Virus record (IMG/VR): IMGVR_UViG_3300050821_007334
Location: 1 to 29,831 of that record
DNA length: 29,831 nucleotides
From: a virus
Strand: one strand, 5' to 3'
Shown here: positions 1-29,831 of the stretch, one piece after another
Layout: each line of letters starts with the position of its first letter
How positions within the stretch are numbered: the first letter of the stretch is position 1
Position numbers and translations under genes: made by a program
Notes under the pieces: generated by a model
Told to the model about the DNA's origin: nothing
Databases searched by the model: none
What the model saw: the letters and a program-made list of their open reading frames with translations, nothing else

Positions 1-76
1 TGGTGATCCCTCGGCGACTCGAACGCCGGGCCTCCGGCTTCGGAGGCCGGCGCTCTATCCACTGAGCTAAGGGACC
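1..76 (-). tRNA. tRNA-Arg (anticodon CCG)
   Basis: Canonical 76-nt cloverleaf with encoded CCA. The acceptor pairs GGTCCCT with AGGGATC, the D-stem is GCTC/GAGC, the anticodon stem CCGGC/GCCGG encloses loop CTCCGAA, and the T-loop is TTCGAGT. It reads CGG codons. It is the leftmost visible member of the tRNA array and lies 1 nt beyond the stop codon of the RusA-like gene, so the two are almost certainly co-transcribed. Confidence 0.95.
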
Positions 77-77
77 T

Positions 78-419
78 TTATTTCTTCGGCGGATGCAGAA
101 ACTTTCTGATCCGCGTCTCCGCGATCTGCGCGTCGTCGAACACGATACCGGGCGGCTTCAACGTCTTCCCGTCCAGCGCACGCTCAAGCGCCAAGTATAG
201 ATTGCCGTTGTCCGGTGACGACGGAAAAACGAAGTTGACGTAAAGATCGAGAGGACCGTCGATCGGCGTCAAAATTCCCGCCTTGGTGCAGGCCGCACGC
301 AGATGCTCGCGATACTGCTGGATCACGCGGATATGCATCCTGTAATGCGGCGCGTCGTAGATAACGAGCGAGAGAAGCGGCGGAAAAACAGCTTCGTTGA
401 ACTTTGCGATGATCTTCAT
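78..419 (-). CDS. RusA-like Holliday junction resolvase
   Basis: This 113-residue protein resembles the RusA family of phage Holliday-junction resolvases, which cut four-way junctions made during recombination and replication. The C-terminal half has the family pattern: an acidic SPDNGN segment near residue 68, then an ALDG block and VFDDAQI near residue 93. The length fits RusA (about 120 aa). The ATG begins on the terminal A of the CCA end of the upstream tRNA-Met, so the only Shine-Dalgarno-like sequence (GGGAG) lies inside the tRNA acceptor strand. Family assignment is by motif memory; the start is supported by the tight array packing. Confidence 0.72.
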   Translation of the reverse strand: MKIIAKFNEAVFPPLLSLVIYDAPHYRMHIRVIQQYREHLRAACTKAGILTPIDGPLDLYVNFVFPSSPDNGNLYLALERALDGKTLKPPGIVFDDAQIAETRIRKFLHPPKK

Positions 420-494
420 GGTGCGCTCCCGGGGGATCGAACCCCGTCATTGGACTGTTATGAGCAGCCGGCTCTCCCACTGAGCTAGAAGCGC
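419..494 (-). tRNA. tRNA-Met/Ile2 (anticodon CAT)
   Basis: 76-nt cloverleaf with encoded CCA. The acceptor pairs GCGCTTC with GGAGCGC, the anticodon stem is GGCTG/CAGTC, the loop is CTCATAA and the T-loop is TTCGATC. It lacks initiator features (no mismatch at 1:72 and no run of GC pairs in the anticodon stem), so it is an elongator Met or a lysidine-modified Ile2 tRNA. Its last base is also the first base of the RusA-like start codon. Confidence 0.9.
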
Positions 495-498
495 GAAG

Positions 499-581
499 TG
501 GCGGCCGACCTGGGCATCGATCCCAGAGCCCCGCCGCTACAGCGCTCTCGCGCACGGGGCTGCAGCTCGAGCTGCATGGCC
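499..581 (-). tRNA. degenerate tRNA-like element
   Basis: This element lies between two tRNAs and keeps a 3' half: a CTGGG/CCCAG T-stem, a 7-nt loop ATCGATG (not TTCRANY), acceptor strand GTCGGCC, G73 and CCA. The proposed 5' strand GGCCATG pairs at only four positions. No ordinary anticodon arm can be drawn, although CCCCG/CGGGG could pair around a 21-nt loop. It may be a decayed tRNA or a deliberately odd one. The 5' end is uncertain. Confidence 0.35.
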
Positions 582-588
582 GATAAGA

Positions 589-665
589 TGGTCTAGGCAG
601 CAGGATTCGAACCCGCGATCTCCTGTACCCAAAACAGGCGCGATACCGGACTTCGCTATGCCTAG
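589..665 (-). tRNA. tRNA-Pro (anticodon TGG)
   Basis: 77-nt cloverleaf with CCA. The acceptor CTAGGCA/TGCCTAG is perfectly paired, the anticodon stem is CCTGT/ACAGG, the loop is TTTGGGT and the T-loop is TTCGAAT. The anticodon arm is the usual bacterial Pro(UGG) arm. C1:G72 fits proline identity. Confidence 0.93.
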
Positions 666-670
666 ATGAT

Positions 671-745
671 TGGCGACCCTGCGGGGAATCGAACCCCGGT
701 CTTCCGCTGGACAGGCGGTTTCTCTAACCGTTGAGATACAGGGCC
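671..745 (-). tRNA. tRNA-Asp (anticodon GTC)
   Basis: 75-nt cloverleaf with acceptor GGCCCTG/CAGGGTC, D-stem TCTC/GAGA and T-loop TTCGATT. The discriminator G73 is expected for Asp. The anticodon loop is CTGTCCA: position 37 is C rather than a purine, and the anticodon stem has an A27-A43 mismatch. The identity is good but the loop is unusual. Confidence 0.78.
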
Positions 746-748
746 AGA

Positions 749-949
749 TTAGGCGGCCTTGCGCTGGCCAAGACGCGCGCGGAACCAGACGAGCGATGCG
801 GCGGCGATCTTGTCGGTGCCAAACCGTTCGCAATGTCGGACCAGGCGCTTGACGTGACTCTTATCGTGCCGCTGCTCGTTGATATAGGCGAGGTTTTGTC
901 CGCACTTCTTCTGACGTCCAGCCTTCGATGACTTGCCCTTGTCGGCCAT
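749..949 (-). CDS. small basic protein embedded in the tRNA array
   Basis: This 66-residue, Lys/Arg-rich protein has no recognised family. It begins MADKGKSSKAGRQKKCGQN. The start at 949 is chosen because AAGGAAAAG lies just upstream; nearly the same leader, AAGGAAAAGAAAA, precedes the gene starting at 4204. The stop lies 3 nt from the tRNA-Asp 5' end, and tRNA-Leu(GAG) ends 21 nt upstream, so the gene sits inside a polycistronic tRNA-mRNA. The basic charge suggests nucleic-acid binding, but that is inference only. Confidence 0.6.
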   Translation of the reverse strand: MADKGKSSKAGRQKKCGQNLAYINEQRHDKSHVKRLVRHCERFGTDKIAAASLVWFRARLGQRKAA

Positions 950-970
950 TTTCTTTTCCTTGCATGTTGG

Positions 971-1056
971 TGGTGTCGCTGCCGAGATTTGAACTCGGAT
1001 GCCTCGCGGCGAGGGCACCTCAAGCCCTTGCGTCTACCGGTTTCCGCCACAGCGAC
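971..1056 (-). tRNA. tRNA-Leu (anticodon GAG)
   Basis: 86-nt class II tRNA with a long variable arm and encoded CCA. The acceptor is GTCGCTG/CAGCGAC, the anticodon stem AGGGC/GCCCT, the loop TTGAGGT and the T-loop TTCAAAT. It decodes CUC/CUU. CCA is followed by a second CCA-like triplet. Confidence 0.92.
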
Positions 1057-1061
1057 ATGAT

Positions 1062-1178
1062 TGGTGGACGCGGGGAGAATCGAACCCCCGTTGATTCCCT
1101 CTCTCAAGCAGACTCTTCGCAGGACTTGACGCATCTGCTTGAGTGAGGGTGCCTGCTCCATCATCGGCCAGCGCGCCC
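1062..1178 (-). tRNA. 117-nt tRNA-like element with an extended anticodon arm
   Basis: The ends are those of a tRNA: acceptor GGGCGCG pairs with CGCGTCC, then A73 and CCA, and a T-arm with loop TTCGATT. A GCC/GGC D-arm is present. In place of an anticodon arm there is one long hairpin: CCCTC/GAGGG, an A-A mismatch, then a 10-bp stem CTCAAGCAGA/TCTGCTTGAG closed by a 21-nt loop. The variable region is short (AATCAA). It could be an intron-bearing or expanded tRNA or a tRNA mimic; no anticodon can be assigned. Confidence 0.6.
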
Positions 1179-1183
1179 CTTAT

Positions 1184-1258
1184 TGGTGAACCCTCGGAGA
1201 TTCGAACTCCGGACCAGCGGATTAAGAGGCCGCCGCTCTACCGCTGAGCTAAGGGTCC
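1184..1258 (-). tRNA. tRNA-Lys (anticodon CTT)
   Basis: 75-nt cloverleaf with CCA. The acceptor is GGACCCT/AGGGTTC, the D-stem GCTC/GAGC, the anticodon loop CTCTTAA and the T-loop TTCGAAT. The anticodon stem GCGGC/TCCGC has one mismatch at 31:39. It reads AAG. Confidence 0.9.
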
Positions 1259-1265
1259 GAATTGC

Positions 1266-1340
1266 TGGTGAACCGCCACGGTACTGCCCCGTGTTCTCAT
1301 GGGTTAAAAGGCCAGCGCATTACGTTCATGCTCGCGGTCC
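1266..1340 (-). tRNA. divergent tRNA-Lys (anticodon TTT)
   Basis: The length is exactly canonical (75 nt) with CCA. The acceptor GGACCGC/GCGGTTC is fully paired, the D-stem is GCAT/ATGC, the T-stem CACGG/CCGTG, and the anticodon loop CTTTTAA gives TTT. The D-loop GAACGTA lacks the GG pair and the T-loop GGCAGTA lacks TTC, so the usual D-loop/T-loop contact cannot form. The anticodon stem has two mismatches. It starts 3 nt after a CDS stop, as other array members do, which supports it. Confidence 0.62.
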
Positions 1341-1343
1341 AGA

Positions 1344-1610
1344 TCAGGACACGCGTTTGGTGAAGCCGGCTTCGAGCGCGGCGCTGCGCTCGGCGATCCG
1401 CTTCATGATATCCACGCTCTCCTGCGAGAGAACGTGGACGCCATCGGGAAGAGGCAGCTCGACGAAGTCGGGCTTGCCGACCGGCTTGTAGAAGTCCTTG
1501 TCGGTGATCTCCATCATCTGCTTGGCCTCCCATCCCTCAGCGGTGTTGTTTGCTATCCACCCCTCGGAATAAGGAGTGAACTCTACGCCGTTCCCATATC
1601 CTAGTTGCAT
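1344..1610 (-). CDS. hypothetical protein started from within a tRNA
   Basis: This 88-residue protein (MQLGYGNGVEFTPYSEGW...) has no recognised domain. The middle is rich in acidic and aromatic residues and the C-terminus in Ala/Arg. The ATG follows the CCA end of tRNA-Ile immediately, and the Shine-Dalgarno AAGGA is the acceptor strand of that tRNA. The stop lies 3 nt before the divergent tRNA-Lys. The start is therefore well defined by context; the function is unknown. Confidence 0.65.
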   Translation of the reverse strand: MQLGYGNGVEFTPYSEGWIANNTAEGWEAKQMMEITDKDFYKPVGKPDFVELPLPDGVHVLSQESVDIMKRIAERSAALEAGFTKRVS

Positions 1611-1685
1611 TGGTAGTCCTTGCGTGAATCGAACATGCTCATGAGCGGTTATCGGCCGCTTGCTCTCCCACTGAGCTAAAGGACC
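1611..1685 (-). tRNA. tRNA-Ile (anticodon GAT)
   Basis: 75-nt cloverleaf with CCA. The acceptor is GGTCCTT/AAGGACT, the anticodon stem AGCGG/CCGCT is perfect, and the loop is CCGATAA. Position 33 is C rather than the near-universal T. The T-stem has one mismatch around TTCGATT. The acceptor 3' strand doubles as the Shine-Dalgarno of the next gene. Confidence 0.85.
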
Positions 1686-1686
1686 A

Positions 1687-1762
1687 TGGTACGCCGTGCA
1701 GGGATCGAACCCGCGACATCCTGCGTGTAAAACAGGCGCTCTCCCATCTGAGCTAACGGCGC
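1687..1762 (-). tRNA. tRNA-Val (anticodon TAC)
   Basis: 76-nt cloverleaf with CCA. The acceptor is GCGCCGT/ACGGCGT, the anticodon stem CCTGT/GCAGG, the loop TTTACAC and the T-loop TTCGATC. It lies 1 nt from the tRNA-Ile 5' end. The following 75 nt (1763-1837) hold nothing I can assign. Confidence 0.94.
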
Positions 1763-1837
1763 ATGAATTTGTTCGACGTCTCTCCGCCGTGCCACACCAC
1801 TCCCACCGCGAGGCGGCCGATGCAGGTGTCGCTACCT

Positions 1838-1915
1838 TGGTGCCCCAGGGGGGACTCGAACCCCCAAATCAGCCGGTTTTGAAGCGGTGGCCTTTACCAG
1901 TTTGGCTACAAGGGC
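1838..1915 (-). tRNA. tRNA with CAA-like anticodon, short variable arm (Leu?)
   Basis: 78 nt with CCA, T-stem GGGGG/CCCCC and T-loop TTCGAGT. The acceptor GCCCTTG/CTGGGGC has one mismatch. The loop TTCAAAA is that of Leu(CAA), but only CCG/CGG pairs in the anticodon stem and the variable region is short, unlike normal class II tRNA-Leu. The identity is doubtful. Confidence 0.6.
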
Positions 1916-1919
1916 GAAT

Positions 1920-2004
1920 TGGTGTCACCGGGGAGACTCGAACTCCCAAAGCTACGCGGTCTGGACGCGCATCGTATACCGGTTCCGAACAAAGCCACGG
2001 TGAC
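1920..2004 (-). tRNA. tRNA of uncertain identity (CAG-like anticodon, enlarged D region)
   Basis: 85 nt with CCA, perfect acceptor GTCACCG/CGGTGAC and T-arm GGGAG/CTCCC with TTCGAGT. The best anticodon stem GCGCG/CGCGT gives loop TCCAGAC (CAG, with C at position 33); a shifted reading would give CCA (Trp). The region between acceptor and anticodon stem is about eight bases longer than normal. It is clearly tRNA-derived; the amino acid is undetermined. Confidence 0.6.
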
Positions 2005-2160
2005 AAGAAACTTGGCGGGGCCATCGGCGTCATTGGCTACCGGGTTTGGGGCCTAGAGTTGCCCGAAGCTTCTCCATACCGCTACGGGGTCGTTACTCCC
2101 GTCCTACCCGCTGGACGACGATTGATGCTTACGGTGCTGCCTAATCGCACACCCCATGAA
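2005..2160. other. unassigned spacer in the tRNA array
   Basis: About 155 nt between two tRNAs, twice a tRNA length. No TTCRA T-loop, no convincing acceptor pairing and no small ORF with a ribosome binding site were found on either strand. On the minus strand it ends in a CCA-like GCCA. It may hold decayed tRNAs or another RNA. Confidence 0.3.
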
Positions 2161-2235
2161 TGGTGCTCTCTCGGAGGATCGAACTCCGGACTTCGCCCTT
2201 ACCAAGGGCGCGGTCTACCACTGGCCTAAGAGAGC
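2161..2235 (-). tRNA. tRNA-Thr (anticodon GGT)
   Basis: 75-nt cloverleaf with CCA. The acceptor GCTCTCT/AGAGAGC is perfect, the D-stem is GGCC/GACC, the anticodon stem CGCCC/GGGCG, the loop TTGGTAA and the T-loop TTCGATC. It is one of three Thr isoacceptors in the array. Confidence 0.93.
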
Positions 2236-2306
2236 ATGAGCAGGAAGGCTTTCGCCTGCAGGGGTTTCACCTGCCACCACCGTATTTCAGTGGGTCCTGA
2301 CTAGCT

Positions 2307-2381
2307 TGGAGCCGGCTGCAGGGATTGAACCCGCGACACGCGCATTACAAATGCGCTGCTCTACCACTGAGCTAAACCGGC
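2307..2381 (-). tRNA. tRNA-Thr (anticodon TGT)
   Basis: 75-nt cloverleaf with CCA. The acceptor is GCCGGTT/AGCCGGC, the anticodon stem GCGCA/TGCGC, the loop TTTGTAA and the T-loop TTCAATC. The 71 nt between it and tRNA-Thr(GGT) contain only small hairpins. Confidence 0.94.
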
Positions 2382-2422
2382 GAATTTGTTGCCCCGACCA
2401 TGCTCGGGACCACACGTAGGTT

Positions 2423-2497
2423 TGGTGCTGTAGCGTGGATTCGAACCCCGGACCTTCGCTTTACGAAAGCGCTGCTCTACCGCTGAGCTACAACAGC
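2423..2497 (-). tRNA. tRNA-Thr (anticodon CGT)
   Basis: 75-nt cloverleaf with CCA. The acceptor GCTGTTG/CTACAGC has one T-T mismatch, the loop is TTCGTAA and the T-loop is TTCGAAT. Single mismatches also occur in the anticodon and T stems. It is the promoter-proximal member of the leftward array. Confidence 0.88.
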
Positions 2498-2825
2498 ATT
2501 AACTTTTTTTCGAAGCTGGAGACCGGCCCGGGTGGACCACCAGTCAACGGGCTTGCTTATCCACGTGGCAAGCCAGCAAGAGATAGTCACAGGCAGGGGG
2601 ATTTAAGGATTTTCACTCTGCCTGAACCGGCAGAGGGCGGACCCTTGGCCGGTTTTTAGTCTTGTATTTCGCGCCCTTCGGGCTGCGTATTGATCGCGCA
2701 CACGAAACTATCCGGTCGCAAGTGCGACCAGGTAAGCTTGGCGATATATGTTGCTGACATCAGCACGGGGGCACGATCCTCGTTAACGTGCTCAAGACTT
2801 ACGCGCGATTTTTATGTTCGTCAAT
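2498..2825. other. gene-free leader of the tRNA array
   Basis: No convincing CDS or tRNA on either strand. Small hairpins are visible: CTCTGCC/GGCAGAG near 2616-2636, a TTCG-capped stem near 2670-2686 and GGTCGC/GCGACC near 2712-2729. A weak leftward promoter candidate has TTGACG at 2819-2824 and TAAGTC at 2796-2801 (17-nt spacer). It is probably the 5' leader of the tRNA precursor. Confidence 0.4.
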
Positions 2826-2841
2826 TGTTCTTTTTTAGACA
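2826..2841 (-). promoter_or_regulatory. TGTCTA-type operator ahead of the tRNA array
   Basis: Minus-strand TGTCTAAAAAAGAACA, an imperfect version of the perfect inverted repeat at 6998-7013 (TGTCTA-N4-TAGACA). It lies just upstream of the candidate TTGACG box of the tRNA array, so it may set array transcription. Functional role is inferred. Confidence 0.5.
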
Positions 2842-2842
2842 T

Positions 2843-2977
2843 GTGTTGTGGCGTCGGGTGCTGTGTGGCGTGGTGCTATGCCGTGCAGTGGTGTGCAGCG
2901 AGGTGTTGTGACGTGCTGTGCCGCGGTGCGTGGTGTTGTGTAGTGGCGTGCCGTGCGATGCTGTGAAGTGCCGTGAA
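2843..2977 (+). repeat. GTGNN degenerate pentanucleotide array 1
   Basis: Twenty-seven consecutive 5-bp units, mostly GTGNN with occasional GCGNN or ATGNN and no frame slip. It lies between the stop codon at 2981 of the leftward operon and the operator of the tRNA array. Leftward transcription would give C-rich, G-poor RNA (NNCAC units), as expected of Rho loading sites. Confidence 0.85.
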
Positions 2978-2980
2978 GCA

Positions 2981-3184
2981 TTAATCTACGCGATTAAGCA
3001 CTTGCTCGGCCCTAGTTAGCCGCCTGATCACGCGCTCGATCGTATCGATGCAGACCTGATCTGTCGGAATGCCAAGTTCGCGAAACCGCTTGATGTCGAT
3101 CAGTGCGCCTTCGAGGTTATCGGTCGCATTGGATTCTTCTGGTAGAAACAGCGCGTTTCGAAGCTCGTCTCGGATATCAACCAT
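2981..3184 (-). CDS. hypothetical acidic small protein
   Basis: 67 residues from ATG 3184 (MVDIRDELRNALFLPEE...); an in-frame ATG at 3196 would add four residues. I prefer 3184 because of GGGAACG upstream and an 8-nt overlap with the preceding stop. Predicted helical, with Arg/Glu-rich repeats such as RVIRRLTRAEQVL near the C-terminus. No family recognised. It is the last gene of the leftward operon and its stop abuts a GTGNN array. Confidence 0.6.
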   Translation of the reverse strand: MVDIRDELRNALFLPEESNATDNLEGALIDIKRFRELGIPTDQVCIDTIERVIRRLTRAEQVLNRVD

Positions 3185-3413
3185 AGTCGTTCCCATATAT
3201 CTGCTTGTAGAGCCGGCTGTAGGAGTCCCGCATCACGTTCAGATTGGCGATCTCGTCGCGGTTTTTCTTTATTTCGTTTATGGCATCGGCCAAGAGCAAA
3301 TGCCAATGAGCGGCATGAGCGCTGAACCAAAGCGGGTTTAGCGCCAGGCCAGCCAAGCTTGCGCAGACTTGGTTTAGTTGCTCAAGAACATCACTTGGCT
3401 TTTCGCTCATCAT
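3177..3413 (-). CDS. hypothetical small helical protein
   Basis: 78 residues starting at tandem ATGs (3413 and 3410) after GAGGGG. The protein has a central WFSAHAAHWHLLLADAINEIKK segment and looks all-helical. It overlaps the upstream gene by 23 nt and the downstream one by 8 nt, so translation is coupled. Function unknown. Confidence 0.6.
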   Translation of the reverse strand: MMSEKPSDVLEQLNQVCASLAGLALNPLWFSAHAAHWHLLLADAINEIKKNRDEIANLNVMRDSYSRLYKQIYGNDYG

Positions 3414-3579
3414 CCCCTCGGTGCATTCTCTGTAGCATCTCATCCGCGCTCGGCGGCTTGCTCGGTTCCGTCCTCGTCAATCGATTATGACCTTTGGCGT
3501 ACTGCGATTGCGCAGCCTTGAGCGCGCCGAACACGTATTTGACGGATGAGGTTTTCTTTGGTGACGGATACTTCTTCAC
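3391..3579 (-). CDS. hypothetical basic protein, GTG start
   Basis: 62 residues, Lys/Arg/Ser-rich. The GTG at 3579 forms a GTGA overlap with the stop of the preceding gene, the same 4-nt coupling used throughout this operon. A longer reading upstream would overlap the preceding gene completely, so the short form is preferred. No family recognised; the charge suggests nucleic-acid contact. Confidence 0.55.
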   Translation of the reverse strand: MKKYPSPKKTSSVKYVFGALKAAQSQYAKGHNRLTRTEPSKPPSADEMLQRMHRGDDERKAK

Positions 3580-3767
3580 CGGTACGCTCCATGCGCTAGA
3601 AAGAAAATCCTGATCTGGGCGATCGGCTGCCAGACGTTGAACGTCAGCGGCAGCGTGCCCCAGACCCGGAATGGACAAGATCGGCAGTCGAGAACGTAGT
3701 ACCACCTCGGCAACTTGAAGATCAGAAGACCGCCGGCACTGCGCTGCAGCGCGCCGATAACGTTCAT
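3576..3767 (-). CDS. hypothetical hydrophobic small protein
   Basis: 63 residues rich in Trp, Phe and Leu, with a Cys pair (DCRSC) at mid-length. One or two weak membrane-associating segments may be present (residues 9-25 and 35-58). It begins in an ATGA overlap with the upstream stop. No family recognised. Confidence 0.55.
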   Translation of the reverse strand: MNVIGALQRSAGGLLIFKLPRWYYVLDCRSCPFRVWGTLPLTFNVWQPIAQIRIFFLAHGAYR

Positions 3768-4204
3768 GGGACAAAGACCGGCTCGACCGACCAGTCTGCG
3801 GTACCGGTGATCAGAAAGCAGCGAAGTGCCTTCGCTGCTCGCTCGACCGTGATGTCATCCCAATCACCGACCACGCTCTCGGAAGGACCGAACAGATGGG
3901 AAAGACCTTTGTGGACGTTCCATCCGTCAAACTCGACCTTGCCGATAAGTTCTGCGGTGCCGCCGATGCAGGCCACGGTTCCGCAAGTATAGGGAGCATC
4001 GTCTGCCCCCCAAACCCTCATATTGAATAGGCCAGTGAAGGAGGCTTCCTCGCCGTCGCCGATAAATTCCCAGTCTTCGTATTCATCTTCGCGAACATGT
4101 CGGACCTCGCCGCTCTCGAACAGATCGAGAGTCGCGATCAGAGCCTCACGCTGCGGCTCGGTCAGTTGCAGGTCGGCGGCCGACATATAGGTATGGGCAA
4201 GCAC
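3764..4204 (-). CDS. hypothetical acidic protein, GTG start
   Basis: 146 residues. The start is GTG 4204, preceded by AAGGAAAAGAAAA; an internal ATG at 4186 is the alternative. The sequence is acidic in the N-terminal half (REDEYEDWEFIGDGEE) and contains YTCGTVACIGGTAEL near residue 75, a small-residue and Cys segment. The C-terminus holds DDITVERAAKALRCFL. I do not recognise a family. It is the longest unknown of the leftward operon after the phosphatase. Confidence 0.7.
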   Translation of the reverse strand: MLAHTYMSAADLQLTEPQREALIATLDLFESGEVRHVREDEYEDWEFIGDGEEASFTGLFNMRVWGADDAPYTCGTVACIGGTAELIGKVEFDGWNVHKGLSHLFGPSESVVGDWDDITVERAAKALRCFLITGTADWSVEPVFVP

Positions 4205-4242
4205 TTTTCTTTTCCTTCATGTTGAGCCCTCTACGTTGTTGT

Positions 4243-4485
4243 TTATCTGCTAGATGCCGCCACGACGGTGCGCCAGAGGCGGTCCTTTTCGTCCTCGATA
4301 TCCTCGATCCATTTTCTGGATGCGGCGTCGTACTTGACCCGAATTGGCTCGTGCGTATCCACCTCGCGCACGGGAAGTTTAAACGACGAGTGTGCGAACA
4401 GGTCCTCGATTGTTTTTCGAGCCTCGAAGGGCAGGATGATCACGCCGTCCTGTTTCCTTTTCCAGCCCCACGTATGTTCGCTCAT
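4243..4485 (-). CDS. hypothetical protein coupled to the phosphatase
   Basis: 80 residues, mixed charge, no signal or membrane segment. It begins MSEHTWGWKRKQ in an ATGA overlap with the phosphatase stop. A 38-nt gap follows before the next gene. No family recognised. Confidence 0.65.
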   Translation of the reverse strand: MSEHTWGWKRKQDGVIILPFEARKTIEDLFAHSSFKLPVREVDTHEPIRVKYDAASRKWIEDIEDEKDRLWRTVVAASSR

Positions 4486-5180
4486 GCCTTCACCTCGATG
4501 ATCTCGATCGGACCGCCGGGCGTATCGTCATCAAAGACGCCGATCACCAGGCGGTCGGAATCGTATGCCTCAACATCCAGGTTGGTTCGATTTGTTAAAA
4601 GCAGCGGACCCTTGGGGTTTGCGACATGACCATGCACGATATGATGATTGAGACCTTGATAACTGTACGGCAGATCATCCTTGTTGATGATCCAATAGAT
4701 CAGATCGTCCTTTTGTTCTGGCAGTGAGACAGAGCTGTCTAAGCCGGCGTGTACATAGACGCGGTGCCGATCGCAGTACAGCCGATTGAGACGGGCGAGG
4801 AAATCCACATGCTCGGGCGGGACGACGCTCGGATTGTAGGGCCATACCTCATTGTACCGAATCCTGATCCTGGGATGGCCGTAGCTCTCCAGCGTTTGCT
4901 TGCCGCCGTTGCCCATCCACCAACCGGGATTGAGCGGCTTCCTGATCGTCTCCACCATGATCTGCTCGTGGTTGCCCTTGAGGACGAGGCGCGTGAAGCC
5001 ATGCGGCTGAGTGTCATCGTTCATCAGGCAAGTGATAACTGCTCGGCTGTTCGGTCCCCTATCGACGTAGTCGCCGAGGTGCACGATCAGGCCAGGCTCG
5101 CAGTCGCATAGACGATTGTACGCGAGCATCAGCAGATCGAACCGACCGTGCAGGTCGGCGATGGCGTAGGTCTTAGTCAT
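4482..5180 (-). CDS. PP1/lambda-type serine/threonine metallophosphatase
   Basis: 232-residue calcineurin-like phosphoesterase of the lambda NinI/PrpA type, which hydrolyses phosphoserine, phosphothreonine or related phosphoesters using two metal ions. The metal-site motifs occur in order: DLHGRFD (residues 9-15), GDYVDRG (37-43) and GNHE (near 70), with a later HAGLD and VHGHVA supplying histidines. Start 5180 was chosen over a longer reading because it makes an ATGA overlap with the preceding gene. Phages carry such enzymes for unclear reasons, possibly to alter host signalling. Confidence 0.88.
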   Translation of the reverse strand: MTKTYAIADLHGRFDLLMLAYNRLCDCEPGLIVHLGDYVDRGPNSRAVITCLMNDDTQPHGFTRLVLKGNHEQIMVETIRKPLNPGWWMGNGGKQTLESYGHPRIRIRYNEVWPYNPSVVPPEHVDFLARLNRLYCDRHRVYVHAGLDSSVSLPEQKDDLIYWIINKDDLPYSYQGLNHHIVHGHVANPKGPLLLTNRTNLDVEAYDSDRLVIGVFDDDTPGGPIEIIEVKA

Positions 5181-5374
5181 AGCAGCCGTTTCGCCTCGCA
5201 GTAGTTGAAGTAGACCATGTACAGATTGCCCACGAATATCGCGGCGTTGAAGAAGCACATCGGCATCATGCCGATCTGGTAGGTCTTCACGATCATGACC
5301 GCGCAAACGACGGCCAGGATGATATTGCAGACGGCGAAGGCTGCATGAACCAGCCCGATAACGCGTGGGGTCAT
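5177..5374 (-). CDS. small membrane protein, two TM segments
   Basis: 65 residues with two hydrophobic helices, about residues 5-27 and 34-54, separated by a short polar turn, and a basic C-terminus (EAKRLL). It is coupled by 4-nt overlaps to genes on both sides. It is probably an inner-membrane protein; its role is unknown. Confidence 0.7.
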   Translation of the reverse strand: MTPRVIGLVHAAFAVCNIILAVVCAVMIVKTYQIGMMPMCFFNAAIFVGNLYMVYFNYCEAKRLL

Positions 5375-5544
5375 CCCAAGTCTTCCTCGATTTCCTCGTG
5401 CATCTGGCGCAGGTCCTCGCGAAATCTTGAATACAGCGATAGCGCCTGCCGGGTCTTCTCGGCGATATCGCGAGAGACCGCCACATTGCCCTGACTGGTA
5501 TCGAGTAGCGTCATCCAGAACTCCAGCAGATAGTCGAGCGTCAT
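5371..5544 (-). CDS. hypothetical 57-residue acidic protein
   Basis: A short gene joined by ATGA overlaps at both ends, which fixes its start and stop. The protein begins MTLDYLLEFWMTLLDTSQGN and ends in a helical, acidic stretch RQMHEEIEEDLG. It is probably an all-helical protein. No family recognised. Confidence 0.65.
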   Translation of the reverse strand: MTLDYLLEFWMTLLDTSQGNVAVSRDIAEKTRQALSLYSRFREDLRQMHEEIEEDLG

Positions 5545-6029
5545 GACGGCTTCCTCGCCGCGGTGATCCGATCTTTCAAATCTTCAAGATCGTCCGCATC
5601 GACCTGCGACAGTCCCGCCGCCTGCATCGCATCGTCGAGCGAGCGGTACTTGCCGGCTTGGAAGTCAGCAAGCGCCTGCCGCACGCGCGCGGTCTGATCT
5701 CGGACGAACTCGGCAATCTTCGGGTCCTTATCCATCTCTTCCCGGACGCCATCCTCGTATACGAACTGAAACTGCGCATCGCCCACGTTGTGGACGCCGT
5801 TCGCCGCATTCAGATCGTCGAGGATATTTTTCGCCAAGATCAGCAACCGATGTAGCACCTCCATCTGCTCGCCGATGTCGTGGCAGCAGAGATAGACCGC
5901 AAGCATCGAGCCCAAGACCGCACCGACAACATTCTGGTGCTCTTCCTTCACCATGGCCGCGATCTGACCATAGATTTCCGCCGCCCGGCTCGCCATGGCC
6001 TTGCTTTCCTCGCTTAGCTCGTCCGTCAT
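5541..6029 (-). CDS. hypothetical helical protein
   Basis: 162 residues from ATG 6029, preceded by GGGGAGCGACA. It is acidic and predicted helical throughout, with an Ala/Val-rich segment (VVGAVLGSMLAVYLCCHDIG, residues 41-60) that may be a membrane or core helix. The C-terminal half has SLDDAMQAAGLSQVDADDLEDLKDRI. An upstream extension in the same frame lacks a better ribosome site. No family recognised. Confidence 0.68.
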   Translation of the reverse strand: MTDELSEESKAMASRAAEIYGQIAAMVKEEHQNVVGAVLGSMLAVYLCCHDIGEQMEVLHRLLILAKNILDDLNAANGVHNVGDAQFQFVYEDGVREEMDKDPKIAEFVRDQTARVRQALADFQAGKYRSLDDAMQAAGLSQVDADDLEDLKDRITAARKPS

Positions 6030-6039
6030 TGTCGCTCCC

Positions 6040-6282
6040 CTATGTTTGCTTCTTAAGTGCCCGATATACAGGTGGCCACGCATACCCGCAGTTCGGGCAT
6101 TCGCCACTGACTGCCTCGCCCAACGTGCCGCACACCGGGTTGCGCGTTTCGACCATGTCGGGATGCAAGACCAGGGTGTCCGGCGAGCACATCCCGCGCT
6201 TCCACGGTTGCGCACGCGTGCACACAAATGTCGTGTCCAGCGTCACCCGCTTGAGGTGAACCGGCCCCCTCATAACCGCCAT
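6040..6282 (-). CDS. Cys-rich zinc-ribbon-like protein A
   Basis: 80 residues with cysteines at FVCT, GMC and a C-terminal CPNCGYAW. It shares a pattern with the protein at 6550-6735: Cys-Thr, then Pro-Trp, a Cys, VxHPD, Arg, Gly, CxxC and YxW in the same order, so the two are paralogues. A structural zinc site is likely. The start at 6282 overlaps the previous stop by 1 nt. Confidence 0.65.
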   Translation of the reverse strand: MAVMRGPVHLKRVTLDTTFVCTRAQPWKRGMCSPDTLVLHPDMVETRNPVCGTLGEAVSGECPNCGYAWPPVYRALKKQT

Positions 6283-6527
6283 CACTCGTCCTCGTTCAGC
6301 GCGTCGATAACCCGCTTGTGCATCGCGACGTATTCCTGCGCCTGCCCTCGCCTCGCTAGCTCGATCTGCGTGCACTCCTGGCACATGATGCACCCGACCT
6401 CGCCGATCACGACCACGTTCTCTTTCCCCCGGATGCCGTGCCGCGAACAATGCGGCATCTGGCATCGGTCCGGTAACTGCCGCCAGAAAATCCTGCCTAA
6501 CGTATCAATGAAGCTACGTATCCCCAT
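6282..6527 (-). CDS. small protein with four-Cys zinc-binding pattern
   Basis: 81 residues from ATG 6527, with a strong ribosome site GGGGAGGTGGTG directly upstream, so a longer in-frame reading is rejected. Cysteines occur as CQMPHC (residues 21-26) and CIMCQEC (about 45-51), consistent with a zinc knuckle. The remainder is helical and charged. No named family recognised. Confidence 0.65.
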   Translation of the reverse strand: MGIRSFIDTLGRIFWRQLPDRCQMPHCSRHGIRGKENVVVIGEVGCIMCQECTQIELARRGQAQEYVAMHKRVIDALNEDE

Positions 6528-6549
6528 CACCACCTCCCCAACATCTTTT

Positions 6550-6735
6550 TCACGCCGACTCCGCAATCCACCGATAACTACAGTGTCGACATTGCCGCTC
6601 CAGATAATCCCCGCCAGGCCAGCCCTCGGTGCGAGCAATAACGTCCTGATCAGGATGGAAAACGAAAACCTTCGGCCCACACGCCGCTGCAGGCCAAGGA
6701 CGCTCGCTCGTGCATGTGTAAATCCGCAGAAACAT
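6550..6735 (-). CDS. Cys-rich zinc-ribbon-like protein B
   Basis: 61 residues, a paralogue of the protein at 6040-6282. Shared positions are YTCTSERPW, a following Cys, VFHPD, and the C-terminal CRHCSYRW. The start at 6735 (MFLRIY) overlaps the upstream stop by 1 nt; a longer reading would run into the upstream gene. Probably a zinc-stabilised small protein; role unknown. Confidence 0.62.
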   Translation of the reverse strand: MFLRIYTCTSERPWPAAACGPKVFVFHPDQDVIARTEGWPGGDYLERQCRHCSYRWIAESA

Positions 6736-6860
6736 CACCGCCACCCCAGCCAAATGACAAACCCCATCAGCCACACCACCACCGCGAAGAACATCAGGCA
6801 GCTCAGGATGTCCCTGCCCGGCCCCTCAGGCGCCCGCCGCTCGTCCGGTCCCCGCTCCAT
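6735..6860 (-). CDS. small single-pass membrane protein
   Basis: 41 residues with a charged N-terminus (MERGPDERRAPEGPGRD) and one C-terminal hydrophobic helix (LMFFAVVVWLMGFVIWLGW). GGGAGCG lies upstream of ATG 6860. It is the first gene of the long leftward operon. The function is unknown; it resembles a tail-anchored peptide in layout only. Confidence 0.6.
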   Translation of the reverse strand: MERGPDERRAPEGPGRDILSCLMFFAVVVWLMGFVIWLGWR

Positions 6861-6971
6861 AATTGCGCTCCCGTTCCGGTGGAGTCCCGAATTGTACACA
6901 CGGCCCCCAACAACCAGGCCCGCAAACAAGACAGAGACCGACCACCCTGGAAAGAGCCTCCAGAGAATTTC

Positions 6972-6987
6972 GCTATATTTTTTTAGG
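6972..6987 (-). promoter_or_regulatory. shared 16-mer upstream of leftward operon
   Basis: GCTATATTTTTTTAGG (plus strand) recurs identically at 29628-29643, upstream of the other long leftward operon. Read leftward it gives an A-tract followed by TATAGC, a plausible -10 region. It lies 112 bp from the first start codon, next to the operator at 6998-7013. Confidence 0.6.
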
Positions 6988-6997
6988 GAAAGCCTAA

Positions 6998-7013
6998 TGT
7001 CTAAAACTAGACA
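6998..7013. promoter_or_regulatory. perfect inverted-repeat operator TGTCTA-N4-TAGACA
   Basis: TGTCTAAAACTAGACA is a perfect 6-bp inverted repeat with a 4-bp centre. It is the best copy of a motif seen with less symmetry at 2826, 7089, 17268 and 19254. Its position beside the candidate promoter of the 6860 operon suggests a repressor site. Candidate regulators encoded here are the XRE proteins. Confidence 0.62.
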
Positions 7014-7088
7014 AACCGGCGTCTTCCGGTTGCATCGACGCCGCCCGGTGCCCAAAAACCGGGGTCTATACCAATCCGCAGTTGTAAA

Positions 7089-7104
7089 TGTCTAAAAAGG
7101 GACC
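7089..7104 (+). promoter_or_regulatory. second TGTCTA operator (half-site good)
   Basis: TGTCTAAAAAGGGACC keeps the left half and the A-rich centre of the operator at 6998-7013 but only part of the right half. Two sites 91 bp apart centre-to-centre could allow looping. Confidence 0.42.
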
Positions 7105-7451
7105 CGGCCCGCGGGGATGGCGCCAGGTGCATCCACCCGCGCCACCCCTAACCGGCGCAAAGGGGGGCCAGTAGCACCGGCTAAAAAAATTCTATCCGGA
7201 AATGGGTCCCATCGGGAAGTCCGGGGGAAGCGAAATCGAACGAGGACCCGCGCCATTAGCGGCCCCTCCCCGGACAGTACGGCTCCCCTCCCCGGCCGCG
7301 GCGCGACCATGGTGCACTGCGGCGGGCTGGCGCGCGGTGCAGCGCGTGGCGTGCGTGCTCCTAAAGCGGGAGCAATCAATCGTTGCTAAGTGCTTGATAT
7401 CGTTGCGCTATCGTTGCGATAGCGTGCATGATCCCAACACAAATCCCAACG
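7105..7451. other. GC-rich gene-free region with iteron-like repeats
   Basis: No convincing CDS. The left part is unusually GC-rich. On the right, ATCGTTGC occurs three times (7379-7386, 7399-7406, 7410-7417), and the last copy lies in a perfect hairpin GCTATCG/CGATAGC (7407-7423). Such repeats fit a replication-initiator or terminase site next to the TerS-like gene, but this is a guess. Confidence 0.4.
7432..7450 (-). repeat. GTTGGGA direct repeats, integrase-arm-like
   Basis: Two GTTGGGA copies on the minus strand with a 12-bp period (7432-7438 and 7444-7450). The same doublet with the same period flanks the candidate attachment site at 19795 and 20027. It may be a remote integrase binding site or the remnant of another attachment site. 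Confidence 0.5.
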
Positions 7452-7934
7452 CTAGTTCAAGGGCTCGCTCGGGTCGCGCTCCGGTACCGAGGCCTCATCG
7501 GCTAGCGCGGACACGAGCAGCGCGGCTGCCTGCTCGCCTAGCTCTTGCCGGACTAGCGCGATGATGTCGGTTTCGCTGTTCTGAGCGGCAAAGTCGCCCG
7601 GCGCGCCGCTTTCCTTCCTGTCAACGATCAGTCCGTGCAGTTTCGCTTTCGCAATCGTCGCGTTGAGCGCTGGCCCGGCCTGATCCACGCGTTGCGCAAA
7701 CGCTCGGTCGTCGTCGAGTTGTTCGCTGATGCTTTCCACGGTGACGCGGGTTTTCATGGCTAGGCCTTTGTGTAGTTCGGCGAGACGCTGTTTCACTCTG
7801 CCGTTTTCTGCCAGCCGATAAGGATGGGCGTTGTCTGGCTTGTAGCCGGCCATAGGGAAGGCTTTGAAGGGGACAATGCCTTGAGCGACTAGCTGGCAAA
7901 ACCGTTCTGCACGGGCATTTTTGAGCGCTGGCAT
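7452..7934 (-). CDS. terminase small subunit-like protein
   Basis: 160 residues. The N-terminal 60 residues (ALKNARAERFCQLVAQG..., AGYKPDNAHPYRL, RVKQRLAEL) follow the layout of phage terminase small subunits, where an HTH of this type binds the packaging site. A helical middle with TRVTVESISEQLDDD also fits. The large subunit is not adjacent, so this may be a stray or regulatory homologue. No good Shine-Dalgarno is seen at ATG 7934, so the start is uncertain. Confidence 0.65.
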   Translation of the reverse strand: MPALKNARAERFCQLVAQGIVPFKAFPMAGYKPDNAHPYRLAENGRVKQRLAELHKGLAMKTRVTVESISEQLDDDRAFAQRVDQAGPALNATIAKAKLHGLIVDRKESGAPGDFAAQNSETDIIALVRQELGEQAAALLVSALADEASVPERDPSEPLN

Positions 7935-8108
7935 GGTGCTCTAGCTTGTATCTCGACTAGCTGGCACGTTCAAGAGTTGACCACGTGTTCGGCTGTTTAC
8001 GGTCGATAGCGCTACCAGGTAGCGATTGCACTGCAATACTGACCTATTTTTCTGGCTTTCTCACGCGTTTGTGAAACACGATGATGTGATCAAGTGGTCA
8101 TTTCATGT

Positions 8109-8124
8109 CTTGTCAGTTGACAAG
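8109..8124. promoter_or_regulatory. CTTGTCA-N2-TGACAAG palindrome, copy 1
   Basis: A perfect 7-bp inverted repeat with a 2-bp centre (GT). Identical arms recur at 10890-10905 and 11824-11839. Here the right arm supplies TTGACA followed 18 bp later by GAGAAT, a plausible promoter for the rightward block. It is probably an operator overlapping a -35 box. Confidence 0.5.
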
Positions 8125-8153
8125 GGCCTTAGCTAAGAGAGAGAATGTTGACA

Positions 8154-8187
8154 GGTTGGTTTTGCCGAACCGACCGCAACCGAGAGG
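8154..8187 (+). promoter_or_regulatory. TTGCCG-loop leader, copy 1
   Basis: Stem GGTTGGTT/AACCGACC (one G-T pair) closes loop TTGCCG at 8162-8167. A 2-nt linker leads to AACCGAGAGG (8178-8187), 6 nt before ATG 8194. It is the first of eight canonical copies. Confidence 0.85.
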
Positions 8188-8193
8188 GCTTCA

Positions 8194-8478
8194 ATGTTCA
8201 CAAAACAGCAAATCGACAAGGCGATTGATCAAGAGGCGGCCGATTGGGCCGACTTTTTCAACGCTTCTGATCTGGAAGGCCGCAAAAGCGTGATGCGCGC
8301 GAATGTTGCGGTCGGATATCTTGTGCCGCTTCTGCCGTATCTCGACACAAGCGTGTTTGCCTTCTCTAACAGCCGCGACGGTCGCGTGATGGTTTACGGC
8401 GCGGTCATTGGCTTTCCGTCGCCTTCTGATTGCGTTTGGCTCATTCCCGGAACTTGGAACGTGTGGGGGTTGTCATGA
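8194..8478 (+). CDS. hypothetical protein, first gene of the leader regulon
   Basis: 94 residues (MFTKQQIDKAIDQEAADWADFF...), Trp-rich, ending PGTWNVWGLS. The N-terminal part is helical and charged; residues 45-60 are hydrophobic (VGYLVPLLPYLDTSVFAF). No family recognised. The start is fixed by the leader's GAGAGG. The stop overlaps the next ATG (ATGA), so the two genes are coupled. Confidence 0.72.
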   Translation: MFTKQQIDKAIDQEAADWADFFNASDLEGRKSVMRANVAVGYLVPLLPYLDTSVFAFSNSRDGRVMVYGAVIGFPSPSDCVWLIPGTWNVWGLS

Positions 8479-8717
8479 TCATTCAAATCCAGATCAGAAA
8501 CGTTTACGGGGAAGAAAAGGCTTACCCGATGAATGATGCGGCCAAGTGCATCGCGAACATCGCAGGCACAAAGACTTTGACGCGCTGCACCTTGCTTAAC
8601 GTGCTTGCGATGGGTTGCGACATTGAAGAGCTTGACCGATACGGCAAGCCCTCGCGCACAATCAAGGGCGGACCGGAACGCCGCTATGGTGATATCGCGC
8701 ATATCCGCATCGCCTGA
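8475..8717 (+). CDS. hypothetical protein coupled to the preceding gene
   Basis: 80 residues from ATG 8475 (MIIQIQIRNVYGEEKAYPMNDAA...), starting within an ATGA overlap. A longer in-frame ORF runs back into the previous gene and is rejected. The first 15 residues look like a beta strand pair, followed by helices. No family recognised. It has no leader of its own. Confidence 0.7.
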   Translation: MIIQIQIRNVYGEEKAYPMNDAAKCIANIAGTKTLTRCTLLNVLAMGCDIEELDRYGKPSRTIKGGPERRYGDIAHIRIA

Positions 8718-8739
8718 CGCTTTCAAACATCGTTCCCAT

Positions 8740-8807
8740 GGCGGGCGCCGAAAGGCTACCCGCCTTAGGGCGTTAGGAGGGGTTGCCGCCCCTCGCAAAC
8801 CGAGAGG
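8740..8807 (+). promoter_or_regulatory. two-hairpin leader, copy 2 (ArdC gene)
   Basis: H1 (8740-8764): stem GGCGGG/CCCGCC, a one-base C bulge opposite TA, inner stem GCC/GGC, GAAA loop. H2 (8777-8794): stem GAGGGG/CCCCTC, loop TTGCCG. AACCGAGAGG is at 8798-8807, 6 nt before ATG 8814. Confidence 0.9.
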
Positions 8808-8813
8808 TACACA

Positions 8814-9686
8814 ATGAAGCGCGACCTTTACCACGAAGTGACGCAACGCATTCTTGACCAGATGCAAGCCGGAGTCGTGCCTTGGCAGCAAGCATGGCGC
8901 GGAAACAACGCGATGCCGATGAATGCGGTTTCGAACCGGCCCTATTCCGGAATCAACATTCTGCTTTTCTGGCTCGGCGCCGACAAGGGCTATCCGACCG
9001 CGCGTTACCTGACGTTCAAGCAAGCTCAAGAGCACGGCGGGCACGTTCGCAAGGGGGAACACGGTCGCAAGGTCGTTTTCTTCAAGCAATTGACCGTTGA
9101 AGATAAGAACGGCGGGGATGACAAGACTATACCGCTGTTGCGAGAATACACAGTGTTCAACGTGGCACAGTGCGACGACTTGCCGGACCATATCGTCAAC
9201 GGCAAGGCGCTTGCCGCGCTGAACACGGATGAGCGCGACTCACTCGCCGATGCTTTCATCAAGTCGACGGGCGCCGACTTCCGGGAAGGTACGGGCAAGC
9301 CTTGTTACATTCCGAGCCGCGATATCATCTCGACTCCGGCCTTCGAGCAATATCGCAGCATGCCAGCGTTCTATGGTGACGTGTTTCACGAGCTAGTGCA
9401 CTGGACTGGTCACAAGTCTCGCCTTGATCGTGACAACGATATCGCGCGGCGCTTCGGCAACGTCGCGTATGCTGCGGAAGAGTTGGTTGCCGAACTTGGC
9501 GCGGCTTTCATCAATGCCGAGTTTGGCTATGACGAAACGCCACACAACGCGGCCTATCTTGCCAACTGGATTCAGTTGCTCAAGGATGATAGCCGCGCAA
9601 TCTTCACCGCGGCGAGCAAGGCGAGCAAGGCCGCTGAATATCTCCGAGGCTTGGCGATTGCCGAACCCATGGCCGAAGCGGCATAG
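8814..9686 (+). CDS. ardC: ArdC-type antirestriction protein
   Basis: 290 residues. The N-terminal half matches the ssDNA-binding ArdC N domain (VPWQQAW near residue 23, NRPYSGINILLFW, a YLTFKQAQEHGGHVRKGEHG block and VFNVAQCD). The C-terminal half is a zincin metallopeptidase-like domain with HELVHWTGH at about residues 192-200 and a downstream ELVAELGAAF. Such proteins protect incoming DNA of plasmids, ICEs and phages from host restriction. The length is typical. It has its own two-hairpin leader, suggesting tight control on entry. Confidence 0.92.
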   Translation: MKRDLYHEVTQRILDQMQAGVVPWQQAWRGNNAMPMNAVSNRPYSGINILLFWLGADKGYPTARYLTFKQAQEHGGHVRKGEHGRKVVFFKQLTVEDKNGGDDKTIPLLREYTVFNVAQCDDLPDHIVNGKALAALNTDERDSLADAFIKSTGADFREGTGKPCYIPSRDIISTPAFEQYRSMPAFYGDVFHELVHWTGHKSRLDRDNDIARRFGNVAYAAEELVAELGAAFINAEFGYDETPHNAAYLANWIQLLKDDSRAIFTAASKASKAAEYLRGLAIAEPMAEAA

Positions 9687-9707
9687 ATCGCCGCACATAG
9701 GCTTTAC

Positions 9708-9774
9708 GGCGAGCGGGGCAACCCTACTCGCCTTAAGGCATTAGAAGCGTTGCCGCGCTTCGTTAACCGAGAGG
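9708..9774 (+). promoter_or_regulatory. two-hairpin leader, copy 3
   Basis: H1 (9708-9732): stem GGCGAG/CTCGCC, C bulge opposite TA, inner stem GGG/CCC, GCAA loop. H2 (9744-9761): stem GAAGCG/CGCTTC, loop TTGCCG. AACCGAGAGG 9765-9774, 8 nt before ATG 9783. Both stems differ from copy 2 by compensatory changes. Confidence 0.9.
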
Positions 9775-9782
9775 GAAGATAA

Positions 9783-10019
9783 ATGAATCGAGACGCGAAA
9801 GAGGCTTTCATCGTTGCGCTAATCTGCAACGTGCAAGCCGATATCTTGGCCAAGGTGGCACAAATGCCGGAAGATTGGGACGGGCATGAATTGCGCCGCT
9901 ACATCGCGGATAAGTTCGCGGAAAGCGCAATGACCGTCGGGCGACCCGGACCATACGGCAAGCCATATGGAAAGCGATATCGTGCCTACAAAAACGCGGT
10001 CATTGTGCGCAATCTCTAG
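9783..10019 (+). CDS. hypothetical protein with its own leader
   Basis: 78 residues. The N-terminal half is helical (MNRDAKEAFIVALICNVQADILAKV) and the tail is Gly/Tyr/Arg-rich (GRPGPYGKPYGKRYRAYKN). No recognised domain. It is a single-gene unit between two copies of the structured leader; the start is fixed by GAGAGG. Confidence 0.72.
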   Translation: MNRDAKEAFIVALICNVQADILAKVAQMPEDWDGHELRRYIADKFAESAMTVGRPGPYGKPYGKRYRAYKNAVIVRNL

Positions 10020-10040
10020 CGCGCTCAACATAGGCTTTAT

Positions 10041-10106
10041 GGCGGGCACCTTAGGGTTACCCGCCTTAGGGCGTTAGAGGGCTTGCCGGCCCTCCTAACC
10101 GAGAGG
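10041..10106 (+). promoter_or_regulatory. two-hairpin leader, copy 4
   Basis: H1 (10041-10065): stem GGCGGG/CCCGCC, inner stem ACC/GGT, loop TTAG (the only non-GNRA loop). H2 (10077-10094): stem GAGGGC/GCCCTC, loop TTGCCG. AACCGAGAGG 10097-10106, 8 nt before ATG 10115. Confidence 0.9.
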
Positions 10107-10114
10107 GATACACC

Positions 10115-10378
10115 ATGGCCAAGCGCCAAACCGTCGAAGTCGCCAAGCTTAAGCGAATGGCGAACGAATATTTCCACAACAGCGGCGATCCATTCCGCGA
10201 TGCGCGTCGCGCGATTCAGTCGTTTGTTGAGGCAGTCTTGCACGATACGAACAACTACCGCGGGTTCGGTTACCTTACCGCCGAGCAGTCCAAGCCGGGA
10301 CACACGCTTGGCGTGATCCACAACTTCGAAACCCATGAACACGTTTTCCCGGACGATAGCCGAATTTATTTTCTGTAG
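10115..10378 (+). CDS. hypothetical protein with its own leader
   Basis: 87 residues. A basic helical N-terminus (MAKRQTVEVAKLKRMANEYF) is followed by FRDARRAIQSFVEAVLHDTNNYRG and a His/Asp-rich end DDSRIYFL. No family recognised. Single gene between leaders 4 and 5. Confidence 0.72.
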   Translation: MAKRQTVEVAKLKRMANEYFHNSGDPFRDARRAIQSFVEAVLHDTNNYRGFGYLTAEQSKPGHTLGVIHNFETHEHVFPDDSRIYFL

Positions 10379-10399
10379 TCCGGTTCACATTGGCTTTAC

Positions 10400-10468
10400 G
10401 CGCGGCGCCGAAAGGCTACCGCGCCTAAGGCATTAGGAGGGCTTGCCGGCCCTCTGCAAACCGAGAGG
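10400..10468 (+). promoter_or_regulatory. two-hairpin leader, copy 5
   Basis: H1 (10400-10424): stem GCGCGG/CCGCGC, C bulge opposite TA, inner stem GCC/GGC, GAAA loop. H2 (10437-10454): stem GAGGGC/GCCCTC, loop TTGCCG. AACCGAGAGG 10459-10468, 7 nt before ATG 10476. Confidence 0.9.
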
Positions 10469-10475
10469 AATCGAC

Positions 10476-10670
10476 ATGACGTTTAAGTTCTATTCAGATG
10501 CCGCGGCGCAGCTACCCGCTGATGCGAAGTGGTCCTGCTCGTTTGGCTATCCGGGGGAAGGCGGCTATTCCGAGTATCACCGCGACACCACGGGCAAGCG
10601 CTACGTTATCAGCAATGGCAAGTGGGACGCTATCGCGCCGTTCGACTGGACCGTCAAGGCGGAGTGCTGA
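10476..10670 (+). CDS. hypothetical protein with its own leader
   Basis: 64 residues from ATG 10476; a longer in-frame reading would start inside leader hairpin H2 and is rejected. The sequence is aromatic and Gly-rich (SCSFGYPGEGGYSEYHRDTTG) and looks beta-rich. No family recognised. Confidence 0.7.
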   Translation: MTFKFYSDAAAQLPADAKWSCSFGYPGEGGYSEYHRDTTGKRYVISNGKWDAIAPFDWTVKAEC

Positions 10671-10674
10671 ACCC

Positions 10675-10854
10675 ATGATGACAAAGGCCCAAATGGACCG
10701 GCTTGCGGAAAAGTACCATCGCCTAGTTTACGAGCTAGAGCGCGACGCGGACCGGGTTAAGACAAGTTCCCATCCAAGCTATGCGGCAACGATCCATGTG
10801 CTTGCCGTCGAACTTGCCAAGCTGGCGCGGGCAATCGAGGCGGAGATAACCTAG
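10675..10854 (+). CDS. hypothetical helical small protein
   Basis: 59 residues starting 4 nt after the previous stop (MMTKAQMDRLAEKYHRLVYEL...). Predicted as two helices, probably a coiled hairpin (residues 5-27 and 38-58). It has no leader and no clear ribosome site, so it is probably translated by re-initiation. No family recognised. Confidence 0.6.
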   Translation: MMTKAQMDRLAEKYHRLVYELERDADRVKTSSHPSYAATIHVLAVELAKLARAIEAEIT

Positions 10855-10879
10855 CCTTGTCTAATTCAAGACTCTGTGA

Positions 10880-10922
10880 TGGCCGTGCTCTTGTCACTTG
10901 ACAAGACGCGGCCATTCCTTTT
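10880..10922 (+). terminator. hairpin plus T-run containing palindrome copy 2
   Basis: Outer stem TGGCCG/CGGCCA and inner stem TCTTGTCA/TGACAAGA make a long hairpin (10880-10914) followed by TTCCTTTTTT. It fits an intrinsic terminator ending the 10476-10854 unit. The inner arms are the same CTTGTCA/TGACAAG palindrome as at 8109 and 11824, so it may act both as operator and terminator. Confidence 0.6.
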
Positions 10923-10934
10923 TTATACAACACG

Positions 10935-10965
10935 GGAACGTTGCCGCGTTCCTCGAACCGAGAGG
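10935..10965 (+). promoter_or_regulatory. TTGCCG-loop leader, copy 6
   Basis: Stem GGAACG/CGTTCC, loop TTGCCG (10941-10946), a 3-nt linker, then AACCGAGAGG (10956-10965). No GNRA hairpin; the terminator-like hairpin takes its place upstream. The leader identifies GTG 10976 as the start. Confidence 0.87.
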
Positions 10966-10975
10966 AGACTCGAAA

Positions 10976-11188
10976 GTGTACGATCTTAGCCAACCTAATG
11001 ACCGGCCCGGTCGTTGCGTCAAATGCCGCGGAACCGGGGTTTATTCGTGGGGCGCTTGCGTGAACGGCAAGATGCAAAACAGCGGCTCTTGCTTCTCTTG
11101 CAAGGGTACGGGCCGGCAATCGAGGCGCCAGATTGCCTGCAATCGCACCTATAACCGCCACAAGATCGCTTGGATTGCGAGGAGCTAG
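10976..11188 (+). CDS. DnaJ-type zinc-finger small protein, GTG start
   Basis: 70 residues. Two CxxCxGTG modules are visible (CVKCRGTG near residue 14 and CFSCKGTG near 40), the signature of DnaJ-type zinc centres; two more cysteines lie outside the modules. No J-domain is present. The GTG start at 10976 follows the leader's GAGAGG; the longer reading overlaps the leader and is rejected. It may be an RNA- or protein-binding zinc protein. Confidence 0.72.
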   Translation: MYDLSQPNDRPGRCVKCRGTGVYSWGACVNGKMQNSGSCFSCKGTGRQSRRQIACNRTYNRHKIAWIARS

Positions 11189-11191
11189 GCC

Positions 11192-11452
11192 ATGCGGAAA
11201 ATGACCTTCGAACGCGCGAAAACCCTTTACGTGCACCGCTTCACAATGGAGCACGTCCCGACATGGTCACGCAATTCGATTGACGGCAAGTATTACGCGC
11301 CGCAATTTCGCACGGATCGTGAGTGGTACGAGAACACGTATTTCCCGGGCGAGACCGGGCATCTTGGCGTTCCGGGCACTCCCGATTGCTACACGCGGAA
11401 TCAGTCTTGGCCGCTTGGCCATTGGCTGGATAAGCCTTTCAAGGCTGTCTAA
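11192..11452 (+). CDS. hypothetical aromatic-rich protein
   Basis: 86 residues, rich in Trp, Tyr and His (FTMEHVPTWSRNSIDGKYYAP...). AGGAG lies 6 nt upstream of ATG 11192, and the gene is separated from the previous stop by 3 nt, so the two form one unit. The segment DGKYYAPQFRTDREWYENTYFPG suggests a compact beta-rich fold. No family recognised. Confidence 0.7.
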   Translation: MRKMTFERAKTLYVHRFTMEHVPTWSRNSIDGKYYAPQFRTDREWYENTYFPGETGHLGVPGTPDCYTRNQSWPLGHWLDKPFKAV

Positions 11453-11466
11453 AGACGTTGCAGCCT

Positions 11467-11538
11467 ATGGCCCGCCTCGTGCGGGCCATAATCGGCAACA
11501 TCCTATGGTCATTGCCGTGACCAGCCAAAACCGAGAGG
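11467..11538 (+). promoter_or_regulatory. leader, copy 7, with upstream GC hairpin
   Basis: An upstream hairpin ATGGCCCGC/GCGGGCCAT (11467-11489) is followed by H2 with stem TGGTCA/TGACCA and loop TTGCCG (11512-11517). A 5-nt linker leads to AACCGAGAGG (11529-11538), 8 nt before ATG 11547. CGGCAA at 11493-11498 could pair with the H2 loop, an alternative fold unique to this copy. Confidence 0.85.
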
Positions 11539-11546
11539 ACTCGAAC

Positions 11547-11819
11547 ATGGCTAGACTCGTCTTAAGTGCCTATCAGGCCACGTGCCGCGATGGCGTGCAC
11601 CTGCAAGTCGCTATCATGGCGCAATCCCCCTTCCCCCAAAAGATCGTTGAAGTGCGCAACGTCGCGGACTGCGAGAAGGCCCTCGAAACGTACAAGGCCG
11701 AAGCGCAAGCGACCGGCAAGCCTATGGCGCTTTCCATGTCGATGGCGCACGGGGAGCGCAAGCCGCCCGGCTTTAACAAGCTCCGAGCCGCGAATAATTT
11801 CATCCCCATCAACCTGTAA
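11547..11819 (+). CDS. hypothetical protein with its own leader
   Basis: 90 residues from ATG 11547, fixed by the leader; the longer in-frame ORF begins in the previous gene and is rejected. It has an alternating strand-helix pattern (VHLQVAIMAQ..., QKIVEVRNVADCEKALETYKAEAQ, PMALSMSMAHGERKPPGF). The fold may be a small alpha/beta domain. No family recognised. Confidence 0.72.
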   Translation: MARLVLSAYQATCRDGVHLQVAIMAQSPFPQKIVEVRNVADCEKALETYKAEAQATGKPMALSMSMAHGERKPPGFNKLRAANNFIPINL

Positions 11820-11822
11820 CGA

Positions 11823-11897
11823 TCTTGTCAATTGACAAGAGGCCGGAGTCTTGATTGACTCCGGCCATGCCCGTTGCCGCGGGCACAAACCGAGAGG
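11823..11897 (+). promoter_or_regulatory. palindrome copy 3 plus leader copy 8
   Basis: An 18-bp palindrome (TCTTGTCAATTGACAAGA, 11823-11840) is followed by hairpin GGCCGGAGTC/GACTCCGGCC (11841-11866). H2 then has stem TGCCCG/CGGGCA with loop TTGCCG (11874-11879), and AACCGAGAGG is at 11888-11897, 8 nt before ATG 11906. Confidence 0.87.
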
Positions 11898-11905
11898 AAC
11901 TTTAG

Positions 11906-12175
11906 ATGTTCGATTCGAACGCAATGCTTGAATTGCAACACGTTTCGCGCGACCGCTATCAGCGGGCGGGCGGGGGTGGCGCGTTCAAGGTCTACAACAC
12001 AACCAAGGCCTACTATGACGCGCGCGGCTACAACGATCTTTCGCCGTTCCGCCGCGCCTGCATCGAAATGCTGCACGCATTCCGGCAAGCCGCGGAGTTG
12101 CAGCGCGAAGAGTACAAGATGACGTGCTGGCGAAAGCGGGAGGGTTTTCGGGATGACGAAGAAATCCCGTTCTAA
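11906..12175 (+). CDS. hypothetical protein with its own leader
   Basis: 89 residues (MFDSNAMLELQHVSRDRYQRAGGGG...). A Gly-rich turn at residues 22-26 separates two helical parts; the C-terminal part is charged (QREEYKMTCWRKREGFRDDEE). No family recognised. Its end overlaps the next gene by 23 nt. Confidence 0.72.
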   Translation: MFDSNAMLELQHVSRDRYQRAGGGGAFKVYNTTKAYYDARGYNDLSPFRRACIEMLHAFRQAAELQREEYKMTCWRKREGFRDDEEIPF

Positions 12176-12353
12176 TCGGCAAGCCAGCTTGCCCGGTACA
12201 GGCCCCGACGTTCGGGGCTTGCTCCGTTTGAAGGCCGCGGCGCCGATCAAGCCGCGCAAGCCACAAGCGCCCTGCGATGTCGGGCTATTCTCCGATGACG
12301 CGGATCAAATGGACCTAGTTGAAATGTTCCAAGACCCAATCGAGGAGGACTGA
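12153..12353 (+). CDS. hypothetical basic-then-acidic small protein
   Basis: 66 residues, overlapping the previous gene by 23 nt. The N-terminal half is basic and Pro-rich (KKSRSNRQASLPG, KPRKPQAP) and the C-terminal half strongly acidic (FSDDADQMDLVEMFQDPIEED). Likely disordered. No family recognised. Confidence 0.6.
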   Translation: MTKKSRSNRQASLPGTGPDVRGLLRLKAAAPIKPRKPQAPCDVGLFSDDADQMDLVEMFQDPIEED

Positions 12354-12357
12354 GGAA

Positions 12358-12537
12358 ATGTCACGCTTCAAAGCCGAGCAATCGCCTAGCCGCGACGAAT
12401 TGCTTAAGTTGCTCAATGCGGTGCTAGATGCCAATGACGATTTCCGCGCCGGAATGCCGGACGATTGGCAGGGCGACCCGCTGCAGGATGCTTGTATCGA
12501 AGCGCGGAACGCCATCAACGCAACCGGAAAGGACTAA
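12358..12537 (+). CDS. hypothetical acidic small protein
   Basis: 59 residues from ATG 12358, preceded by GAGGACTGAGGAA; an upstream in-frame ATG lies inside the previous gene. The protein is helical and acidic (RDELLKLLNAVLDANDDF..., DWQGDPLQDACIEARNAIN). No family recognised. It is two nt from the next gene. Confidence 0.6.
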   Translation: MSRFKAEQSPSRDELLKLLNAVLDANDDFRAGMPDDWQGDPLQDACIEARNAINATGKD

Positions 12538-12539
12538 CC

Positions 12540-12743
12540 ATGGCTCGCAAGAAACCACCGATTAAGCCGATGTCTACCTTGCGCTTTGATTTCGTCGACT
12601 CGCTCGAAAATCTCTGCCAGCAAGCGTTAATGTTGATGAGCGCGGTCGATTCCGTGCTTGAACGCGTACCTAGCCTGCCCGGTCACGATATCTTGGCCGA
12701 GCGCTCCGCAGCCTTGCGCGCGGCGCTGATATCGGAGGACTAG
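12540..12743 (+). CDS. hypothetical helical small protein
   Basis: 67 residues from ATG 12540. A basic start (MARKKPPIKP) precedes helices with an LCQQALMLMSAVDSVLERV core. No family recognised. Last gene before the variant leader. Confidence 0.6.
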   Translation: MARKKPPIKPMSTLRFDFVDSLENLCQQALMLMSAVDSVLERVPSLPGHDILAERSAALRAALISED

Positions 12744-12750
12744 CCAAAGT

Positions 12751-12810
12751 GGCCCGCGAGCTTGCCGGCCCGCGGGCCTGCCACCTAGCCACACACCAAG
12801 GCCCGAGAGG
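12751..12810 (+). promoter_or_regulatory. variant TTGCCG-loop leader, copy 9
   Basis: A longer hairpin GGCCCGCG/CGCGGGCC with an A-C mismatch and inner GC/GC closes the same loop TTGCCG (12762-12767). CCGAGAGG appears at 12803-12810 but is 36 nt from the loop and 17 nt from ATG 12828, so AAGGG (12816-12820) is the likelier ribosome site. It is a diverged or rewired copy. Confidence 0.6.
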
Positions 12811-12827
12811 GCACCAAGGGCAACCAG

Positions 12828-13028
12828 ATGACGGACAAGACAGATACCACAATCAAGGCCGCGATCTACCTCCTAGAGCGCGGTCTTGCCAGTTATTCGG
12901 AGATTGCCAAGCGAGCGGGGGTTAAGCGCCAAACGGTACGATGGTGGGCACGGAATCTTGATCCGGAGGCCCGGGAAGTGTATCTTAGGGAACTATGGGC
13001 CAAGGCCCTCGAACGGGCGGGGAAATGA
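12828..13028 (+). CDS. small HTH protein
   Basis: 66 residues with a helix-turn-helix at about residues 20-44 (ASYSEIAKRAGVKRQTVRWW), of the type found in resolvase-like and MerR-like DNA-binding modules. It is probably a transcriptional regulator. Its stop overlaps the ATG of the TetR gene (ATGA), so the two are made together and may regulate this block. Confidence 0.72.
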   Translation: MTDKTDTTIKAAIYLLERGLASYSEIAKRAGVKRQTVRWWARNLDPEAREVYLRELWAKALERAGK

Positions 13029-13588
13029 TGGCTTACCGTAAAACCGAGAAGGTGCTTTCAAAGATCGCCGCAACCCGCAATTTGCTGATCGCTTGCGCGA
13101 TCGATATCATGGCAGCCGATGGCATCGAGGCATTGACCATTCGCACGCTAGCCGAGCGCGCCGAAATCGCGACCGGCAGCATTTACATGCATTTCGCAGA
13201 CACCAAGGAATTGATCATTGCCGTCGCCACCGAATTGCGCGACCGCGATATCGAGGCAATGCACCAAGCTCGCGAAGTTGCACAACGGCCAAGCGACAAT
13301 CTCATTGCCGGTATTAGTATGTTCGCGCATATCGTGGCGTCCAAATACCGCCTGATGTCCGCGATCGGCACCATGCCGGCATATCGCGATCCAGTGCAGG
13401 ACGAACTTGCCAAGCTGATCAAAGCAACCAGCCCAAAGGAACGGCCCGCCATTCTCGCAGCGATGGCCTACGGTGCGATTTTCGAGACTGCCCGTCTTGG
13501 TGTGCGCGCCGAGCGAACGCTTGTGCTGTGCCTTCTGCGGGCGGTTGGCCTACCGCCTAGATGGTTAGCCGAGATTCCGGTATTCTAA
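13025..13588 (+). CDS. TetR/AcrR-family transcriptional regulator
   Basis: 187 residues. The N-terminal HTH (TIRTLAERAEIATGSIYMHFADTKELI, about residues 38-65) is a clear TetR motif; the rest is the helical ligand-binding domain. ATG 13025 overlaps the preceding stop; ATG 13028 is an alternative, and an upstream in-frame start lies within the previous gene. TetR repressors usually bind palindromes near their own operon; the CTTGTCA palindromes are candidate targets (inference). Confidence 0.85.
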   Translation: MMAYRKTEKVLSKIAATRNLLIACAIDIMAADGIEALTIRTLAERAEIATGSIYMHFADTKELIIAVATELRDRDIEAMHQAREVAQRPSDNLIAGISMFAHIVASKYRLMSAIGTMPAYRDPVQDELAKLIKATSPKERPAILAAMAYGAIFETARLGVRAERTLVLCLLRAVGLPPRWLAEIPVF

Positions 13589-13598
13589 GGAGGATCTG

Positions 13599-13670
13599 AT
13601 GACGCTCACAAACACGCTTCTTATGATGATTGCAATTGCGGCGATCGAAATCTTGATGAAGCTGCACTAG
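13599..13670 (+). CDS. 23-residue hydrophobic peptide
   Basis: MTLTNTLLMMIAIAAIEILM plus a short KLH end. A strong ribosome site TAAGGAGG lies 7 nt upstream, better than most in the window. It could be a small membrane peptide. It converges with the leftward gene at 13667, overlapping by 4 nt. Too short for firm calling. Confidence 0.45.
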   Translation: MTLTNTLLMMIAIAAIEILMKLH

Positions 13671-13852
13671 CTCGATTTCGCGAGCAGGTCTTTTATCCAT
13701 GGCCAGAACATCGGCCATCCCGTGGTCTTGTCCCGGACCAATAGGTGACCGGCATCGCGCAATGCCAGGTGGTGCTTGACCGTTTCAGGGGTAATAGCGC
13801 CGAGGCGCAATGCCAGGTCCCGAGAGCAACGCAATTCAACTCCGCTTTTCAT
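13667..13852 (-). CDS. small winged-helix-like protein
   Basis: 61 residues with LALRLGAITPETVKHHLALRDAGHLLVRDKTTGWP, which reads as a recognition helix and wing. No family confirmed. It is the last gene of the leftward block 17203-13667. It starts 9 nt after the preceding stop. No strong ribosome site is seen. Confidence 0.5.
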   Translation of the reverse strand: MKSGVELRCSRDLALRLGAITPETVKHHLALRDAGHLLVRDKTTGWPMFWPWIKDLLAKSS

Positions 13853-13861
13853 CCCGCGAGC

Positions 13862-14332
13862 TTACCACGGCCATTCGAATCCGAGCATGCCCTTAAGCAG
13901 CTTTTTTGCGCGCTCGTGCTTGGCGCCCGTGGTAATGGCCTCAAGCGCCCGCTCGTAGTTGCGCTGGCGCTGGCAATGTATCTTAAAGGACATGGACCAA
14001 GACCGCATGCATGCGATGTCCGGATCAAGCGAGTGGACATACTTGGCATCATTGCGCAAGCGCGCCTCGACGGCCGGCGGAATCCCAAATGTCTTGATGT
14101 AATCCGCCGCGCCCATTAGGCGCTGACGATAGGGGAGCTTATCTTCATCGCCAAACGCGATGCCATCCCCCAACGATACCGCAGCGTCACCGAAGCCGGG
14201 AACATCGCGCATCGCGGTGAGCTTGGTAATCTCGGCATCGGCCGCGGCCTTGGCCGCGAGCGGCGTAGCGGTCATCCATCCGAAGAAGGTGCGGCGCGTG
14301 GCTTGCATTGCCGGACTAAATGCAGAGACCAC
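13862..14332 (-). CDS. hypothetical protein with Tat-like N-terminus
   Basis: 156 residues from GTG 14332; ATG 14308 would give an N-terminus MQATRRTFFGWMTATPLAAK, which looks like a twin-arginine signal (TRRTFF then a small-residue segment). No lipobox. The rest is mixed alpha with several Cys (IACMRSWSMSFKIHCQRQRN). No family recognised. Whether it is exported or the resemblance is accidental is unclear. Confidence 0.6.
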   Translation of the reverse strand: MVSAFSPAMQATRRTFFGWMTATPLAAKAAADAEITKLTAMRDVPGFGDAAVSLGDGIAFGDEDKLPYRQRLMGAADYIKTFGIPPAVEARLRNDAKYVHSLDPDIACMRSWSMSFKIHCQRQRNYERALEAITTGAKHERAKKLLKGMLGFEWPW

Positions 14333-14353
14333 GGCCGCACGCTAGTGGAATTT

Positions 14354-14635
14354 TCAGATCGCCGTCGATTCGACCTTGACCATGATGGGGGTCCTTTTCA
14401 CGGTCACGTCAAAGACAGGCGTGCAACCGAGCATGATCAGGATCAGCAACAGCCGATCGACACTGAACCGGTTTAGCTTGCTGTCGGTGCGCAGCTCGCT
14501 GATGTCGCCTTGGTGCAAGCCGGTCGCAGTCACGATTTCCCGCGTTGTCCGCGAGCCAAACGCCGCCAGGACTTCGGTCCGCAGCTCCCGCTTGATCTTG
14601 CGCAGGTGCTCGATGTGCTCGGGTCTCTCTAGCAT
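14354..14635 (-). CDS. XRE-like HTH protein
   Basis: 93 residues from ATG 14635; an upstream ATG lacks a ribosome site. The middle contains an HTH (SRTTREIVTATGLHQGDISELRTD) followed by FSVDRLLLILIMLGC, the layout of HigA2-type XRE proteins. No partner toxin is adjacent, so it is probably a phage regulator rather than an antitoxin. Confidence 0.68.
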   Translation of the reverse strand: MLERPEHIEHLRKIKRELRTEVLAAFGSRTTREIVTATGLHQGDISELRTDSKLNRFSVDRLLLILIMLGCTPVFDVTVKRTPIMVKVESTAI

Positions 14636-14651
14636 ACTTGGTTTCCTTTCC

Positions 14652-14747
14652 TTATTGCAGCGCGCCAATGCGCCAGATTTGCCAGCCCAGATAGATGATC
14701 GGCGACCACAGGGCTAATAGCGCGGTGACTCCGATCACGAGTTTCAT
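14652..14747 (-). CDS. 31-residue membrane peptide
   Basis: Begins MKLVIGVTALLALWSPIIYL and ends in a Trp- and Leu-rich tail. One TM helix spans most of the peptide. The ATG lies in an ATGA overlap with the preceding stop, so translational coupling supports it. Function unknown. Confidence 0.5.
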   Translation of the reverse strand: MKLVIGVTALLALWSPIIYLGWQIWRIGALQ

Positions 14748-15373
14748 GCTGCCTGCCTGTTCGCGATCTTGAGAATCCGCTCCTCGTCGTGCTCAAGCCA
14801 GAGCTTTTGCGCGACATGGTGATCATGCAGAGGGACGTCACTGCAGTGGACGCAAAGCCGGTGCATGACCTTGCTGCCGGCCATGACGTCGATGTTGCCG
14901 GCGTACCCTTCCGTGCGAATGCGATATTTCTGTTTGGTCTTGCCGCCATCGACGACAAACCACTTGTACTTCTCGAAGGTCTTGCGCTGCGCCGGATCGA
15001 GATGCGAGAGCAAAAGTTCGCGCGACCGTGCGTGCGCCTGCTTTACTCTTTCGATATATTCCTCTTGCTCCCGTTGCGCCGCCTGCCGCGCCAACAGTTG
15101 CTGCGCGAGTTCCAGGGCCGTCAACTCGCGCGAATAGACCGCACGATTTTGGGCCAATTGTAGATATTGCGCATTCATCCAGTCGTCCTCCTGAACCCAA
15201 AAGGCATTAGACGCCGCGTTCGCAAGCATGGTTTGATAGAGCGCTGGCGTCGTTCCTGTCACGTATGTCTGCGCCAGAGATGAATTTGTCGGCTGACTCC
15301 ACACCCAGGTCGGCGGAAGCGCATATGCCCTTCCGCCGGTTGTGGGAGTAGCCCATCCCCCAAAAATCGGCAT
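14744..15373 (-). CDS. phage hypothetical protein with coiled coil
   Basis: 209 residues. The N-terminus is Gly/Pro/Thr/Trp-rich and low complexity; a long charged helix follows (about residues 75-120, LELAQQLLARQAAQREQEEY). Then comes a conserved-looking block, PAQRKTFEKYKWFVVDGGKTKQKYRI, and a CVHCSD/HDHH segment that could bind metal. I recall this C-terminal pattern from hypothetical proteins of phages but cannot name a function. The ATG overlaps the previous stop by 1 nt. Confidence 0.72.
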   Translation of the reverse strand: MPIFGGWATPTTGGRAYALPPTWVWSQPTNSSLAQTYVTGTTPALYQTMLANAASNAFWVQEDDWMNAQYLQLAQNRAVYSRELTALELAQQLLARQAAQREQEEYIERVKQAHARSRELLLSHLDPAQRKTFEKYKWFVVDGGKTKQKYRIRTEGYAGNIDVMAGSKVMHRLCVHCSDVPLHDHHVAQKLWLEHDEERILKIANRQAA

Positions 15374-15624
15374 TAGCCGCCCCGAAGTTGCGGCACCATC
15401 ATGACCCTACCGGCGCGCGGATCGAAGGTGTCCATGCGCGTGGCGCTCTTCTCCTCGACCACGACGCCATTCTCCGAGACGACGTTCATCCGGAATGGCG
15501 TGTAACCTTGCCGAACCAGTTGTCGGAACTGGGTTTCCGCATCGCGAACGGAGTCCGCGTTTTCGGGGTCCCATGTCACCGTGGTGTGGCCGGTGCGGTC
15601 CATGACTTCCATCGTGCCGTGCAT
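15373..15624 (-). CDS. hypothetical protein
   Basis: 83 residues from ATG 15624, preceded by AGGAG; an upstream extension is rejected. It has alternating strands (HTTVTWDPENADSV, FRMNVVSENGVVVEE) and ends VMMVPQLRGG. No family recognised. Coupled to the following gene by TAATG. Confidence 0.68.
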   Translation of the reverse strand: MHGTMEVMDRTGHTTVTWDPENADSVRDAETQFRQLVRQGYTPFRMNVVSENGVVVEEKSATRMDTFDPRAGRVMMVPQLRGG

Positions 15625-15736
15625 TACGTTCTCCTGTTGAATGAAAACTTTGGTCTTGCTCCGGGCGGTGCAGTACCGACCGCGTATTCCGAAGTGCCGC
15701 GCCGGCCTTACCATCCGCACGCCCGGAGCAAGCTTG

Positions 15737-16147
15737 TTAGGCCGCTGCTCCGGGCATGGAGACTTCGGCCACTTTTTCCATCATGACCACGAACTGGTGA
15801 CGTAGTTCATCGCTGGAAATCTTGGAGTAGGCCTTGAGCAATCGCAGACTGAACTTCGGATCGTCAAAGATCAGGTTCTCGGCCTGTTGGTTCTTGCCGT
15901 TGGTTTCGTAGAAATACTGGATCGGGACCTGCAGCACCTCGGCGATTTTACCGAGCCGGACGCTCCCGATCCGGTTCACGCCCTTCTCGTACTTCTGCAC
16001 CTGCTGGAAGCTGACGCCGAGCTTTTCGCCAAGCGCCTCCTGAGATATCTTCAACTCGGTGCGGCGTATGCGAATGCGCTGCCCCAAAACTTTATCGCCG
16101 CGACCTACGGAACGCGGCGTAGTCTGCTTTAATGTTCGTTTCGCCAT
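15737..16147 (-). CDS. XRE-family transcriptional regulator
   Basis: 136 residues. A classic HTH_3 domain covers about residues 22-78 (IRIRRTELKISQEALGEKLGVSFQQVQKYEKG...). The C-terminal part resembles rhizobial SinR/C2-like regulators (LRLLKAYSKISSDELRHQFVVMMEKVA). It is a candidate repressor of the element and a candidate reader of the TGTCTA operators. Only 2 nt separate it from the preceding stop. Confidence 0.88.
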   Translation of the reverse strand: MAKRTLKQTTPRSVGRGDKVLGQRIRIRRTELKISQEALGEKLGVSFQQVQKYEKGVNRIGSVRLGKIAEVLQVPIQYFYETNGKNQQAENLIFDDPKFSLRLLKAYSKISSDELRHQFVVMMEKVAEVSMPGAAA

Positions 16148-16149
16148 GA

Positions 16150-16578
16150 TCAGCCCTTTTTCGGTTGTGTACGCTCTCTCTTCTTTGCCAGTTGTTCGCG
16201 GTAGAGCTTGCGTTGCTCCACGGCTTTCGGGATTTCTCTTTCGAAGTTCGGTTTGACCTCGCGTACTAGCTGGTACTCATACCCCAGGCCGCCCGCGAGC
16301 TTGGCAAATGTCGAATGCCGGGGGTTACGCGTTTCGTGTTCGAGCAGGTTCTTGACCGTCAGCGTTCCGACGCCAGCGAGTGCTGCGATGTCGCTTTCCT
16401 TCAAGCCTTCTGCTCTGAGGATTTTCCGGAAACGAGCGCATTCCGGGTCTTCCTCCAGGCAGTTGTAGGAGCGCGTCAGCCAGATCGCACCGCGTATGCC
16501 GCTGTTGTGCCCGATGCGAGAATGACCGTTTGTCCCCTTACCCATGTCTACTTGCCTTTGCTGGTTTGAGAATTTCAT
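16150..16578 (-). CDS. HTH protein with IGHNSG N-terminus
   Basis: 142 residues from ATG 16578 (GGAG upstream); ATG 16545 within an 8-nt overlap is the alternative and would give the N-terminus MGKGTNGHSRIGHNSG. An IGHNSG stretch near the N-terminus is common in proteins of alphaproteobacterial phages. An HTH follows (LKESDIAALAGVGTLTVKNLLEHE), then a basic tail. Probably a DNA-binding regulator. Confidence 0.7.
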   Translation of the reverse strand: MKFSNQQRQVDMGKGTNGHSRIGHNSGIRGAIWLTRSYNCLEEDPECARFRKILRAEGLKESDIAALAGVGTLTVKNLLEHETRNPRHSTFAKLAGGLGYEYQLVREVKPNFEREIPKAVEQRKLYREQLAKKRERTQPKKG

Positions 16579-17203
16579 ACACTCCGTCGCTCAGGCTCTT
16601 GAGCCTGCCCGCTTCCTTGAGCTTGCCGACTACGCCGTCGATCGATTTCTTGGGGCGCTCATTATCGACCAGGATTTGCGCCATCTCGGCGCGCGTGATT
16701 TGCTTGCGCCGCTCGATCGCATTCCAGAGCAGGACGATGTTGCTGACGGGATAGCGCTTCGGCGGGATGCCAGCCCGAGCATGCGGCTTGGCCGGCTCGG
16801 CTGGTTGTGCCGGCTTGGCAGAATCTTCCGGCGCCGCTAGCGCCTTGACCTCTGTGCTCTGATAGTGGCCGCCGCCGAGCTTGCGCAGCTCGTTCAGCTC
16901 GACCAGCTTCTTCATGACAGAGAAACCGTTCGCAGCGCTTCGCCCGCTTTGCTCGAAGACCAGGGTCAACTCGCGGGCCTTGAAGGTGTGATGCTGCTTG
17001 ATGAAGGTACGGGCCAGATCGAGCGCGTCGGTCTCAAACACGCGGACCGGGACTTTGTAGGCGAGAATATCGGTAACAAGTTCGTAGGTGACGTTAGTGA
17101 TGCCTAATCTGGCCAGCGCGGTGAGCACCACCCCAAGGCCCTCAAGCCCGATATTGTCGGCGTGTATTCGGAAGTGGTCGTGGGTCTCAGGTTGTTTCGC
17201 CAT
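16538..17203 (-). CDS. hypothetical two-domain protein with HTH-like C-terminus
   Basis: 221 residues. An N-terminal domain of about 120 residues is joined by an Ala/Pro/Lys linker (near 125-150) to a C-terminal winged-helix-like part (KQITRAEMAQILVDNERPKKSIDG...). GGAG lies upstream of ATG 17203. It is the first gene of the leftward block, 65 bp from the operator at 17268. The family is not recognised; a DNA-binding role is inferred. Confidence 0.68.
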   Translation of the reverse strand: MAKQPETHDHFRIHADNIGLEGLGVVLTALARLGITNVTYELVTDILAYKVPVRVFETDALDLARTFIKQHHTFKARELTLVFEQSGRSAANGFSVMKKLVELNELRKLGGGHYQSTEVKALAAPEDSAKPAQPAEPAKPHARAGIPPKRYPVSNIVLLWNAIERRKQITRAEMAQILVDNERPKKSIDGVVGKLKEAGRLKSLSDGVYEILKPAKASRHG

Positions 17204-17267
17204 CAGGCTGCTCCGGTTGCAGTTACACGTAATCCGCTAGGTTAGGGTTAATCCACCTAAGGTCGGT

Positions 17268-17283
17268 TGTCTAAAAAAGGACA
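17268..17283 (+). promoter_or_regulatory. TGTCTA operator between divergent genes
   Basis: TGTCTAAAAAAGGACA keeps TGTC...GACA and the A-rich centre of the 6998 operator. It lies between the leftward gene at 17203 and the rightward Crp-like gene at 17408, so it could control either. Two other small inverted repeats (ATAATC/GATTAT and GCAAGC/GCTTGC) follow at 17309-17345. Confidence 0.52.
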
Positions 17284-17407
17284 TCTAGCCAAGGTGTTAG
17301 CAAAACGATAATCAGGTTCCGATTATTGCGCAAGCTGTGCTTGCAAAAAATCTGGGGCTGGTTGCGAAAAAGAGACCGCAAGCGGGGAGCGGGAAAGGCG
17401 GCATCAC

Positions 17408-18100
17408 ATGTACAGGTTGATCACAATGAACGCACCTGGGGAGAGAATAGGAAATGAAATGGACCGAAAGTTCAGCCCCGAGACGTTTTTGTCGAAGGTG
17501 GTGAAAGGCAAGACCACCACGCGCTACAAGAGCGGCGAGACGATTTATGCGAAGGATCAGCCGGCAGAGGCGATCTACTTCCTTGAGGAAGGGCTGGTGA
17601 GCATCACGGTTTCCGGCGCCGCGATCGGCGTCATCGAACCAGGCCAGTTTTTCGGCGAGACCTCGCTTGAGGGCGCGTCGAACTGGACGGCGACCACGGT
17701 CACCTTGATGCCGAGCCGTGTGATCTCGATCAGCAGAGAGGCGATCAATCGCTTGCTTGAGGATCACCGCTTCCTGCAGGGCTTCATTGGATGCTTGGTA
17801 CAACGCAATAATCGCATTCAGGCGGACTTCGTTGATCAGCTTTTCAATCCGAGCGAGAAGCGTCTTGCTCGGCTTCTGTTGCTTTTGGCGCACATCAATG
17901 GCGATGGAAACGAGCGGCCCATCCCCGCCGCGATCAGCCAGGAGATGCTTGCCGAAATGATCGGCACTACCAGGCCACGCGTGAATCAGTTCATGACGCG
18001 CTTTCGCGCGCTTGGTTACATCAAGTACAACGGCGCCATCGAAATCACGAACGCGTCCAAGTTGGCGCAGGTCAGCGAAGCCAAGATCAAGCGCAAATGA
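17408..18100 (+). CDS. Crp/Fnr-family transcriptional regulator
   Basis: 230 residues. An N-terminal cyclic-nucleotide-binding fold is visible (IYAKDQPAEAIYFLEEGLVSI, GVIEPGQFFGETSL) and a C-terminal HTH (ISQEMLAEMIGTTRPRVNQFMTRFRALGYI, about residues 176-205). There are no Fnr-type N-terminal cysteines, and the phosphate-binding cassette is incomplete, so ligand binding is uncertain. ATG 17459 is an alternative start. A phage-borne Crp-like protein may couple the element to host physiology. Confidence 0.87.
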   Translation: MYRLITMNAPGERIGNEMDRKFSPETFLSKVVKGKTTTRYKSGETIYAKDQPAEAIYFLEEGLVSITVSGAAIGVIEPGQFFGETSLEGASNWTATTVTLMPSRVISISREAINRLLEDHRFLQGFIGCLVQRNNRIQADFVDQLFNPSEKRLARLLLLLAHINGDGNERPIPAAISQEMLAEMIGTTRPRVNQFMTRFRALGYIKYNGAIEITNASKLAQVSEAKIKRK

Positions 18101-18105
18101 GAAAA

Positions 18106-18129
18106 CCCCCGCTGCTGTCACAGCGGGGG
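18106..18129. terminator. bidirectional terminator hairpin
   Basis: Stem CCCCCGCTG/CAGCGGGGG with a 6-nt loop lies 6 nt after the Crp-like stop. Read leftward it is followed by TTTTCT, so it mainly ends the convergent gene at 18196-18639. It also fits as a terminator for the rightward gene. Confidence 0.75.
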
Positions 18130-18195
18130 CTTCCCATCACCGGAAGTTGCGGGAAACGCAGAGGGCTGGTTCTTTGTCCCCCGCTGGCGATCCCA

Positions 18196-18639
18196 TCAGC
18201 CGGCGAGCTTTTCGATCCGAGCAGCCATCGCGTCATTCGTGACCGCGCCACCGCAGTTGCAGGAAAACTCGTGCAGTTCCTTTTGCTTCAGCTCGAAGAA
18301 CTCCATGGCGCGCAGCGCGGAAACGCTCTCGCCCTGGTCCGGCCGAAGGCCGGCGTCAAACAAGACCGGGTCCTTCGCCGCGGCATCGAACACCGATGCA
18401 GGGCTAAAGCTCCGACCAAGGTCGAACGAAGTCATAAATTCCAGATTGTGGAAGATCGCCCAAGTGTTTTCGTAATACTGCGCCCACCCGAGCAGCTTGA
18501 GACCCTTGGTGAGAAGCGTGTTACGGCCGCCGCGCGCGATCTCGGCGAGACGCAGAAGCTTCTCGCGCCGGGTCATCGTCTTGACTTCCTCGGCGAGTTG
18601 CAGCTTGGCGCGCTCGGTAACAGACAGTGGCTTGTGCAT
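18196..18639 (-). CDS. phage hypothetical protein
   Basis: 147 residues from ATG 18639. The N-terminal 45 residues are helical and basic (TMTRREKLLRLAEIARGG); the middle has LEFMTSFDLGRSFSPASVFDAA; the end has a Cys pair (FSCNCGGAVTNDAMAARIEKL). No family recognised. A weaker upstream start exists. It converges on the terminator at 18106. Confidence 0.68.
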   Translation of the reverse strand: MHKPLSVTERAKLQLAEEVKTMTRREKLLRLAEIARGGRNTLLTKGLKLLGWAQYYENTWAIFHNLEFMTSFDLGRSFSPASVFDAAAKDPVLFDAGLRPDQGESVSALRAMEFFELKQKELHEFSCNCGGAVTNDAMAARIEKLAG

Positions 18640-18707
18640 GGTGTTGTAGCTCCAGAATGTTGAAAGCAACGCTGACATTCCGCGCCGAGACCAAAGAGCG
18701 AGTCAAA

Positions 18708-18902
18708 CTAATTTTGGTTTCGTGGAGTCTCCTTCGGGACAGGCGAGCTAAGATAGTTGACGATGCGATCCAACACCGCGCGCAGGAACTGTTCACGTGG
18801 CAAGAACAGATCACCGGGATCAACAAAGCGACCAAGAGAAAAGACCAGCTTTCGATGTGTGATCGGCTTGCGCCGATCCGCCGGAGGGGGATGGTGTTTC
18901 AT
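18708..18902 (-). CDS. possible small basic protein
   Basis: 64 residues (MKHHPPPADRRKPITHRKLVF...) with AGGAAAT upstream. It sits between GTGNN array 2 and the 18639 gene. Its composition is plausible, but there is no overlap or family support. Confidence 0.42.
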   Translation of the reverse strand: MKHHPPPADRRKPITHRKLVFSLGRFVDPGDLFLPREQFLRAVLDRIVNYLSSPVPKETPRNQN

Positions 18903-18934
18903 GCGGGCAATTTCCTAACTCAATGGGAACGCAT

Positions 18935-19139
18935 GTGGTGTGGTGTGGCGCAAAGTAGTGTGCTGTGTGGCGCTGTGTCGTGCCGCGTCGTGGAGTGCTG
19001 TGCCGTGTCGGGGTGTGTTGCGTGGTGTTGTGGTGGACCGTCTTGTGCCGTGCCGTAGCGTGCCGTGCCGTAGTGTGGTGTGCCGTCGAGTGGCATGAGA
19101 TGTTGTGAGGTGCGATGATGTGCCGTGCGATGTAGTGCC
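18935..19139 (+). repeat. GTGNN degenerate pentanucleotide array 2
   Basis: Forty-one consecutive 5-bp units in one phase, most of them GTGNN, with a few GCGNN, ATGNN, GTANN or GTCNN units. It lies 3' of the leftward XRE gene (19364-19654) and 5' of the leftward gene at 18902. The right edge abuts the tRNA-like element at 19143. Confidence 0.87.
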
Positions 19140-19142
19140 CTA

Positions 19143-19215
19143 TGGCGCAGCCCCGGACCCTACTGCCGTAGCGACTCATCGCTGGTTATGAGTCGTGTGC
19201 GCGACCCGGGGCTGC
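19143..19215 (-). ncRNA. 73-nt tRNA-like hairpin element
   Basis: Ends GCAGCCC/GGGCTGC pair as an acceptor, followed by G and CCA. GTCG/CGAC can form a D-arm, and TCAT/ATGA an arm with an 8-nt loop. No TTC T-loop is present; CGGCAGTA occurs where a T-loop would be, as in the divergent tRNA-Lys. Alternatively it is one long hairpin with CGACTCAT/ATGAGTCG. Function unknown. Confidence 0.35.
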
Positions 19216-19253
19216 CCCAAGGTTGAACACCCGGGAACCCCGTGGCGTCAAGA

Positions 19254-19269
19254 TGTCTAAAAAGTGATT
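19254..19269 (+). promoter_or_regulatory. TGTCTA half-operator
   Basis: TGTCTAAAAAGTGATT keeps the left half and A-tract of the operator family. It lies 95 bp 3' of the XRE gene stop and upstream of array 2, so it could serve the leftward genes at 18902 and 18639. Confidence 0.38.
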
Positions 19270-19363
19270 CTTGGTTTATCAACCGACCTCGGCACCTTAA
19301 ACGTGCGCCGAGGTCGATCAGTCCGATTTTATACAATGACGGGATTTGGTCGCGCTTGCACAA

Positions 19364-19654
19364 CTAAAACGGGCATCGTGCGTTACCTTGTACGATATTA
19401 GACAATCGATATTTTTTTGAGGAGGAAGGCCGCGGGCCGTTCTCGTCGAGCAGCACTCGAAGCGGCAACGCCAAAGCGACCGACAACAGCGGTAAGTTCT
19501 TGGGCAGAACGAAGGATTGCTTTTCCCACTGGTAGACCCGGCCACGGGTGACATTGCACCGGACCGCTACCTCATCTGCTGTTAACCCCCGAAGTCTTCT
19601 TGTTCTTTCCAGCAACTTTCCAATGTGTTTTTTGCGCAAGCCTAAATCGTGCAC
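19364..19654 (-). CDS. XRE-family repressor near the attachment site
   Basis: 96 residues with an HTH_3 domain (LERTRRLRGLTADEVAVRCNVTRGRVYQWEK, residues 15-45) followed by a core helix LLSVALALPLRVLLDENG. Small size and placement beside the integrase fit a phage repressor or Cox-like control protein. The start is ATG 19654; the ribosome site is weak. Confidence 0.78.
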   Translation of the reverse strand: MHDLGLRKKHIGKLLERTRRLRGLTADEVAVRCNVTRGRVYQWEKQSFVLPKNLPLLSVALALPLRVLLDENGPRPSSSKKYRLSNIVQGNARCPF

Positions 19655-19794
19655 GTAGAAATCCTCTTGGTAGCTCCCGATCCGCCGAAATAACGGTATC
19701 CTAACGCTTCTTCGGGGACACCGGTAGGTATAATTTTATTCAGCCTCACGGTTTACACACGCAGTTGTGATTGCGCCGCAAAAAGTTAAATCTC

Positions 19795-20055
19795 GTTGGG
19801 ATTTTGGTTGGGACCATCGAAAAGCCGACCCGGAAAACATAAGCAGAACCAGCGGTTAGGTCGTTATTTCGAATCCAGCCCGGGGAGCCAAGTGCCCTTT
19901 CTGACCATGTCGGGCCGTGTCGGTTACCATCCCAACAACATCAAAGTTAGCCTTGTAAACCGGGCACTTCTGCATATGATGGTGTCTGTTGATGCCGGCC
20001 GATGTTTGCCACTGACGGGAAATTCTGTTGGGATTCTTGTTGGGATCGGTTGGGA
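19795..20055. other. attP: candidate attP with integrase arm sites and tRNA-Asn core
   Basis: A core at 19868-19890 reads TTCGAATCC followed, after two bases, by CCCGGGGAGCCA. This is the 3' end of a tRNA (T-loop, acceptor, G73, CCA) and matches what I remember of alphaproteobacterial tRNA-Asn. The sequence 5' of it is not a tRNA, so this is not a complete gene. GTTGGGA arm repeats flank it: 19795 and 19807 on the left, an inverted one at 19930-19936, and 20027, 20039 and 20049 on the right, just before the integrase. Confidence 0.68.
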
Positions 20056-20075
20056 TCGTAACCCGAGAGGACACC

Positions 20076-21326
20076 ATGTTGAACGTCAAAACCATTGAGG
20101 CCCTGAAGCGGCGGGACAAGGCCTATAAAGTCTCCGATGCCGAAGGCCTGTTCCTGTTCGTCACCACCACCGGGGCCAAAATCTGGCGGCTGGCCTATCG
20201 CTTTCAGGGCAAGCAGAAGGAACTGAACATCGGCCCCTATCCCGCGATCGGCCTGCTTGATGCCCGCAAGAAGCGCGACGATGCCAAACGGCTGCTCGCC
20301 AACGGCATCGATCCCGCCGCGGCTAAGGCGGAGGCCAAGCGCACGGAGGCTGCCCTCCGCCCTTTCGCCGAGTGGGCTGATGAATGGATGGAGAAGCAGA
20401 AAAACCTGCAGCCGCCGCTCAGTGAGCGCACCATTGTCGGCAAGCAGCGGTTCGTCGACTACCTGAAAGAGGAGTTCGGCACTAAGCCCTTGTCGGAGGT
20501 CAAGCGCAGCGATGTCATCGTGTACCTGCGGGAATTTGAGACCGAGGGTACCCTTGAAAACCGCGATCGGGTGCGATCGGCCGGCGAGAAGATTTTCGAC
20601 TATGCCGATCTCGACGGCACCATGGTCAATCCATTCCGTAATCTCGGCGCGCAGCTCATCGATAACAACTCCACGCCACGGCCGGCGCTGACCCGGGAAA
20701 AGGATGTAATGGGGCTGTTCCAGAAAATGGCCGTGCCATTCGAGCGCGGACGCTATCGCGATATCGTCGGGTACGCGCTGCGGTTCATCAGCCTGACCGT
20801 GGTGCGTCCGGGCGAGATCGCTAGCGCCGAGTGGGGGGACTTTGACTTCACGCTGGCGCGGTGGACCATTTCTGCCGAGAAAATGAAGATGGACAAGGAG
20901 CATGTCGTTCCGCTGTCGCGCCAGGCTCTTGCCCTCTTGGAGGAAGTCAAGCGGATCACCGGCCAGCGCCAATACGTGTTCTCTGCGACCAAGGATCAGC
21001 CGATCTCCGACATGGCACTATGCCGGCGGCTGCGTCATCTCGGCTTCGATACCGCCAGCCAGCATTGTGCACACGGTTTTAGGACCACGTTCTCGACGTT
21101 GCTCAATGCCGAGGTCGACGCCGAGGAGAACAAGCGCTGGGATGCCGACGTGATCGAGCTACAACTCGCCCATTTGGACGAGTCATCGGTCAAGTCGATC
21201 TACAACAGGACCGGTCCGCTATCGTTGTTTGCTGCACGCGCGCGGCTGATGCAGCATTGGTCGGACCGGATCGACACCATGGTCGGTGACAACGTGGTGC
21301 GTCTCGATAAGCGTGATGTGGCGTGA
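20076..21326 (+). CDS. int: P4-type tyrosine integrase
   Basis: 416 residues from ATG 20076, preceded by AACCCGAGAGG; an upstream in-frame ATG overlaps the arm repeats. An N-terminal DUF4102-type arm-binding domain spans residues 1-85 (VSDAEGLFLFVTTTGAKIWRL, LNIGPYPAIGLLDARKK). A core-binding domain follows, then the catalytic domain with Arg in VVRPGEI (about 245), HGFRTTF (about 331) and Tyr in SIYNRT (about 375). It catalyses site-specific recombination between attP and a tRNA 3' end. Its last codons lie in GTGNN array 3. Confidence 0.95.
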   Translation: MLNVKTIEALKRRDKAYKVSDAEGLFLFVTTTGAKIWRLAYRFQGKQKELNIGPYPAIGLLDARKKRDDAKRLLANGIDPAAAKAEAKRTEAALRPFAEWADEWMEKQKNLQPPLSERTIVGKQRFVDYLKEEFGTKPLSEVKRSDVIVYLREFETEGTLENRDRVRSAGEKIFDYADLDGTMVNPFRNLGAQLIDNNSTPRPALTREKDVMGLFQKMAVPFERGRYRDIVGYALRFISLTVVRPGEIASAEWGDFDFTLARWTISAEKMKMDKEHVVPLSRQALALLEEVKRITGQRQYVFSATKDQPISDMALCRRLRHLGFDTASQHCAHGFRTTFSTLLNAEVDAEENKRWDADVIELQLAHLDESSVKSIYNRTGPLSLFAARARLMQHWSDRIDTMVGDNVVRLDKRDVA

Positions 21327-21372
21327 AGTGGCGTGCCGCGTCGTGCCGTGAAGCGTAGTGTAGTGTCGTGCT
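21313..21372 (+). repeat. GTGNN array 3
   Basis: Twelve perfect-phase units beginning inside the last codons of the integrase; the integrase TGA is the TGA within a GTGAA unit. It is the one array not directly 3' of a leftward gene. Confidence 0.83.
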
Positions 21373-21444
21373 GAAAGCAGCGTGACGTCGGGCTGGAACC
21401 CCGAACGTCACGCCTAACCGCCGAAACCTTAACGGGAGATTTCA

Positions 21445-21747
21445 ATGGCTGAGAACATCGTTACGCTACATCCGGCGCCGGTCAAGCGCCCGCTAACGTC
21501 GGCCGAACGCGGTCGCGCATTCCGGCAACGCCAAAAGAACAAATCGGCACTCAAATCGGACCAACCTGTTGAAAAACCTAAAACGTTCGCGAACGTTCGG
21601 CCCACGTTCGCGAACACTGCGCCCACGTTCGCCGAGCTGGAAAGGTCGACCGCCGAACTTCTCGCCGCCTGCAAACGCGGCATCGACGCGGCGCGGGAAA
21701 TGAAGACCAGGATCGCGAACCGCCAGCGCGCGGGTGATGTGGCGTGA
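21445..21747 (+). CDS. hypothetical protein with 7-residue tandem repeat
   Basis: 100 residues, GGGAGAT upstream of the ATG. It has a basic segment LTSAERGRAFRQRQKNK (residues 17-33), then 21-nt tandem repeats (21583-21645) encoding TFANVRP, TFANTAP and TFAELER, then a helical basic end. The repeats contain TTCGCGAA palindromes. The gene ends DVA-stop in the same GTGATGTGGCGTGA sequence as the integrase. Family not recognised; possibly DNA-binding. Confidence 0.68.
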   Translation: MAENIVTLHPAPVKRPLTSAERGRAFRQRQKNKSALKSDQPVEKPKTFANVRPTFANTAPTFAELERSTAELLAACKRGIDAAREMKTRIANRQRAGDVA

Positions 21748-21985
21748 CGTGACGGGGCGTGCCGTGGTGCGGAGGGTTGTGTTGTGCCGAGTCGTGTCGT
21801 GGTGTGGTGTGAAAACGGTTGCGCTGCTGTCGTGTCGTGGTGTGAAGCGGGGTGACGTGCTGGGTCGTGAGGTGTGGCGGCATGACGTAACGTAGCGTGT
21901 TGTGTTGCGTTGCGGCGTGTTGTGACGTGGGGCGTCGTGAGATGCTGTGAAGTGGCGTGGGGTGTAGTGCTATGAGGTGCGGTGT
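21734..21985 (+). repeat. GTGNN array 4
   Basis: About fifty 5-bp units, with one interruption near 21810-21828. It begins inside the last codons of the rightward gene 21445-21747 and ends just 3' of the leftward gene at 21999. A convergent intergenic space filled almost wholly by the repeat. Confidence 0.87.
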
Positions 21986-21998
21986 AGTCAGGTGACGA

Positions 21999-22472
21999 TT
22001 AGCTGGACCGCTTCGGAACCAGACGGCCCATATTCGGGAGCGGTTTCGGAGCGGTCTGCATTGGAGCAGGCGCCTCGGTCTTGACCTGCGCCTCTCGCCG
22101 CATCAACTCCAAGATCGTGCGGTTGGTGGTGGTGATATGCTGGTCGGATTTCGACAGCCGGCCGAGATCGATGCTTTCGAGATGCTTCAGCTCGCGGCCG
22201 GCGCCGCGGAACACGCGCTTCTTGAATGCCTCGGGCTTGCGGACCTTATCCTGGTCGGTCATGCGCCTAAGACCTTGGCCCCAAACGCAACCGAATAGAA
22301 TCTCATTCTCGGCGAACAGCACGCGGCGTGCCGAAGGCAGCACCTGCTTGAGGCGCGGGATTGATACGCCGGCTTGCTTGGCCAGGTCTTTGTAGCTGAT
22401 CTCGCCATTGACGCCGCGCAGCGCCGCGATGACGTCGGCGGTGTCAGGCGAACGATCGAAGGTAAGGGGCAT
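21999..22472 (-). CDS. phage HTH-like protein
   Basis: 157 residues. The N-terminal 55 residues look like a winged helix (DVIAALRGVNGEISYKDLAKQAGVSIPRLKQVLPSARRVL). A basic middle is followed by KSDQHITTTNRTILELMRREAQ and a Pro-rich tail. It may be a DNA-binding regulator. It is the last gene of the leftward early operon and is bracketed by arrays 4 and 5. Start ATG 22472; ribosome site weak. Confidence 0.7.
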   Translation of the reverse strand: MPLTFDRSPDTADVIAALRGVNGEISYKDLAKQAGVSIPRLKQVLPSARRVLFAENEILFGCVWGQGLRRMTDQDKVRKPEAFKKRVFRGAGRELKHLESIDLGRLSKSDQHITTTNRTILELMRREAQVKTEAPAPMQTAPKPLPNMGRLVPKRSS

Positions 22473-22485
22473 CGGGCATTGTCCT

Positions 22486-22540
22486 GTGTTGTGCCGTGAG
22501 GCGAGGTGTAGCGATGTGTTGTGGCGTGAAGTGTCGTGGC
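22486..22540 (+). repeat. GTGNN array 5
   Basis: Eleven units in perfect phase: GTGTT, GTGCC, GTGAG, GCGAG, GTGTA, GCGAT, GTGTT, GTGGC, GTGAA, GTGTC, GTGGC. It fills the gap between the leftward genes at 22542-23105 and 21999-22472. Confidence 0.87.
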
Positions 22541-22541
22541 G

Positions 22542-23105
22542 TCAAACCTTTTCGTACTTGACCTTCAAGACCTCGAAGCGCCCGTTGAGGCCGCCCTTCT
22601 CGGGCCTGAACTGCCCGACGCCGACCGACCTTGCCGCGACGCCGAGCACTTTCTCGAACATCTCGTGCGACACCTTATCGTCCATGATGAAGAAGGTGGT
22701 GGTGCCGCCCCATTCCTGAATCTGCGGAAACGTGCGCGGCACGCGCTTTCCCGATCCGCGCACGCCATCGACATTGGCCGAAATCCTGATGCAGGGCATC
22801 TCGTCCTTGTGGACGCCGATCGACAAGTTCGCCTCGCAGACCACGTCGCTGACGAAATACTTGGTCAGGGTGGCGCGCTTGTTGTCGGAGTCCTTGATGT
22901 TCAGCCGCTTGGCCGCGGTGTCCATCGCCTGCTTGAAGGCCATGGCCGGGACAAAGACAACGCCGTCCTCGTCATAGTTGCACTTCTCGCGCCAGCAGCG
23001 CAGATCGTACTCACTCTCGGTTTCGCCGTCGAGTTTATCGGTGAAGTGCTGGCGCGACTGCGAGAGCGGCGCGGTTCCTCTGATCGTAACAGTAGCTCGG
23101 TACAT
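22542..23105 (-). CDS. phage hypothetical protein
   Basis: 187 residues. The layout suggests a beta-rich fold: RATVTIRGTAPLSQSRQ at the start, FVPAMAFKQAMDTAAKRL at about 50-68, a Gly/basic segment SGKRVPRTFP, and a conserved-looking end SVGVGQFRPEKGGLNGRFEVLKV. I recall this C-terminal pattern in phage unknowns but cannot name a function. Arrays lie on both sides. Confidence 0.72.
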   Translation of the reverse strand: MYRATVTIRGTAPLSQSRQHFTDKLDGETESEYDLRCWREKCNYDEDGVVFVPAMAFKQAMDTAAKRLNIKDSDNKRATLTKYFVSDVVCEANLSIGVHKDEMPCIRISANVDGVRGSGKRVPRTFPQIQEWGGTTTFFIMDDKVSHEMFEKVLGVAARSVGVGQFRPEKGGLNGRFEVLKVKYEKV

Positions 23106-23119
23106 TTTCCTATGCTCCA

Positions 23120-23264
23120 GTGGTGTGATGTGCAGCGGTGTGTCGTGCAGGGTTGTGATGGGCCGTGGGGTGCAGTAACGTGCTGTGTTGGGCCGTGCAG
23201 TGTTGTGTTGTGTAGTAGTGTGCCGCGCCGTGTTGTGTGGTGGCGTAACGTGCCGTGCAGTGTT
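23120..23264 (+). repeat. GTGNN array 6
   Basis: Twenty-nine units in one phase, with GCGNN, GGGNN and GTANN variants. It lies between the stop of the leftward excisionase-like gene (23266) and the start of the leftward gene at 23105. Confidence 0.87.
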
Positions 23265-23265
23265 G

Positions 23266-23454
23266 TTATCTCAATTCGAGCTTCGGCAACGACGCCTGGT
23301 ACGTCGCGAGGCTATCGGCATCGACCATGGTGCGCGGTCCATCCTTGTAGGCGAGCAACTTCTTCTCGCGGATCAGCCGATAGACCTTGTCGCGCTTGCA
23401 GCCGAGCTTTTCCATCGCCGCCTTGAATGTGATCAGGTTGCGCGATTCCGGCAT
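23266..23454 (-). CDS. excisionase/MerR-type HTH protein
   Basis: 62 residues: NLITFKAAMEKLGCKRDKVYRLIREKKLLAYKDGPRTMVDADSL is the layout of the HTH_17 (helix-turn-helix plus wing) family, which includes recombination directionality factors. It could be the Xis partner of the integrase or a regulator. The start overlaps the previous gene by 22 nt. Confidence 0.8.
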   Translation of the reverse strand: MPESRNLITFKAAMEKLGCKRDKVYRLIREKKLLAYKDGPRTMVDADSLATYQASLPKLELR

Positions 23455-23669
23455 GGTTTCTTCCGCTCCTGTCGCGGCCGGGTCAAAAAAGCCGGCACCG
23501 GCTCATGCTCGTATGCCGTCAGCTCCTGCAAATCTTGCATAAGCTGGCTGACGTGCGGGCATTGCGTGCCACATGGCGGCCGGAAGCCGCAGTCCGAGCA
23601 ACCGTGCGCAACCGAGGTCGCAGACTGCGTCTCGAACATAAACGGGTTGACCAGCGCCGGATAAGTCAT
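23433..23669 (-). CDS. Cys-rich hypothetical protein
   Basis: 78 residues with a Cys cluster HGCSDCGFRPPCGTQCPH (about residues 22-39), probably binding a metal. The C-terminus is basic. It is joined by ATGA overlap to the upstream gene. No family recognised; a zinc or iron-sulfur site is possible. Confidence 0.65.
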   Translation of the reverse strand: MTYPALVNPFMFETQSATSVAHGCSDCGFRPPCGTQCPHVSQLMQDLQELTAYEHEPVPAFLTRPRQERKKPCRNRAT

Positions 23670-23869
23670 TGCTCCACTCCATCTTGAAACAGCGTGCCTT
23701 CCTTGAGCTTGTCGCGATACTCGTCCGCGATCTCGGTCAAGATCGCGATGCGGCGTTGCGCGGTATCGAGCGATAGCTTGCCCTGATCGACCAGCTTCTT
23801 GAACACGTGGTGGCGATAGCTCAGCTCACGCTCGATCTCACCGAGCTTCACCTGGTTGGAGAACTTCAT
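23666..23869 (-). CDS. hypothetical helical protein
   Basis: 67 residues, highly charged and helical (EIERELSYRHHVFKKLVDQGKLSLDTAQRRIAILTEI). The N-terminus MKFSNQ is shared with the unrelated 16150-16578 protein. Likely a small coiled protein. No family recognised. Confidence 0.7.
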   Translation of the reverse strand: MKFSNQVKLGEIERELSYRHHVFKKLVDQGKLSLDTAQRRIAILTEIADEYRDKLKEGTLFQDGVEQ

Positions 23870-23875
23870 CGCTTC

Positions 23876-24016
23876 TCACCCCTTTCTGCGCTTCATCGAG
23901 CCTGGTTGCCGGTACGAGACCGGGTTGACGCTCGAAGGCAATGACTTGAGTGTTGCGGCATGCGCGTTGCGCCGCGTGTTGAGCTTGTCGCGCGTCTTTC
24001 TCAAAATCTTAGCCAT
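23876..24016 (-). CDS. 46-residue basic peptide
   Basis: Very basic (MAKILRKTRDKLNTRRNAHA..., ending MKRRKG). Its start lies in an 8-nt overlap (ATGGCTAA) with the preceding stop, and it ends 6 nt before the next start, so it fits the operon well. Probably nucleic-acid binding. Confidence 0.55.
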   Translation of the reverse strand: MAKILRKTRDKLNTRRNAHAATLKSLPSSVNPVSYRQPGSMKRRKG

Positions 24017-24191
24017 CGCTATTCCCCTTCGATTTCCGTTCCGCGATCTTGCGGTGCGCCTGCTCGATCCGACCTTGCTGCCTATGCTTACGCGGCTTGA
24101 TCGCGATCAAAGCGTAGCTCTGTTCGCGCAACACGCTGACATGCGGGTTGCTGATCTCGTGCTCGATCTCCTGCTTGTCCGTATCGTTCAT
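24009..24191 (-). CDS. hypothetical small basic protein
   Basis: 60 residues from ATG 24191 (MNDTDKQEIEHEISNPHVSV...), with a basic C-terminus. It overlaps the DnaA-C-like gene by 104 nt in another frame. The neighbouring frame's tail looks less natural here, so a frameshift or misassigned stop in that gene is possible. Confidence 0.55.
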   Translation of the reverse strand: MNDTDKQEIEHEISNPHVSVLREQSYALIAIKPRKHRQQGRIEQAHRKIAERKSKGNSDG

Positions 24192-24582
24192 CACTCGAAT
24201 CCCTGATTGGACGTTCTTTCCATCGGTACTCAGTCCAGTCGGCGCCGGCATAAGGAATCAGGTAGCGCTCGACCTTGGCGGGCGCCCGCAGTCCGCCGGG
24301 CGCGTTGATCCAGCGCACATGCCGCACCTGCGGCGTCTTCCACTCCGGCGCTGGCGGCTTCCTGCCCTTCTTGCGCCCGAGGTAAAACAGAATGGTCGTG
24401 TGATCCTGGCCAAGCTGCCTACCGATCTTGGTTGGGGAATAACCGGCGGCCTTCATTCGTTTAACCGCGTCGATCCTCGCGCAGACCAGGCGCTTGCGCC
24501 GGCATTTGCCCGCGACCAATTCCGGATTGACTCCCCACGCGGCCGCGACGTCTTGGATAATTTGGTGTGCGAGTGGCGTCAT
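24088..24582 (-). CDS. protein with DnaA domain IV-like HTH
   Basis: 164 residues from ATG 24582. Residues about 25-65 (KRLVCARIDAVKRMKAAGYSPTKIGRQLGQDHTTILFYLG) resemble the DnaA C-terminal DNA-binding domain, whose signature is (R/Q)DHTT. There is no ATPase domain. It may bind the phage origin or act as a regulator. The last 35 residues (after about 24191) are Arg/Gln/Asp-rich and overlap another gene, so the true end is uncertain. Confidence 0.75.
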   Translation of the reverse strand: MTPLAHQIIQDVAAAWGVNPELVAGKCRRKRLVCARIDAVKRMKAAGYSPTKIGRQLGQDHTTILFYLGRKKGRKPPAPEWKTPQVRHVRWINAPGGLRAPAKVERYLIPYAGADWTEYRWKERPIRDSSDERYGQAGDRARDQQPACQRVARTELRFDRDQAA

Positions 24583-24740
24583 TTGCGACGGCCCTCCCGA
24601 TGCGCGAACCAGATCACCGAACAGAGCAGGCAGGCGTTGATAGCGTCTGCTATCAGCGCCGCCATCGACGGCTGCGCCATGAACGCTCCGGTGCACAACG
24701 ACGCGAAAGCAAGATAGGTCGATATGTTCCGATGGTGCAT
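24579..24740 (-). CDS. small membrane protein
   Basis: 53 residues from ATG 24740 with two hydrophobic helices (ISTYLAFASLCTGAFMA and MAALIADAINACLLCSVIWF). Its stop overlaps the next ATG (ATGA). An upstream extension would run toward the neighbouring gene. Function unknown. Confidence 0.6.
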   Translation of the reverse strand: MHHRNISTYLAFASLCTGAFMAQPSMAALIADAINACLLCSVIWFAHREGRRK

Positions 24741-24753
24741 GGCGCAGTCCAGA

Positions 24754-25233
24754 TCACAGCGCCGAACGCGGGCGTCGGGCCTCCGGAGCCAGCCCTTGGT
24801 TTGCGCGTGCACGGCGAGCCTCACGGCGAGCAACATCGCGGGCATGCCGGAACAGGATGATCGTGAGGCCCATCGCGATAAACTCGGCGAAGAACCACGC
24901 CGCGTTGTAGAGCGACTCGACTCCGCTCAGACTGGCAAACTCGTATCCATGCCAACCGAAGTTGCAGAACAGGTTGAGCCCGAAGGTGCCGTAGAGCCAG
25001 GTCGAGGGCACCTTGACGTCCTCGGCATGGATACCCTCCTCATCGTCATCCCATTCGATCCTGTCGCCGAACAGCGCAAAGAACGCCGAGCCGGCAAAGC
25101 AGATATCGATCAGGCATTTTGCGATCCATGGCGCCGCGGCGGTCCCGGTGGAATTGACCGCGATGGCAAGATCGTTGAGCAGCAAGATCGCGATCGAGTA
25201 CGCGATCACGCCGAAAAAGAACACGCGCTTCAT
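24754..25233 (-). CDS. four-TM membrane protein
   Basis: 159 residues from ATG 25233 (GGAG upstream). Hydrophobic segments at about 4-26, 37-56, 82-102 and 112-133. An acidic loop (DRIEWDDDEEGIHAED) lies between TM2 and TM3, and the C-terminus is Arg/Ala-rich. An upstream in-frame extension reads as out-of-frame sequence and is rejected. No family recognised; could be an immunity or superinfection-exclusion protein, but nothing shows this. Confidence 0.7.
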   Translation of the reverse strand: MKRVFFFGVIAYSIAILLLNDLAIAVNSTGTAAAPWIAKCLIDICFAGSAFFALFGDRIEWDDDEEGIHAEDVKVPSTWLYGTFGLNLFCNFGWHGYEFASLSGVESLYNAAWFFAEFIAMGLTIILFRHARDVARREARRARANQGLAPEARRPRSAL

Positions 25234-25244
25234 AGATACTCCGG

Positions 25245-25433
25245 TTAGGTTTGAGTTTTCCAAATCTCGCGGCGAGACGAGGGAAGCCCGATCTTGATTG
25301 CGCGGCGGCGCAACGTGCTCGGGTCGTGACCCATGATCTGGCCGATCTCCATCTCGGTCTTGCGTGACTGCCAAAGCTCTTTGAGTTTGGCGTCGTCGAT
25401 CTTGCGGCGGCGAAGTCTCAAAGCTTTGGACAC
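25245..25433 (-). CDS. small HTH protein (GcrA-like HTH)
   Basis: 62 residues with LKELWQSRKTEMEIGQIMGHDPSTLRRRAIKIGLPSSR, a short HTH resembling the N-terminal module of GcrA or resolvase-type proteins. Very basic. It lies 6 nt after the vWA gene. Likely DNA-binding. Confidence 0.72.
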   Translation of the reverse strand: MSKALRLRRRKIDDAKLKELWQSRKTEMEIGQIMGHDPSTLRRRAIKIGLPSSRREIWKTQT

Positions 25434-25439
25434 TTCCCA

Positions 25440-26069
25440 TCAATCCTTCTTGTTCAGCTCCGTCTTCTCTTCCTCGCTCCAGTCCATGGTGGCGGACTGA
25501 CCGGTGGCATAGTCCGCGCGCTTGCGAGCCATGCTGTTGACGTGCTGACCCATGGTGCCCGCGGAAGCCGAGATCGTCTGACCGCGCAGATTGCCGTAGC
25601 TCTGCGCTTGCGCGGCGTTATCGAAGTTCGCGCCGAGGTAGATGACCTGCCAGTTCTTGGCGCGGCACCGATCGAGCATCGCCTTGATCCGCTGCGTGCC
25701 CACATAGCCCGGGTATTCGTGGGACGCGTTCTCCAGGCCATCCGTCATGATGATGATAGCGAGCTTGTCGTAGCCGCCGGCCTCCGCCAGCGACACGATG
25801 CGTGCGGTCGCATCATTCAAAGGCGTACCGTTGCGCGGCGAGACCTCGCTGTGACTGACCTTGTGCCAGGTTGACGGAATGATGCGGTCGCGGATGATCC
25901 TGAAGTCGAGCTTGCCATCGGTGCCGTTGTCGAACACCACCAAGGTCACCCCGGTGTCGACCTTGTCTTCGGCGAGCTTCGCGACATAGGAGTTGACGGA
26001 ATTGACCGCTTCATCCCAGCGCGATTCCATCGAGCCGGACCGATCAAGAAGAATAAAGTCGTGTTGCAC
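25440..26069 (-). CDS. von Willebrand factor A domain protein
   Basis: 209 residues from GTG 26069 (AAGGA upstream). The MIDAS motif is visible: LDRSGSM at residues 8-14, a Thr in GTPLNDAT (about 82) and TDG at about 109. It binds a divalent cation and should mediate protein-protein contact. The C-terminal 60 residues (YLGANFDNAAQAQSYG...) recur in bacterial phage-type vWA proteins. It sits in the recombination operon with no AAA+ partner, so the role is unclear. Confidence 0.87.
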   Translation of the reverse strand: MQHDFILLDRSGSMESRWDEAVNSVNSYVAKLAEDKVDTGVTLVVFDNGTDGKLDFRIIRDRIIPSTWHKVSHSEVSPRNGTPLNDATARIVSLAEAGGYDKLAIIIMTDGLENASHEYPGYVGTQRIKAMLDRCRAKNWQVIYLGANFDNAAQAQSYGNLRGQTISASAGTMGQHVNSMARKRADYATGQSATMDWSEEEKTELNKKD

Positions 26070-26250
26070 TTCGGTGGTCCTTTATATTCGTGGTTGCGGA
26101 TTGCATGATCTTCCATGCATCGAGCAGTGCCGAGTTGCGAATGAACGTTGCCCTCTTGTGGCCGAGCGCCGCTGCCGCCTCATCGATCTTGGCCAGCTCC
26201 GTATCCGAGAACATGATCGTCAGCCGGTTCACTCGTTTTTCTTTCGCCAT
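26044..26250 (-). CDS. ribbon-helix-helix protein
   Basis: 68 residues. RLTIMFSDTELAKIDEAAAALGHKRATFIRNSALLDAW is the RHH (Arc/MetJ/CopG) layout: one strand, then two helices. Probably a transcriptional regulator. It overlaps the vWA gene by 26 nt and the HNH gene by 22 nt. Confidence 0.75.
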   Translation of the reverse strand: MAKEKRVNRLTIMFSDTELAKIDEAAAALGHKRATFIRNSALLDAWKIMQSATTNIKDHRSATRLYSS

Positions 26251-26615
26251 TCAAATCCCCCACCAATCTTCATCTTGATGCCGCTGTCTCGTGAGCCCGG
26301 CATCGGGCGGCCCTTTCGTTTCTTGATCCCGATGTGGCGCATCGCCACCGCATCGTTCTTCGCCTTCACTGCGACGTCTGCTGGCGTCTTAGCCGTCTTG
26401 TCACAAGCCTCATGGATCGGCTGCAGGTTGCTCTCGCGGTTCTCTCCTCCGTTAATGATCGCCAAGGTATGATCACACACCCAACGTTTGCCGATGATCT
26501 TGGTCTTGCAGATGCGACAGATGCCCTCGTTCTTTCGAAAGACCCTTAAGCGAACCCGCGGCGGGACCGGCGTGTCGTCGGTCTTGCCAATCCATTCATC
26601 GACGCTACGGCTCAC
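26229..26615 (-). CDS. HNH endonuclease
   Basis: 128 residues from GTG 26615 (GTGA overlap). A zinc-bound beta-beta-alpha-Me fold is indicated by CRICKTKI (residues 33-40), VCDHTLAIINGGEN (about 46-59) and NLQPIHEACDKTAK. The first His and the Asn of the HNH site are in place. The tail is basic. In phages such nucleases act in packaging or homing; the recombination context here leaves this open. Confidence 0.87.
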   Translation of the reverse strand: MSRSVDEWIGKTDDTPVPPRVRLRVFRKNEGICRICKTKIIGKRWVCDHTLAIINGGENRESNLQPIHEACDKTAKTPADVAVKAKNDAVAMRHIGIKKRKGRPMPGSRDSGIKMKIGGGFEWRKKNE

Positions 26616-26701
26616 GGCTGAGGTCTATTGATCCAAGCCCACAACAGTAGTCCGGCACCAAACCCGACCAGGAACCAGCCCACCAATTCCTCAGCCGACA
26701 T
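26612..26701 (-). CDS. 29-residue membrane peptide
   Basis: Begins MSAEELVGWFLVGFGAGLLL and ends WINRPQP: one TM helix with a short acidic start. ATG overlaps the preceding stop by 1 nt and its stop forms the GTGA of the HNH gene, so coupling on both sides supports it. Confidence 0.55.
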   Translation of the reverse strand: MSAEELVGWFLVGFGAGLLLWAWINRPQP

Positions 26702-27672
26702 CAACTCACGCTCCACGCTGGTGACGGGAATTTCGGATTGTCCATGCCCTCGGCCTTGAGCCGCGCAGCGAAGATCGCCTTGAGCCGGCGATAGCAGGGC
26801 AGCCGATGGAAGTCGGTCAGCACACGGCCGCCGAGCCAGTCGATGTACTCAGCACTCGCCGAGATCGCCATCAGGCACTTCTTGAACTGCTCGGTGTTCA
26901 AGACCGCCGCGCGCTTGGCGGTGCGATCCTGCTGCAGCACCAGGCGGCGGTACATCCACATGCACAGACAGAGGTTGAGACCGTTCCATAGCCGCGCATA
27001 GTTGGCGTCGCGGCCCCATGCACCATGCGCGAGATGCAAGAACTTGCAGAGGTTGGTGACCTCAAGGTCATCAATCTCCTTGGCAACCAGCGTTGCCGTG
27101 GTCGAACCCGAATGCCGGGCCGGCGTCTCCGGCTTCGAGCCCTGCCAGAGCTTGAGAACTGCCGACATGCTCACGATCGGCGCGCGGTCATTGCCCTTCC
27201 GTATCTGGTCATAACCGACGAAGGGACAGGTCTTGCCAATCACTTGCAAGCTATGGGTCGAAGCTTCCAGACCACGCAGCACGTCGTCGGGCCGCATGCG
27301 CACCAGCGATTGCTGCAGCAACACGAAGTCATCGGCCATATCAGCCATGCTGTCATAGGTGCAGGTCCGAACATCGGCGATGGCTTCGGGCAACTCCGAT
27401 ATCTTGAGTGACTCGATGCGGTGCTGGCCATCGACGAGATAAGTCACGCGATCGCCCTTCAGTTTGCCCAGCGTCAGTACGCCTGAGATGAAGCCGCCGT
27501 TGGCTTTCAGGTCTTCTGCCAGCGCACGCACCTTGTCGTTGACCCGAAGCGGGCGCTGGAACGGCGGGATCACCCAACTCGTCGCCTGATCCCGCGTGAA
27601 CAGCATCGTTTCCATGCTGGAGATCGCCGACTTCGGAATCTTGCGGGTCTTGTCCAATTGCACCACGGTCAT
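26701..27672 (-). CDS. DGQHR/ParB-like N-terminal domain protein
   Basis: 323 residues. The N-terminal part has a ParB/DndB-like fold: VIPPFQRPLRVNDKVRALAEDLKANGGFISG and the signature LVDGQHRIESL at about residues 78-88. The C-terminal 200 residues are helical with several Cys. Families with DGQHR occur in phages and in DNA-modification systems (DndB), but no dnd genes are near. Joined to NinB by ATGA. Confidence 0.75.
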   Translation of the reverse strand: MTVVQLDKTRKIPKSAISSMETMLFTRDQATSWVIPPFQRPLRVNDKVRALAEDLKANGGFISGVLTLGKLKGDRVTYLVDGQHRIESLKISELPEAIADVRTCTYDSMADMADDFVLLQQSLVRMRPDDVLRGLEASTHSLQVIGKTCPFVGYDQIRKGNDRAPIVSMSAVLKLWQGSKPETPARHSGSTTATLVAKEIDDLEVTNLCKFLHLAHGAWGRDANYARLWNGLNLCLCMWMYRRLVLQQDRTAKRAAVLNTEQFKKCLMAISASAEYIDWLGGRVLTDFHRLPCYRRLKAIFAARLKAEGMDNPKFPSPAWSVS

Positions 27673-28178
27673 GCGGTCCTCTGTTTCAGGAGGGCGGAAA
27701 GTTTGGCCGCGTCGACTTCCTGGGGAGGATCAGGCGACGCGGCCGATGATCCACCGTTGGGGGTTGGTGGATCACCGCCGGCAGGGGCGGCCCCGCCGGG
27801 TTCTTGAAAGACAACGCCATGGTTGGCACCAAAGGCGTAGATCAGCTCGATCAGGTCGCTCATCTCGGCCTTGCCGAGATCGGAGCTGGAGCGGCCAAGT
27901 GTCAGCACGCCATAGCCATCGAGACGCGGCACCACGCGCAACTCGCGCTTCAGCGCGTCGATGAACAGATCGCGCCAGTCGGCGGGACGAAGCTTCTTGC
28001 CGTCCCATTCAACCTGCCGCGCCACGTCAGTGAGCAGCGCCCACATCTTGTCGTTCTGCGCGACCGTGCGCTTCGGCGCCTTGAACTCGACGCGGGTGCC
28101 GGTTGGACAGCGCTGCAACCAGGTGACCGCGCGTTCGCGATCCAGTTTGCTGTTCAACGCGATGAGGGCGCGGCTCAT
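27669..28178 (-). CDS. ninB: NinB-family recombination protein
   Basis: 169 residues. The family core is clear: RTVAQNDKMWALLTDVARQVEWDGKKLRPADWRDLF (about residues 37-73), VVPRLDGYGVLTLGRSSSDLGKAEMSDLIELIYAFGANHGV (about 82-123). NinB (Orf of lambda) is a recombination mediator replacing RecFOR. The C-terminal 45 residues are Pro/Gly/Ala-rich and likely disordered. It sits between YqaJ and the DGQHR gene. Confidence 0.92.
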   Translation of the reverse strand: MSRALIALNSKLDRERAVTWLQRCPTGTRVEFKAPKRTVAQNDKMWALLTDVARQVEWDGKKLRPADWRDLFIDALKRELRVVPRLDGYGVLTLGRSSSDLGKAEMSDLIELIYAFGANHGVVFQEPGGAAPAGGDPPTPNGGSSAASPDPPQEVDAAKLSALLKQRTA

Positions 28179-28810
28179 GCGGCCTCCAACACGCCGTAGC
28201 GCGCGATCAGTTGCTTGTACTTGGCGTCGGCCTCGACCAGGAACTTCTGAACTTCCTTTTCCAGATCACCGATGATGATCGGATCACGCGGCACCCGGCA
28301 CACGAACAGCCGCATACGCTCCGGCACGCGAGGATCGAACGAGACAAAATCGCACCACGCACGCCCGGTGCATGCCAGTTGAAATTGAATCTGTGCGGTG
28401 TAGCGCGACGGCGGCTTTCGGTTGACCAGGGTGTCGATATGAGTTGCCGTGTTGGGGCATTTCATTTCGATCAGGCCATGCATTCCCACCAAGCCGTCAG
28501 GGCTGGCGCCGGCAAACTGAATGTTTGGATGAATGACAAAGCCGACCGACACCACCGTGCTGTCGGTGTGAAACTCGTAAGCCGTGCGCGCTTCTTCCTC
28601 GTGGTCCTTACCCCACTGCATCGAAGCGGTGACATAGGCTTCCTGCACCGTGTGCGTCAGCCGTTCAGTGATAAGCTCGGCCATGTAGTTGGCGCGCGAC
28701 GCGCCATAGCCGCCCTTGGTGCGCGCGATCACGTCAGCGACGCGCGATGCCGTTACCTTGCCCAAGCGCAAGGCATGCCACTCCGGCGATCCTTGAACTA
28801 CTTCGTTCAT
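28175..28810 (-). CDS. YqaJ-type phage recombination exonuclease
   Basis: 211 residues. Lambda-exonuclease-like fold: GSPEWHALRLGKVTASRVADVIA (residues 8-30), MQWGKDHEEEARTAYE (about 63-78), FAGASPDGLVGMHGLIEMKCPN (PD-ExK motif, D and E-x-K at about 107-122) and YTAQIQFQLACTGRAWCDFVSFDP. It resects DNA 5' to 3' to make the single strands used by the ERF protein encoded just upstream. Start ATGA-coupled to that gene. Confidence 0.93.
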   Translation of the reverse strand: MNEVVQGSPEWHALRLGKVTASRVADVIARTKGGYGASRANYMAELITERLTHTVQEAYVTASMQWGKDHEEEARTAYEFHTDSTVVSVGFVIHPNIQFAGASPDGLVGMHGLIEMKCPNTATHIDTLVNRKPPSRYTAQIQFQLACTGRAWCDFVSFDPRVPERMRLFVCRVPRDPIIIGDLEKEVQKFLVEADAKYKQLIARYGVLEAA

Positions 28811-29556
28811 GATGCTTTCCGCTTGGTCTTGAGCAGATCGATCGCGTGCTGGAACTTGCTCGCGGGGACCTCGTCGAGTCTTTCGACCTTGAGCACCTTG
28901 CAGAATTTCGGCACGTCGGCCTTGACCTCGGCGGCCAGCGTCATCAGCGCGGCAATCTGCTCTTCGCTGATAAGAAGATCGTCAGTCGCTGCGGCACCAT
29001 CGTCATCGTTCGAAGCGGCAAGACCGAGCGCAACCTTGAGCGAATAGCGCTGCAGGAAGGTGATGGTCGATCCAATCGCCTGGATGCCGTTTTTGTTGCC
29101 GGTGTCATCACGGGCTGCGGTTAGCGTGGTTTCCTCGCGGTGACCGAAGCCCGTGACGACGCAGGTCACGCTGACAGGTTCATTGATGTTCGACGTCGCA
29201 CGGTAGCGATACGAGAGCCCGTACTTGCCGAGCACGGGGTCAACCGTCTTGGCGATCTCGCCCATGTCCTCGTGCCGATAGTGCGTGCGTCCCCTGGCGG
29301 AGGTGAAATCGACCACGCGGTTCTTGAAGATCGGCTTGATCTCCACCTTGGCCGCGGCGATGGCCTCATCGAAAGCGCGCTGCGCCTGGCGCGCTTCCCA
29401 GCGCTCCTGCAGGGCCATCAGCTTTTCCAGCACATCAATGCCGGCGCCACCGTCGATCGCGCGTCCAAGCATTTCCATCGGCGTGATGGAACGCGGCGCA
29501 GCCGTCTGCACTGCCTGCGCGACAATAGTCGCGCCGGCCGGAGCCAGTTCAGTCAT
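28807..29556 (-). CDS. erf: ERF-family single-strand annealing protein
   Basis: 249 residues. An N-terminal helical region is followed by the ERF core: KVEIKPIFKNRVVDFTSARGRTHYRHEDMGEIAKTVDPVLGKYGLSYRYR (about 70-119), then a RDDTGNKNGIQAIGSTITFLQRYSL block (about 146-170). A C-terminal acidic/helical tail follows. It anneals complementary single strands in phage recombination. First gene of the leftward early operon; 190 bp separate it from the divergent gene. Confidence 0.94.
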   Translation of the reverse strand: MTELAPAGATIVAQAVQTAAPRSITPMEMLGRAIDGGAGIDVLEKLMALQERWEARQAQRAFDEAIAAAKVEIKPIFKNRVVDFTSARGRTHYRHEDMGEIAKTVDPVLGKYGLSYRYRATSNINEPVSVTCVVTGFGHREETTLTAARDDTGNKNGIQAIGSTITFLQRYSLKVALGLAASNDDDGAAATDDLLISEEQIAALMTLAAEVKADVPKFCKVLKVERLDEVPASKFQHAIDLLKTKRKAS

Positions 29557-29746
29557 TGGGAAATCCTACCTTGCGGAAACTAGACCACAGGTTTTTTTGG
29601 CTGTCAGTTCTCTAAGGAACAGGAGGAGCTATATTTTTTTAGGCGAAAGAACTGAACATGTGGTCATTCGCCTAGATTTCACGCTTCAAGTTTGTTGACG
29701 GTGACTCCTGCACTCCACTAGCAATGCTTGTTGGAGGTCACCGATC
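29557..29746. promoter_or_regulatory. divergent promoter region
   Basis: Holds the 16-mer GCTATATTTTTTTAGG at 29628-29643 (identical copy at 6972-6987), read leftward as a candidate -10 region for the ERF operon. An inverted repeat TAGGCGAA (29640-29647) and TTCGCCTA (29667-29674) overlaps it, a candidate operator. The rightward gene has GGAGGT at 29733-29738. Confidence 0.6.
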
Positions 29747-29831
29747 TTGGGAACGCCCGCTGCCAACAAACCCCCTCGCGATGCCACCATGCGCTACATC
29801 GCCAAGAAGAAGCTTTGGAATGCCGTCGCAG
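29747..29831 (+). CDS. start of rightward gene, partial
   Basis: TTG start 8 nt after GGAGGT, reading (M)GTPAANKPPRDATMRY and then a basic stretch IAKKKLWNAVA before the window ends. Only 28 codons are visible; no family can be assigned. An internal ATG at 29789 is a less likely start. Confidence 0.55.
   Translation, partial: MGTPAANKPPRDATMRYIAKKKLWNAVA

Follow-up and report, generated by a model that had tools for sequence, protein, structure and literature searches.

The closest known counterparts of the leaders described here are the SAS/ESAS of mycobacteriophages, the hammerheads that flank phage genes, and the EGeRS of pLS20. Intergenic hairpin cassettes are also tied to gene shuffling in T4-type promoter-stem-loop cassettes, which carry an early promoter and a terminator-like stem. 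It has been proposed that hammerheads on either side of single phage genes split long transcripts into messages of gene length (PMC3088659). In plasmids of the pLS20 family, repeated regulatory sequences precede ardC and other establishment genes in mosaic gene sets; EGeRS1 is structured and has no detectable promoter, and EGeRS2 contains a promoter and an operator (PMC8708921). The put RNA of phage HK022 is approximately 70 nt long and forms two stem-loops (PMC9378689).

Here, we describe leaders that recur before small genes in a group of uncultivated bacterial viruses, starting from a viral DNA of 29,831 nucleotides (IMG/VR record IMGVR_UViG_3300050821_007334, positions 1 to 29,831), which we call the window. 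Their two hairpins, HP1 and HP2, constitute a well-supported RNA motif that is missing from Rfam.

Results

A sequence-only reading of this DNA had reported a hairpin with a constant loop and a ribosome site before eight starts, and for every one of the eight these elements and the start itself lie at the positions it gave (Table 1). These hairpins (HP2) share the loop TTGCCG and have stems of 6-8 bp that differ in sequence. TTGCCG loops closed by a stem of 6 bp or more number eight in the window and average 0.055 in randomly shuffled windows; none of the remaining TTGCCG occurrences in the window has a stem of even 4 bp. The sequence AACCGAGAGG likewise occurs eight times in the window, in every case at an HP2 leader and ahead of a start. 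Across 12 copies taken from L128, L129 and the window virus, each of the six stem pairs has changed on both sides, and pairing holds in 93.9% of HP2 cells compared to 49.6% after shuffling. Selection on the RNA fold, as the sequence-only reading had claimed, is borne out by these changes, through which pairing is kept, and so is its view that several small genes, among them the anti-defence gene ArdC, have the leader in common.

Table 1. Leader elements and associated genes in the window
Feature	Position	Strand	Remark
Palindrome CTTGTCAGTTGACAAG	8109..8124	.	overlaps -35 TTGACA 8117; presumed operator/promoter of first leader (class P)
HP2 of gene 8194, TTGCCG loop, 8 bp stem	8154..8175	+	
Ribosome site AACCGAGAGG, gene 8194	8178..8187	+	
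HP1 of ArdC, irregular, GAAA loop, C/UA internal loop	8734..8770	+	16 nt past preceding gene's stop
Linker CGTTAG (single-stranded CRUUA), ArdC leader	8771..8776	+	final G opens HP2 in related viruses
HP2 of ArdC, TTGCCG loop	8777..8794	+	
Ribosome site AACCGAGAGG, ArdC	8798..8807	+	
ArdC-type protein (ArdcN + MPTase-PolyVal)	8814..9686	+	E 1e-34 and 1e-40
HP1 of gene 9783, GCAA loop	9702..9738	+	
Linker CATTAG, gene 9783	9739..9744	+	G 9744 doubles as first HP2 base
HP2 of gene 9783, TTGCCG loop	9744..9761	+	
Ribosome site AACCGAGAGG, gene 9783	9765..9774	+	
HP1 of gene 10115, UUAG loop	10035..10071	+	
Linker CGTTAG, gene 10115	10072..10077	+	
HP2 of gene 10115, TTGCCG loop	10077..10094	+	
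Ribosome site AACCGAGAGG, gene 10115	10097..10106	+	
HP1 of gene 10476, GAAA loop	10394..10430	+	
Linker CATTAG, gene 10476	10431..10436	+	
HP2 of gene 10476, TTGCCG loop	10436..10455	+	
Ribosome site AACCGAGAGG, gene 10476	10459..10468	+	
Palindrome CTTGTCACTTGACAAG in terminator-like hairpin, then T-run	10890..10905	.	presumed terminator/operator/promoter, leader 10976; read from sequence
HP2 of gene 10976, TTGCCG loop	10934..10953	+	
Ribosome site AACCGAGAGG, gene 10976	10956..10965	+	
Other upstream hairpin GTTGC-AGCC-TATGGCCCGC...GCGGGCCATA-ATCG-GCAAC	11457..11499	+	L305 counterpart at 7128
HP2 of gene 11547, TTGCCG loop	11506..11523	+	
Ribosome site AACCGAGAGG, gene 11547	11529..11538	+	
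Palindrome CTTGTCAATTGACAAG	11824..11839	.	then 10 bp hairpin 11841-11866
HP2 of gene 11906, TTGCCG loop	11868..11885	+	
Ribosome site AACCGAGAGG, gene 11906	11888..11897	+	
Ninth, special leader: long hairpin, TTGCCG loop, then GCCCGAGAGGGC	12749..12812	+	ahead of HTH gene 12828
HTH protein + TetR-type protein, overlapping ATGA	12828..13588	+	

The loop TTGCCG and the site AACCGAGAGG are invariant in the 12 copies while the stems vary, and the viruses L128 and L129, which share both with the window virus, are diverged from it. In L305, loop and site are altered together, TTGGCG being paired with AACTGAGAGG, and in L161, a different virus, CAGCAA loops stand ahead of TGAAAGGACAA sites. Because loop and site remain constant as the stems change and are both altered in L305, something appears to read them as sequence, and this much of the earlier claim of a common reader of the loop is supported in part. 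The form of that claim in which the reader is a small RNA is not supported, since the window holds no convincing antisense match and no convincing candidate for a small RNA directed against the ribosome site. Base-pairing between loop and ribosome site was rejected because of their unsuitable orientation. A single-stranded DNA promoter (Frpo-like) was also rejected, because stems that are too short and not conserved leave no room for promoter elements.

One interpretation of the constant loop and site, and that of the sequence-only reading, is a translational regulon, in which translation across the array is set at once by a virus protein bound to both the TTGCCG loop and the AACCGAGAGG site. 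The invariance among three diverged viruses, the joint change in L305 and the distinct pair in L161 would fit such a protein, as though readers were lineage-specific. However, we found no candidate RNA-binding protein for the TTGCCG loop, and only DNA-binding types (HTH, TetR) were seen among the proteins that accompany the TTGSCG group. HP2 also ends 19-24 nt short of the start codon and leaves the ribosome site uncovered, and a translational regulon leaves HP1, described below, and its distance from the stop codon unexplained. We therefore regard it as rather unlikely.

The sequence-only reading missed a second hairpin, HP1, that lies upstream of HP2 in four leaders (8814, 9783, 10115 and 10476). 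HP1 is a single irregular hairpin with a GNRA loop and a C/UA internal loop, connected to HP2 by a single-stranded CRUUA linker, and about 39 copies are present on about 20 virus contigs. Among 26 copies, 11 of 14 pairs have changed on both sides, and 97.5% of HP1 cells are paired, compared to 77.6% after shuffling and at most 57% in slid versions. The lower helix of HP1, which replaced a less well supported small hairpin formed by the HP1 3' strand and the linker, contains 29 U-G or G-U cells and nine unpaired cells, and the U of the wobbles almost always lies on the 5' side. These wobbles would read A-C on the opposite strand, and thus the fold is one of sense RNA. HP1 lies 14-17 nt past the stop codon in 30 of 35 parsed copies and 10 nt past it in one; in the four with a longer distance, another stop is found about 15 nt away in the printed sequence. 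The RNase E core has been given as RN|WUU (PMC5222698); the full core is matched by 21 of 38 linkers, almost all linkers retain the U at +2, and those containing CGUU or CCAUU depart from the core.

Fixed spacings and freely variable stems could also be expected if HP1 and HP2 merely prevented the ribosome site from pairing with its neighbors, with neither a cut nor a reader. Folding gives such an insulator some support, with an openness of the start region of 0.56 versus 0.51 with shuffled leaders, and a variation across upstream contexts of 0.073 versus 0.108. Nevertheless, the folding effect is small and is missing in two of eight leaders, and passive insulation accounts for neither the conserved linker, the C/UA internal loop nor the constant loop. 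On balance, this role is improbable.

The leaders fall into two classes. Promoter leaders lie downstream of terminators and have virus-specific operators, and HP1 leaders are located inside operons; only 8 of 38 HP1 copies have so much as a run of four T residues within 90 nt upstream. In the first leader of the window, a -10-like GAGAAT ends at 8146, which would place the RNA start near 8154, where HP2 begins. The leader class of a given gene can vary. ArdC has an HP1 leader in the window virus and a promoter leader elsewhere, and gene 11906 has a promoter leader in most viruses and an HP1 leader in L140 and L265. Genes that are homologous between related viruses vary in order, and one leader in L137 is recombinant, combining the 5' half of one L136 leader with the 3' half of the next; the intervening gene is missing. 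Gene 10976 encodes a CxxC protein, and relatives occur in another 28 viral loci.

The recombinant leader and the differing gene order would also be expected if the repeats mattered solely as DNA, as recombination cassettes comparable to T4 promoter-stem-loop elements or integron attC sites, with the hairpins as by-products. Yet only the sense strand accommodates the wobble pairs, pairing survives flips that reduce DNA homology, and the copies are sense-oriented and lie between stop and start codons, all of which makes this explanation very unlikely. Alternatively, the leaders could be antitermination elements that target RNA polymerase, as HK022 put and lambdoid nut sites do, given that they contain two adjacent hairpins over about 75 nt in early operons and that put RNA is similar (PMC9378689). 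Antitermination would not need a copy at each junction, though, and the stems vary freely. In addition, no terminators were seen inside the operons, and the boxA-like CGCTCTTA string of some copies falls in the covarying lower helix. We find antitermination scarcely credible.

L305 has the same array as the window virus and a single HP1 copy. At four of its junctions, a hammerhead-like motif separates the stop codon from the ribosome site, a finding made in this one virus; no such motif occurred in five shuffle sets, and the hammerhead descriptor found none in the window. A type II hammerhead fold is predicted for all four. Three contain CUGAUGA and one CCGAUGA, all four have an extra U before stem II, and Rfam Hammerhead_II matches one motif at 28.6 bits, below the cut-off of 37. 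With these departures from the hammerhead consensus, the motifs are candidate ribozymes of doubtful activity. HP1 itself was considered as a hammerhead ribozyme and rejected, as it has no CUGANGA/GAAA core or three-way junction and is instead a single irregular hairpin.

A ninth, altered copy had been noted before the HTH-TetR pair of the window; it is real, and the same leader precedes HTH genes in L128, L129 and L305, where it has a TTGGCG loop and TGAGAGG. The HTH-TetR pair is also found in L128 and a TetR relative in L305. A match to this leader in L263 is a chance match in which the fold is absent.

The sequence-only reading had named a DUF3085 motif as an Rfam candidate, and comparison with Rfam matched no family. 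Rfam 15 gave only chance-level matches far below cut-off against the window (E up to 10) and against the leader regions alone (lax settings), and HP1 and HP2 of related viruses were likewise unmatched. The exact loop-plus-site pattern without a start codon occurs in at least 118 stretches of viral contigs, none with a real stem among the matches listed; with a start codon, it occurs in 99 stretches of about 85,000 bacterial and archaeal genomes, with no hairpin among the matches listed. Searches of isolate phages and plasmids with blastn and tblastn returned ArdC itself and otherwise nothing useful, and a query built as a composite of related HP1 leaders gave just a 31-base partial match in plasmids. 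Bradyrhizobium phage BDU-MI-1 has part of gene 11192 in common with the window; the leader is absent from it. The HP1 model and protein 10976 had no match in 385 alphaproteobacterial genomes, a shallow first-pass search that leaves absence from prophages unproven.

Discussion

We tentatively propose that the leaders are intercistronic processing junctions and, at the same time, crossover points of a viral gene-cassette array. Within operons, the module runs from the stop codon through about 15 nt, HP1, single-stranded CRUUA, HP2 and a lineage-specific ribosome site to the start codon. The polycistronic early message would be cut, putatively in the linker, by host RNase E or by the RNA itself, leaving the upstream message with HP1 as a protected 3' terminus and the next message with HP2 as a protected 5' terminus. 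Each cassette gene would thus obtain its own message with an identical ribosome site. For promoter-bearing genes, transcription would start at HP2 and yield a nearly identical 5' end. As all junctions are alike, they could also serve as crossover points at which genes are gained, lost or swapped.

The sequence-only reading saw the leader as a translational switch. Its premise of sequence-level reading of loop and site is supported in part, whereas the wider comparison favors RNA processing and cassette exchange because of the fixed spacing of HP1 from the stop codon, the hammerhead-like motifs of L305 and the recombinant leader. Processing alone leaves the invariance of TTGCCG and AACCGAGAGG unexplained. 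Their constancy suggests that a lineage-specific reader acts in addition.

If the junctions are cut and are crossover points, this would explain how fast-changing small early genes, which are probably anti-defence genes, are expressed uniformly in whatever order they stand. The motif also makes testable what purpose is served by repeated start-associated sequences and by hammerheads between phage genes. There is, in addition, a small chance that HP1-CRUUA-HP2 is a new self-cleaving RNA, or a new substrate dedicated to a nuclease of virus or host, that replaces hammerheads at the same junctions. Were it such a stand-in, interchangeable RNA-cutting modules would make the genes of one virus group plug-and-play.

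Several known systems resemble the leaders in part. HK022 put likewise places two hairpins in about 70 nt of phage early RNA, but it acts on RNA polymerase and lies near each early promoter, its hairpins differ, and the window leaders run directly into a ribosome site. Unlike T4-type cassettes, HP1 leaders have neither an early promoter nor a terminator-like stem. Like the window leaders, the SAS/ESAS of cluster K mycobacteriophages place a constant sequence directly before the starts of numerous small non-structural genes. Frequently, an inverted repeat lies immediately ahead of it, and the sequence of this repeat varies from one subcluster to another. The ESAS repeats are imperfect, 17 bp long and conserved in sequence, whereas here the stems are free and the loops fixed, a second hairpin and a linker are present, and covariation supports an RNA fold. 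SAS/ESAS occur in other viruses with no sequence relation seen to the window leaders; the consensus GGGATAGGAGCCC and the conserved 17 bp inverted repeats are absent here, the sequence differing and the stems being unconserved. The prophage hammerheads that flank single genes (PMC3088659) similarly place structured RNA at the junctions of phage arrays, although HP1-linker-HP2 lacks the hammerhead core and the L305 motifs have an extra U. At about 60-95 nt, the window element falls outside the 420-750 bp conserved structured sequence that defines EGeRS. Compared to the sequence-conserved EGeRS1 of that length (PMC8708921), the short leaders described here belong to phages and are found at nearly every gene of the array.

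HP2 in the window and related viruses

The eight hairpins described in the sequence-only reading, each with a constant TTGCCG loop before a small gene (here HP2), lie with their loops and ribosome sites at the positions that it reported. Elsewhere in the 29,831-base window, a virus record that encodes, among others, an exonuclease, an integrase and an ERF protein, no TTGCCG sits on a stem of at least four pairs, and shuffled windows contain on average 0.055 such hairpins, compared to the eight seen. The eight occurrences of AACCGAGAGG all fall at the HP2 leaders, 2-5 nt separating the 3' end of HP2 from the ribosome site and 19-24 nt separating it from the start codon. L131, a virus nearly identical to this one, shares these leaders, and in each of the diverged viruses L128 and L129 two copies keep both loop and site. 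Across 12 copies, all six stem pairs have changed on both sides while 93.9% remain paired, compared to 49.6% in shuffles, consistent with the earlier claim that the RNA fold is selected. A third relative, L305, reached through its TetR protein, has TTGGCG-loop leaders and seven AACTGAGAGG sites; thus, each lineage keeps one loop and one site, and where the loop changes from lineage to lineage the site changes with it. L128, L129 and L305 also carry the ninth leader, the special one that precedes the HTH gene.

A natural guess is that a lineage-specific reader recognizes the fixed loop and ribosome site, and no candidate protein for this role was found in our analysis. The leaders could instead be pure insulators, but the effect was weak in folding tests. 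Based on gene resemblance, we guess that the host is an alphaproteobacterium; a search of 385 alphaproteobacterial genomes with an HP1 model (see below) and protein 10976 found nothing.

A second hairpin and linker

Four window leaders (8814, 9783, 10115 and 10476) carry an additional upstream hairpin, HP1, and a linker that the first reading did not notice. Following relatives of the CxxC gene 10976 brought up additional viruses in which leaders combine HP1 and the linker with different HP2 loops, often AUNYC, and a different ribosome site, GCAAGGGGAA. From the bottom up, HP1 consists of five lower pairs, a U/U mismatch, six G-C rich pairs, a C/UA internal loop, and three or four pairs closing a GNRA tetraloop (34 of 38 copies; UUCG once), followed by unpaired CRUUA and then the G with which HP2 begins. 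In 26 copies, 97.5% of HP1 cells are paired and 11 of 14 pairs have changed on both sides, counts biased towards the search pattern by which copies were partly gathered, although this pattern left lower-helix partners unfixed and the inner stem free. Sliding the partners out of register reduces pairing to at most 57%. The upper part contains no wobble pairs; in the lower helix, U-G pairs with a 5'-side U are frequent, and since these pair only in the sense RNA, this helix is a sense-RNA fold. No matching family was found in Rfam.

Gene junctions and possible transcript cleavage

Of 35 parsed HP1 copies, 30 start 14-17 nt past a stop codon and one starts 10 nt past it; for the four with longer spacings, the sequence contains an alternative stop at a distance of about 15 nt. 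A ribosome at the stop codon would probably just leave HP1 folded.

L305 has an HP1 copy at one junction and hammerhead-like motifs at four others. These comprise GAAA, a closed stem III ending U-C, a closed stem I and CUGAUGA (CCGAUGA in one), with stem II as GGCC/GGCC or GGUC/GACC and an extra U before it in each. A hammerhead descriptor search of 819 kb returned only these four, and five shuffle sets returned none; one matches Rfam at 28.6 bits, under the Rfam cut-off. It has been proposed that hammerheads beside phage genes cleave long RNAs into gene-length messages (PMC3088659). Because the L305 motifs occupy the same slot, HP1-linker-HP2 may likewise mark a cut. The linker fits the RNase E core (PMC5222698) in 21 of 38 copies.

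Coordinates of features in the window and in related or compared virus contigs (L numbers)
Feature	Position	Remarks
CTTGTCANNTGACAAG palindrome	window:8109-8124	
CTTGTCANNTGACAAG palindrome	window:10890-10905	inside terminator-like hairpin
CTTGTCANNTGACAAG palindrome	window:11824-11839	
Four type II hammerhead-like motifs	L305:4815-6040	each right after a stop codon, before a AACTGAGAGG-type site
Junction hairpin GTTGC-AGCC-stem-ATCG-GCAAC	window:11457-11499; L305:7128-7172	immediately follows a stop codon; seen in full only twice
suhB/mmgR (alphaproteobacterial sRNA family) match	L136:4572-4646 (minus)	related virus; 37 bits, below the cut-off of 41
suhB/mmgR match	L275:5019-5094	related virus; 31 bits, below the cut-off of 41
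Unrelated leader set	L161:5950-7870	CAGCAA loop invariant, stems variable; five genes preceded by a AAAGGACA-type ribosome site
Twelve consecutive tRNA genes	window:1-2500	minus strand
Recurring low-complexity stretches	window:2800-2970, 18900-19180, 21200-21900, 22400-23260	open frames Cys/Val/Arg-rich on one strand, His/Thr on the other
Protein with weak GmrSD N-terminal domain similarity	window:26701-27672	just below cut-off

Promoter leaders and gene cassettes

Promoter-class leaders are preceded by terminators and carry a palindrome of which each virus has its own version, shared by all its promoter leaders (CTTGTCANNTGACAAG in the window, GCCTAGGC or TCCAAATNATTTGGA in others); no promoter of this type occurs at HP1 leaders. 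The three window copies of the palindrome are likely operators of a single repressor. With the promoter predicted for leader 8194, transcription would begin approximately at the first HP2 base; the case for such a placement is weaker at 10976, and at 11906 there was no sign of it. The promoter leaders of AAGGGG viruses often have no good HP2, indicating that HP2 in both leader classes is a feature of the viruses with TTGCCG or TTGGCG loops.

ArdC and genes 10976, 11906 and 12153 recur in varying order across many of these viruses, and one gene can have either leader class. The virus contig L136 has HP1 leaders before two adjacent genes; in L137 the intervening gene is absent, and a single leader combines the 5' half of the first L136 leader with the 3' half of the second.

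Arrangements of the same sort are known from the cluster K SAS/ESAS and the pLS20 EGeRS, but the HP1-linker-HP2 RNA is seen in neither. What is new here is therefore the RNA motif, in a kind of arrangement that was already known.
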